64,000 nucleotides of DNA, from the NCBI RefSeq assembly GCF_964199755.1, contig NC_133898.1:29825985-29889984 (forward strand). The letters are read 5' to 3'. This document shows, piece by piece, positions 1-64,000 of the stretch. The notes beneath the pieces were generated by a model. That model searched no databases. It was given only the letters and a program-made list of their open reading frames with translations, and had not been told where the DNA came from. Both the position numbers and the translations under genes were made by a program. Source of the stretch: Larus michahellis. Taxonomy: Eukaryota > Chordata > Aves > Charadriiformes > Laridae. How positions within the stretch are numbered: the stretch's first letter is position 1; each line of letters begins with the position of its first letter.

Positions 1-502
1 AGGCTGGTCCATGAAGGAGACTGTTATTATTCATGCATAAGTAATTACAGGGCTAGAATGTAGTCATTTAAATAGTTTTCTTTTTCTTAGCTTTTTGTCT
101 TAATGTACCCTTTGTTCGACTTTGGTCCTCTGTGAAAGCGTACTGTTTTTGTGAATGGCTCCTTAGAAGCCAGAGCAGCTCTGTTTCCTCTGTGGTGCAG
201 CAGATGGCAATGCTTCTTCCAAAATGCCTGGATTTCAATTTAGTTCTCATGCTTTAATAACCAGAATCCTGCAAACTAAAGCTGATTTTGGAGACATGTT
301 TGCAGTGAACTTAAACTGTGTTAAGCAGAACACTGTTCCCAGTAACTGAGTATCTGTAACTGTACCTCTAATACATTCCTTATCTAAATTATTCCACCGC
401 CAACTCACTGTATTAGCCTCTCTCCATTGTTCTGACTGCTATGTGTATATTAGATATTAAACTAAGAGGGTATTTCAGAACTTTTCTTTTTTTAATATGC
501 AG

Positions 503-557
503 AAGCTCTACCAGCCTTTTGTAACACCAGAAGAGATAAGATTGCAGCCTTCTCAAG
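503..557 (+). CDS. NSL1: NSL1 antepenultimate coding exon
   Basis: The 55-nt exon follows a pyrimidine-rich acceptor ending at 501-502 and is followed by the donor GTAAAG at 558. It reads KLYQPFVTPEEIRLQPSQ plus one base of the next codon. This aligns with the human segment around LKQYHPVVHPLDLKYDPDP. At 18 codons it is short, but the matching phase with the next exon (G + AT = Asp) supports it. Confidence 0.85.
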
Positions 558-3500
558 GTAAAGATTTTGCGGGGAGGGGAACTGTACTGAGGAAACACTG
601 CCTACCTTACTGGCTAGCTGTAAACGCTTAAGAAGCTTTCTTTAAACTTGTTTAAAATTATTGACTGTTGAAATAATTAAATAAAGCAGCTAGAAATTTG
701 TCATAACTGAATGTGTTGGAGCATCAGTTTGTTGTACCCGTTTCTCCTCTTCTGAGTGCTGTCTGCTGTTAGGTGCTGTACTTAAAAGCAAAAGCTGGCC
801 ACTGTGTGGGTGTTGGGTAGAAATTGTCCCAGAGCTACCTTCAATAGGTTTTCTTACTTCTTTAATCACCGCTAGTGGAGGCCAGATAGGGAACTAGATG
901 GATCGCTGACATTATACTTTGACCGTTCTTGTGTTTCCTTTTACACGAATACTAGAAATTCTTCAGTCTCTCTTCCTAATCAGTCAGTTTCTTCAGGGAA
1001 TTGAAAGCAGTTGTGTAGTACTCAGTGATGGCAGTGTTGACTCTCCTAACTTCCAAAGTAGGCATCAAATTTTGTCCTGCCTGCGTCATTTGTAAGTGTT
1101 GATGAAAAAGAAAACCACAAACAACATCCTAAGTTTGCGACATGCTTCTGAAAGATTCCTTGTACAAACTCCTTGGAAGAGGGTGGTGTATTTTGTAGTT
1201 GGTGATTGGAATGTGCTTTTTTGAGGCTGGCCTTAAGAAATTGAAAGTTTTGTCTTGCCTGTTTTTAAGTATTGAAAGATGACAAAATTTACCAATGCTG
1301 TTCTGAGTTGAGAAGCGTGGTTGCGGAGCCCTCACGATGGGTTACTGCACATGATATAAAGCTGGTGTAACAAGCAGTGGTGTTAACGTTTGAGAAGCTG
1401 AGCTTAGTCTTCCAGTTCTCACCCTGCTGATCTGACTTCACTCTAGGCATCATTTCCTCTTTGTAAACAGGAGACATTGCTTCCAGAAATGCCAGCCTGT
1501 GCAGCAAAGCAGCTAAAAGGGGCAGTAAACAGTGTCACTTCATAGCTGCGTTTCTTTTGGTTTCTGGTGTCCAGATCTGTGTTTTTCTGATGTGAATTAA
1601 CTACTTCTTGTAAGTTAGTAACAGCTTACACTATGGTATTGCCTTTTTAGGTTTGGTAACAGCGAAGTCCTAGACAATATAGCATAGAGTTTGTGCTGAA
1701 TTTTAGTATTATGTAGTCTTTGGGAAGCTTATGTATCCCAGTTTAGCAAGCACAGTGGCCAGAAACCAAAAATGTTTAGATTACTCAATACCTTTCATTT
1801 CCTTTTTTCATTTCCCTATGTTTTGGAAAGCCTTCAACACTGAGGAATATAATGCTGTCCATGTCAAGCTGAACTCCTGCAGGCAAATTTCATTTAACTG
1901 TGTGTCAGTCTTTCTGTATAACTGGAGTAATCCAAGTAATTATTTTTACTTTTACTAAACTCCCTCCCTGCTATTTCATAGGGTCACCAGTCTTTTAATC
2001 CCAATACTCTACAAAGAATCCTCCATTATAGACATATCCTTTTAGAGAATGTCCATTCATAGACCTCTGTGGTGTGGTCAGAGAGGCTGCTGTAGGACTG
2101 GTTTTCCTTCCAAACTCTGAATGATGGTGAATTTTAGCATCCATGTTCATACATGGATTGTGCGTTCCTAAACCGTGTCTGATCAGCATATTGGGCATGC
2201 GGAGAGACAATTTAACAAAACACGGTCTCTTGCTGCTTACTACGTTTCACCAGGGGATCACTGTCACCCTGTGCTAGAATACAGTGATGGACTAACATGG
2301 TATCCTGCAGAAAAATAATAGTAGTGGAGGCGAAGCTGCATAGTTCCCAGGAGCAGGCTCACTTATCTGCTGATTTTAAGTTTTTGTTGATGGCGTAGCA
2401 TTGCAGACAGAATAACGGTGGACAACATGCAAAACAGTTTTATAATAATTTAAAGAGTTTAACTCTTGAGTAAAGAATTAATCGTCAAAAATGTATATTG
2501 TGTTGATGATCTTATCATATTGTTAATGCAATTAAACATATGCCATTTTCCCCCAGTATTCTGCACCTACTTCACTGTTCCTGAAAGCTTCTTTTTCTTT
2601 CTTTTCTTATTAAGCCAGAAGAATTAATGCAGTTCATGTTGTTTACACTTGGTTCTTTTTTATTCTTGGTGTTAATGCTTGGTAAGTTAAGCTAGGAGAA
2701 AAATGTAGCCTTTATTGTAAAAGCTGACTTGTTGGAGCTCTAACATTATTTCCATCCGTCTCCCCTCCCCTTAAAATGGGTTTCCTTCATCTCATTTTCT
2801 CCACAGTTATGTTTATTCTACTTCTTTCGTGCAGTATCATCAAATGTAATATGAGCTTGAAGGGTTTGAAAACAGATCTTTTCTTTGTATTTTCCTTTAT
2901 AACTGTTCCCTTCCTTTACGTCATATACTGTCTTTGTGTCTCATGTTTTGTTTAAGCTGTAGGTTTTCTAGTGAAGAACTTTGTGGCTTGCTATAATTGA
3001 GACTTCTAGGCGCTGCTACATTTTGAGTGATAAAGAGTAATCATAGTAAGATAAAACATACAAGCTGTTGTCCTCAGTGCTATAATGAAAGGGTTGTGTT
3101 GTAGGTTTAGGTTTTACACAGGGACTCTACTGCTTTTCTGTCCAATTTCTAAGAAGTCAATAGCAACTATTGGGCGGGCGGATTTTGTTTCAGAGGTTTA
3201 TTTGGGCTTTATGTTTTTCTGTAGATGCTTACATCACAGATTTGAAGCAGGTGACAGAAATGGCATCCAAAGAGATTGGTGCGGCAATGAAGGTGAGATC
3301 TCTGTGTGCTCCAAGAGGATACTTTTTATTTTCTTGATGTGAGAACATGTCATGAAACAGGAGTTCTAACTCATCTTGGTTATGGTTTTGTACAAAAAAA
3401 GCCTGCGTGTGTATTTTTGGAAGCAAGTACCTCTTTAGGTTTGGACTGCTGAAGTTGTATCTGTAAAGCATTCCCCCTCTCATGGTAGTAAGGAAGATAT

Positions 3501-4180
3501 CCCTGTGGCAATGGGAACTATTTTTTACAGAGATTTTAGTACCTGAAGCATGTGGAAAATAAAACATCTTTTGAAGACCTGTACAACTTGATAGAACATG
3601 TGACATTTGTTACTTCAGTACCAGCTTAGACATGAACCATGGTGTTCCTGTGATACTTACTCAGCTTAAAGACGTAATGAAGGAACATTTAAACTCTGTA
3701 TACTCTTTGCATGGCTTGTGAGTGCAGACCCTGGTCACTATTAGGCTGGTAGCTCTGACTTCCCAACCTTCACCTGCCATCCTAAGGATCATCTCTGCAG
3801 ACACTGAAGCTTTTGTGTCTGTCAGATCTAATTAACACATTTCATTCATTGTAACTGTTACTTTCCCATGTAACTTGAGGTACTTGGGTTTGTTTTTGCA
3901 GTCTCTCCCAGCACTAATAGAAAGAGCAGAAGGTTTTTCCCAAGCGTTAACTTGGCAACCAACCTTGGAACTCAGCAAGCTGCGGCAAGAAGTCTTTGCT
4001 GGTTGCAAGGCGAAGGAGGAAAAGAATGTCCAAAATCTCATATCACCAGGAGAAGTCACACCAACAGATGCTGATACCAGGAAAAATCCTTGTGTTTTGC
4101 TAAAAAGAAAAAAAGCTGCAGATTCACCAACAAGAAGACGCTACCCGCTTCGACGCAGGAAAATTGCTCTCAGTGCATGA
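503..4180 (+). CDS. NSL1: NSL1, MIS12 kinetochore complex subunit (3' part; three coding exons)
   Basis: Joining 503-557, 3225-3292 and 3902-4180 gives the C-terminal 133 residues of NSL1. NSL1 is a subunit of the MIS12 complex, which links centromeric chromatin to KNL1 and NDC80 at the outer kinetochore. Recognition rests on alignment from memory with human NSL1: the block around KEIGAAMKSLPALIERAEGF corresponds to human KEISEAMKSLPALIEQGEGF, and the end RRRYPLRRRKIAL to human RKWYPLRPKKINL. That basic tail is the part known to contact KNL1. Exon phases agree (0, then 1/2, then 0) and all junctions are GT-AG. The 5' exons, roughly the first half of the protein, lie left of the window. The stop is at 4178-4180. 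No frameshift or premature stop is visible, so the gene looks functional. Confidence 0.95.
558..3224 (+). other. NSL1: NSL1 intron (2.67 kb)
   Basis: The intron has a GTAAAG donor at 558 and a TAG acceptor at 3222-3224. It is AT-rich and contains only short open frames with no recognisable product. I see no repeat family or RNA gene in it. The shorter intron at 3293-3901 is likewise featureless, and 1-502 is the tail of the preceding intron. Confidence 0.8.
3225..3292 (+). CDS. NSL1: NSL1 penultimate coding exon
   Basis: The 68-nt exon runs from the acceptor TTTTTCTGTAG (AG at 3223-3224) to the donor GTGAGA at 3293. It encodes the second and third bases of an Asp codon, then AYITDLKQVTEMASKEIGAAMK, part of the helical coiled-coil region of NSL1. 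It ends in phase 0 and joins directly to SLPALIE in the next exon, as in human. Confidence 0.93.
3902..4180 (+). CDS. NSL1: NSL1 last coding exon with C-terminal KNL1-binding tail
   Basis: The exon begins after the acceptor TTTGCAG (AG at 3900-3901) and encodes 92 residues plus TGA at 4178-4180. SLPALIERAEGFSQAL is the conserved start. An acidic, threonine-containing linker (about codons 45-70) leads to a strongly basic end with three arginine clusters around a YPLR motif. In human NSL1 the corresponding tail binds the RWD domains of KNL1. The extra arginines relative to human (RRRYPLRRRK) are lineage variation rather than damage. Confidence 0.95.
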   Translation, partial: SLPALIERAEGFSQALTWQPTLELSKLRQEVFAGCKAKEEKNVQNLISPGEVTPTDADTRKNPCVLLKRKKAADSPTRRRYPLRRRKIALSA

Positions 4181-4995
4181 ATTTCTCATTTGGTATTTTC
4201 AGATTGGAAACTCAGTTGTACTCTTGTTCAGTGCACTCAGTCTTTTTTTCTTAAACCTTCGTCTCCCTCTAATTTTAGTGCTATACATGGGAGCTTCCTT
4301 AATTATCTTGTCTTTGCTCTTTTTAAATATTTCCATTTTTACTGTCATACCGATGGTATATGAAAGCCTGTGCGTACCAGTAACATCTGATATCCAACAA
4401 GTACATTTGCTGATTAACACTCATTTCTTTGCTCTTTTATTACAGCATTTAGCTTGAGTCCTCATGCTTCTCAGAGTTGTGCACATGCTTTATGTACATG
4501 GGCAGTCTTTTAGTAAACCACTAAATGCTCGTTTACATTAAGCATGCACCTTCATTTATTACTGAGGTGGGTGGGTATTTTTTTATAAATAAATGAAAAA
4601 GAAATTCACACTGGAGCGTATTGAAAACACCAAATTTGATATGATGTTACAGTTTTTAGAAAATCCATGCACAAATGTGACACTGGTCCCTGCTATTCCA
4701 CCTTTCCTGCATTTAGGTCAGCTGGACTTATTTATGGTCCTGTTTGTTTAAACTTGGATTTTTAGTAATTGTATATATTTACTTGCAGTGTGCCCTTCTG
4801 GACAAGGATTTGACCATGCACATCTTACCATCTGGTATTTTGTTTCATGTAATGCAATTATGCTGTCTGGGGTTTTCCGGGACAATATTTCTGCAAATTA
4901 ACAGGATTTTGACTTGGGTCATGTACGCATTTGTGATGTTTCCCTGAGCTTTAAAGATCATTATAGGCTACCAATAAATGGTATTAAGTTGAGCT
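4181..4995 (+). other. NSL1: NSL1 3' UTR (end estimated)
   Basis: AT-rich sequence downstream of the NSL1 stop. AATAAA signals occur at 4588-4593 and 4973-4978. The second is followed by a T-rich stretch near 5004-5017 and is the more likely main cleavage signal. The open frames here are short and look like chance. The true mRNA end cannot be fixed without transcript data. Confidence 0.5.
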
Positions 4996-7900
4996 AGCTT
5001 ACTTTTTTTTTTTTTCCTTTACACATTAGTACTTAGGCAATTGCACAGAAGTACTAAATTGAGTTGTGCCTTAACCGTTCATAACTTTTTCTGGTTTATG
5101 ATCGCATGTGCTTGCAGTAAAATACTCATGTCTAATATTTAACGTATTTCTTACACAGTAAATGGAGGGGTTTTTTTAGAAGCTGTATTAATGAAATGTA
5201 CTGTGGTAAGAAGATAGGTCCAACTTAATGTCTAAAAGACTGAAAATTTTCAAGAAAACTTGATAGATTTTAGCATTTGTTTTATAAAGGTGAGCATCTG
5301 TACTGAAACTTTGTGTATTTAATCATATGTAAATATTTGTTTCCTGTCGCTCTTGTATGTACAAATATGTGTTTTTATACAAAGTAAATTAAATCAATTA
5401 AGGAAGATCAAAGTTTCAGATAATGTTGTCAGTTCTAATCCTGGAATAGATGGTGACTGAACAGTGCGTGTACTTCAGAAGACATCTGTGATAAATTTTG
5501 GCTCGAGTAACTGAAGTAGTTCCATTTACCGCCTTTGAACTCACAACTGTTATTAATCTCAGGGCTACAAAGCGTCTAATGTAAGAGAGGACAGGATGTG
5601 AGAGGGACTGGAGCGGCGAAGCTGTGGAACGTGTGAGTGGGACGGTTTTTCACACAGCAACTCGCTATTCTGGTGGCTTTGAGTACGTGTGCTCCATGCT
5701 GCCGTGAAAATCCCCACCATGGCTTTCTTCACCGAGATCCACAGATACTCTTTAGTCTGAGTGTTCCTAGAATAAGGTGACCCCTGCAAGATTTTGCATG
5801 GCTACCATTATAGTATTTGAATGTTTTTTGTGTTAATAGGAAGATTCCCTGCTAGTCTGTATGAATAATGATTGGCAAGTACAGAAAATAGCTAGGAACA
5901 GGCACATCTCTCTGAAGAGGTCCTATCAAAAACGGACAAGGTAGGACGAATGCCTTAAGAAATAAGGAGGGAGAGCACCGTGGATTAAGACTTAATAAGC
6001 GAATTAATGAATTCCCCCTACGGTGCATGTTAGCGTTAAGAGATTGCAGAACGGTTGGTGCGCATGGGATTTGATGGAAGAGGGATCAGGTGCCCTGAGC
6101 TAGGGCAGTCGGGCCTTCTGCTGTGGCCCTGGTTTCAACCGCAGCTGGGTGGAAAAAGAAGACCAACGCGTCTGGAAATGCTCGCCACATCAATAGTGTA
6201 AAGAAGTATGAAGAAAACAACAAGATTCCAAATACAGCATATAAACTGTGATTTTACAAATCTGATGGCTACTTTTGGCCCATCGGCACTGGAAGGTGTC
6301 AGAGGACCTTCCTTTAAATGCAAGTTCTGTGATGAGCTAAACTCGACACTTGATGTTCAGCTGCTTGTTGAATGATTATTAAAAATTTCTACAGCAAGTG
6401 ATCTCTGCAACTAGCCCCACCTGGGATCTGTTCTTCCCACTAGCAGAAATATATAAAATACTTCATTTTTTCCCATTCCAGTAGCCTTTTGTCCTTCAGT
6501 TAACTTTTCATAGAAATCAGCAGTGTTGTGCAAGACAAGCGTCTAATCGGGCTTCTACTGAAATGTCACAACATCCAAACTTCTTATTTTTAACTCGAGG
6601 CGAATTGGTGTTGCATCAAGAAATGTCTGGTAGTTTTTCTTTATATAGCCCTTGAATTTTGTAAGACAGCTCAATGGTGATGGATGCTCGGGAACATTTG
6701 CAAAGCACGTTTGAATTCCTTGGCTTTTTGGGGTGAGGTGGAACGTCTCGCTGTTTGTCAGCCTGTACTGTTGCTCGTGAGGCTGGGCCATCCCTACCCA
6801 AGAAAAACTTGCGAATTGGAGCGATGTCCACGCACATGCTTGCTGCGTGTAGTTGCTGAACAAAGAGGATTGCAAACAAAGGGGATTGCAAACAGTGTGC
6901 TGGGAAGCTTCTCTTTCAGAAATCATCATGTGGACACCGATGCCTGTTTGGAAGCTCGGTTGCGCTGGTCCTCTGAAACCCTGTTCCGATACGTGCCATT
7001 CTTCAGAAGAGCCAGGCCATGCTGAGCTGCGTTCCGCCACTCTAAGTCTGCATGTGTGTAGGCTGCTTCAGGGCAGACAAAAATCACTGATAAACTGCCA
7101 TTATAAAATGTAAACTCAGCTGACTAGACTGCTTTCTGGGCTTGTTTTCTCTCCTGCATAGAAACGCTCTGCCTTTACTGCTGCGTTACCTGGAATTACT
7201 GTGTAGGCATTTCTACAGATGTACCAGAGATAGCTTTAGTACCGAGCAGAAACTTGTTCCCACAAGCAAATTCTGACTTTTCATTTCCTTTGCCACTTTG
7301 AACAAGAGCAGACTGTACTCAGGCTCAAGGGGACCGTCCCGTGACTTGTCCCATACTCGTGGGATCCCAGAAACCTTACTCTACAGCTGCCGGGCGTTGT
7401 TTGATGAAGTAGATATTTATGCAGTACTAATAAATTCTTGGTAAGCTGCTGAGACTTGATGCTGTTAGCCTGCTTGTGCAGTTGCCATTAACGGCAGCGT
7501 TATTCTTGGAAAAGCACGAGAGCTTGGTGTGGGGTCAGTTCGAAGTCTCTCTGTGGAAGGGGGCTTTTTTTCCTGCAGATGGCTCTGAAGGGCTGTTGAG
7601 GTATTTTGTCCGCATCGTTCATAGATTTTATTGCAAGAGAATATACCTGTTGCCTGAGTTTATGAAAACACTGTTTACTTCAACTGTGCTTAAGTTACAA
7701 AAGCAGCAAGGAGCCCAGCGCTCTGTTTTTAAGCAACTGCCCCAAGGAAGTCTTTGCTCGTGTCCATATTTCTACTCGTTTTCTGTAACTGTGTGATGTG
7801 TAGTTAATGCAAAATTGGACTGTTTCAAAGGAGCGGTTGAGAGCAATTCACCCTCTAATCGCTCACCGCCTGGCGGCCAGGGCTGCCTTCCAGGAGATGG

Positions 7901-8850
7901 TGGTTTGGATCCTCTCAGCTGGAGAACTGCGCTGAACCCACAACTTCTGCTGCCTCCATGAGAACCCCCTTGGTGAGCATCCTCGCATTGCCACGTTGGA
8001 CGACAGGGGAAGGGAGAAGCAAGGCTGCTTTTAAAGAAACCAGAGGGCTGGGAACATCCTGAAAGATGTTTGGGAGACCCAGCGCAGGTAAGGTCAGGGT
8101 GATGGAGAAGATGGAAGATGGAGACATAAGCTGCTTTGAGGTGGAACAGCTGGGGAGAAGGGAAATCCAGCTCGGGTTTTCCAGTAATGCTGGTGGTCCC
8201 AGAGCCTGCCAGGAAACCCGTGGCAGAGCGCAGACCTTGGTTTGACTCTTGGGCTCATGGGCAGTGTGGTTCTCTCACCTTCAGCATGAACTGTGAGCCA
8301 GACCTTCCTGAAAGGATGGTCTATATTTACTCAGTTTGCAAACTTTGTAACCTCATCTTTGTCTGAGCTGGATGACTCAAACTTCTCAGGAAACCAGAAA
8401 AATAGGGAAGTATTCGATTTATTAAGATACCTGGGGCTTTATGACTGCCTGCCCTGCAGCTTGGGGGTACGTCACCCTCCTGGCATGGATTTGCCCCTGT
8501 GAGTTGAGCAGAGCCGGGAGTGCCGTTAGTTGCCATATACAAATGCACCTACGGTAGAGTGAGGATGTTGCTGAAGTACCTGTCGGTGCAAACACCTTCC
8601 TTCCCTTCAGAGCGAGGGCCAAGATAACGGTTCCATTAAAACGTAAGGAAAATGTTTGGAGGGGTAAAAGAAACGCTGTTCAGTCTGTTAAAATGCTCCC
8701 CTCAGAACGGTTGAACAGAGACATTTTTGTCTGCGGCAACTGTGTTCTCAGCGATCCTTGTCCTTCGCCTTTACAAGAAGCCCGTGGCATTTCCTTATTA
8801 TTTAAAGGAACAGGGCGAGTAGCGAAAGCGAAAATCGCTGTATCCCAGCA
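4996..8850. other. NSL1-BATF3 intergenic region, nothing recognised
   Basis: Both strands contain only short open frames. The longest, 161 codons on the minus strand at 6555-7040, overlaps other chance frames and matches nothing I know. No tRNA, CR1 end or tandem repeat stands out. Composition shifts gradually from AT-rich to mixed towards the BATF3 CpG island. Confidence 0.6.
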
Positions 8851-9613
8851 CCGATGCCGTGTCCTCACGCCCGTGAACCCGCAGCTGAGCCGGCTGTCAC
8901 CTCGCTGGAGCTCACGCCGCTTTTGAGAGCCCATGTCGCAGGAGCGCGGCGGGCAGGAGCGGCCGGGGGTGAGCCGGCCCCGAGCACCGGGGGGAGCGGG
9001 GGTCGCCGCGGCAGGGGTGTGCCGGCTACCGGGGGGCAGCCCGGCCTCCCCGCCCCGCCGCCGGGAGGGGATGTGGGGAGAAGAGAAAGCACGGGGCGGT
9101 TATTTCTGCAGGCGAAAGCATAAGTCGGGTCGCCCGGAGGGGCGCCGGCCCCCGGGGCTGGGGCTCTCCGAGGGATTTTCAGGCGGCTCCTGCCCACCAG
9201 CGCCGTGCCCCGGGGGTGCGGGCTTTCCCCCGGTTCCCGGGGGCTGAGCCGACCCCGCGGTCTCGGGGGACGGGGCGCTCTTGCCGGCGCGGGGGGCTCA
9301 GCCCCAGGGGGACGCAGTGCGGGATGGGGGGTCGGGGGAGTCCCGGGGTTCCCGGTTCCCCGGGCGCGGCGCCACTGCCGCCGGGCGCCATGTGCCGGCC
9401 ATGCGGGCGGCGGGGCGGCCCGGAGCGGGGCTCCCGCGGCGGGACGGCGGCTCCGCCCCCGGGCCGGGGGGGTGCCAGGTGCCGGGGCGTCCCGGGGCGG
9501 TGCGTCCCCCTGCCCCGCTCCGCCCCGGCCCGCCCTGACCTCCCCTCGCTTCCCACCCCTCGGCGGGCCGGGGGAGCCCAGCGGCGCCCCGGGGCGGCTC
9601 CGCAGCCGGCGGG

Positions 9614-9697
9614 ATGTCGTGCGCCGTCCCGGTGGCGGCGGCGGCGGCGGGGGGCAGCGCTCTGCCCCGGAGCGGGGCGGCCGAGGGCAGCCATCAG
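9614..9697 (+). CDS. BATF3: BATF3 coding exon 1
   Basis: The 28-codon exon starts at an ATG with G at -3 and ends at the donor GTAGGG (9698). It encodes a low-complexity N-terminus, MSCAVPV followed by a run of five alanines from a GGC-type repeat. The sequence diverges from human after MS, which is normal for this region. The ATG was chosen because it lies in frame with exon 2, has a usable donor, and gives near-human length. Confidence 0.85.
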
Positions 9698-12600
9698 GTA
9701 GGGGCAGGGCGGCGGGGCTCGGGCGGGCGGGCACATGGGGCTGAGTCACGCCGCGGGCAGCGCCGGTGCCCGCTCCCCCCCCTCCCCGAAGGGCATCGGC
9801 CCTTCCCTTCCCGGGAGGCGTCTGTGGTGCCGGCTCTTCCAAGTAGGAGAGCGGGCGAACCGCCGGCGGCACACGGCGCGGTCAGCGGGAGGGGAGCGGG
9901 GCCGCTCCGCCGGCAGCCGGTGCGGGGGCAGCGGGAGCCCGGCTTTCCTCGCCGCCTCTCGCACCTCGGTCCCCTCGTTCGCCCTGGGGCGAGGCAGGTG
10001 TAAAACGCCGGCCGCCGGGCAGAGCGGGAGCGCGGGTGGCGGGGGGTGCCCGGGATCCCCCATCAGCGGTACAGCGGGGGCCCGCGGGGCTCTGCAGCAT
10101 CTCTCTGCCGGCTTCCACCCCTCCGCCCCGGTCCCCACCCGCGCAGCGGGGCAGGGGGACGCGCTGCCCTTTGCGGGCACCGTGCGGTCCGTGGGGCAGG
10201 GGCTGTGAAACTGGGAGTACGCGCTCATGCTCGGCAACCCTTATACACCTGACTTCGGGCGTCTCCGTGCGCACCTTAAAAAAACGGTGAGATGTTTCTG
10301 GCTTATGTCTTCCAGAGTCATGAAGAAGATGACAGGAAGGTAAGGAGGAGAGAAAAAAATCGAGTTGCTGCACAGAGGAGCCGGAAGAAGCAAACTCAGA
10401 AAGCAGATAAACTTCACGAGGTGAATGGGTACTTGATGTTTTGCAGGCACGGCTTGGGTACCGAGTGCGGGACTTTACAAGAAGTGGGACTTCTTAAGCA
10501 GATGTGGGCCTGTCTTCACGCTAATCCAGCTGAGAGAGCTGTGGGTGTGAGGCAGAGACAGGCGCGCTGCAGGGGGCCTGGTCGGGAACTCCCGGACACT
10601 GATGCTCACGTTGGATGGTGCAGCTCTGCCATCGGTGACACTGCCAGGGAGAGACATGCGGTCCTGCCCTCACTTCACCCACCTTCTTCTGCTATTCCTG
10701 TGACCACCCAGTGAACTGGATCACAGGGCTCCTCTGGGCTAAAACAAACCCATTTTCTTGGGTAAGCTTGTCACGTTTGCTGTGGCAGTGGATGAATTCT
10801 TGCTGCCTTACGAGGAAGAAGGCGATGGAGGAGGAGGGGACCATGCTGCTTAGTGGCAGTGCTGGCTTAAGTCAATTCTAAAACTGTGATGTGAGACAGA
10901 AATACCCAGTTGAAAAGGCTTCTTAGGAACTTCAAAACCTCCAAGCGTGAGAGCTCAGTTCAGTTGGCTGTTATACTTGTATGCTCTGATAAGTAACAGT
11001 GGGTGTTTCCAAAAAACCATGAAAGTAACTGATTCTTCCAGCTTAATACTTCTTCTCAATATCACAATGTGGTGCAGTTTTCTTGTGTCCCCAGTGTAAA
11101 CGCTGGAGGACAGGAATCCCCTTTCTCTGGTTTTGGATGTTACCTTGCACAACAGTGCTTTTGTTGCAGCCGGGGCTCTTGGGGTAAGTGTTAGTTCTGC
11201 TGCTGCGATTGTGGCTGAGTCAGTTGTTCAGCTCTAGAGGTTCATCACAGGCTCTTCTCTTTCTCAGTGTGGAAGGATCTGCCAACAGTCAGCAGAGGCC
11301 AAGAGGGACAGTGTGGGGAGTTTTGGGTTTGGTTTTTCCCAGATCTCCTCTGAGTCAGCGCCTGAGAAAGCCAGGTGCAGGGTACTTCTGGAAAGGGGTA
11401 ACCCCTGGCTTTTGTGGAATCGTCTCTGGGCAGAAATGATTTTGTGGAATCGTTTTGTTCTGCAGCCTCTTTGATGTTCCTCCTCGACTCGAGGATCTTC
11501 CTCATGCTGGGAATCTTCATTCTCGGGCATGCAGGTTTTGCCAGATGCAGGCAGATCTGGTTGAATAGTCATTCGTTCTTAGCGAGAACAATTTGATAGT
11601 CTCATCTCTGAAAATGGGACAGAGCAATGGGAGAGTAACACTTACTCCAAAACCAAACCCCATGGGGTTTGGGGCAACAAGAGGTGAGCAGAGCCAGAGT
11701 CAGGGATGGACAACTTTGCTGGAGTTGGCTACAGCAATGTGGTAGGAGGACCATGCCTGTTCTACTCTGTGGGTGAGAGGTGGTGGCTGGTGGAAGGGTG
11801 TGAGGGGGAGCAAGGGGATCCAAACTCCTGCAGCAAAGGGCAGCAGAGGCAGCGCCAGGCTGCCCAGAGGAGCATTGCGTGAGAGGCTCTCCCTGCTGCC
11901 TGGTAAACGGGCCTTTTAAGGCATGTGTAGGCTTTGAAGTTTGGTCTGAAGCTTTCCAAGGGAGGTGAGATTGAGTGGGTGAGTGTTGAGCCCTAGGCCA
12001 GCAGCGAGGTGCAGACACCTGCAGGTTTTCCGTGGGCTGGCTCTGAACCTCTAAGTCTCTTCTCTTTGGGATGAGAAATCTTGACAGCAGGGACACTTGA
12101 CACATGCAGTTATCAAAAAATGTGACACGCGAGTCTCACATCCGTCACAGATGTATGCTGTAGAGCATCTCAAAACTCCCCTGCAGTTAATAGCAGCTTA
12201 TTCATTGCCAGAGAACCCTTAGCTCAAAAGCAGCTGGGGTCAGGGATAACCAAGGCAGTGGTCAGGCCTTCTGGTGACAAAGTGGGGTTGGGAACAAGCT
12301 GGCATGATGCTCCCCTCCTCGTGTTCCTGAGTTTCCAGGCATCTGAGCAGGTGCCTACAAGCCCTGGCTGAGCTGGAGGAGCCCAACTGGCTCCGGGCAT
12401 GTTGTGCTAGGTGTCCATCTCAGCCAGCACCTGGGTAAATGGCCTTTCCCTGCAGTGGCCCGAGGCAGGGGCTGCCCTTTCCTCACCAGCAATGCCAGGC
12501 ACTGGGTTTTCCCAGCACCTAGCTGCACTGGGTGCTTTCATTTTCTCTGCTCTGACAGTGCACAGCTGCCCTGCTTGGCCCTTCATAGCAGAGGTGGCCC

Positions 12601-13099
12601 AGGGCTGGAAGAGGCCACCACGGGGATGCAGCCGCCCACGCCTGCAGCCCTGGGCTACTGGGGAGCCCTGAGGGCCAGCGGCACCTCCTGGTCTTCGGGG
12701 CTATAAAAGGAGCCGCAGCATGGTCAGGGTGCAGGTTGTGAAGCGCTTGCCCTGTTCCAGCACCCAGGCTATGCCTGTCTTCCCTTAGCATTTTGCACAT
12801 TGTAATAAGAAACCGCAGTTTTTCTACAGTTACATGAATATGCTCAAGGTGGGAGCACTGAAAAGAATGTTTTGACTATAAGTAGGTTGTTTTTTTTTTC
12901 TCCCTCCTTCCAGGAATATGAGTCTCTTGAGCAAGAAAATACCTCCCTGAAAAGAGAAATCGGAAAGCTAACAGATGAAATGAAACACTTGAGTGAAGTG
13001 TTGAAGGATCATGAAAAGATCTGTCCGCTATTGCACTGCACCATGAACTTTGTGACCATACCAAGGCCCGATGCACTCACCAGCTGCCTGCCAAGATGA
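9614..13099 (+). CDS. BATF3: BATF3, AP-1-family bZIP transcription factor (three coding exons)
   Basis: Joining 9614-9697, 10316-10420 and 12914-13099 gives a 124-residue protein (human is 127). BATF3 is a nuclear bZIP factor that heterodimerises with JUN proteins and cooperates with IRF4/IRF8 on AP-1-IRF elements. In mammals it is needed for cross-presenting dendritic cells. The basic region (residues 35-57) carries the bZIP signature N43-x-x-A-A-x-x-S-R51. The zipper has leucines at 61, 68, 75, 82 and 89, then His96. The end CPLLHCTMNF...SCLPR matches the human CPLLLCPMNF...GCLPR. Unlike FOS, there is no separate transactivation domain, as expected for the BATF family. All junctions are GT-AG and phase 0. 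The gene lies downstream of NSL1 in the same direction. Confidence 0.97.
9698..10315 (+). other. BATF3: BATF3 intron 1
   Basis: The 618-bp intron is mostly within the CpG island. It contains the AP-1/NF-E2-type site described separately at 9742-9748. There is no other recognisable content. Confidence 0.85.
9742..9748 (+). promoter_or_regulatory. Candidate AP-1/NF-E2 site in BATF3 intron 1
   Basis: The context GGCTGAGTCAC contains the perfect AP-1 core TGAGTCA and matches ten of eleven positions of the NF-E2/small-MAF consensus. It lies 45 bp inside intron 1, within the CpG island. BATF3-JUN dimers bind this core, so autoregulation is possible. Occupancy is not shown. Confidence 0.5.
10316..10420 (+). 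CDS. BATF3: BATF3 coding exon 2 (basic DNA-binding region)
   Basis: The exon has acceptor TCTTCCAG (ending 10315) and donor GTGAAT (10421). Its 35 codons run from SHEEDD through the basic region to KADKLHE. The stretch DDRKVRRREKNRVAAQRSRK appears identical to human BATF3, showing strong constraint. If the intron were retained the frame would continue to a stop at 10714, but that extension has no bZIP features. Confidence 0.97.
11216..11222 (+). promoter_or_regulatory. Candidate AP-1 site in BATF3 intron 2
   Basis: Perfect TGAGTCA in the context GGCTGAGTCAG. A second copy lies 135 bp downstream. No adjacent GAAA/TTTC half-site at the spacing of a composite AP-1-IRF element is present. Confidence 0.4.
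11351..11359 (+). promoter_or_regulatory. Candidate AP-1/MAF (TGAGTCAGC) site in BATF3 intron 2
   Basis: TGAGTCAGC combines an AP-1 core with a MAF-type GC extension. It pairs with the copy at 11216-11222. Confidence 0.4.
12702..12710 (+). promoter_or_regulatory. TATA-like motif in BATF3 intron 2
   Basis: TATAAAAGG in a GC-rich context lies about 210 bp upstream of exon 3. It has the form of a strong core promoter and may be fortuitous. No initiator or transcript can be confirmed from sequence. Confidence 0.3.
12914..13099 (+). CDS. BATF3: BATF3 coding exon 3 (leucine zipper and C-terminus)
   Basis: After an acceptor with a long T tract (CAG at 12911-12913) the exon encodes EYESLEQENTSLKREIGKLT and the rest of the zipper. 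It ends with the conserved cysteine-containing C-terminus SCLPR and TGA at 13097-13099. Heptad leucines fall at protein positions 68, 75, 82 and 89. Confidence 0.97.
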   Translation, partial: EYESLEQENTSLKREIGKLTDEMKHLSEVLKDHEKICPLLHCTMNFVTIPRPDALTSCLPR

Positions 13100-13550
13100 G
13101 AGCTCTCCTTGATCGTCTTTAAACTTGATGTGTGAAAGTGCCATTAACGGGGGAGATTTGATGAACTGCCTACTTATGGTGCCGGTTCTTCCATCGAAGA
13201 GGGCTGGATTTGACCACACAGCCCTTCTCCATGTTGAAGCGTTATAGTCTTCTGAATCTCAGGAAAACAACAGTATGGAAAAAAGACAATTCGAAATGCG
13301 ACTTCTTGTTTGGTAGAATCTTCAAGCCACGATTTTGCATTCAGAAATGTCAAAGTGCGGTGCAGCCCACCATCGCGCGATGGAATGTAGACAGGGAAAA
13401 GTACCGACCTTGGGCTGGGATGCCTTTCTCCCACACGTCCACTGCCAGTAACCCTTTGTCAGTTGTCATCCATGTATATCACATTCTGGCTGCTGGGTTT
13501 TTTTTCTCTAAACAGGTTTGGTTAATAAAAGCGATGTTCCACGTTTATCA
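13100..13550 (+). other. BATF3: BATF3 3' UTR
   Basis: Sequence after the stop leads to an AATAAA signal at 13524-13529, followed by T/C-rich sequence. This gives a 3' UTR of about 450 nt. The end position is inferred from the signal. An open frame at 13210-13572 overlaps this region but is not recognisable. Confidence 0.65.
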
Positions 13551-16500
13551 TGTTCTCCACCTTCTTCAATAATCAATGTCTTTATAACATCTCTATTTTT
13601 TTATTACTGGTTAAATCCAAACTCTAATGCTAATCTTCCTGTCAGTTGTTTTATTTGGTTATCTCCTCTTTATTGGTTCCTCTTTGGAAGTATGCGTAAC
13701 AAATGAGTTTTCCCAGTCTTTATTTCTTTAATAACCCCAATTGTCAGCCCTGACGATTCTTGGAGTGCTTTATATCCTAAACCATGGCTTGGCCAATTTC
13801 TAATGATGATTGCCTGCTCTGTGTGGAAGACAAGCAAAACAGAGTTTGCTGGTTCTACACATTATTTTAAAAAGCAGATTTTACAACTTATTGGTTTAAT
13901 GCACCCACTGGAAATGAACAAATCTTTATCCTTCATCTTGCGTGTTGCTTCTGGTAAATGATGCCCATGGATAGAACAAATTGGCTTTAGCTAAGCATTT
14001 TGTTCTATGTCCACACTGAAGATGTTTGATAACTGCTTGCAAGAAAAACATGTTTTCTTTAATTGTTTTTTTTTTCCAAAAGGAAGAATTATGACAGTGT
14101 TAGTGAGAAATATAGAGAAAAATGTGTTTACTTTCTCTGAAGATTCTTAATAGGTCTAGGAATGTGAATGCTGTAGCCTGGGATCCAGCAAAGAGTGTTT
14201 TTCTTATAGTATTTCGCAGTCAAAGAGCACCTTTAGATAATAAAAAGCCCCACTCCTTTGCCAACTCTCTCACTTCAGCATTTGGATTTTTTTCAGTTCA
14301 ACTCACGGGATTAATTTCTCCCCTCACCAGGACTGTAGTATGTATCAGCAGAATATGATCTGAAATGTCTGAAAGATTTTTTTTCTGTTTTAACTTCTTT
14401 AGTAGAATGATGCATTGCTAATCACTGCCAAGATAGAATTGGGGAAAGCGCATAGTCAACGCTGCCTTCTAAAGGGCCCTCTCATGCCATCGTCTTAGGC
14501 TAGAAACAAGACAACAGGTGTGAGCTGTTGGCTTCTTTAAAAGTTTGCATTAGGTTGTCCCCAAGAGAATTTTCAGCATTTGCAGAAGCTATCTGTCGCT
14601 TAAATGCAGTCTTCAAAGTTTCTTATGGTCCTGTAGGAACTGAGTCATCCTGCAAAGAAGATCTGGTGCCAATGAAAATGCAAGTTTCAGGACACTTCGA
14701 AATAGGCATTTTGGATAATGTCCTTGATACAATTCTGTGTGTCGCCCTTAAGAAAGGAAGCAATCTTAAGCATCTTCATCCACCCACCCGCATTCCTTCA
14801 GGCCCTGGATGCCACTGTGTAATTTGGGCAGAGTAGAGGTGTAATGGAGAAGGAGAAGCATAGTGGAAATGAACAGCATCCACTCTGGGAAAATTCATTA
14901 TAGCTTAGGATGGAGAGAGAGTGAGAGGATGTCTCACATCTCTGAACAAGGTACGTGCAATTGAACTGAGGCTGGGAATGGAAAGTAGCTAGTTGAAGGC
15001 AGGGCTGGTGCAAAAGCATGGTCTCTCCTGTGGAGCCCTGCAGACCCTCAAAAATAGGAGGAAAGATCAATCGCCTTGACCAAGACAGTCCATCCCAGCA
15101 GAATCCTTTTAAAGATTTTTGTCCTACAGATGCTTGCTTCTAAAAGTAGAGATCTAGTTCCCCATGTAAAATCTTCCTCCTTACATCATTCTTCTTCTAA
15201 ACATCTGTCTAGAAACTGGCTCCAGCTTATTATTTAGTAGTCCAACTTCTATTGTGCACTCTTCATCAGTAAGCACTATTCTTGTTCTGTGATGCAAGCT
15301 TTAGTCCACCGTTTCTGCATTGGAGTTTATTGGTCTACTAACTGTATAGTGTCTGTGCAGAGTGTTCAGGGGAAAAAAACTGAATTCACAGCAACGTTGT
15401 GTGCTGGCAACACCAACCTAAGTCCAAGGTGATGCTGCTCTTCCTTGGAAGAGCTGGGAGCCCTGCAGGGGCCCTCACCGCCTCCAGTTCCTTCCCACAA
15501 CCTCAGGGTGTAGCTCCAGCCTGTGCATCACCTCCATTAGTAACAGTGGGCTTGGAACCTGGAGCCTGGGCTGCTTCTTCCTCCTTCATCTATTGCATCA
15601 CTTTTTTTTTTCCCAGCAGCACTATTTCCAAAGGGCCTGATGCATTGTTCTTCTGTTTAATAGATTAACCGAGGCATCTCTCACAAACAGTATATTGGGT
15701 GACTAATGTTCAAAGACAGCCATGAAACCTAAACAAAAGAAGTGAGCAAAATGAGTGTCCCAAGCCAGATAAACCCAACATTCTGATGTATTTATAGAAT
15801 TAATGTCATAGCTGAATCATGGGTCAAAATGGACAACAAACTGTTAAAGCACAGGCTTAGGTATCCCTAAGCAAATAATACGCCTACAGGCCGATTACAC
15901 TCTTTGCAGGAGCTGTTCATGATATTGATTTATAGAGAGTTTCAAAACTCAAAGTGTGTTCTGGAGCCTGGGATAATTTTTACATGAATAGGGAACCAGA
16001 AAGGAGAACAGAAAGGAAAAGGCCCATTTGTTAAGGAAGCAACAGAATGTTCTTTTTTAAATCCAAACCTCTCCTTTTGCTGCAGAGTATTACACCATCA
16101 CAAAAAATGTTTCCTACCTACGTATGGCTAAAATGCTGCTTGATGTATTCTAGCTTCAGAAAGATTCCAGTTAGTTTGACTTGTTCCCTACAAATGTCTG
16201 TATTACATTCACATGAATTTCAGACGCAGGTATGTAGGGAAGATCGTTTCTACATTCAGTTGGTGGTTCATGTGAGGAGTACTGTGAATTGCAGTCTTGT
16301 TTGTGGATGTGTAACTTAGATGAGGGTTGCCAAGAAAGCTGGATTTTGCCTCTTAGGTTCACAATGAAGGTTACAGTTTGGCTAGATTTTGTTAGCGTGG
16401 ATTTCCTTTTTTTATTTTCTGTGACTCTAATGAAGAAGCAAAATGCTCAGTGCAAACCTACCCATAGATAAAAGTATTTATTCCAGGAGCAGACTGGGTC

Positions 16501-18640
16501 CAATTCAGCTATTTGTCTATTCATTTCTTTCGGTTGTTGTTGGGTCAGATTTCAATTGATCATATTTTGGAAAGATAATTTTAGCCTTCAAAGGTAAAAA
16601 AAAAAAATCAACAGAAAGACAAAGACAAGCTTCCCAAAACTGCTAGTGTGAGTATAACAGAGATCAACTATTACACCTCAAGACAGCTGATTAGAAAGTC
16701 TTGCTCCTTCCCACTGATGTTTTACGTTCATTTATAAGCATCTTCATGTAGTCAACTAGATTCTTGCTAAAAATAAACACCTTTTAAAAATATATTTAAA
16801 ACAGCCTATTCTACAGACTTTCTGTTCTTTTCCTGGTACCTTTTACTGTCATCTACTGCTCCTCCTGTAATACCTGCTGATCTCATCTGCATTTGGTATT
16901 TGCAGTAGCCTTTGTAATCTCTCACCGTTTAATTTCCAATGCCTCTTTTTTTCCTTCTTCCCGTTTCCTTCTGTTCCTATGTAGCTTGGTGACACCATCG
17001 CTTAATGTTATTGGTATTAGAGGACCAAGGCTAATCTGTAGGAGTATATGGAAATTGAACTTCACTGATATACCCTGTGTATGATTAAAGGCTTTTACGT
17101 GTGGCCGGTTTTGTCACTTGAATATTAAGGAAGGTGTCTGTGCAGTCTTTTAAAATGTACTTAAAAGTGACATAACCTTTACTCTAGCCTATAAAACCCA
17201 TACTGTTTCCTGTCCATAGATGAACGCTTTGCTGCATGGCATTTGGGGTTTCCATTTGTGAATCAGTCTAGAATTTCTGCCTCAGTGAAAGTGATAGATA
17301 AAACAACCATTCAAAAAAAATCCCTTTTCTCCTCTTCCCATCAGTGCAGTGATATAATTCCTGTCACAGGAAGGAAGCATGTCTGATAAGCAGGAGAAGT
17401 GGTAGGTTTATTTACTGTTACAGACTACTGTTATTCTCTTTATAAAAGGGTAGGAGTTTTTTGTTTGCAAACCCTGGGTTACTGTCAAGTAGTCACTGGA
17501 GACACATTTTACATGTACATACAGCATGTGGTGTGGGCATACAAGGGAGTGAAAGAATTTGGATTAATTCTTTGCAGAAACACAGGGTTTACGTTGATTT
17601 CACTGGAAGCAGAAACGGTCCTACTGCTACCTCAGAGGACATGTGGCACTATGCTTACTAACTTGAGTAGTATTTAACCCAAGAGTAGCTACAGACTAGC
17701 TTGAAGTGGTTCAGTCTTAATAAGGAAACCATAGCAACGGTCGTCCCTAGGATTGCGTGCTCTTTTTCTAGTACTCATTCAGGTTTTTTCCTAGATAATT
17801 CCAATGGAAAAAATCTGTAAGAATAGAGTAGGAATCTTTTCTCCCACTGAATTTTTAAACCATGACATCAAATGTAAGGGCTTGACTATTCTGGAAATAG
17901 CTGGCATAGCTTTTGTAAATAATCTGTTCTCTACTAGTTCTGTGTTTGGTCTGCTCTAAGGGAATCATTATAGTTCTCTTTAGAAGTGGATAAGCTAAAC
18001 CACAACGGGCTGTCCTGGTATAGAATGAAAACTTTCATTTGAGGAGTTGGTCCCGAATGACTACTGTGCTTCAATTTCACAGCTTATCTCATCCTGAAGC
18101 AGCTTCTTCATGTAGCCATACAGAAAATGGTATCTCTAATAGGTGTGTTTGTTTTAAATCTGCATTAGAAGAGTTATTATTGTATGTGCTTCGTAAGCTT
18201 TGTAGACTGCCAGTACAGCCTGCTGCACTTATCCAGGTACTGTCCAATTAAGTCTACCACAGACCGTTGCCCTCAGCACTCAGTTCTGGATAGATGTCTC
18301 CAATTACTGGAAGAACTTTCTCCTTTAACTGTCTTACAATTAACTTGTTGTAATGTTTTCATTATTCTAAATTATTAAAATGTCAAAACTCTTGAGATTC
18401 TAAGCAAGGGTCATAAGTAATCGCTCTTGGGATAAACAAACTCTGAAGATTTGTCTTCCCATTGTAAAGTAAATTTTGAGAATACTAATTTGTTATCTGT
18501 CTTAGGTAAAATAATTGAAGATAAGGAATAAGCAACAAGACTCTTCTTAAATATTTGATGCAGTGCTATACAAGATACAATTACTTCAGCTGCAGATGAT
18601 GCAAAGTAGTCCAAGAATTGAAAAATAACCAGAGAACTAT
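13551..18640. other. Intergenic, nothing recognised
   Basis: AT-rich sequence with only short chance open frames and several short A or T runs (for example 14066-14076 and 15602-15612). One TGAGTCA occurs at 14641-14647. I see no gene, RNA or repeat family that I can name. Confidence 0.55.
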
Positions 18641-18858
18641 CTGCATGAAAACGGCGATATTTTTTTCGAAAAGGGAGCCATCAGGCTAAAGAAATATTTA
18701 TAAGTGGAGGTTATCAAGGATTGATCGCAGACCACACATTTGGTATCTTTGATAAGGACTTTGGATACAAAGGAACTATTAGTATAGAAGAAGATTGGAA
18801 TATAATGCAAAAGAAACTGCATGACCTTGCAGAAGAGAATAGAAATGCCATGATAATG

Positions 18859-18972
18859 AATCATAGAATCATAGAACAGCCCAGGTTGGAAGGGACCTCA
18901 GAAGATCATCTGGTCTGGCCTTTTGTGGCAAAGTGAACCTAGATGAGATTACCTTGAACCCTGTCATGATGC
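18859..18972 (-). mobile_element. CR1 LINE 3'-end fragment
   Basis: On the plus strand the copy starts with two tandem octamers (TCATAGAA TCATAGAA). It continues as the CR1 3' UTR (CAGCCCAGGTTGGAAGGGAC). The element therefore lies on the minus strand with its 3' end at the left. It is about 114 bp long, 5'-truncated and diverged. It sits immediately left of older LINE sequence. Confidence 0.85.
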
Positions 18973-19640
18973 AAAGTATACAATCACAAACTTGAAAAAT
19001 TATTAACAAGAATTCCTGTCACGAGGTGGACAGTCATCAATTGGAAAGGACAATGGAATGAACAAGCAAAGGCATATTAGTTGGTAACTAATGCTGAGGC
19101 ATCAATGCAGTGGGGTGAAAGGGAAGTTAAATAGGAACTCTGATGCGTAGGAACGGGGTAATTTCTTTATTTGTGTATTTGTGTTCTTAAAGGGAGAAAT
19201 CTCAATGTAATTATGCAAGGACATGTCAAAACCTCATCTGGAATTCTGCATACATTTCTGCTCAACCATGACGAAGAAAGATGAACCAAAACTATTACAG
19301 GTACACAGAAGGGCTACCAGAAAGATTAAGGGAATTAGGAATCCATTTTTTTCAGACTTCATTTTAGATCAAGTCTGAGAAGTGGTAGGATCACTGTCTA
19401 TGTAATTACAGCAGAGTAAATACCATATAAGGGAAAGGGCTATAAGGGAAAGTAACATTAGTAGAAGAATAAATAGCTATAACTTGCACATATTTTTGAG
19501 CAATATATGTGAGGAAGTTTCTACGTGTCAGAAGAAAGATGCTCAGGAACAGCCTTCCAACAGAAATGGTGTATGTGAGCAATTTTGTAGGTAGGCTTGT
19601 ATGCATGCAACCTGCTTAGTTTTAGGGTGAAGCTTGATTA
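18960..19640 (+). mobile_element. Ancient CR1/L3-type LINE relic (reverse transcriptase C-terminal part)
   Basis: Decayed plus-strand sequence still shows the LINE motif corresponding to VRPHLEYC (here KPHLEFC, about 19230-19250). A stretch resembling LLQVHRRATRKIKG follows (about 19290-19332), and a region like WNSLP near 19545-19560. It has many stops and frameshifts. The left boundary is uncertain because the younger CR1 piece adjoins it. Confidence 0.6.
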
Positions 19641-22160
19641 TTTAATGTGAGACCAACTGACTACACTGGTGATCCAAAATATTTCCTCCTATCCCATGTC
19701 CTTATTCTCTTTGGAGAAGGCTTGCAATTGATCTTTAAAAGCAAGATGATCTTAAAACAAACAAAACAGAACAAATACAAGCAACCCCCTGGAGGCCCTG
19801 ACTCTCACATCATTATCCAGAAGCTCATTTTGACAGGAGAGCTAACACAGACGTAAGGTTTTGTCAGAAGCAAAGTCTCTTGTCAAATTGAAAGCTTTGA
19901 TAGCATCCAGGTAAGGAAAGAGCAGAAAAGAAAGGGATTATTTTTTTTTTTCTAAATGCTTACCATTGAACCCTGATATGTTCCCAGAAAAGTCAGAAAA
20001 CTGTTCACAGAGAAAGAGAAACAAAATCTAACAGGAATTTGGGGAATTTCCCAAACTGTTTAGTTGTTTATTTTAAAAGCTGAGTTACTCCAACTTTGCA
20101 AATATGCATTTTACAGAAACATTTTGTTTCTGTTACATCCAGTTCATTGATTAAATATATAAACAGGATGTCTTTAAGAGCAGAAGGTTTTAAAACAGGA
20201 TTTGATACTAAGCAAGAGATCTGCTAGTTCCCTTTTAGCTACTTGAGTTTCATCTTTGCTTATCAGAGCTGTTTTAGGGTACAGTAATTTCCAAGTGCAC
20301 TATTGGGTTGCGAGGTAAATAATCTCTAGAGATGAATATTTTTTCTTTCTTTTTTTACTGTAAATGACAATTGTACATAGGCTAGAAATTTCCCTTGTAA
20401 ATTCTGGTCATCCCATTTGTTTGCTAAGTTCCAGTATGGACTCGGGACCTATTCTGTCAGTGCACTGAGAGGTTACGCACCCTTGCTCATGCCTTTCTAG
20501 GGGTAGGTGGTCCATCAGCTGTGTTTAAGGACTTGATTAATGGCCAAGAGTCATCACATTTGAAAGAGACTTTTTGATCATACAGGGGAAGAAATTAATG
20601 ACAGCAACTTATGTATTGTGTATGTAAGTACAGAAGTCCCTTTTCCCAGGTGAATAAAATGCTGAGGGAGCTTGCCTTGGTTTGAACCTTTGTCCTGCTG
20701 GTAGTCCCACGCTTCTCCTGTCTGGAGTTTCAGATAACTCAGAGAGTCTTGAACACTCAGTGAGATCAGCCCACGCAGAGCAGCTTGCAGCAGGGACAGG
20801 ATACAATTCAAGCAGAAGAGTATAAACAGGGATATGGGTGATTGAGAGCTGTAATATAAAGTTACATGACTACTCAGGCTTTTTATGAGCAATTTTAAAT
20901 GATGCTCACATGTAAATACCTCTGTATTTTTACCATCATGTTAAGAAACTATGTGATCAAACTTTTTCCCCATAAATTATTAGATGATAAGCTTTTTATG
21001 TCAATTTGATATTTTACAAAATCCAAAAAATTCTATTTAATTAAAAAAAATTCTATTTAATTCATATGAAAACCAATTCCTACAGTTTTCACCAATTGGT
21101 TTTCCATCATCATTTGTTTCCATTTATTTTCTTTATATTTCCAACTACAAATTCAGGAAACAATGTACAACTGTAGATAATTACTTTGAATTCAAGTTAT
21201 AGCTTTTATAACGGTTGAGGAACAATGAAATTTTTTTACTTTTTAAATGCCAGCTACATACATTCAAAAGAAAAAATGGATGATGTGTTTTCAATTTCAC
21301 TTTTATAGCAGTATGTGACATCAGATGCATATGGAGAGACTGTTAGCTGTTGTTTTCTTGGTTTACTCTCACAAACTTGAAGAATATACTATTACAAATG
21401 ATAACATAGGGATATTAAACTGTTGCATTATTTCTTAATAAAAATCACATTGCACAGTCTGAATATTTTTTTTATACCTAAATAGTAGTGTTTCAAGAGC
21501 AGTAATTCAGTTACTGAATGTATATTAAAAATGAGTGAGAAAGCAGTAATCTATCCCAAGTCAACATGCAGTCTCTACTTCTTTGCTTACAAACATTCCA
21601 ATTTCCCTAATAATAACATTACAATAACATTAATGACTTCCTTCTTTTTTTTTTTTTTTTTTTTGCATTATGCTATACATTTTCAAAATGCTCTTCTTTC
21701 AGGGCCATCATGCTTTGCAAAGTACAAAAGTACATTGCTATTGATCCTTTATCAGGTAAAATGTATCTCTTTCCAGCGCCATCTACCCATTTTACCTACT
21801 AAGAATAGAAGTTCTTCAAGGCAAAGGATTTGTTGCAATAAGTAGCCAATTCAGGGAAATGTTCCAGTACTTTCCTGGTCTTTCCATGCACTGATACACT
21901 TGAACAGAACTCCTCTGCTGTTACTCATGCTTTGTCATGCAATAATGACAGCTGTAGGAATATCAGGCTGTATCATGTGGCCTGAAATGGTCGGTTCTGT
22001 GTCTCATGGGTTGAGCCTTCCTAATAATTCAGTGGTGCCTTCCAAAGCCACTTATCTTTTTATCAGCCATATGCCCTGCCCTATGACAGCTGATCCCTTG
22101 TACACTTTGATTTTAGCTTTTTTTACTGTCCCTTCACAATACATCTGTATTATTGCGTGT
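19641..22160. other. Intergenic, AT-rich
   Basis: No gene recognised. It holds a 20-bp-spaced direct duplication of about 18 bp around TTCTATTTAATT (21025-21042 and 21045-21062). There is also a short inverted repeat of GAAAACCAATT/AATTGGTTTTC (about 21068-21104) and a T21-type tract at about 21644-21664. Confidence 0.55.
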
Positions 22161-22164
22161 TCAA

Positions 22165-22320
22165 GACCAGGCTGAACACACACAAGCGTTCAAGGCCAGG
22201 CTGGATGGGGCTTTGAGCAGCCTGGTCTAGTGGGAGGTGTCCCTGCCCATGGCAGGGAGGTTGGAATGGGATGACCTTTAACGTCCCTTCCAACCCGAAC
22301 CATTCTATGATTCTATGATT
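22165..22320 (+). mobile_element. CR1 LINE 3'-end fragment
   Basis: The fragment has the canonical bird CR1 3' end: TTCAAGGCCAGGCTGGATGG, then the CCCTTCCAACCC block, and two terminal ATTCTATG octamers at 22302-22317. It is about 150 bp, severely 5'-truncated and well preserved, so it is younger than the other relics. Its left end has a partial duplication (TTCAAGACCAGGCTG followed by TTCAAGGCCAGGCTG). Confidence 0.92.
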
Positions 22321-25300
22321 ATTACATGCCCATCACAATAGTATCTGTTCATACTTGGCTCAGGTTGGGATGTTTGAACTGTAATAATTCAGTGTGATTT
22401 TGTTTTCACTTTACTGAAATATTTTCTTAACTACACCAGAACTATGTCAGTGTTACGCACATGTATAGTGCATATTTCCTCAGTTTAACTCGGCTGCTAC
22501 TTGGAGGCCCTTCACCACTGAGTTCAGCGAGGCTGTCATCAGCCACATGGCACCCAAAAGGCAGACCATAGAACATGGCATCTCATGTACAGCGATTACT
22601 ACACGTTTAAAAAATGTGTCCAGTCCTGTAGCACATTCAAGAAACTTGGCGCATCCACATGGTGGTCTGCATAGGCAGAATCTACTGCTCCACTAAGGGA
22701 GTGTAGCCTGACAGGTTATGCCTTAATGTGAGAAATGAAAAAAAGGAATTTTCTGCTTCAGGGTTCCTTTTTGCTAGACTCCTGCATTATATCTGTTCTC
22801 TCTAAAATGGTTTTATAACACATTCTGTTTGCCAGCACAATATTAAATGGTCCCCAGACACTGTTTTAACTCATTTGTCATGTTCGCTACACTATACCTC
22901 ACTTTGTAATTACTGCCTTCCATTGCCAAATAATTCATGCCCTCCAGAAGGCCCTGTTTAAGACTGAGTAATAAAATACTGAGAGATTAATATTCGGTTG
23001 ATGACAGATCATTTAATGCAACTCTTACCAAAATTCTCCAGTGTCTAGGAAATTGGCAGAATACTGCTGATGGCTGCTTTCTGATGTCATTCAATTAGTA
23101 ACCAAGCGTTAGTTCTCTGAGGTTACTCTCCAGAGTTTAATGGAGCGGATTTCTTTTTAATCTTCAGTCCTCTCAGGGAACTGTATGATGTGAGTTTAAT
23201 TCATGTATATTTGGCATGAAAGTGGATCTTCTTGGATTGCAAACCAAGACTTGCGTTACTGTTTCAGCACTGTAGTTAGTAAATTTAAATATTTTCATTT
23301 AATCGTGTGCTGATACTCCCAGTGAGAGCACAAGAGCTCTGCATGCATGAATCCATATTCAGGTTCTGAAATTGCATGTTACAGTCTAGATTTTCTCAAA
23401 GTCTTATGGGAAATTGTAAACTTATGCATGTGTTGCCAAGCACTTGGATGATTTGTCTTACTGATTTCAAAATCGCAGTCCCAACAACTTAACTAATACA
23501 ATAAAACATCACACCTTGTTTCTTTCCCTATACTTGCCCCCCCCACCCCCCCCAACCCTTAATGCCATCTTGGCAACACAAAGGAATTTTAAAATGGGTG
23601 TGGAGGACATTTCTCTAATTTACAAGCTGATTTCAGTAGGAGTGTTCATGTGGGTACATTCCAGCTGAGTAAGAGCACTGGCAAATTGGCTCTGGTAAAT
23701 TTAGCAGCCACAGTTTTTGGTGCATGGATATCACTCTGCTCCTCTGCTATTGATTACCAGAACCGAGAGAAGGGGACATACCCCTGCTTAACCTACTTCA
23801 GTTCTCACTCAGATGCCTTGGTTCCTTTGAAAGGCCACTGATGCTTTAAGGTAAGACATTGCAGTATGCTTATTTGTGTTTTATTACCGATGGAGTCAGA
23901 GAGTGAGAAGTTTTGGTTTTAAACTTGTGAGAAGTGATGGTGTGAAACCTGTTCCTCCCCACCTCCAAGTCATTGGGATTTGTCATCAGGGACTGCCTTT
24001 CTGTCAGGGTTTCAGAACCAAGGTGTTCAGTTCCTGCTGAGCGTGGGGGAAGAGCAAGGGAAAGGGTAGAGAATTCAGACATCCAGAGGGAAAAATGAAC
24101 TTTGGTTGCTGTTTGAGTGTATTTTCAGTGTGTAGGGATGTGTAAAAGCACCAATAGCAGTCCTTTGACATTAGGTGCACAAACAGTTCTCTGGGTGGCA
24201 ACATCAGCTAAAGCCAGGTCTTACCTGCTCACCCCCACCCTTCTCCCGTATTGCTGCCCTCTTTGTGGTACCAGCACAATACTTATGGGCTGCATAATAA
24301 ACCCAGTCAGTGAACTGTAGCTGGTTGAAAAGTAATCTTGCACGAAAAAGAACCTTTTTTTGAGTGTTAGTTGCCTGATCCTGTTCACATAATGGCTTGA
24401 CAAACAGCAGGAATGGCACAGCTGAAAGAAGGGAGCTTGCCACGACAGAAGTAAAGGCAGGGGAATGCCTTCAATTGGTAGGTTGTGCTTGCTACCAAAC
24501 ACTTGTGACATGAACTGCTTCATCCTCATTTGGCATCCAACATTTGTATACATAAACAGGATAGATTATCTGTCATTTGATAGCTGCATACATATCTCAG
24601 CTGGCTTGTTAACATGCTTTAGTAGTAGCTGAACTCTTGGACATTAATAGGTGGTTGTGATGCTATCACTCATTTCCTGAATTAACCACTTTCAAGCAGA
24701 TGAAAAAGACAAGCTGGTTACTCAGAACCATAGTCTTAATGGTCATCATTTCTCTGGAACTTTATTGATTCAGATGTAATAATATGAAAAGATTCCTCTC
24801 CTTCTCCACTTTCCTTTGGGACCAAATAACGTAGAGAAAACACTGGAAGAATTCATGACCGAGTTTGAAGTTTTTCTGTGATGAGAATGATGAGTTTTTG
24901 ATTTTGTATGTGAAGGTATTCTTTCTGGTAGTGTCTTCTCAGGTATTTTGTGAACCTTTAGTGTCACACTTCTCTTTATTTTTTAAGAAATTCATGCCTT
25001 CAAGAGGACTTCAGTGCTAAATCATTTTCACCTCTACCCTGATACTTGCTAAAGCAGTACTGGTTGATACCCAGTAAGAGATTACTTGTCGTAGTTGGTT
25101 TTAGCATTTCAAAATCCTAAACTAGCCTTCGCAGCAATGCAAGCACAATATGCCCAGTGCATTTGAATCCCATGAATCAGGCAGGATAGGCAGTCCATCC
25201 ATACATCAATTCACTCTGTAGAAATGTTTGTCATCACAAATAAAATGGAATAATGTCATTTGGAAGTGAATGCTTCTTGTAGCTTCATCATACTGTTTTT

Positions 25301-26150
25301 ATTACAAAAGGAGTTGAAAAATGTAGTGGAAAAATAGCTTACACAGCATCTGATGTACAGAACAATGGTTCCCAAGAAACGAGGCAGGACTCCCAGGCAA
25401 GACGTTAGTCTATGATGTGCAGGAATGTGCTCCACAGGACTCCCCTGGGAGCTGCAAAACATTAACAATTTTCTCAGGTGAGGTTTAAATCCCCAAAATG
25501 CCACTCAGAACACAAAGCAATCTCACTGAATCGTGTGCTTTTCCTCTACATACCCTATATTTCAGTTCTTTCTGATTTTTTCGAGTGATAATAACGTAAA
25601 AAATTAAACCAATTGGCTAGTATTGATTCCTTTAAGACTTGCCCTTCATAGGGCAAACCGCACGACTCTGCAGCGTTTTCACCATTACATGACTTCAGCA
25701 AGACTGATGTGCCGCAATCCTCTTGTGCTGTAAAAGTCAGTGGTTGCTAAAATGGCCAGCCCGTTTTGGGGATTTGAGTTAGCACCTCTGCGTGTGTTCC
25801 GAGGATAGGTGTCAACGGTGTTGGCTCAGGGTTCTTAGACAGTTGTCTGTAACTCTGTGGTCCACCGCTTTCGTGCAGTGTTTGCATACAGCAATAGCTG
25901 TGCGGCTCTGATTTGGAATACTCGGTATGGCACAAATGGCTATGGTGTCTTGTCTGTGCGGTGGAACAGGCCCAATGGACACTGACGTTTCCTCTGTCCA
26001 TCGCTGCTGTCATCTTCGCGTTCTGCTCTCATAAAGGCAGCTATACCTGAAAGCCATCAGAAAATCCCAGTGACCATATTTTGTTAGTCACAAAATACGG
26101 TCTATAAATTGCCTTCAGGGACTCTCCATCCAGATAACCAGCAGGGCCTG
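22321..26150. other. Intergenic, nothing recognised
   Basis: Mixed to AT-rich sequence with short chance frames and a C-rich run at 23537-23554. No named repeat family or gene is visible. Confidence 0.5.
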
Positions 26151-26199
26151 AATTTTCATTTACAGGATCTGGGCTTGCCGACAGGCGGGGAAGTCCCTG

Positions 26200-26860
26200 C
26201 ACGTACCATCAGGCCGCGCGGGTTGAAGGTGCCTGGAAGTGACACGCTCCCTGCGGCCGGCCCCACACCGACCCGCCCGCACCAGCCACCTGCGAGCCGG
26301 GATTTGGACACGGGCCTCGGAAAGGCGCAGCCGAAAGCCGCCCCGGGTCACCGGGCCGGCCTACCCCGCGGCGGAGGGGCAGCCGCCATCGCGCCGCGAA
26401 CGCGCTCCCCCCTCAGGGCCGCCCGCGCTCCCAACGGCCGCCCCGCCGCGGGGGCCGCCCCTTCCCCTCAGCGGCCGGCGGGCGGGGAAGGGACCCGCCG
26501 CCGAGGTGGGGTGAGCCCCGCCGAGCGTGCCTCGGAGGCGGAGGAGAGGGCCCTTCCAGCCCCGCCGGGGCGGTGGGGCCGGGCCAGGCCTCTCGGCAGC
26601 CCTGGGAGGAGCCGCCGGGCCGCGGTAACCGGGGCCGCAGTGTCCCCTAGCGGCGACTCCCTGACCCGGGCCCGGCGGAAAGTGAAAGCCTTTCAATTAA
26701 AATCGAGAGTTTCGGGATTACGATGAAGAACCCAATGCTCGCCCAGGAGCCCCTTCCCGGTGCGACAGGGGAGGAGAGCTCCGGGGAGGCCCCGGCCCCG
26801 CAGGCCCGGCCCGCCCGGAACCTTCAGCGGAGGGGGCTCGGCACCTCCCCGAGGTGCAGG
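26200..26860. promoter_or_regulatory. Orphan CpG island between BATF3 and ATF3
   Basis: About 660 bp of GC-rich, CpG-dense DNA lies in an otherwise AT-rich 29-kb intergenic stretch. An ISRE-like GAAAGTGAAA occurs at 26678-26687. Open frames on both strands (205 codons on plus, 111 on minus) look like GC by-products and match no protein I know. Possible roles are a lncRNA or unannotated gene promoter, or an intergenic enhancer. It is not an ATF3 distal promoter, because it lies downstream of that gene. Confidence 0.6.
26678..26687 (+). promoter_or_regulatory. ISRE/IRF-type element at the edge of the orphan CpG island
   Basis: GAAAGTGAAA is a perfect match to the IRF core GAAANNGAAA. It is notable because IRF4 and IRF8 are BATF3 partners and ATF3 is an interferon- and stress-responsive gene. 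The motif is short and may be fortuitous. Confidence 0.35.
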
Positions 26861-26892
26861 ATTTGGGCCAAAGTAACAAAGTTTTTTGATTT

Positions 26893-26930
26893 GTTTTTTT
26901 TTTTGTTGTTGTTGTTGTTTTTTTTTTTTT
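26893..26930 (+). repeat. T-rich low-complexity tract with (GTT) repeats
   Basis: An 11-base T tract, five GTT-like units and a further T tract, just right of the orphan CpG island. It could be an old poly(A) tail in reverse orientation, but no retroposed gene is recognisable next to it. Confidence 0.7.
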
Positions 26931-29900
26931 CTATCATCAGATAAAAATAGAAAATGTATAAACCACTTTCCAGCCTACCCGGTTCCGTTTATGACTTTTG
27001 GGAACGTGTTGAGGTTTAATGATCTGCTCCTGATGATGCTGCCCAGCCTGCCGAAAGCAGCCAAAACCAGTGCTGTTCTAAGAGAATAATCATCATTCCC
27101 ATGGAAATTCCAGCAGCCTTGGAGTGACGAGTCTGAGTATCTGCTTAATGTTGACTTACCATTAAAGAGACAAACTCTGTACAGCTTACTACATGCAATG
27201 CTGTTTCAAATTAACTAAAATACGAGAATCACATCAAGATGATGCAAGATGCACTCATAGTTTAATGCAAGAAATATGTGAAGGTCTTGCAGAAGCCATG
27301 CATAATAACTGCATCTCTTTGGCACCGGTATGTGTACTTGTCATTTGCTGACACAGTGCTGAGTTAGTCTAAGAAGCAAAACACGTAATGTTTCAAAGAA
27401 TTGTGCTTGTTGTTTGGGGGATGGGAGAGGAAACAGAAAGGATACACTTGGATGTTAAGTGTTAAGGCACTGTCTTATCTCCAGTCAGTGGGGGAGAAGG
27501 AATGGAGCTGCTTTGCTCAAAGTGCATTTGAAAGCTTGTTTCACTTCTGCTTGGTGTTGCCTACTACCCAGCCAGCAAGTATCTGGTGCCTGCCTTTGAG
27601 CTGTTCGCAGGAGCTGATCTGGGGATGGTGTGATTGAGAAACACGTACTGGAAATACCGCATTTCATAGAAGGAAACGATGAATAGAAACCCTGCGTTTG
27701 AACTCTATCTTATTTCTCACTATCTGTACTAGAAATGAAATACTCCACGGCTTTGTGATTCAGTGTTGTGCTACTCATAGCATGCTCACAGTTCATGTTG
27801 AAGCAGTGGAAGTGCTATGCATGTGTGTGAATTAAAAGGTCACCATATGAGCTAGCCATTTCTGGGTATGAGTGATCAAATTATGTACAAGAACCAAGCT
27901 GCTCATTAGAGAACTAGTAAAAGACTAGATTGCAATAATAGAATTCTGCCTTTTGTATCTGTTGGAATTGGCCATCAGTTCAATTCATGCTGAAATCTGT
28001 GTTACCTGGGGCAGAAACCTTCATTATTCATGTTGCCTCTGAAAAGAACCGACTGCAGATTATGTTTTTCCTCTCTAATTGTCCACAGTCCCTAATATTT
28101 GCTTTCATTAACTTCCTTCCTGTGGATGGTGACTATTTCCTTAGAAGTCAAGAGAGATGCAAGAAACTGTCTTCTTCCACAGGCTGTGTGTGCTGATCTA
28201 TGATTTATCAGAAGGGAGGGTATTTCAGGGAAATCCTCTCTCAGAATCATCTTCTGGGAATGTTAATTTTTGAGGGGGCCCTGAAATAATTTTTCTTTCC
28301 TCTTATATTTTATCTGCGGATTATGTTGCTGTTTATCTCTATTCCCATTTAAAAAGCAGATGAATATATTTTCCTCTGCCTTAAATAGTCTCATAGCTTT
28401 TTGGCACAATTTCTTATCTTTGCCAACTCAGGACTGTAGGATCTAAACTCCAGAGCCAAACTTCAGGTTTTTATATCATTTCACCCAGTAGGTATTGCTG
28501 GCACATCCTTCCAAGGGATGTTTGCAATCATTTACCCTGTTTTTAACTCTGATAAAATAATGTTCTGTGTTTTGCTCTATTAATGTAAATGGAGATTCAT
28601 GACAGCAGAGCCAAAGAAAATCCTCTTACCTCTCTTTATGAAGAACTGTCAACCTCTGAGCTTTTTATGGAAAATGAATCCGGATTTTCTGAACTGACTG
28701 TTCACTTCCAATCTATGATTTTGGCGCTCTAGCTATCTGTGTAATCATCTAAAAACTTACAGGCAGGAGAAAGATTCTGAGATATATATTAGCAAGAAAA
28801 TTACACCTACCACTGGGAGATGTACTAAACCACGGACTCTCCAGATTGGTCAGAATTTATTTGAAAGGCTGAAGGGCATTACTTTACCTTGGTTTGTTTC
28901 TTAGCAGACTGATGAAAAATGAAGTAATAGGAAGCTTTCTATCTGTTCCAAGGCTTAAGAAGCTGACCTCGAGTTCACTGTGTTGCTTGCTCCTTGCGAA
29001 GCCTTACATTACAGGGGTTTGTTTGCCCGTGTGTGGTGGGAACAGTTACATAGTGATCAGAGTTTTCTGAAAGTTAAAACTGCTATTGTAAAACAATAGC
29101 AATAGCTGGTGGGGTTTTTTAGTGCCAAGAGTTTGAAACAGACTCTTTCGCTCATGACTTCTCTTTTCTTTTTTTTTTTTTTTTTATAATAAGGGATTTT
29201 ATTTTTTGTATTTAAAAACAAAGCAGTTTCCACTCATAGTAATGAAATGGTCCACTTAATGAGAATGTGTGGAGTACTGTAGATCTCCCAGCAATTTCAT
29301 GGGCTGGGCTTCCCATCCATTTAAAATAAGAAAACTTTGTGGTCTAACCTCCCTTTATGACTGGTCCCCACTCATAAAACCTGAATTGAAACAACTCTTT
29401 GCACTCTGCTTGTCTTCTAGGCAGGATTTTAGCACTTCAAAGAATGGTTCATTACTTTGTATTTTTCTACTGTTTGGCATAAGCAAGCCACAAATTCATG
29501 TGTGGTTTCTAAGCAGTGTTTATTACGACGTGTACTGAGGGAAGTTTAACAATGACTTAAATCATGGTGTAAGTTTCTCATTGTATGTAAATTATTCCTA
29601 AAAGAGGAGTATGTGATAAAATGCAGTAACTTGAGCTAATTCAGCACTCAGCAAGCATGCAAAACAAGTGTAATGGAGATGCTGAAAAGGAAGAAGTGTG
29701 GGAAGATAACCTATATATTTGGGGAGAACTGTTTAATCTTAAACTCCTCTGTTAGTTATTCATGTCACCACAGGCTGGGCATTAGGTGCTATTGGAATAA
29801 TTGCTATTAATGATGCATTCAGCCTCTCTGCTGAAGCTATGGAGCACGTGCTGAGTGCAGCAGCACGGGAAGTGTGGCTGCATTTGAAAGAACTGGCAGC

Positions 29901-30577
29901 GTTAGGGGTTGAGCTGTGAGTCTTGTGAGCTGCAGGAAAGAGAATCTGTTGATAGATGTGCTGGTAATTTGTGTTTTGAGTAGGGAGGTGGGGGCCAAGA
30001 GTGGGAAGGGAGGCAAGGACTGAAAATGAGCCAGAGAGGCAAAAGTGTAGCTTTCTAACTTCTCATACCCTTTATTGTAACACTTCCAAGTTCTGTTCAT
30101 CCAGAAAGACAGAATGCAAGAGAAATGCTTTATTTCCCTATTGGCCTTCAGCTTTCTCTGCTGGAACAGTTTCTGTGACACTCTTGGGATAAGAGATTAT
30201 TTGTTTTTCAGTTTAAAACTTGTAGCTTACCTGCTGAGGAGGGGAGATACATATAATTGAGAGCTTGGAGGGAAAATTTATAACCTACTGTCTCAATGCT
30301 TGTTACTGAGGCTGCTACTGCCATCAATGTTGCTTTCTGCCATAAGGCAGATAACACTATATTCATTTTACAAGCCAGTACATGTTAAATTTGTGCAGGT
30401 CGCTCTGCCCAGCACCTATCTGTGAACAGTTTATATTACCTGTAAATTGATTCTCATCTTACAGACTCTGAAGAATAAGCAACTGAAGTCAATGATTTGC
30501 TCCTCTTAGACACCAGGATTATGGTTTGTACCACTACTTGGTCACTGTTAAATTTGACCCATAGAGTTTTTGGAGAT
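26931..30577. other. Intergenic, nothing recognised
   Basis: AT-rich with short chance frames and a T tract at about 29171-29186. No gene or named repeat seen. Confidence 0.5.
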
Positions 30578-31970
30578 CACAGAATCACAGAATCCTCATG
30601 GCTGGAAAGGACCCTCAAGATCACTGAGTCCAACCAAACAACCTACAATCTCTGCCACTAGAGCATGCCCTGAAGTGGCAAATCTGGGTGTTTCTTAAAT
30701 ACCTCCAGGGATGGTGACTCAACCACCTCCCTGGGCAGACTGTTCCAGTGCCTGACCACTCTTTCAGGAAAGTAATTCTTCCTAATATCTAATCTAAACC
30801 TCCCCTGCCGCAGCTTCAGACCATTTCCTCTGGTGCTGTCATTATTCACCTGGGGGAAGAGGCCAACACCCACCTCTCTCCAACCTCCTTTCAGGTAGTT
30901 GTAGAGGGCAATGAGGTCTCCCCTCAGCCTCCTCTTCTCCAAGCTAAACATGCCCAGTTCCCTCAGCCTCTCCTCATATGACCTGGTCTCCAGACCCCTC
31001 ACCAGCCTGGTAGCTCTCCTCTGGACACGCTCCAGCACTTCAATGTCCCTCTTGTACAGAGGGGCCCAGAACTGAACACAGTACTCGAGGTGAGGCCTCA
31101 CCAGTGCTGAGTACAGAGGCACGGTCACTTCCCTGCTCGTGCTGGCCACGCTATTCCTGATACAAGCCAGAATGCTGTTGGCCCTCTTGGACACCTGGGC
31201 ACACTGCTGGCTCATGTTAAGCTGGCCATCCACCAGCACCCCCAGGTCCTTTTCTACTGGGCAGTTTTCCAGCCACTCTTCCCCAAGCCTGTAGCGCTGC
31301 TTGGGGTTGTTGTGACTGAAATGCAGGACCCCGCACTTGGCCTTATTAAACCTCATACAGTTGGCCTTGGCCCATTGATCGAGCCTGTCCAGGTCCCTCT
31401 GTAGAGCCTTCCTACCCTCAAGCAGATCAACACTCCCACCTAGTTTGGTGTCATCTGCAAACTTACTGAGGGTGCACTCAATCCCCTCATCCAGATCATT
31501 GATAAAGATATTAAACAAAACTGGACCCGAGACTGAGCCCTGAGGGACACCGCTGGTGACCGGCTGCCAAGAGGATTTCACCCCATTAATCACAACTGTC
31601 TGGGCACGGCCATCCAGCCAGTTTTTAACCCAGTGAAGAGTACACTTGTCTATGCCATGATTCGCCAGCTTCTCCAGGAGAATGCTGTGGGGGACGGTGT
31701 CAAAGGCCTTACCAAAGTCCAGACAGTCAATGTCCACAGCCTTCTCTGCATCCAGAAGGCGGGTCACATGGTCATAGAAAGAGATCAGGTTGGTTGAGCA
31801 GGACCTCCCTTTCCTAAACCCATGCTGGCTGGCCCTGATCCCTTGGCTGCCCTGCACTTGCCATGAGAGCTCACTCAAGATGATCCTCTCCATGATCTTT
31901 CCTGGTACCGAGGTCAGGCTGACAGGCCTGTAGTTCCCCGGATCCTCCTTCCGACCCTGCTTCTGAATTT
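30578..31970 (-). mobile_element. CR1 LINE, 5'-truncated, with uninterrupted reverse-transcriptase frame
   Basis: The 3' end is at 30578, with tandem ATTCTGTG octamers on the minus strand. The 5' truncation is near 31966-31975, just upstream of the RT motif [20 protein letters not shown]. From there to the stop at 30658 the frame is open (over 430 codons). CR1 is a non-LTR retrotransposon that copies itself by target-primed reverse transcription. The endonuclease and ORF1 are missing, so this copy cannot move by itself. No target-site duplication is evident, as usual for CR1. Confidence 0.95.
30658..31893 (-). CDS. CR1 reverse transcriptase fragment (non-LTR retrotransposon)
   Basis: A 411-codon frame on the minus strand covers most of the RT domain and the C-terminal region. 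Visible motifs in order: [10 protein letters not shown] (finger/palm), [11 protein letters not shown] (carries the first catalytic Asp; the usual residue is DFSKAFDTV), [20 protein letters not shown] (usually QGSVLGP, so Leu to Ser here), the catalytic [33 protein letters not shown] and the tail ending [12 protein letters not shown]. Both Asp residues of FADD are intact. The ATG at 31891-31893 is an internal Met of a longer frame, not a true start. This is a relic, not a host gene. Absence of stops suggests a fairly recent insertion. Confidence 0.92.
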
Positions 31971-34900
31971 AGCTTGCTGCACTCTTACTTAGTAAAACTC
32001 TGGAAGGGACAAAAAAAGACCTCCCTCTGAAATTTATTACAGATCACACGTGTGGTACAGTAACAGAGCAAGAAACACAGGGTCCTCTGCCAATCCTAGA
32101 TCTTATAAAATCTAAATGCACCAATAATTGCTGAGGTTATTTTTAAATGTTTAACACAAGTCTCGAAGGCACATACACATTTAACATCTGTATCTTTTTA
32201 AAGTGTTATTTATTCTACTATATCACATCTCTGGCAGTAATTTTGTGCTAATTGCTCGGAACATGCTGAACTCTGGGGGATTATAAATTTAAGTATGACA
32301 CTTACTATATTTTTTCAAATTTACACATATTGAATAGTCAACTAACCTGACATCATTGGAAGCTCAAGACGGTTGGTGACTGTCCATTTGATTCCACAAG
32401 TGTGGATTTATTACCATGAGTCAGAGAAGTAGAATTACCTTTTCATGAGGTTGGAGTGATCTGTCTTTCCATATAAGAAAGACATTCCATATACTATGGT
32501 AATGTTGATGGTGTTACTAGGGTGACCTAAAAACGTTAACTGAGTGTTTTAGACAGAATTCATTTTAAAGGAAACCAGGCATTACCTTCTGTTCCCTTAC
32601 TAATGCATATGCTTGTCCATACTTAGAAATACTCTTTAGTGCTTGAATTTTAGTTCAAGAACTAAAGCACCTTAATGGTACTTAAATCCCCAAAAGGATT
32701 TAAGTACCATTATTGTCACTACAATTCTAGCATGCACAAACATCAGGATTCATCATCTGCTTCTTCCTTCTGTGTGGTTGCGCGGACCCATAGCTCCAGC
32801 AATATGCTCTGAGTGGGAATTTGCCTGCCTGTCCAACCATCAGGATCTAATGTGGCATTCACTTGGAATGCGCATATTTGGGATCACGGGTGTATTCAGA
32901 AGGCTCACTTAAGGAATTCACACTCAAGTGGATTTTACGTGATAACTATGCAGATGTTACGTGGCAGAGGCTGGGCTGTGGGCTTGAAATCTCTCTTTAA
33001 AACCACAGGTTTCTTTATCAACATTAGCAGGGTTTTTTTTGATAGGAGGATAGGAGGTCTTGTCTAGTCCTTGTGACGTTCATATCCTTTCATTCGCATG
33101 CACAGGAGTAGTACACTAATGCTTTCCTACTTAAGGAGCAGTCTGAAATGCCAGACATAACTGGATAGCCTCTCAGCATCTAGGACACTGATAATATGTT
33201 TGTGAGCAGCAGACTAGAGGCTTGGCAAAAAGAACAGGATCCTGTATTGTATGCAGTGTCTGTGAACATTGAGTGAAGGGGTCAGTTATGAAAGAATCTA
33301 ATTTTTCCTGTTTTTGCTTGTGATAGATCAGCTTTTAGACGGAATCCAGTTTCCAGAATATAATAATTGCATTGCTGTTTCTGAGCTCATAGTGTCCAGA
33401 ACAAGCTTCTCTGTGCTTTAGGAAATTGTCACTAAACAACTGTTCCAACAATCATGAATTCTGGTAGGGCACTCTGCCAGCAAAATGGATCATGAGATAA
33501 TTAAATGCATCTTAAAATGCCTGGAAAAAAAAAAGAGAAATATTTCAAATACCTTTAAATGATGGCACTATATTTTTGGGAAGACATAGAAAATGGCCTT
33601 ATGGTTTTATGTCCTTCTTCTCTGATGCACTTACTGCTGTCCATGGAAAGTACTGTCATTACTCTGGAATTTAAATACGTGTCATATGTGCCATAGTTGT
33701 TAGGCTGGAGTTTCTAGGGTAGAGAAAGATGAGAATCCAAACAAGAGGTTGGTTAAAATCTATCCCACTGCCTAGCCCCTTACCATTTCCTTTACAATCA
33801 TGACAATCTCTTATATGCTCTTTTCATTGCATAGGTTCTTCTGCTGCTCAGACATGGCCTAGGGTATACTGATGCCTTAGGCAAATGTAGGATTGTACCT
33901 TCTCTTTCCTGTGTCCCTCTGTCTCAGAAAACACTTGCCCCTTGAGTCAGTTCTTCTTCCAAGTGGGCTTTGTGAGGCTTGATACTCATCTGTCTGAAAA
34001 GAACACCTTTGAGTCACAGATGCACCCTGGGGATGGGTCCCTGCAGCTCATAGATCCTGAGATTCAGTGACACAGTAAAAGAAATCTGCTGTTCCAACCT
34101 CAGGGTGGAAGGGTGACAAGCTGATTGGCTGCACATGAAGTTCTCCTGTACGAAGGTACTTGAAATTAAGAGCTTACACTGCTCATTAGTAATTTTCTGT
34201 CTTGTTTTAGAGATGATGGTAGAAGTAGTCATCATCTTAAATTGTGCTAGCTGGCTTTGCTGCTGTAGTCACTGTGTCCAGGAGGACTGAGGAGCTAGAA
34301 CTGCTTCTTTAGAAAGAAGATACAGTTCTTTGTTTAGTTTACTGTTACCTTTTTCTCATCTGTGATTTCTGTTGCAGTGACCTGTTCCGGGCTAAGGAAG
34401 ATTATTATATCCCCTCTCAAATGATTTTATGGAATTCTTGGCTGTGGCGAAGAGGACTTGGACATGTCTTGCAAAAAAAGACATTAGCTCTCACACTGAT
34501 TGGAAATTATTACCAGTCAAAGCATTCGTTTTTCCCAAAGGCATCCACAACACCTTTTGTAATTTTGACCTTTACGATTTATAATATAATTGTTAATTAT
34601 GTGATACCTTTGTTCTGCACAGACTTCTAGACTTATTGTAGTCCCTTGCAAACCTTTTGGAACCCTAGGTGTGTGGATACCTGTTTGTTTGAGTTTGTAA
34701 CTGCAGTTTTCTTTAGTAAATAGCTCCTAAGTGAAACTGTCTGTGAACTGATGTGCATGGGAGTAAGAATCCTAAGTCTGTTTGTGCATTGTGTGTAGAC
34801 ACTTTCTTAAAAGGCTCTGGTTGTGTTATACTGTGCACATGCAAAGAAGGGCAAATGTGATATATTATCTTATTTGGAAATAGTTAGTCACACAATTAGA

Positions 34901-36540
34901 AGATATTTCATCATTCATGTGTAAGATAGCAGAGCTGAACTTCTGCTTGCACTCTCAACAATGGCATTTCCTGCTTTTGAATACATATTTGTGCAATTTA
35001 ATATTTGCTTTAGCTTCCTGTAGAATAGTTTCTCTTCTCTTTAAGGGAAGAGTTATGCTGTGTGCTATAAACCAGCTTTGGAACATTCTGTTCAATTGAG
35101 TAACGACTTCTAGAAGTATGGAATGGAGGGGCCAGTGCACAGTAACAACAGATGAATGTAAAACAGAGTGCTTCTCACTGCTTTTTGCTATATGCAGAGG
35201 GGCGTGACATTACTTGAAAGGCGGGTAACTTTTTAAATTAATCTCTCCTTTCTCTTGATATTAATTCTAATAATAATTTTTTCTTTGAATCTACTATTGG
35301 TAACCCTTCAGAATTAGCACTGATAAGTGGTTTCTCCAGTGACCCTTTCCTCTGCCTGTAGATGGCTTTGCTGTCAGCAAGAGAATGTGATATGGCCAAA
35401 CTCAGACATTCAAAAATCCTGTTTAAAAAAAGACCCCCCCATGCAGAGACACACAAACCAGAATATTTGTTTCAAAACATGAAATGTTTACAGTCTAATG
35501 CATTAAATTTAATTTATTTTCTCTTCGTTTCTGAACTTCTTGGTACACACAAGTAATTTCTGAGGCTTTCCCTACAGTCATGATGAACGAGGTTTTCACC
35601 CCATCAGATGTATTTCAGATCTGGGCCTTTGAAAATACATGATAAAACCACAGGGATTAGCTACAAGTGTGGGAGCTAGAAGACCTGTGTGATTCAGTTT
35701 TGATGGCTATAGTAGATTAAAACAAGAGGGGAAGTTCTCACAATCCCAGCATCAGGGGGCTATGCTTATCCAAGCCAGGGGAGAAAGGATCCCTGTTGTA
35801 GCTGTACTCCATTCAGTGGAGGGACTATTGTATACTCAGGTCTTTCCCAACTAATTTCTCTTGTTTTGATCTCAACTCTTAACCAAGGAATTGTCAATGG
35901 ACTAAGAATTTGAATTTTGACTGCAGTAGCTGTCAAAAGCTGCCTTTGGATAAAGGCATCCAAGCCATACGTGCTCTTCTGTCACAGAAAAATGTGTCTT
36001 CTGGGTGTCCAGGAAAACTAAAAAAAACCTAACCAAACAAAAAAAACCTCACACCAACAACAACCCAAACAAATGTATTCCTGGGTTTGAATGGAGTGCT
36101 GTTTATTACAGGTGTTTTGGACACATTTACTTGAATGTAAGTAGTAATCACATGGCAATAAAATTTACCTTTCTGTTGAGTAGCTACCTAGTGACTCAGC
36201 ACAGTTTTTTGAACAAGTCTCGTGAGGATCCACAAACACAGTCTTTGAAAGTAAGGTATTTTATTTTTTCTTGGGATGAAAGAATGATACTGCTGTAGTT
36301 TTTTACTTGAGATGAACTCTCAAAAGAAGGCTATTGTTAGATAATTTTTAATAGTGTGCTACTTTTAATTGATAAAAAATCATGACACTTTTCCTTTGAT
36401 GTCAAAATGCGTAGAAAGGAAGGTATCAGTTGTTTTTTCTGTCTTCCAGATGGAGAAATTGAGGCATTGGGTGGTTTGTGTGTTTAAGTCAAACAGCATG
36501 GCAGTAATTAAAATTAGAGGTATACCTGTGTTACAACTCC
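31971..36540. other. Intergenic, AT-rich
   Basis: No gene recognised. Contains the perfect 17-bp inverted repeat at 32673-32712 listed separately, and TGAGTCA copies around 33943 and 34011. All open frames are under 90 codons. Confidence 0.5.
32673..32712. repeat. Perfect 17-bp inverted repeat with 6-nt loop
   Basis: Left arm 32673-32689 (TAATGGTACTTAAATCC) is the exact reverse complement of right arm 32696-32712, separated by six bases. The size suits a decayed MITE end or a small hairpin. No flanking target duplication is obvious. Confidence 0.75.
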
Positions 36541-38460
36541 TTAATGCCACATAAAAGCTTGAAGTGTCTGGCAGAGACTCTAAAAATTCTAAATGTGATT
36601 GAGGATGATGAAGACCCTGTTGTAGGTCACATTCAGGAGATGGCACTTAGGGCAGAAGAAGCCGGTCAGAGGCAAGCTGAGGGAATAGAGCAGCTAAAGG
36701 AATTAAAATAAATGCTAAATTATCCTTCAGATATATTAGTTATAGAGAGTCTAGTGCCAACTGATGATCAGGGTACAAAGGGAACACTTGGAGAACTGAG
36801 AAGCTGAAGAAATAGTGGTCATTCACAGCCAGAGCCCTCTCCAGGATGGTGCAAAGGGAAGGAAACCAGCAGAGGATTTGTCTGAAACTAAAAAAGTGAC
36901 TATGGGTGGAGTTTTAGAGAAAAATCAGCACTAACCAATTGAGCTTTCACCCAAAGCTCAAAGAAAACAGAAAGAAAAAATTGCCAAAGTACTAAAAATA
37001 ATATGCAGCTCTCTCACTGTCACTCGTCACTCTAACTTAATCTTCCTTGGTAAGTGAGGACTGGAGTGTGCCCAATGTGTTGCCAACCTTTACGAAAGGT
37101 TCCAGGAGGATCCAGGGAACTAAAGTTGCCTGTCACATTACAGACCTAAATGGGAATTAAGAATAAGGAACTATATAAATCAGTTGGTACCTAGATAAAT
37201 ACATTCCACTTTAAGAAACTCAGCATGGCTTTTGTAAAATTAAATTCAGACTTACACATGCATCTGGAGTTCTTTGAAAGGGTTGACAGACATGTGGGTC
37301 AGAGAGATTCAGTAGATGTAGTTTATGGAGACTTCTAAAGAGATTTCAGTAAAGTCCCTCACCAAAGATTTTTGAAGAAACCGAATAGTTAATGAATAGA
37401 GACAATACATATGTATGATGTGTATGCATAAAGATTTGATTAAAAAGTAGAAGCGAGGGTAGGAGTAAATGATGAACTGTCTTACTGGGAACAGGTGGAG
37501 TTCCACAGGAACCTGTGCTGGCACTTGCACAGTTCAACATTTTCAGAAATGATCTGTTAAGAGGGTGAGTAGCGTAGTGAGGAAGTTGATGGTGGTACAA
37601 AATTTCTGAGGATAGTAAGGAGAAGGGCAGTTTAAGAAGATTTGCAGGAAGACTTTATATTTACAGTTTGGAAGTTAAAATGGCGGATAAAATTCAATGC
37701 AAGTAAACACAAGGTAATGCATATGGGGAAAATTGATCCCTGCATCATATACGTAGTGTTGGGCTTGAGGTTTACTCAGGAAGGAGATTTTGAGTTCATG
37801 ATAATAGTTGCATTGCATCAGACTTAATGTTTGTCAGTCATCAAAAATGCAACACGAATTTCTGGAATTATTAGGAAAGGGACAGTGAACATCAAGATCC
37901 CACTGCATGACTTCACCACACTCTCAATACTGCTGGAAACCCACAGTTTTCCCAGAAAATCTGGGTAACGGGAATGACCAAGGATGTAAAATGACTACCC
38001 AAAAAAAAAAATCCAAACTGACTGGACAGGCTGGGACTCTTTATGCTGAAAAAGAAACAACACAGCAAAGTATAAAATCATGTGGCATGAAAAGAATGGA
38101 TAGCTGTTCACTCTTCCAATTCAAGAATGAGGGACTGTCAAGTAGAGTTACAGGGAACAGGGTCAGAAGAAAAGGAACTGTTTTCTTCTTCTAAATGGTG
38201 ATAGCCCTATGGAACTTCACACCAAAAGTTACTGCAGATGCTGGTGCTGTGGATGAGAAACTGGTCAAATGCCTGAGACAAAGATCTATGGAAGGCTACT
38301 ACCTAAAGCAATCATGTCGAGCTTGTGTGACTCATGGGCTGAAAATAGTCAGAGTGTGGGAAAGCACCCAGGGGAAGCATACTTGCCCTCTTCTTATTCT
38401 TCCTTGTGCAGCTGCTTTTGATCACTGCTGTAGAAAGTAAACTTGTCTGGGTGAACCTTT
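36540..38460 (+). mobile_element. Ancient CR1/L3-type LINE relic (reverse transcriptase region)
   Basis: Across plus-strand frames broken by many stops and frameshifts, LINE landmarks appear in the right order: DWSVPNVLPTFTKGSR (about 37050-37100), QHGF (about 37220), a segment like DVVYLDFSKAF (about 37310-37350), GVPQ-like GPVLA (about 37495-37530), a degraded catalytic block VDGGTKF where FADDTKL is expected (about 37580-37605), and KWRIKFNASKHKVMHMGKI (about 37675-37730). The C-terminal region runs to about 38450. This order identifies a vertebrate L3/CR1-like element much older than the copy at 30578. It has lost both catalytic aspartates of the FADD motif. Confidence 0.75.
36544..36807 (+). 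pseudogene. Acidic open frame interrupted by one stop, upstream of the LINE relic
   Basis: A frame from ATG 36544 encodes about 55 Glu/Asp-rich residues (including LNVIEDDEDPVVGHIQEMAL) and stops at 36709-36711. It then stays open for about 31 more codons to 36807. Composition looks coding rather than random. It may be an upstream part of the ancient LINE; I do not recognise it. Confidence 0.3.
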
Positions 38461-41400
38461 GGTCTGAACTGGTGGAGCTGTTTAGTTGTGAATGCAGGCA
38501 GCTACGTGACATATGCTAACCTGAGGAGCTGAACGATACCCGAGCTGGCTTTAAATGAGCTACCTCAGATGCCAGTAGCAGCCTGTCCTCTGGCTGCACA
38601 GAGAGCTCATCCTCTCAGTGGCATCAATTAGCCTGTGCTGAGTTTCTTGCTGTCATCACTGGGATGTTCCCAGTACTAAACTAGCTCATAGAAACGTATT
38701 GCCATACTACACTACTGTTTGCTGTGTGGGCATACCCGCTGTCTAAGTGGACATGGTGGCGCACCAACTATTTTTGCGGATACTCAAGTTGCTAAATCCT
38801 CAAAAGCAGAAAAAAAGGATTACAGCTTCAACTCGCCGTTTGTTTCCATTTTCTATTTATTCATTTCACAGGTCTAATAACTTTTCTGAGTGTCAGCTCT
38901 AGTACACTTAGCTTGGGGTCTGAAAATCATTAGATTTTTTTTTTTTGATTCATGCATCACTGTCAGCAATAGTAAAGATTTGCAGCCAGAACTGATGCTG
39001 TATCAAGAATAGACTCCAGCGTACTCTCTTTTAACTGTGATGGCTTTGAAAATCTAATAGCACTGAAAATTAGTAAATAACTATTTTTATCACTAAAGTC
39101 AGCAGTTCTGACTCAGAGTGTCCAGTAAGGAAATAAACTTTGAGTAACAGGATTTTTTTAAAATATTGTCACCCTTTATCTTAACTACACTTTAAAAAGG
39201 AAAGGTGTCAATTATAGAAATGAAAATATTATATTGGTGTTATTACAAAATAATGAAGTATGTTACTAAGTACTTATGTAAATTAGAATTATTGGGCATT
39301 TTAATTATGTGATTCTCGGGGTCTCCAGTTGGGGGCACTGGGCAAACATAGAAACATGGTAATAGCCAGCATGAATGAGGCTGGTACCTAGTCCAGTATT
39401 CTGCTGAAGGGAAAAAAACAAACCCAAGAACAATGGATGTAAGATACAGTTGTCATTCTGGACTTAGGAATTTTTTAAGATTAAGTAGATTTTGTTTTCA
39501 AAACTCTTTTGCTACTAACAAACAATTGTACTGTTTTATTCTCATTAGCCATAAATCGTCCAGTCTCTCTTGCAACACTAAGAATCAGTGATTTTAAAAC
39601 CATCCCTTAAACAATAATTTCAAATTCTAATGGCCCCATGTAGAAAAATTATTGTTAACTTAAATTTGTTACCATTCCATTTCATTAAATGTTTCCAGCC
39701 TAGCATAAATCATTGGCTCTACCTACCTTCGATATTGCTATTTATTCATTTACATCAAGGCAAGAGCTAGAAAAAAGTAGAAGATGCTCCTTATTAATGT
39801 ACAGTGTGAAGCCAGCACGCTTTAAGGTTTGCATGGGCCTGTACAGACACAGATGTAGCATCTAAAACAAGATGTAAGGAGGAGATACAATGTGTTATTT
39901 TGTTCAAGGAATATCAATTATGCTATTTGTAATGTCATAGAGACCATCAGTGGTTTTATGGTTTTAACTTATACCATTTAAAGAAAATATTATAAAATAA
40001 CAGTTCAGGAATTCATAGCCCTAATTTTGTTAATAAGGTTTTCTAAAACAGGCCAGGCAGACGACTTATAGTTTACCAAAATAGAAGTGAATCAGGTATT
40101 CAGAAGTGAATTTTGATAGCAGCTATAGGAGAATGTGTGAAACAGTGAATATGCATATTGAGTATATTCACATATCGTGACTGCACATCTGTAAATGGAT
40201 GTACTGATAAGGAAAGTAAGCATTCAACATTGCCAGGCTCATAGTAGCCTAGATCTTCCTTCCAGCTGACACTTTTAACTAGATTTTGCAATAGTGCAAT
40301 GCATTTCCTGGTCCCTGGAGCTCCTGGCCTGCTATCTGACCTCTGTATTACAAGTTATGAATGCTTGCAAAGGACTGAAGCCAAAAGTTTTTGTCCACAT
40401 CCCCGGCTGTCAAAACACAGGGACTTCTGTCTGGGTGTAGATACTTAGTTTTGGAAAAGCGGGATAGAACATTTTGTTCATCTTTCCTCATGCTTCTCCA
40501 GGCGCACACCCACGCCCACACACATGCACACACACCAACACACAGAGAAACAAACCAAAGCCCTAATCATGCTATACCTCTTTAGCATCTTCTATGTAAC
40601 CATAGAAAGCAATCTATAAATATTAAAGCTTCACAACAGCAAAAGCATTAAACCCATTAGGTAATCAGAAAGCTGAAATAACTATCAGCTGGTCGGTTGC
40701 AGGGTTAGGAGAGGTTCAGGAGTTCTAATTTCCAGTCCACAATAAGAAATTAGCCTGGAATTCGTGATCAACCTTGAAATAATAAAACTTTGTTTATGCC
40801 TTGACAAGCAGTGAACGGTACCAATTTCACTTTATAAGATGCTTATTGTTGCAAACCTATAAAAAGTGTTTGCTCTTTAATCTCGGTGTTGTTTTAGGAA
40901 AATGAAGTTGCTCCTGGACCTTAAAACTTCGAATGAATTAAGCGACACATGAATAAATATATATTAATTCTTTTTTATTAAAGTATCAAAACAAACTCGA
41001 GGATAGAAAACAAATTGCTTTTAATGCATTTTAAACGCTCTCCTGAACAAAGTATACTTTCAGAAAACTCATGCAACATACTGCTTCTGTCTAGCCGTTT
41101 AAACACTCTTCTCCTGGGCACAGACAAACGAATTTGAGTACCATGATTTCTAGAGTACTGTGCAGGAGCACATATGCACACACACATACAAGCAGTAGAA
41201 AGCAGCTATGAGTGCACATATAAAGAAATAAAAATAGATTATCTTCTGACAATAGTAGTGGTACCATTTTAGCATTTGACATGCTAAGTAAATAACATCA
41301 AGCAACAAAAGCATGACGCCTGCGTCACCAGTGATACGGTTAAAAGCAACCATACAAATTCCCTAAGGGAGACACATTAATTCTGTCATTATATTCTAGT

Positions 41401-42320
41401 CTCTGTGGTAACACTTTATAACAGTATAGGAGGCAACCAGTTTTGTCTGCTGGTACTTGATGCGCAAAAGGCAAAGCCAAGGTGTATGATACTGCAATGA
41501 TGCCTCAGTTTTTTATTTCCACATTACAGAAGTCAAATACCAATGAACATTGTTTGACAAGTTTATTGTAACACACTTCATGTATATCCATTCTCTGATA
41601 AACAGCTGGCCCAATTCCCCGTGGAACTTGCCCTCTAAACCAAGGAAGTTGTAGCAGAGGCTCCAAACTCTGCCTACGGGGCATGAATGAAACCCTCATT
41701 GAAGTCAATGGAAGCTCCTTCCAACATACAGAAAGACAATGGATTCTCAGGACAGAATCGGACCTTGTACATCATCTCTGTAATACAGTCACTTTTCAGA
41801 TACAGGAAGTACATATCTTTAAAGCATGATATAGGACATTACAATATATCCAGATCTTAGGAAAATGTACTAAGAAGTTCTGTTGCAGAATATAACGATC
41901 ATATAAGGATCAGGTATGATATCTGGTAGACTCATCTAGCACTTGTAGGGTAAGAAGCTTATGGCTGAGGTATCTTTAATTTTAGCCTTTAGAACAAAAA
42001 ACACAATTTCAACACTGCGTAACTGGTGTAAAATATTATGTACAGTAAGCTCCATTCTTATTTTCTGCTTCACATAAATTGTGACACTGAGCAGCTAGAC
42101 ACCACCGATGGAGGTACAGAATTTTGGAAGGTATAATCTCTGCACCCATCCATTCAACATACTCAGTGCCTCATCTGTGAAAAAGATGAGGGATAAGTGT
42201 TTTCAATAGTGGTGTCTCAAATACAACTGGTGAAGTTTAGGAATATATAATATTCAACACCAACAGATAAAAGTAAAAAGACAGCACAACACTTGTGTTT
42301 TCAGTTTTATCTTGCTCGCA
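38461..42320. other. Intergenic sequence between the LINE relic and the ATF3 3' end
   Basis: AT-rich, no gene recognised. It includes a CA-rich tract at 40503-40545 and a (CA)-type run at about 41172-41187 on plus. A copy of the CATTGAAGTCAATGGA motif lies at 41698-41713. Minus-strand AATAAA signals at about 40974-40979 and 41562-41567 could serve a longer ATF3 3' UTR. Confidence 0.45.
40503..40545. repeat. CA-rich imperfect microsatellite
   Basis: A run of CA and CCCA units interrupted by GC and TG. Confidence 0.8.
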
Positions 42321-43736
42321 GTATTTATTAACTTTACTCATGATGATATTAGTGATAAATAAGGATAATATTTTCTTTTACAAAAAATTGTAAGGTATAT
42401 TTTATAGGATTAAACAATCTGAGAATTTCACAGAAACATCAGAATTTAAACACTCATAGCTCCAACTGTTTTGTCCAGCAGCTCTTCTACCAACCAGTTC
42501 AAAAACATCTACAGTTAGTATTTAATAAAAAATAAAAACAATTACTCACTACAACAAAACTCTTGCCTCCTTTAGATTCTAAGTAACACTTCTGCTGACT
42601 GTAGTTGCCACTCAAACGTGAAATAAAAGTAGCTGCAATCATAGTTTTTTCCCTCTGAATCACCTGGCAAAAGGAAGTAACCCTGACCAGGGTGGAAAAA
42701 AGCTTTGTCAAGCTCTTATGCTTATAAGAGCTACCTGTATAAGTAGATCCACTGAAGTCTATAGAACCTCTTCTGTGAGTAAGGATTAAGAGCATGAATT
42801 AAGGCTTGTAGGATTACATCCTAGATTAAATCGATTATTTTTTAAAAAACCCAACTTTTAATGACTCATGAGCCTGGGATTCAGTCCTGCAGTACTTTAC
42901 TCGGACAAAACCTGTATCAATATCCCTCAATAGTTAGTCTTCTCTTTCTGGTAGGTCCAATTCACTGAGTCACCAAGTGGTTGTACAAGCTGCCATTCAG
43001 CAATTCAAGGAAAAATTGTAGTCCCCGAAGGATAGTATTTGGGGTTCCAGCTCATAAAACACAAACTTAGCTACATGGACCTTTTGCAAGAAACATCATT
43101 GCTTTGTCACACCTACTAGGCTTTTCAAATTCAGTCTCTGAGATGAGTCATTGAAAAAAAAAAAAAACCACACAAGTGTTGTGAAAAAAATGACAAAGCT
43201 TAGTTGGAACTGAAGGCTTTTTGTGTGTTTGTGTATGGAGTTAGGTTAGAGTGCAACATTACGTATCGGTACGTTCTGCCAGAAACCATCCCCCTGGAAA
43301 CTTCGAAACTTTAAAAATACTCTCAGTCTGCTTTCCCTACCAGCAACAAGGAAAAGTAGTGTCCATCCAGCACAGTTGTCTGTACCATGTGCATCATCGG
43401 AAGTCATAGTGTTCTAGCACAAACGTCGTGAGTGCAGATACTGTATACTAGCAGAGAGCTAAAACTTCTGAAGCTGTCGTCTGTAGCTCCTAGGAACAGC
43501 AAGTATGACAGGTGCAAAACCTATATTTGAGGCAGAAGACTCTTCAATTTGATTGAGACCAGATCTTCCAAGGGGAAGAATCGCTGTCAAGCCAAAATGA
43601 TTCTTTCCGCTTAAGAAAGCAATCTGCCCTTCCTAAAGGCTCTTGACTAATAGAATCCTACACATTATGTCAGATTCTCCATGGATTCTGGTAGTTGTTA
43701 AAAACACTATAAATATTTCCATGTTTGCCATATCAC
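42300..43736 (-). other. ATF3: ATF3 3' UTR (end estimated)
   Basis: Minus-strand sequence after the ATF3 stop. An AATAAA signal at 42329-42324 would give a 3' UTR of about 1.4 kb, close to the length I recall for mammalian ATF3. AU-rich pentamers ATTTA occur at 43714-43710, just after the stop, and at 42360-42356 within TTATTTAT. They are consistent with the rapid mRNA decay known for ATF3. Longer 3' ends cannot be excluded. Confidence 0.5.
42725..42965. repeat. Probable old repeat related to the CATTGACTTCAATGGG family
   Basis: The segments around CCACTGAAGTCTATAGAAC followed by TGTGAGTAAGGATT (42751-42788), and GATTCAGTCCTGCAGTACTT followed by ACTCGGACAAAACC (42881-42915), resemble pieces I have seen recurrently in bird and reptile genomes. 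They lie within the putative ATF3 3' UTR. Family assignment is from memory and tentative. Confidence 0.35.
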
Positions 43737-43934
43737 TTAACCTTGTAACGTGCCTTCTTTGATCTGTTGAATAAAAAGATTCCTTTCATCTTCAGGTGTC
43801 CTTCCGTTTTGTGCCCGCACTATACAAGTGGGCCTGTGAAGGTTTAGCATGTATATCAAATGCTGCTTCTCGTTCTTTAGCTCTTCAATCTGGGCTTTTA
43901 ATTCTGCATTGATAGTTTCCAGCTTTTCTGATTC
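43737..43934 (-). CDS. ATF3: ATF3 exon 4 (leucine zipper and C-terminus)
   Basis: After the acceptor TAG (43937-43935) the exon encodes residues 117-181 and TAA at 43739-43737. [20 protein letters not shown] continues the zipper. The tail [20 protein letters not shown] matches human, and the last residues are LQG instead of LQS. Confidence 0.98.
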   Translation of the reverse strand, partial: ESEKLETINAELKAQIEELKNEKQHLIYMLNLHRPTCIVRAQNGRTPEDERNLFIQQIKEGTLQG

Positions 43935-46149
43935 CTAGTCACAAAGGACAGACACAACTATTAGACTGAGCAGTTCAAATAGTTAATTGCAATGTTTATC
44001 TAATAGTTGCAGTCTTTTATTGGTGGGGAAGCATATGGCTAGCTGTAAAAGAACTCGCATGCTCTTAATGTCCTGTCGTGGTGAAACTATACATCACTCA
44101 ATCGATACTAGTCTAAAAAAGCAGGTTGACAGTTGCTTTCTGAACTGAGAGTAACAAAAGTTAAAAGGCTGAATTCAGATTTGTATTGACTTACAAGAGC
44201 GGGCATCCAAAGCACTCTTGCTGCCTTCTGCAAAACTGTTCTCAACTTTTTGGGTCAAAAATTTACCCAAAGCTATTTACGCTTCTTATTAACTCCCTGG
44301 AACACCATGTCACATACCTGTAAACCCGTGTTAAGCTAAAAAAGTAAGGACATAGCTTTTTCCCCTTCACCCCTGGGTATAGGAACAAAGACAGGCCTGA
44401 TGCTGCTGTAATATAGTTTTATATCACGGCAGAGCAGGTGAAGACACTACTGGGGTCTTAGGCCAGAGAATTCAGGGCTAAGCTAGTATGCCACTCATTT
44501 CATAAAGAAGTCAGAGATTACTTGTTGGTGTTTGTAGGCTCTTGGTCTCCACCATGGATATTATATGAAATGAGATTTTACTTTTTTTTTTTTTGTTCAG
44601 TGTACTGATTTAAATTCATATGTCCCCATAGACAAGATTGGTCCCTGAAACAGCAATCTCTTTTCACCCCTACCATGCTTTCACTGTTTTCCAGTTTTAA
44701 CCAGGTTTGATTTAATATATAGCATGTCCATTTTTTAAATAACTAATATTTAATGGGTTTACAGAGTTTTGGGTGACATCTTTCTGTAATACCTACTATG
44801 ACAGTGCCCCTGTGCAGTCTGTTCAGATCCTGGTACGATGACAGATTGAGAACAACTCATGCCAGTCACTTACTTTCTGCAAACATTCTGTTTTCTCCTT
44901 CTTTTTGTTTCGGCACTTTGCAGCAGCAATTTTGTTCCTTTCCCTTCTTCGCTTTTTTCTTTCATCCTCTTCAGGAGAAAACTATCCCATAAAAACAGAC
45001 ACACACAATCCTTAAGATGTCGTAAATACTCAACTTGTATTTTGATAACTTCTGAATTTTTAAAAACAATGTGGATAGTGTTGTCAGTGCTCACATCGTG
45101 AGTTACATAAGGATGCAATTCTGACCTTGCTTCCCATACAGTAAAATGGTAGTAACTCCATTAGAATTGTCAATAAAAACCTGACCAGAGTTTGGACGGA
45201 TGCGATGGCTCATTTTAAATCAATGGTACTCAAAAATCTTGCCAAGCATCTCCCCAGGCTGACTCTCACACCTCCATCTCTTCTCCGCTTCCCAAGGAGG
45301 AAAAGGAGCAAGGGGCATGGGAAGAAGAATGGAGGATGTGGCATGAACAAGGCAGATAGAGTGCAGCAAACTAAAGACAGCACCAAAAAGGGGATATTAA
45401 CGCACTCCTTCAAGTTTTGTTTCCTGTGGAGGCTCAGACCAAGGTGTAGCTATTTCCGTAACGTAAGCTGTTTCTCCACTTTAGAAGAGAAATGTTTTTC
45501 ACAGAGACTGTTACCTTAAAGTAAAAACCTAGTGTGGACACAGCATGGCCATGTCTACCTCAGTGTACTCCACGTGGATCCCACTGCTCTGTCCTCACTC
45601 AAGTAAAGCTGCAGTGACTTATTCCAAATTCAGCCACAAGTAGGCAGGGAAACCAGATTAGCACTTGCTCTAATCTCTGTAAAACGTTGTCCTTAGTTCA
45701 TAATCAAAACTAAAATATTTAACTATAGGCCTCAAGGGAAATGAGAAATACCAGAGAGTTTCCCAGAGGCACTTATCAAAAAGCCAAGCAGCAGGTTTGA
45801 AAGGATCAAGTATGATGGGGAGGGTTGTCTGATCTAATTACTGGTCTTGTGGTGAAATTTTATTAGATAATTAATCATTGACACTGAAATGCTGTTTTAA
45901 AAGTCATACCTCCGTTTTCATGATTGATGTTTCAATTGGCCTTTCAGAAACTGTCACCGTGTCCAGTGTAGAAGACATCCTGTGGGACTGACGCTTATTC
46001 TGAATGGCGAACCGCAGTTCCTCTTTCACCAGTGGGGTTAAATTTGTGAAATCATCAAACCCCAGTGAGCCTGCAGGGGACAAAGTGGGAACAATTGCGG
46101 AGGCGCTGACTTCTAAGGCAGATACCTGGCCTGAGTGTTGGACCATCAT
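43737..46149 (-). CDS. ATF3: ATF3, stress-inducible bZIP transcription factor (three coding exons)
   Basis: On the minus strand, joining 46149-45910, 44981-44874 and 43934-43737 gives 181 residues, the same length as human ATF3. ATF3 is an immediate-early nuclear factor of the ATF/CREB group. It binds CRE/AP-1-like DNA as a homodimer (repressor) or with JUN partners. The basic region spans about residues 88-110 with signature N96-x-x-A-A-x-x-C-R104. Zipper leucines fall at 114, 121, 128, 135 and 142, followed by His149. The N-terminus [20 protein letters not shown] matches the human start [20 protein letters not shown]. All junctions are GT-AG and phase 0, with no disruption. It converges on BATF3. 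Confidence 0.98.
44874..44981 (-). CDS. ATF3: ATF3 exon 3 (basic region)
   Basis: The 108-nt exon has its acceptor TAG at 44984-44982 and donor GTAAGT at 44873. Residues 81-116 run from [20 protein letters not shown] through [16 protein letters not shown]. From PEEDER onwards the basic region is indistinguishable from human. Confidence 0.98.
44982..45909 (-). other. ATF3: ATF3 introns 2 and 3
   Basis: Intron 2 (44982-45909, 928 bp) and intron 3 (43935-44873, 939 bp) are AT-rich. Apart from a T tract at 44581-44594 in intron 3 I see nothing in them. Confidence 0.85.
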
Positions 46150-46153
46150 TTTG
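45910..46153 (-). CDS. ATF3: ATF3 exon 2 (first coding exon)
   Basis: The acceptor TTTCAG ends at 46154, leaving four untranslated bases before ATG at 46149. A second in-frame ATG follows immediately (MM as in mammals). The exon encodes residues 1-80, the N-terminal regulatory region including ANLTP-like [18 protein letters not shown]. It ends in Glu80 at the donor GTATGA (45909). Confidence 0.96.
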
Positions 46154-49100
46154 CTGAAAGGTAAAAAGAGATAACAATAGTCTTTTGGCAACTTTAGACA
46201 GGCAAATAATATCTCCTAGAGGTATATTTTATAACGTGAAATGATACTGTACTTCTTGCATTGCTTCAGTCCCCATTCACATCTACCCCAATCTCTCACT
46301 AAAGTCAAGCAGTTAAGAATTTGTTCACTAGTTAAATCTTCTACTTTAGGTTGATTTCAAGCGGCTATTTAAAATAATAATAGTATTAGCGTATCACACA
46401 ATATCTATCAAGGTGTTTCTGAAACTTAATACGGAAAAGAAATTATGTGTATATATATGTACACTTCAAAGTTTTAAACTGGTAATGTGTGGCAAATGAG
46501 AATCGAGTGAACAGGAGGAGAAAGAGAATAAGGAACAAAAATCAGAAAGCAAAGAAATATTATTATTATTTAAAGTACAGGAGTTTAAGAGTATCTCCAT
46601 CTTCAGAGCTATACCACCACGGATTCCAGCTTCAAATGGACAGAGTGTACCTTGATCTCACTATGTTTAGGCACAGCTCAAAGAGTTCTAGAATCTGAAG
46701 TTTGCGAACCAGGACAGAATCTGTCACAAAATGATCATGCTCAATTTTACACAAAGTTGTAGATCTGGTTATAAACTCCTGGAAAATGGTTAACAATAAG
46801 AGCGAGCACAAAGTTAAAAGTCTATACGTGCTCTGGGGCTTCAAAGCACGGGCTGAGTTGGAGCGATTGAGTCGTGAAAAATGTGAGGCCGTTTGCTTCG
46901 TTCCTTTACTCTTGTAAAATGTGAAACTGTCCTCATGTGCCCTCAACGAGAGGTTTGAAATTCTTAAATATTTATGGTCAGATCTCCTGCTGATATAGAA
47001 CAGTGTGACTGAAGAGACTTCAGGGGAATTATGCAAATGGACACCCATGGAGGAACCTCATTTCTAGTAGCTTTCCTAAGAAAATGAAGCTACCTGACAG
47101 TGCTCTCTACTTTCCTCATTTTAGTCATTCTTATTAACTTTTTAGCCAGTTTTGGAGAGTGAGAGACCCTCTGTGTGCTTTGTGAAAATTGGTGACTCCA
47201 CTGAGGGACAAAGAGACAAAACTCAGCAGTCAGCCATCCTAACATCATGGGCAACCTAGCTAGCAGATGCATGCAGCTCTGCATGAGACGCAAACCATCT
47301 CTTGCCCAGAAGAGGTGAGATGAGAGGTTTGGAAGAAAACTGAGCTTTTTTTGTCGGTGGCCCAAGGTACAAAAGGTGCTAATGCATAGGAAAACAGATT
47401 ATATTACTTCCCTTATTCATAAAGTGACTTGTGTTAAATTGGATTTTACCATGTTGGTTTTCCAGCTTTCTTTGGTATGTGGGTTTTATGTTTTGGTTTT
47501 TTTTTAATAGCTGTACAGGTAATTACAGTACGTGTTATCTACTCTTGATTAGAACTGCAATAATTATAGCAAGGTCGATTGTAATTTACTTAGTGCAGGT
47601 AAGCAAATAGTTGCCTCGGGGTAGCAGTGTGAGTAAGTTAAACTTCCACATGGTCAACACAGGATTGCATAGTTCCCGTATGCTACTTCTGTAACCCAGC
47701 AAGAAATGTTTGGGGTCACGTGCCTTGGCAAGAAGATAGATTTTACTCAGAGATATCTAAAAATACACTGTACATCCACACTGGTGCAAATGAGAGTAGA
47801 ACCTGGTTCATTGATAAGTGAGGTAAATACAAAAATGTGAGGACAGTGAATTGCCAGTTGGTAGAAAATGGCATGTCCAGCTGCAGAGACTTCCTCACTT
47901 CTTCCTCACCCAGTCACCACAGAAGAGCTGAAGATTTCCCAGAGTCTAGGAGTGAAATCCTGAACCCACTGAAATCAAGAGGACTTTTTCTGTTGACCTC
48001 AATGGGGCCAGGATTTCACCCGAAGTTATTAAAGATGAGGAAATTATTTGGAACAACTTGTTCTTCAGAAAGACCTTGGGAAATTTATGTAATTCTCTTC
48101 AGAAAGCCCCTGCTCATGAGTCACATTTAAAGTACTGATACTGTTTAATCCTATAATCTCAGAAAGCTAGCAGTTACTCTTTTCCAACAAGTCAGATAAT
48201 TTCCAGGTAAACTCCTCCCAACATTATTTATCATTTATCAACATTCAACTATTCAACTCATTTAAACAGGCTAGTTCCAGATGACACGCAACTCCACTAG
48301 CAGAAATTTTAGCTGTTTTCACTGAATGTCAGTGTCTTTGGCTCCCAGTGATGGCTTCATTCAACAAAGTTAACTCTGTATAATTCAATCAAACCAGGAG
48401 TCTTAAATTAACAGTAAAGCCGTTTCTTCAGCCTACAAAATAATTAATTGAGCTAATCATTTTCCAGCACTGGTGGTTTATTCAATTATTTTTCAATTTA
48501 GGTGAACTTTTAATTAGGTTCTGCAACAGCACCAGAGGAAATCCAGAAGGTTTGTGTTTTAGTAACATGTCTGAGAAATCGTGTTAATTGTGGATTTCTA
48601 CTTGTTAGTGCTAAGCGTACCACAAGGACCAACAAAACCCTACTACAATGTCCTCAGGTACCCTCATCCGTCTGTCATTAGTGTAAGAAAAGGGATGGGA
48701 GGGTGCCCACAAGGAGGGGAAGCACAGAGGGGCAAGTGTCCTTGACCACAGAAATTTGCCGCTCTCCTGCCTGAACAGCTCACTGACCTTCCAGACATCC
48801 TGAAAGGCATCTCTATTTATTCAGACTTTAGGGAAGGGGGGGGCCTTCCAGGGGGCCTTCCAGGAGGCTTCTGTAAGGATTTCTGCCGTGAGCCCAGTCC
48901 CATTTTGCAGAGCTGTTTGCCACTGGTTTGCTTTCCTTGGGCAGGCCTTCTGGACAGTGCCTAGAAGGGTAGGGTTCCAGCCTACCACCGAGATTGTTAG
49001 GAACCACCGTGAAACAAGGAACAAAAATAGTCAGCCTTATGTCAAATGTACTCAGTAAGCTGAATAGATTCCCTTTTCATAACAAGGTACATGTTTTCCA

Positions 49101-50176
49101 ATTTCTGAGGAACAAATCTGCTATTAGAAGTGTTTTACTGGAATGAAAATTAGATTTTGCTATTGAAAAAAATGCAACAGGTTGCCCTTCCTTTTTCCCC
49201 CAATTTTTGTACAAATTGTACTTGTACCTCTATCTATAAGCCATCAAGAGCACTGTCTCATTTTCTCTGGGTTTCTAAAGGCTTGGGATTACACCCAGGC
49301 CCCTCTCTGAAACGATCTCTGTTTACTTTGTTAGACCATGCACATGGACCTCCAGGCTGTTTTGACTCCTTCTGAAGTTACTGACGAAGGTGCTGAACAT
49401 TTCACTGACCAGCACCAGAAAGGCACAGCTTGTTCCCAGTGTGATTTAATGCTTCGTTACTTTATCCTTAGTTTTGGAGTTCTCCAAAGAGAACAGCTTT
49501 TCTATTAATGGTACCCTCCCAATTTAGGTAGATACAAACAACTTTATCCATTTGTTCTCCTCCTGCTTTTTGTTTGGTCTTTTGCTGATGATTCTTTCTT
49601 TTCATCTCATCTGACAATATTTTAATTTCAGGACATACTTCCTAGCTGTGCATTTCTATTATTTACGGGTATTCTTGTTTTATATTAATATTAAAAGTGA
49701 CTGCTTTCAGTCTTTTCTTTTTTGCTTAACTGCAGATGGCTGACTGTGCCTCTTGGTTTTATTTCTTCATATGAATTCCTTTTCCTCTGGTGCTGATGCA
49801 ATAAACCCCGATAACCATTGAGGTTAATCTTAAACAGCATTAAGAGCAATTACAGTTCACAACCTCTGTGCACGCTGGTTGACCTTAAGCTTTCTGACAT
49901 CCCATATCATTCCCGAACCGTTTTCTGCTGCCTTCCAGCTTCCTAAATGCTGTTACTAGGAGGAAAACTGATTTCCAACAGGAAACTCCTTCTCTGAAAC
50001 AAGCTCGCCGTTGTGTCACGCCTGACTTGATTAGGCAACAGTTTAGTAACTGATCTCCTTCGTGTCAAGACACGGGGACAGAAAGAAAAGTGAACGTCCC
50101 TGGCTCGCACCGAGGTTTCCCACTCATTTTGTGTATCTGTAACAGATACAAACACGGCAGCGGGGGGGTTACTCAC
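46154..50176 (-). other. ATF3: ATF3 intron 1
   Basis: The intron, about 4.0-4.5 kb depending on which exon 1 donor is used, carries one clear ancient hairpin repeat (47952-48019). Otherwise it has only short chance frames, the longest 138 codons at 46632-47048 on minus, which is not recognisable. Confidence 0.75.
47952..48019. repeat. Ancient hairpin repeat (CATTGACTTCAATGGG family) in ATF3 intron 1
   Basis: The 68-bp imperfect palindrome has outer arms GTGAAATCCTG (47952-47962) and CAGGATTTCAC (48009-48019) that pair perfectly. Inner arms CACTGAAATCAA and TTGACCTCAATG pair partially. I recall this hairpin type as widespread in bird and reptile genomes; the exact family name is not certain. 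Confidence 0.65.
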
Positions 50177-50396
50177 GGCCTGCCCGGATCCTCTACAGCT
50201 CCTCCGCCCCCGCGGACCCTCCGGGCTGGCGGTGCCGCCGCCGGCTGCCTCCACCTCCCGGGCGCACTCCCGCCCGGCATCCCCGCCGCTCCCGGAGCCG
50301 CCGCCGCCGCCGTCCCTCCGCCGCGGCCGCCACCGCGCGGTGCCGAGCGGCGCTGCCGGCCCGGGGCCAGCCGGGGCTCGGCGGGCTCCCTCCCGC

Positions 50397-50447
50397 CGCT
50401 CACATCTGGCGGCAGCTCGGGCAGGGGGTTCCCCCCAGATGTGAGCG
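50397..50447. repeat. 13-bp inverted repeat with paired E-boxes near ATF3 exon 1
   Basis: Arms 50397-50409 (CGCTCACATCTGG) and 50435-50447 are perfect reverse complements around a 25-base GC-rich loop. Each arm carries an E-box core (CATCTG/CAGATG). It falls in the long form of exon 1, or in intron 1 if the nearer donor is used. Confidence 0.75.
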
Positions 50448-50685
50448 CCGGGAGGGCGGGCGTGGGGCAGCGGCGGGGAGCTCGGCGGGGCCGGCGGCTC
50501 TCTCGGGGCTCACGGGAAGCGGCGGTACATCCGCACCCCGTTTCGCTCCGGCGGCGAAACTTTTCCCCGCCGCGGACCCCCCGGCGGGCATCTCTCCGCG
50601 GCGGGACAACCTCCCACGGAGCCCAAAACCCCGCTCCCCGCCGGCACCCGGAGCCTCGGCGTCTCCCCTCCCGCTTCCAACCTAC

Positions 50686-50808
50686 CTTCCTCCCGCTGCG
50701 CTGCTGTTTTCCCCGCCGGAGGGAAGGGGCTCCCAGCCCACCCCGTCCCGGTAGCCGTCCTCTCTCCTCCGGGACGAGCAGCTCTCGCCGCTCCCCGCTC
50801 CTCTGCCT
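50686..50808 (-). other. ATF3: ATF3 non-coding exon 1 (inferred)
   Basis: A transcription start near 50803-50810 is inferred from the TATA box at 50840-50833. The donor GTAGGT at 50685 would give a 5' UTR exon of about 120 nt, in line with the short first exon of mammalian ATF3. A stronger donor consensus, GTGAGT at 50176-50171, would instead give an exon of about 630 nt. Both may be used. Only transcript data can choose. Confidence 0.5.
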
Positions 50809-50817
50809 CTCGCTTCG

Positions 50818-50826
50818 GTTGCATCA
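50818..50826 (-). promoter_or_regulatory. ATF3: C/EBP-ATF response element (CARE) in the ATF3 core promoter
   Basis: TGATGCAAC on the minus strand matches the CARE consensus TGATGNAAN. It is the sequence I recall for the human ATF3 CARE, which sits at about -23 to -15. It lies between the TATA box and the inferred start, as in human. ATF4 acts there in amino-acid and ER stress, so the same control is inferred. Confidence 0.75.
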
Positions 50827-50832
50827 CCCCCC

Positions 50833-50840
50833 CTTATATA
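50833..50840 (-). promoter_or_regulatory. ATF3: ATF3 TATA box
   Basis: TATATAAG on the minus strand, with GC-rich flanks. Mammalian ATF3 also has a TATA promoter. It lies about 30 bp upstream of the inferred start. Confidence 0.8.
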
Positions 50841-50886
50841 GCCGAGCGGGCAGCGCTGGTATTTACTCTGGCGGCAAGTCCCGGGC

Positions 50887-50894
50887 TGATGTCA
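50887..50894 (-). promoter_or_regulatory. ATF3: ATF/CRE-like site in the ATF3 promoter
   Basis: TGACATCA on the minus strand differs from the CRE palindrome at one position. Its place, about 80-90 bp upstream of the inferred start, corresponds to the ATF/CRE autoregulatory site of human ATF3 (about -92 to -85). Confidence 0.65.
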
Positions 50895-50896
50895 TG

Positions 50897-50906
50897 CTAT
50901 TAATAG
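50897..50906. promoter_or_regulatory. ATF3: MEF2-type palindrome in the ATF3 promoter
   Basis: CTATTAATAG is a perfect palindrome matching the MEF2 consensus YTAWWWWTAR. It lies two bases from the CRE-like site, in otherwise GC-rich DNA. Confidence 0.45.
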
Positions 50907-50949
50907 CCTCCCCGAAAGAGAGGGAGGAGGGAAACGGAGCCCGTGGCGG

Positions 50950-50958
50950 TGATGCAAG
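50950..50958 (+). promoter_or_regulatory. ATF3: Second CARE-like element upstream of ATF3
   Basis: TGATGCAAG on the plus strand also fits TGATGNAAN. It lies about 145 bp upstream of the inferred start, just beside the large inverted repeat. Whether it is functional is unknown. Confidence 0.4.
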
Positions 50959-50968
50959 GTTTCCCCCG

Positions 50969-51037
50969 CCGGCACGGCTCGGCACGGCGCGGAACGGCGC
51001 GATCCGCGCCGTTCCGCGCCGTGCCGAGCTGTGCCGG
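50969..51037. repeat. Large GC-rich inverted repeat upstream of ATF3
   Basis: Arms 50969-51001 and 51005-51037 are each 33 bp and complementary at 32 of 33 positions, with only three bases between them. The arms are built from GGCACGGC/GGAACGGC-like units. The feature lies about 130-200 bp upstream of the TATA box and would form a very stable hairpin or cruciform. Confidence 0.9.
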
Positions 51038-51080
51038 GCGGTACCGCAGGTTCCCCGACACCTCGGAGCATCCATCGGCG

Positions 51081-54000
51081 CCCGGAGAGACCCCGTTCTC
51101 CCTCCCTTACCTTCCCTTTCTTTTTTTTTTTTTAATTAAGGCACCGAAGGGTTTCTTTCTCCGGCTCCTTTTGCTGCGGAGAATAAATCAAAGTCTCTCT
51201 CACGACCCCCCCTTCCCACCCCACCACCCCCCCCAAAAAAAAAAAAAAGAAAAAAAAGTGGAGACTGTGTAGTTTTCGAAAGGACTGAAAAATGGGATCT
51301 TATTCTACGGGAAAGAACTGTTTAACGCACCCCCCCCCTTCCCCCCTCCCCTTCTCCGTGCTGCTTCAGATGACAGCTAAAAGTTCGCTTTACGTGAAGA
51401 GGAAGGCTTCAGTTTTTACTCTGAGCAGGAAAGACCCGTTAAATGAAATAACAGAAAGCTAAAAATAATGTTGTGGGGTTTGGGCTGGTTTTTTATTTGT
51501 GTTTGTATTTTTTGGTTTTTTGGTTGTGGTTTCTGGTTTTTTCTTTAATCTTTTCTTAAAACACAACAGCACACGATTTCCTTATGATTTCAGGGAAACC
51601 CAGGGAGTACCTATAGGAGAGAGGTTAATATGGTGATGCCAGTGGTGAAGGGGTTTTTGTTTTGTTCTGTTTTTTGTTGTTGTTTCCATAGCTTCCTGGT
51701 TTGTTAAACGACAGGAATTGCCTTCTAACAGCCCCCAAAGTGCTGTAAAATGAGATGTGTCAAAAAAGCCTTTACCCAGGAGAGACACAGAAGGCTTACA
51801 AAGAGAGATCAGTGTTATGCAGTACGATAACATTCCATAAACAACACATACAAACTTGTCATTAAGAGAGTCTTCAAGTCTCTGTACCCGGCATGGAAAG
51901 ATCAGGACATTTCATGCTTGAGGATATTCTAACTAAACCAATATAAAATATATACCTTCATATATAAAATGTATACCCTGAGCAAGCACTCCAACTGGTT
52001 AATTAATTTCATAATCAATGTAGCTGTATTTTGATAATAGGTAATATGTCTCAAGTGGTATATTCTGGCATGTATTATTGCTTGGAGCACTTTATGAAGG
52101 ATACTGATATCTAATACTAGTATGAAAGTCCCTCTGTTCTCCCCCTGTGTGGCTGCCTGAGTGTAGATGTATATACATAAATGTGCACATTGGCCACACA
52201 GAGAGGAGTAGTAATCTTAGCTTTTAAAATGTCCCAGTGCTAGCATGCTCAACTTTGCAAACTTAACGCTCCTATTTTACATTTAATTTTCCACTTTTGA
52301 AAAAAAATATAAATCTGGTGGTGAAGGGAAGGCGTCTGGAGTCGTGACGTTGGCTTTCCTCCTGTGGAAGGTGCAGTCGCTCCCTGTTCTCCTCAAACAA
52401 TGAAGTGCCCTTAGCAGAGGGCAGGAGTGAGCTCCTCTGACCTACCTGGCAGCTCTCCGTTTACAGCTTGTGCAAACTGCAAGCTTTTCTTTTTCACTCA
52501 CTTATAGATAAATCATTTTGAGCTCTTTCAAAACATGTTTATTGCCTTATCTTTATTAATCTAGGTAAATCAATGTCAAGTATAACGCCAGGCAAAAACT
52601 TTGCTCTTCAGAAGGGTCTAGAGCAAGCTTTCAGCTCGGTGCAGCCTGTGAGGTTCTTTTTACTTCAGAGGCATAATTTTATAACTCATGCCGTGTTCAA
52701 AAACAGCTGGCATCGTTTTTCTCAAGCCTAGTAGAAAAAAAATATCCCTCTCAAGCAGAGGCCAAATGTGGAAAATTTCTTCCCAAAAGATAATTGGTTG
52801 GAAAGTTCTGAGCATGAAGTTATTGTGGAAACGTGTTAGCAACATCGGTTTTAGTGGCCCTGACCAGGTGCCTGCTATAATTCTGACAGAGATTTAGCAA
52901 CTGTCCGTTCCTATTTAGCTAGCTGTACCAGAACTTAGAGTGTTTTCAGCTAAGCAGAGCAATGTCACAGAACAATGAAGAGGGAAAAAAAGCAGCTCCC
53001 TCCTTCAATGTGGGTAGAAGTAGCTTGGAAATCCAAGTGTTGTTATCCTGTTGTTAAGGGTCACTGTCGTCTACTCAACAATCACAACACTTCACCAAGG
53101 AAGCAGATGATTATTTTGTTTTGAAATCATACTATATTATACAACACTAAAGCCAAGAGATTTGTTTGCTGTACAATGCTGCTTCACCACTGCTGGTACC
53201 ATTATTGCCCATGAGCTACAGACGGTACTAAAAACTGACAGCAAACCAGTTGTGTTCATTCTTGAACTGCTCCTGAAGTGAGCCAGCTCCTCCCTGCAAA
53301 GCAAACAGAGACTGTTCCTGTGCGCATTTAAGATTAGGCCACTGAAACATGTCCTGGCTTGAAATTCTTCAGTGAAAAAAGAAAATGAAACCACATTGAA
53401 AAATAAACCCAGTTCCACTGTGTCACATAGGTTTTTATTCTGCTCCCCTTTAAAACCAAAGCTAACTTGATCTCAGTAAAGACATAGAATCACACACCAG
53501 TTTAAAGATATAAAAAATTAATAATTAAGGCTATCAGGAAGTCAAAGTAAAACCCAGTACAGCCACCAGATGCTCTGACGTTCTCTGCCAGTTTCATTTT
53601 CCATCTCATAAAATCTTTCATTTGCCTCCCTCTGAACATTTACCGATCCTTTTCCATTTCATTTCTCTCTTTCATCACAAACTTCAGGGGACAGCTTACC
53701 CACCAGAATAGCACTCATTTCACAGAGGTGACATTCGTGTTCATTATTTCTACTTTCCCTTAAGCCAGGTACAGCAGCTCTTCACCAGAAGACTGACACG
53801 TATTGGGTCCTTCTCCCTCTTCTCAGACATGAGGCTGATTACCACCCTACGGTGTGGTCCTTGCAGCCCTCCAGGAGTCCCCAGTGTAGAGGAAAGAATT
53901 CTTTCCTTTACCTTTTCCTGACCAAATCCTGCCTCCACATCCCTTGATGCTACCTCATACGCTGTGAGTATTTGATTTAAACTAAAATACGTCTGTCTCC

Positions 54001-57000
54001 TTGCTAAACAGAGCTATAGACGTCATTATACAGAGGAACAGACTCCCGTCCTTACAGCTTTCTGGTGTCTCCTGTCTTAACATTTATGCAACTGTAGGAT
54101 GTCAGTCAGAGTAACACAATTAAAATCTCCATGTCCCATCCAGATCCTATGTTGGCTTATGGTCAAGCAGTTCCATCAAACCTATTTGGTTTGGTGAAAA
54201 CATAATGAGATGTAAATAAATAAAACATCTTATGATATCTTGAGTAAAACCATCTCTCTGTGTGCTTTGCAGTTTTAATTGTATTAAATTTTGAAATTAG
54301 CTTAACCCTGATGGTTCAAATTTTTCCCTGCATGGCACATATATGAGAAAGAGGTTTCCAGAACTCAGAGCTGTCATGTGGTAAAATCAGCACAGAATCA
54401 GGTTTTTTGACTCTGTCTTAAAAAGTATTCTCTATTTCTGTGATGGGAGTTAACCTTCACCATGATTTTTGCTATGTGGTACATTCAGGTCTAAATCTAT
54501 GTGGTATGACTCCCCTGTTCCCCAAAACACGCACGAGTTTTGAGACAATTTTCCCATCTGACTGGACTAACACCAGAGTTGAAACTTGGGACTATTTTTT
54601 CCAAGGTTTAGGTTACTACTGCTTGAACTACGGGAGTAATCTGCAGTAGAAGTAGCATCAGCCACCTCCACCCAGCTCAGGGCTCTTCAGCTGCCGTCTG
54701 GGTATTCCTTGGGCATCTGTGGGCTACTTACAAGAGTTTCTCAAAAAAGTGACTAAAAAACCCCCTAAGCGCACAGTAAGGAGGATCAAATTCACCCCAG
54801 AACATTTGGATCTCTATGGGGTAAGAAGTCCAAAAACTGAAGGGAGTTAAAACCCACAGAGTCAACGAGGACAGACTCGCACAGAGAATGTATGGCAAAC
54901 CCTGCTACCGGCTTACGTTTAATACCACTCAAGCCAATGAGTATATGTCTTGTGAAGGGAAATAAGTGCACTATTTTTAACTTATTTATTTAACACTCAA
55001 GGTGAAATTAATTTGCTCCTTGCTTTTCCCTCCTCAGCTTACCTTTCCTTACTGCTTGTTTCCATCACTATCTGATAATTCCTCTAAATCCATTTATTCT
55101 CTGTTTATTATCTCCTTTTTGGATGCTCCTGTTTGCTACCCTCTTTTACTTTGTTTTAGTAATAGCCCCCTTTCCCATTTCCTCAAGACAGCAGCTTCTC
55201 CTTTTCTTTTGCCACTTCCCTTTTCTCCTCCTCTCACTTCTCTCTTTTCCCTCCCTGTATCCCTTTCTATTCCCTTTTTCCAGCAATTTTTCTCCCATAG
55301 GTCCTTCTGATCCTGCCCTGGCAGCTTCCTAAGTTTAAATGATTCATTTTAATTTTCTCTTTCACTTTTTGTGATTTTACTTTTTGTTTCTCTGCTAATA
55401 AGATGGAGACACCGATAACAAAATTACCAAGGGGTACAAGAAGATGTACATTTCAGGACCAGACTCTAGTGCCCAAAATTACCATGAACTTTACTGGAAC
55501 TTTACTAAATTAAATGTTCCACAAGGTTGTCAGTCATTATTACGCACAGTGCTTTCGGGGTGCAGAGTCAGGGGACGGGGACGGGGAGGGGAGAAGTTGC
55601 ACAAACATCCCTTCTCTCTAGCTGAGACAGCCCTGACACTGGCCCAGACAAGTATATCTTTACTTCCCTCCTGCTGAAGCCTTTCAAGGTGTTTTTTTTT
55701 TATCGGATGGACTTTGTGCACTGACGTAGGAGCTGGCTAAGCACAATAGTCTGTAATTACAATTTCTGATCTCTTTGGATACATCCAGATCGTAACCAAC
55801 AAGGAAGAGAGATGCCACATATGAAAGTATGAAAGAATCACATCTTAAACTAGACTGAATAAAGCAAACTCACTGGTTCCACTGAACAAGCAAAATGATA
55901 GGCTAGATATATTAATTGCTCTCCAGGCAAGTGTAAATTATATCTCCTTTATGGTGCCTCTATAGTCCCATCTGTTTAATGGTGAGAAAAGCTCCATCTT
56001 CACAGATCCTCCCCTTCACCTCCTCCTCCCCATCCTTTCCACCTTGTAAAAGCATGCCAGATTTTTCTTCAGAGCATGAACTGAAGCCGAACAGCATAAT
56101 GAACTTCATCAATGGCTTTACATGTAAAAAAAAAGATCACGGATTAAAGTACTAAGACCTGATCCAACTGTTATTGAAGTCAATGGGAAGATTCCCATTG
56201 ACTTCAATGAGAGATAAATTCAGCCCCCAGGGACTATGAAAAATCAGCATTTAGTCACACTGGTTCTCAGCACACAAAACTCTCCTCTTAAAATGACTTG
56301 AAAGAAATGCTAGAAATTATTCACTGAAGGTGTACTTTTCACTTAGGTGGACTAATGTAATTATGGTTTGTATGCCAGGTAAACACAAAGGGAAGAGACT
56401 GAGAGAATACGGCTATTTTTACTGGGCTGAGTTACAAATATTTTGGAATCATCACGCTGCTACACACAAATAAACACACACACGCAAACACATGCTCCCT
56501 ATAAAAATTACCTGTTCTCATTGATCGCCCTTGGAACTGTGCATCCTATAAAGGACACTCTAGGACTTGATGTCATTAATGATACTTTAAACAGCTCTTC
56601 TCATCTGCCTGGTAAATATGTAAATTACAATTTGCCATAATAATTACAAATGCACATTTCTAATTATTAAACATTGATTTCTACATAAATACCATTTCAG
56701 ATACCAACAACGTATGACACAGATTTGCAATCTACTGACGATTCAAAACCAAGGCTGCCATTGCAGCTTTCACGCTGCTTATCATTTGTCCTCTCACCCA
56801 CTTTACATGTGCCTTGCCATGAGAGGAACGCATGAATGATCTTAGTTTGCAGCCTTTTATCTTCCCTGGTTTATTTTTTTGGCTTTAACTGTACAATAAC
56901 TTGCCCAGATAATAAAGAACAAAGTGTAAGTGAAATGAAACCAATAGGGCTGCACGCAGTTTTAAAATAAGACTGCCTTAATTGCAATCATAGAGGCATT

Positions 57001-60000
57001 CCCTGAGCTCAAATCCTGACTGCTCCGTGGGCACGGGAGGCTGCCAATGAGGGCACCTCAGCAAGGGGGGAAGATGCAGGGTGTCACTGCATCCACCTGG
57101 GGTCCCCCCGTGACTGTCAGTCCAGTGGGGTCACTACCCACTGTGGGGTAGGGTCCATCTTCTGTCCAGTGACTCTTTGAAGCAAAATGGTTACAGAGAG
57201 AGAAAAGTGGACTGCAGGATGCCCCTTGTCCATGGGCATGTCCTCACCACGAGGCTGTAAAGTCAGGCACCATCTGGTTTACTAAGTGGTTCATAACTTC
57301 CTAATAGGAAGGCTTGAGCAGGAGAAGTCAAGAGTAAGGTTCCCCAAAAAGCACAGCTGAAAGGTTTGTGGTTAGATCATTTCTCCTCAAAAAGAGGGGG
57401 CATGAGTTTCATCCCTTTCAGCCAGAGGTGAGAACCCAACTCAGGTTTTTCTACCCAGACCAAGTGGTCTCACTGATGGAGTTTTATTAAAAGACCAGCT
57501 CAGTCCCTGACTGATGTTTTACATAGTCCAAGATTAGAAGGGAAATTGGGGTCGTGAATGCCCCAGTCACAGTGGTGATTGGATTGCAGGTTAGGTAGTA
57601 AGTAGGAGAGATGGGGACATTCATTTTCGTCGTGCCCAGCTTCCTTCTGTGGAGCTGGGCTTTAGTCATTCTACACTGGAAATAATTATTAATGAGGCAG
57701 ATGAGGACAGTGCTACTCACTGGACTGGGAGTCAGGAAATGAGAGGGCTCCTTATTTACTGTCTTTGTAATTTTGCATACTCTGATGGGCTTCCTTTGGT
57801 TCTGTTTCCCACTCTGTTGAAATGGATAATGGTATTTTATGTTCTAGGGTGAAGTAGCTGAGATTCCCAAATGGAAATCACTGATACAGCTGGTGTACTT
57901 CATTTTCATGTCTAATTTTAATTAGCATTCTAATGTGCCATCACACCTGGGCCTTTTGCTGCTGGATGCTCTCTAGATGCACTATTATCTATTCTCACTA
58001 GTTAATGTGTGTGTCACAGTAGTATTTAGCAGCCTCAGGAAGGATTCTGGGTGTATTTTTCTTATATGCAAGAGTTTTATATCAAGCTCTGAATAGGATG
58101 ACAATCTTTCAACTGTCAAACAGAAGCCCAGATTCAGCACAGCAATTAAATCAGAGCTGAATAGGCCCTGCCCAAAAGTCTTGCCTAACTTAAGACTTGC
58201 TGTTAATAAAAAGCTATAATAGCCTCTATAAAATATTGTAAGTTATTCCTATGGGATTATATTTCTTCTAACACATTTGGGATGAGAGCACCTGCCAAGG
58301 TATAGTTTTGTGGTCTTTTGTCACGGTCCTTATTTTGGCAGTTTTCTTATAAGTATGGGCTGACCAATTAATTAATTTGTTATAAACCTTACAACAAAGC
58401 TTTAGAATTTGAGTAGATCTGAATTATTAAAGGAAACAAAAACCTGATAACTTTAAAGAGGCATAGAGCACGAAAGCAAAGTTTGACACAGAGAACAAAA
58501 GCAGAGTGTTTTGTCCACCTGTTACACTGAAGCCTGCATTGTTAGTGGACTTTAGAGGAGGGCCTAGTTAGTGAAAAATAACCATCTCTAAGGTAAATTG
58601 TCTTTTTATTATTCTTTTTCACTCTAATTCTTACGTTTGGGATTTATCAAACCATTTAAGCCTACTTTTTCAGAAAGTTATTTAGAGGTAAACATTTCCT
58701 GCACTGAACTAGGGATGCAGAGGATTACTACCAGGCCATTCGCATGCACCATCCCACATGCCCAGATGAACTCCGTGCATTTGAGGCCATAGGCTTTGCC
58801 GGCTGAAGCCTTCTTGGAAGCCTTCCACTCTGAAGTGAGTCTCCCTGCAGCAGCAGGAATAGCTAACGCGTGTCGTGTATAAGCAATGATGACTGGTAAG
58901 AAAAGCATTTTCTGGGAGTTTAATGATCAGTTGGGAGTGTTCTCATCCCCCTATCTGTGCTCAGCTTGGCACTTACTGACAGGAAAAGCCTTCCCCATCA
59001 GGTATTTTTACTGTTGTACTTCATGAAAAAAATGTAAAATACAAAGATGAAAAAAAGATTGGCTCTGCTTTACTAGTAAAAATTAAACTCCAAATGCAGC
59101 AAAAAACAAATAGTAGTAAAAGCAGAAACAGGACTGGACCCAAGGCCCTGGGGACTGCAGGGACCAGAACTGGGAGGTAGGAGAGCTGTTGAATATAAAG
59201 AGATTTTGCAAGCTAAAGAAAGAAGGGAGAGAAGCAAGAAAAATTAATCAGGGCAGCTGCAGGAAAAAAAGACTTTTTGGTTGCTTGCTTCTGATCAGTT
59301 TTGTATGAGTTGCTATTTGTTATTAATGCGTTATTTTGTCCCATGTTCTACAGAACGATCTCAGGCTCTTTACAGCATGTGAGCAAATGCAAGAGTTAGG
59401 CAGACTTAGAAATATGATGCAGTTATTAAACTACTCTAAAGAAACATGACGAAATGGATGATTTTCTAAGTTAGGTATCCTTCTAAATTAGCAAGTCTAT
59501 ACCTTATAACTTCCCTATATTTTTTGGCACTGCTTCCTAGGACTATTCAAATCATAATTTGTACAAGCATATGTAAGATCTTGCTTATGCTACAGCTTCA
59601 AGGATGAGGAAAATGAGAGAAAACCCTGCTGACCAGAGGGGATCCGCGAGGTGAAGCAGAATATTGGTTAGTGTATGCGAGGGCACTTTGGTGGTTGTTT
59701 CTAGAGACAGAAAGCTGTCCTGTGAAAGCAATCTCTCACAGGTACAGATGGAGCTAGTTAGAGTAGGCACTTCCTTTTATTGTCAGGACTTATCAAGACA
59801 TTTAAGAACCAATGTGGGAGTTTCTCCTCAGATACCACTCCTGTCAAGTTCAGTGCAAGGTCAGCCCCAATTAATTTTGCAGGACTGTGCCCATAATGAG
59901 AGAGGACTGCTTCTCCAGAATTGCTGATTATCTTTTCAAGAGTCTGCTTGCTTTTGCAGGTAAATATTGAAGGATTTTTAGTGGTACTTCACGGATGAAC

Positions 60001-60410
60001 ACACACACTACTTTAAAACTGTAAGGAACTAGTTAACTGAAGACACTGTTCTCCACTTATATACAGAAAAGAGACTGTGATACACAATCAGCCATCGGTC
60101 AGCGTGAAAGAGAAGGTAAACGCGTAAAAATAAAATACTCCTGTAAAGGGTTGTTAGGAGCACTCAGCAGATTTCACTGTGACTTCATGGTGTTTTCTAC
60201 AGGAATCCAATACTGTATTGCTCCACATTAAGGGAGAGATTTACCATTTTAAGGGCTCAGTTTCCCATAAAGGAAAGGGTAGTTCAAGTCTATTTAAATT
60301 TATCATATTTTTCCATAAAAGAAAGCTGATCAAAGTAAAACTTGCTTTACCATCCCATTTTAAAGACAGATTCCCATCATGTTCTGGAGGGGAAGGCAGT
60401 TTCCTTGCTA
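51081..60410. other. Upstream of ATF3, nothing coding recognised
   Basis: The first 500 bp contains C-, A- and T-rich low-complexity tracts (51121-51134, 51208-51257, 51331-51350). The rest is AT-rich with short chance frames. The ancient hairpin at 56173-56208 and a CA-rich tract at 56471-56488 are the only structured features I see. In mammals an alternative distal ATF3 promoter lies much further upstream; no candidate is visible here. Confidence 0.5.
56173..56208. repeat. Ancient hairpin repeat (CATTGACTTCAATGGG family)
   Basis: Two perfect 17-bp arms, 56173-56189 (ATTGAAGTCAATGGGAA) and 56192-56208, are separated by two bases. Flanking ACCTGATCCAA on the left fits the family pattern of a longer palindrome ending in a GATC-containing arm. 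Confidence 0.75.
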
Positions 60411-60953
60411 ATGCAGAAGTATTTCTTGCCCTTGAATAAACCAGAATGTTCCATGTTGTATCAGAAAAATTGTGAAATGTTTAGTAAAGTCTGCTTCCAA
60501 ATGACAGCCATGTTGTGGCACAGACAGGTATCTGGCAGTCCCCAGCCCAGACTGGCACTCTCTTTTGAATTTATAGCCATGCCCAGCACTTCAGAAGGAG
60601 TTTTGCTCAAGTTGGGATTGCAGGATCAGTCCCGTGACTTGTTTGGAAACAATAAATTAGGCTGGGTGTCATGCTTCCTGGCTTTAGTGAGCCTGTATCT
60701 GTTAGTACCATTTAAACACTACCCCACTTTAACCAGTCAGATAAATCATCAGCTTCGTGACTGGAGCAGAAACTACAGATATGACAGAGTACCCAAAACA
60801 AGCCATGAACTCTCCGCAGATATAAATTGGCATAAGTGCTTTCATTTCATCACCCAAGGATTTCACTTGGAATGGCTTAGCTTGAGATTTTTTGTTGATT
60901 ATTTATTTTGCGTTCAAAGCATCTGTATGAAGCAGAGAGAATATGAAACCTAG
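60411..60953 (+). CDS. Unrecognised 180-codon open frame
   Basis: An open frame from ATG 60411 to TAG 60951-60953; it is also open upstream to about 60342 without an ATG. It is long for AT-rich DNA. The product has no signal peptide, catalytic motif or domain I recognise. It includes a hydrophobic stretch (CFLALVSLYLLVPF, about residues 87-100) and is rich in Ser, Leu and His. No splice pattern or conserved family supports it. It may be a chance ORF, or an exon or relic of an unknown gene. Confidence 0.2.
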   Translation: MQKYFLPLNKPECSMLYQKNCEMFSKVCFQMTAMLWHRQVSGSPQPRLALSFEFIAMPSTSEGVLLKLGLQDQSRDLFGNNKLGWVSCFLALVSLYLLVPFKHYPTLTSQINHQLRDWSRNYRYDRVPKTSHELSADINWHKCFHFITQGFHLEWLSLRFFVDYLFCVQSICMKQREYET

Positions 60954-61260
60954 CAGGCAACATTTAAATTTGGGAGGTCTTTTTTTACAGGTTTGTGTGA
61001 AAGTTGTGCTTTGTGCAAAAGTGGGTGTTTAGGCTCTGAAGTTTTCTCAACAATTTCCTTACTGGTCTGTAAAATCTCTTGAACTCAGGCTGTAAATCAG
61101 CTATGTGTTAGGCTGAGAGTGCTGGCAGTGAAAAAAGGCTTTCATAGCAAGTGAGATGTGCACACTGTTTTCTCTGAAGAGAGTGGGGCTTAAACATGTA
61201 CTCAGTTGTTGGGTTTGGGTTTACAATTATTACAGGTCACTATAACTTTTATTAAAAACA

Positions 61261-61345
61261 TATAATATAATATAATATAATATAATATAATATAATATAA
61301 TATAATATAATATAATATAATATAATATAATATAATATAATATAA
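61261..61345. repeat. (TATAA)17 microsatellite
   Basis: Seventeen perfect TATAA units, followed by two degenerate ones (TACAA, TAAAA). It is likely polymorphic. The minus-strand frame running through it (61202-61408) is an artefact of the repeat. Confidence 0.97.
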
Positions 61346-61756
61346 TACAATAAAACTTTTCCATGAATGCTCTGTATCCTTAAAATATCCATGCAGATGT
61401 CTGAGCATTTGTAGGTTTCATCACCAACTCGAATACATGTTTAAACACTACCCTTTTTTCATTTTTAAAACGCCCATTGTACATATTGTTGCAAGAAGTG
61501 CTGTAAAAGCAGCATTCCAGGCCACAGCCTGGCTCCTCAGGAAGCCACCAGCACATTCATGCAGCTTTTCCCCCATCATGGGTACTCCTGTCACAGCGTA
61601 TTGGTAGGTCAGAGCCATGGGCCTCCTCTCTAAACTCGTTCCTGTAAACTGTGTAACAGGGGAACTTCAGCATCCTTTGGCTTCCTGACATAATCAGTTC
61701 ATTGAATCTTACTTATTTGTGAATGTGCCTGCCCCAAATGGACTGCTTACAAAACC

Positions 61757-61779
61757 GTGTGTGTGTGTGCGTGTGTGTT
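61757..61779. repeat. (GT)n microsatellite
   Basis: A short GT run with one GC interruption. Confidence 0.9.
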
Positions 61780-64000
61780 ATAATCACCGTTCTTCTATTA
61801 CCCTAGTCCAAGACTTGTCCTTATCTCTCATGGCACCTGCTGCATATCTCCCAGAGCTCAACAGAAGGGTTATTGGGTGAAATTTAGCGGCCACAGGAGA
61901 TGAAATGAAATGAGCTAACAGTCATCAACTATTATCATCATGGTGACTGTTAGCACCACAATTGCCCATCAGCATAGTCATCACCTATTTTCCAAATCTC
62001 CTCTTTGGTTGCTACAAGAGTCTTTGCCCTTAACTCTTGAGCTCAGTTCATTTTGGTCCCAATTTTCCTTTCACTTCCCCATGTGACCTTACAGACTCCA
62101 GTTCAGCTGCACTTCATTTGCACTAATGAACAGAGAGTTGGGCTTTGAGTCCAAGTTCTCAAAGACCTTTGGCCCAACATCCATTTACACTTATGTGATA
62201 AGACACCTAAATATCTTGCAAAGTAGGAGGGGTAAGCATTCTCTCATGGCTATCCTTCCTTCTACTATGGCATGGATTATTTTAGACTTTACATGTATGC
62301 CTTATTCTCACTGCAATTTGTGAGGCCACGTTTCCATTGATGTAAGCATTAAACCAGTGGCAGGGTTACAGCAGACCCTAATTATATTACAGTTTAATAG
62401 GGAAACAGATTATGTCAAGTGGGAAGTCAGCAACATATTTTTGGAGCACATCTCAAAGTTCACACGGTGAACTGGAAACTTCCTTTTACTGGAATATTTA
62501 TAGTTTGTTTGTTTTAAACTGGAAATATCCTTTCTGTGAGTGTCTCCTGAGAGCTATTTGGGACAAAGACAGTGTGCAGAGCATCAACCACAGCCATCAG
62601 CTGAAAGAGATCTGGATCCTACTCCTTTTCAAACTCTCCTGTGATGGATTAGGATGGCAGCTTTAGAGTGGACAAGCTGCAGTAACCTCAAGCAATGCAA
62701 ATCTCAAACTCTTTTAGAGAAAACCCTTGCCCTGGGCTACAAACACCATGGCACCCAGATCCCCTGTGTGCCACAGTCAGAAACCTTTGTGTTCCTATGC
62801 ACCTCAAAGTTTCATTTCTGCATAAGTGCTTGTCTGCTGCCCAAGTAGGCTATTCCCAGTGGGTTCCTGATACTAAATCTTCCCCTAGGTCCTCTAAGGT
62901 ATATGTTTTCTGATCATGCCTATCCTATGCAGCAGGAGTGAGCGCCTGCACAGGGTAGTCATGCCTTTCTTTCAAAGACTGGGTGTCTTTTAGGGCACTT
63001 GCTTCAAAGAAGGGAGAACAAGGATCAATTTCTGCTCTAAAAAAATGCTTGCATAAAATCTTCGAGCAGCCCTGGGAGCGAGGACCAGAAACAGAGTCTT
63101 CTCCCGAGTAACAGCTGTCCTCTATCTATTTTCTTCATGGCCTCGGCAAGGAGCATGGAACGTGCTCCTCTCCCCATCTATAGTCAGATCAAAAGAAATA
63201 TGAGATTAAACATCATTAGGCAGTCAGTGGAACTGAACCTGGCTCCTACATATCCCTACTGAATCCTCAAAGGAAGCAGCGCTGCCTCATCCTTCCACCA
63301 GCATTTGCAAGAAAAGAGCAATGCCTTGCTAAACTGAAAATAAGAGACCAAAGCACAGGCAGAGATCTCAGGTTTGTGCACCTCAAGAGGACAGAGGTGC
63401 CTCCCTACAGCCCGGGGGGCAAGCGGTCCCCCATCTCCCGCTGGGGAGTCTGAGACACTGCCTGCACACCTTGGTGGCTGATTTGGGAGCTACTTCAAGA
63501 AGTCTTCCACATGAGGATCAAGATACGTAAGACAGGGGACCTAGAAGTCAGGTATTTCTGTGACTAGAATTTGGGTGGCTGAGGTTTTATGGGAACTCTG
63601 TTGGCTCCTGAGCCTCTTCAATAAGCTTACATTTTACAGTAAGGACAGCAATTATTAACGAGGTGTGAGAAACCGCTTTGTTTTCTCTTGCGATGATCCA
63701 AGTGCACCACCACCAGGGACAACTCTCTTTTAGAAAGCCGTGGGGAAATGTTTAAAAGGAGAAAGTCTCAACACCTCCATAACCATCTAATTAGAACATG
63801 TAGTGGGACAGAACTATCATGTGAAAATGTCACTGATTGATTTAGCAAAGTTCAGTACACCTTGTAAACAAAAAGTATATTTCCATCCCAATGTAAAATA
63901 CTGGTTTGAATTTTTCTGGAAATATCAAACTCATGTTGATAGAAAAATGAAATAAACACATTAAAAAAAATAATTCATCTCTTCTTTGAAACATGCCACC
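61780..64000. other. Intergenic, nothing recognised
   Basis: Mixed-composition DNA with frames under 90 codons, no repeat family I can name and no RNA gene. Confidence 0.5.

Follow-up and report, generated by a model that had tools for sequence, protein, structure and literature searches.

A near-perfect GC-rich palindrome upstream of ATF3 in Larus michahellis: probable origin by snap-back copying

Introduction

Just upstream of the ATF3 promoter of Larus michahellis lie two 33-nucleotide arms that are almost exact reverse complements of each other, separated by only three bases. Are these arms a piece of promoter machinery, or are they a trace left by mutation? We examined this question in a 64,000-nucleotide stretch of DNA (C3:29825985-29889984; here called the window) and in the genome assembly from which it comes (1.405 Gb, 616 contigs). 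Literature listings on the ATF3 promoter and on the arm-derived 9-mer CGGCACGGC offered nothing useful. The interpretation given in an initial annotation of the window is, taken as a whole, partly supported by our results; it missed the pentamer-array nature of the arms and the recurrence of such palindromes in the genome.

Results

The palindrome and its setting

ATF3 coding exons were located by tblastn, using a human ATF3 sequence as query. The same search gave a weaker bZIP match on the plus strand at about 10322, which we take to be BATF3-like. The features of the locus are as follows (window coordinates):

43740..43934, minus strand: last coding exon of ATF3, leucine zipper and C terminus (tblastn, 95% over 65 aa)
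44865..45008, minus strand: ATF3 exon with the basic region (tblastn; extent of the match, which overruns the exon start)
45907..46149, minus strand: first coding exon of ATF3 (tblastn, 74% over 81 aa)
50819..50826, minus strand: TGATGCAA site downstream of the TATA box
50834..50840, minus strand: ATF3 TATA box, TATATAA
50887..50894, minus strand: TGACATCA site
50950..50957, plus strand: second TGATGCAA site, 11 bp from the left arm
50966..51041 (about), no strand: extended hairpin, with about 3 outer pairs past one bulge (folding)
50969..51001, plus strand: left arm, a degenerate (CGGCN) pentamer array, CGGCA CGGCT CGGCA CGGCG CGGAA CGGCG CG, with one C leading
51002..51004, no strand: spacer or loop, 3 bases (ATC)
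51005..51037, minus strand: right arm, reverse complement of the left arm with one difference
51030, plus strand: the one position at which the arms differ, T in place of the C of a CpG expected in a perfect arm; its partner is the G at 50976

The repeat spans 69 bases, and both a repeat search and a script found its arms to be complementary at 32 of 33 positions. Its structure had been correctly described in the initial annotation, as had its position about 130 bp beyond the TATA box (the separation is 129 bp, on the upstream side) and the second CARE-like element adjoining it. We presume the TGATGCAA sites to be CARE-like and the TGACATCA site to be CRE-like. The arms contain 9 and 8 CpG dinucleotides, and the mismatch at 51030 looks like a CpG to TpG transition, that is, a later divergence of one arm, as had been proposed. 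When a 101-base stretch was folded as single-stranded DNA it reached -57.3 kcal/mol, as compared to a mean of -28.3 for shuffled sequences (z = -10.5). The folding model thus predicts that the palindrome, whether as single-stranded DNA or within any transcript that crosses it, would adopt a very stable hairpin.

The palindrome exceeds island-matched chance

Within the 64 kb of the window this is the longest palindrome (allowing up to 1 mismatch and a spacer of up to 20), the runner-up having arms of 19 bp. Among 2,400 islands simulated with Markov models of orders 1-4 (300 each, with the repeat in or out of the training set), the longest arm was also 19 with up to 1 mismatch, bearing out the earlier statement that the arms are not plain chance even in a CpG island. 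In a thin sample of random background, five stretches of 10 kb, the longest arm was 21 with 2 mismatches. The ATF3 palindrome exceeds island-matched chance. An order-3 model trained on the arm and its complement only did reach 33, in 12 of 200 runs, because the pentamer text is of low complexity. When pairs of independent arrays were drawn from the arm's own columns, with opposite orientation and register taken as given, 1,309 of 200,000 draws (0.65%) showed 0 or 1 difference over 30 positions.

The window holds other repeats of several kinds. Less perfect inverted repeats occur as well, such as that at 50367-50477 (46 nt at 76%). Two palindromes, at 56168-56213 and 47952-48019, lie on or near CATTGACTTCAATGGG-like sequence; the related CCATTGACTTCAATGG has 590 matches in the genome with up to 1 mismatch (both strands summed) versus 48 for its reversed control, and sequence of the CATTGACTTCAATGGG/CCATTGACTTCAATGG type has the look of a palindromic repeat dispersed long ago. 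AT-richer DNA at 32673-32712 contains a palindrome whose 18-bp arms (up to 1 mismatch) enclose a 4-base loop, and 61260-61352 is an almost pure ATATA pentamer microsatellite of 18.6 copies.

Sequence traces of probable copying between the arms

Both arms are pentamer-periodic, and the six pentamer units follow each other in mirrored order in the two arms, the odd unit CGGAA included, with the single change altering one unit. Since this order of units is mirrored throughout, copying is the best explanation, and the sequence suggests that one arm was copied from the other. On the plus strand the right arm reads as a CCGNN array whose register continues imperfectly, via the loop (GCGAT), to a CCGCA at 51044-51048; the left array, unlike the right-hand one, ends where its arm ends. 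This gives a weak hint that, of the two arms, the left one is the copy.

With the arms extended by script to 37 bp and 3 mismatches, the sequence beyond them matches its mirror at 3 of 20 positions. The ATF3 palindrome thus shows two of the marks expected of a hairpin made by a template switch: a reverse-complement copy beside its source with a short spacer, and abrupt switch points bounded by non-mirrored flanks. The same flanks bear on the proposal of the initial annotation that the repeat is a sequencing or assembly foldback. This proposal has some ground, since promoters rich in GC are difficult sequencing targets. The mirrored sequence running past the arms that would betray an assembly foldback was, however, absent from the 20 flank positions on either side of the ATF3 palindrome; since the arms end and neither flank is mirrored, two false joins would be needed, and palindromes of the same form, some with arm mismatches, were read at ten loci (see below). 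An artefact is therefore very unlikely in our view, and we do not favour it.

Could the repeat instead be a mobile element of the foldback or MITE-like sort, or the gene of a microRNA-type hairpin? It does have a form resembling terminal inverted repeats, and a 33-bp stem. A search of the whole genome (1.405 Gb, very common words skipped) with the ATF3 palindrome returned only matches to itself, and the exact flanking repeat at its ends is 1 base, or at most 4 when the junctions are shifted by up to 4. We do not favour a transposon, because no second copy and no target-site duplication of more than 4 bases were found. Between 40000 and 64000 of the window, Rfam gave 0 matches at the gathering threshold, so that no known microRNA family was matched there. 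Origins of this sort seem to us extremely improbable, the least credible of those weighed here.

Pentamer arrays are common, palindromes on them are not

The array from which the left arm is built is of an ordinary kind. The genome contains 11 exact copies of CGGCACGGCTCGGCACGGC and 1086 matches within 3 mismatches of a 23-mer, overlapping registers being counted separately. The corresponding reversed controls (11 and 1160) provide no null for these counts, because the patterns are mirror-symmetric or nearly so. We assembled 62 independent array loci from all 11 exact CGGCACGGCTCGGCACGGC copies and 100 listed among the 1086 matches to the 23-mer, mostly in GC-rich DNA, and scanned the central 1.2 kb of each 3-kb locus for palindromes (at most 30 bases of spacer and 2 mismatches). 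Arms of at least 30 were present at 2 of the 62, the ATF3 locus itself and a locus on contig C1 (L042). Pentamer arrays are thus ordinary in this genome, whereas a palindrome on an array is not, and we do not favour arrays as the sole cause, as 60 of the 62 loci lack such arms. An origin from arrays only is also countered by the palindromes described below, most of which are not regular arrays.

Pairs of arrays in inverted orientation were counted genome-wide. Inverted pairs in which both arrays consist of three exact units and lie within 30 bases of each other occur at 1 place, and in the opposite order at 3 (counts only). With two units each there are 226 places versus 225 in the opposite order, and therefore no orientation bias. 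A 12-mer inverted pair is found at 1 place (L042), and in the opposite order at 1, which the ATF3 locus fits.

Palindromes of the same build recur in GC-rich DNA

To look beyond arrays, we searched the genome for the 9-mer CGGCACGGC followed by its reverse complement within 30 bases. There are 8 distinct places with this order and another 8 with the opposite one; the searches gave 10 and 11 matches, which after merging of nested or shared ones make 16 places, and the flanks were read at all 16. Long near-perfect palindromes are present at 8 of them. At the remaining 8, arms around the probe reach 12 with 1 mismatch, or at most 15 with 2-3. A composition-shuffled GC-rich 9-mer used as control gave 8 matches; leaving out six on the tandem contig C268, both places (2/2) are perfect palindromes. 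The same letters in reversed order, which make a different 9-mer, gave 4 matches. The ten palindromes are as follows:

ATF3: arm 33, 1 mismatch, loop 3
C10: arm 32, 1 mismatch, loop 0
C22 (L086 140-239; C22:2138539-2138638): 100 bases, arm 50, 1 mismatch, loop 0
C13: arm 28, 2 mismatches, loop 1
C1:147.4 Mb: arm 38, 0 mismatches, loop 2
C16: arm 39, 1 mismatch, loop 3
C15: arm 40, 1 mismatch, loop 1
C1:151.7 Mb (L042): arm 47, 3 mismatches, loop 3 (alternatively 40, 2 and 17)
L110 110-187 (C1:192313439-192313516): perfect, 37-bp arms, loop 4 (GC-rich control 9-mer)
L111 93-191 (C9:32935692-32935790): perfect, 47-bp arms, loop 5 (GC-rich control 9-mer)

The six places on C268 lie between 336390 and 483531 and carry a repeated CCGAGCGGC palindrome in a tandem-like unit, which we take to be probably rDNA; at the one of the six that was read, the arms are 12-14 and GC content is 83% in 201 bases.

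A 9-mer of moderate GC content behaved differently. It gave 24 places, and 0 of the 11 read is a long near-perfect palindrome, the best case (L106 80-122; C4:34111089-34111131) being perfect with 18 bp and a loop of 7. For 10 of 18 GC-rich places against 0 of 11 moderate-GC places, Fisher p is 0.0035. Entering the C268 matches as misses gives 10/24 versus 0/24 (p = 0.0006), provided that the 13 unread controls are misses. The moderate-GC control was searched in one orientation and CGGCACGGC in two; a comparison of one orientation only gives 6/10 versus 0/24 (p = 0.0002) under the same proviso for the 13. All these figures are fractions of inverted pairs rather than rates per base, and the searches are conditioned on GC-rich 9-mers: the probed 9-mer lies in the arms by selection, while the size of the loop, the length of the arms and their outer ends were left to vary.

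The ten palindromes can be read with arms of 28-50 bp and loops of 0-5 bases, and five of the ten have loops of 0-2 bases. Their arms, found with GC-rich probes, are 71-89% GC. Outside the arms, 3-8 of 20 flank positions agree with the mirror; the value of 8 comes from the C13 array. No stretch of more than 15 bases common to any two arms of the ten, and no target-site duplication of more than 4 bases at any of them, was found. By eye, 8 of the 10 are not regular arrays. Also judged by eye, L095 is presumably just past a first-exon donor, L086 presumably shortly ahead of an acceptor or exon, and L042 presumably about 1 kb off a first coding exon.

The mismatches between arms have no clean germline spectrum. 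In core arms trimmed by hand there are 10, of which 5 are transitions (3 at CpG) and 5 are transversions (in L042 and L089 only); in arms extended to 3 mismatches there are 18, comprising 8 transitions (3 CpG) and 10 transversions.

These results touch on a rival reading, close to a proposal of the initial annotation, in which the repeat is a conserved regulatory DNA structure of the ATF3 promoter, acting as a cruciform, a paired binding platform, or a nucleosome or insulator boundary. The TATA box and the second TGATGCAA site are indeed near, and the palindrome is very stable as a single strand. However, the same architecture is found at loci with little common sequence, and its GC-rich centre should make extrusion from duplex DNA slow. 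We consider a regulatory structure unlikely. As this kind of array is common and palindromes of the same build recur elsewhere in the genome, the placement at ATF3 is probably incidental.

Discussion

We think it likely that the ATF3 palindrome arose when a short stretch was copied once by template switching (snap-back), in the sort of GC-rich DNA in which such copying recurs. One snap-back or strand-switch step accounts for the identity of the arms, the small loop and the non-mirrored flanks together. During DNA synthesis, in replication or break repair, a strand ending in the GC-rich pentamer array would fold back, or switch to the opposite strand, at its self-complementary CGCG tip; about 33 bases would be copied backwards before return to the normal template, leaving an inverted copy 3 bases away, and one CpG in one arm would afterwards have decayed to TpG. 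From the sequence we infer how the copy was made and in which direction, that a CpG decayed, and how old the palindrome is. As for age, one difference in 33 sites corresponds to 7.6 Myr (0.19-42) at the rate reported for zebra finch, 2.0e-9 per bp per year (PMC12047795), assuming no conversion between the arms. Loops of 0-2 bases, found at half of the ten, leave too little room for the nascent strand to form a simple hairpin, and suggest that an inter-strand switch or the opening of a hairpin-capped end or break may be favoured.

The proposed event has close parallels in short-range template-switch mutation and the conversion of quasi-palindromes to palindromes (the Ripley model; the four-point model of Loytynoja and Goldman), which share with the ATF3 palindrome an adjacent reverse-complement copy, a short loop, non-mirrored ends and a length that falls inside the range on record. 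In one event, template switching reportedly produces perfect stems and stable hairpins (PMC8794818), and in great apes it reportedly leaves single inverted repeats with a median copied length of 12 and a maximum of 128 (PMC7954356); for yeast there are descriptions of inversions by foldback and of foldback priming where DNA is broken (PMC7467729, PMC10622511). The palindromes of this genome differ from these systems in their longer arms (28-50 bp versus that median of 12), in the strong GC richness of the arms and in loops of 0-5. GC-rich pentanucleotide arrays, (CGGCA)n, are frequent in this genome and the left arm is one of them, but such arrays are normally not palindromic.

In a second history, two inverted pentamer arrays would have existed beforehand and become alike through successive rounds of quasi-palindrome correction, instead of arising in one step. 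The pentamer periodicity of both arms and the running of the right array's register past its arm fit this history, arm homogenisation via template switching is described (PMC8604942), and two pre-existing inverted arrays may indeed have contributed, as the arm-trained model can yield arms of 33 bp (12/200). Against it, inverted arrays of three units within 30 bases are nearly absent genome-wide, and 8 of the 10 palindromes are not regular arrays by eye. We regard gradual homogenisation as rather unlikely, if somewhat less so than a regulatory structure, and prefer the single copying event.

How many such palindromes might there be? Besides the one in the window, 1 palindrome with arms of at least 30 was found among 61 array loci, and 46,205 CpG islands are reported for zebra finch (PMC12047795). 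Taken together these numbers suggest a genome total of very roughly several hundred, an estimate built on one case, selected loci and the island count of another species. In zebra finch, crossovers and non-crossovers are reported to be enriched at CpG islands (PMC12047795), and by analogy CpG-island recombination is a possible, candidate reason for where the palindromes lie. Tentatively, such palindromes may number in the hundreds, near-perfect, GC-rich, with hardly any loop and with arms of 30-50 bp, and may be concentrated in CpG islands near genes. They would form one mutational class, produced by copying from a snapped-back strand or a hairpin end, perhaps where recombination breaks CpG islands, with the ATF3 palindrome as a member; we would put this broader proposal at distinctly less than even chances.

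In composition such a class would be the opposite of the AT-rich inverted repeats typical of eukaryotes. A survey of 118,019 genomes reports that the vast majority of eukaryotic inverted repeats are GC-depleted (PMC13155455); the perfect inverted repeats that it covers resemble ours in their perfect or near-perfect arms and in spacers of up to 8, whereas the ten palindromes here are 71-89% GC, though the probes were themselves GC-rich. Among the titles and abstract openings that our literature search returned, no report of such palindromes in birds was found.

What does the palindrome do at ATF3? Most likely nothing specific, and by default it looks like a mutational scar, neutral or mildly disruptive, rather than a dedicated ATF3 switch. 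For ATF3 itself it is therefore probably of little importance. The recurrence of such palindromes is of greater importance, since it points to a kind of mutation by which long, almost perfect hairpins arise in GC-rich DNA in a single step. Its products can be tallied in the assembly of any bird, the divergence of their arms gives a date, and their relation to CpG-island recombination can be tested. Such mutation would also be a source of transcripts that form hairpins and of fragile sites close to promoters.
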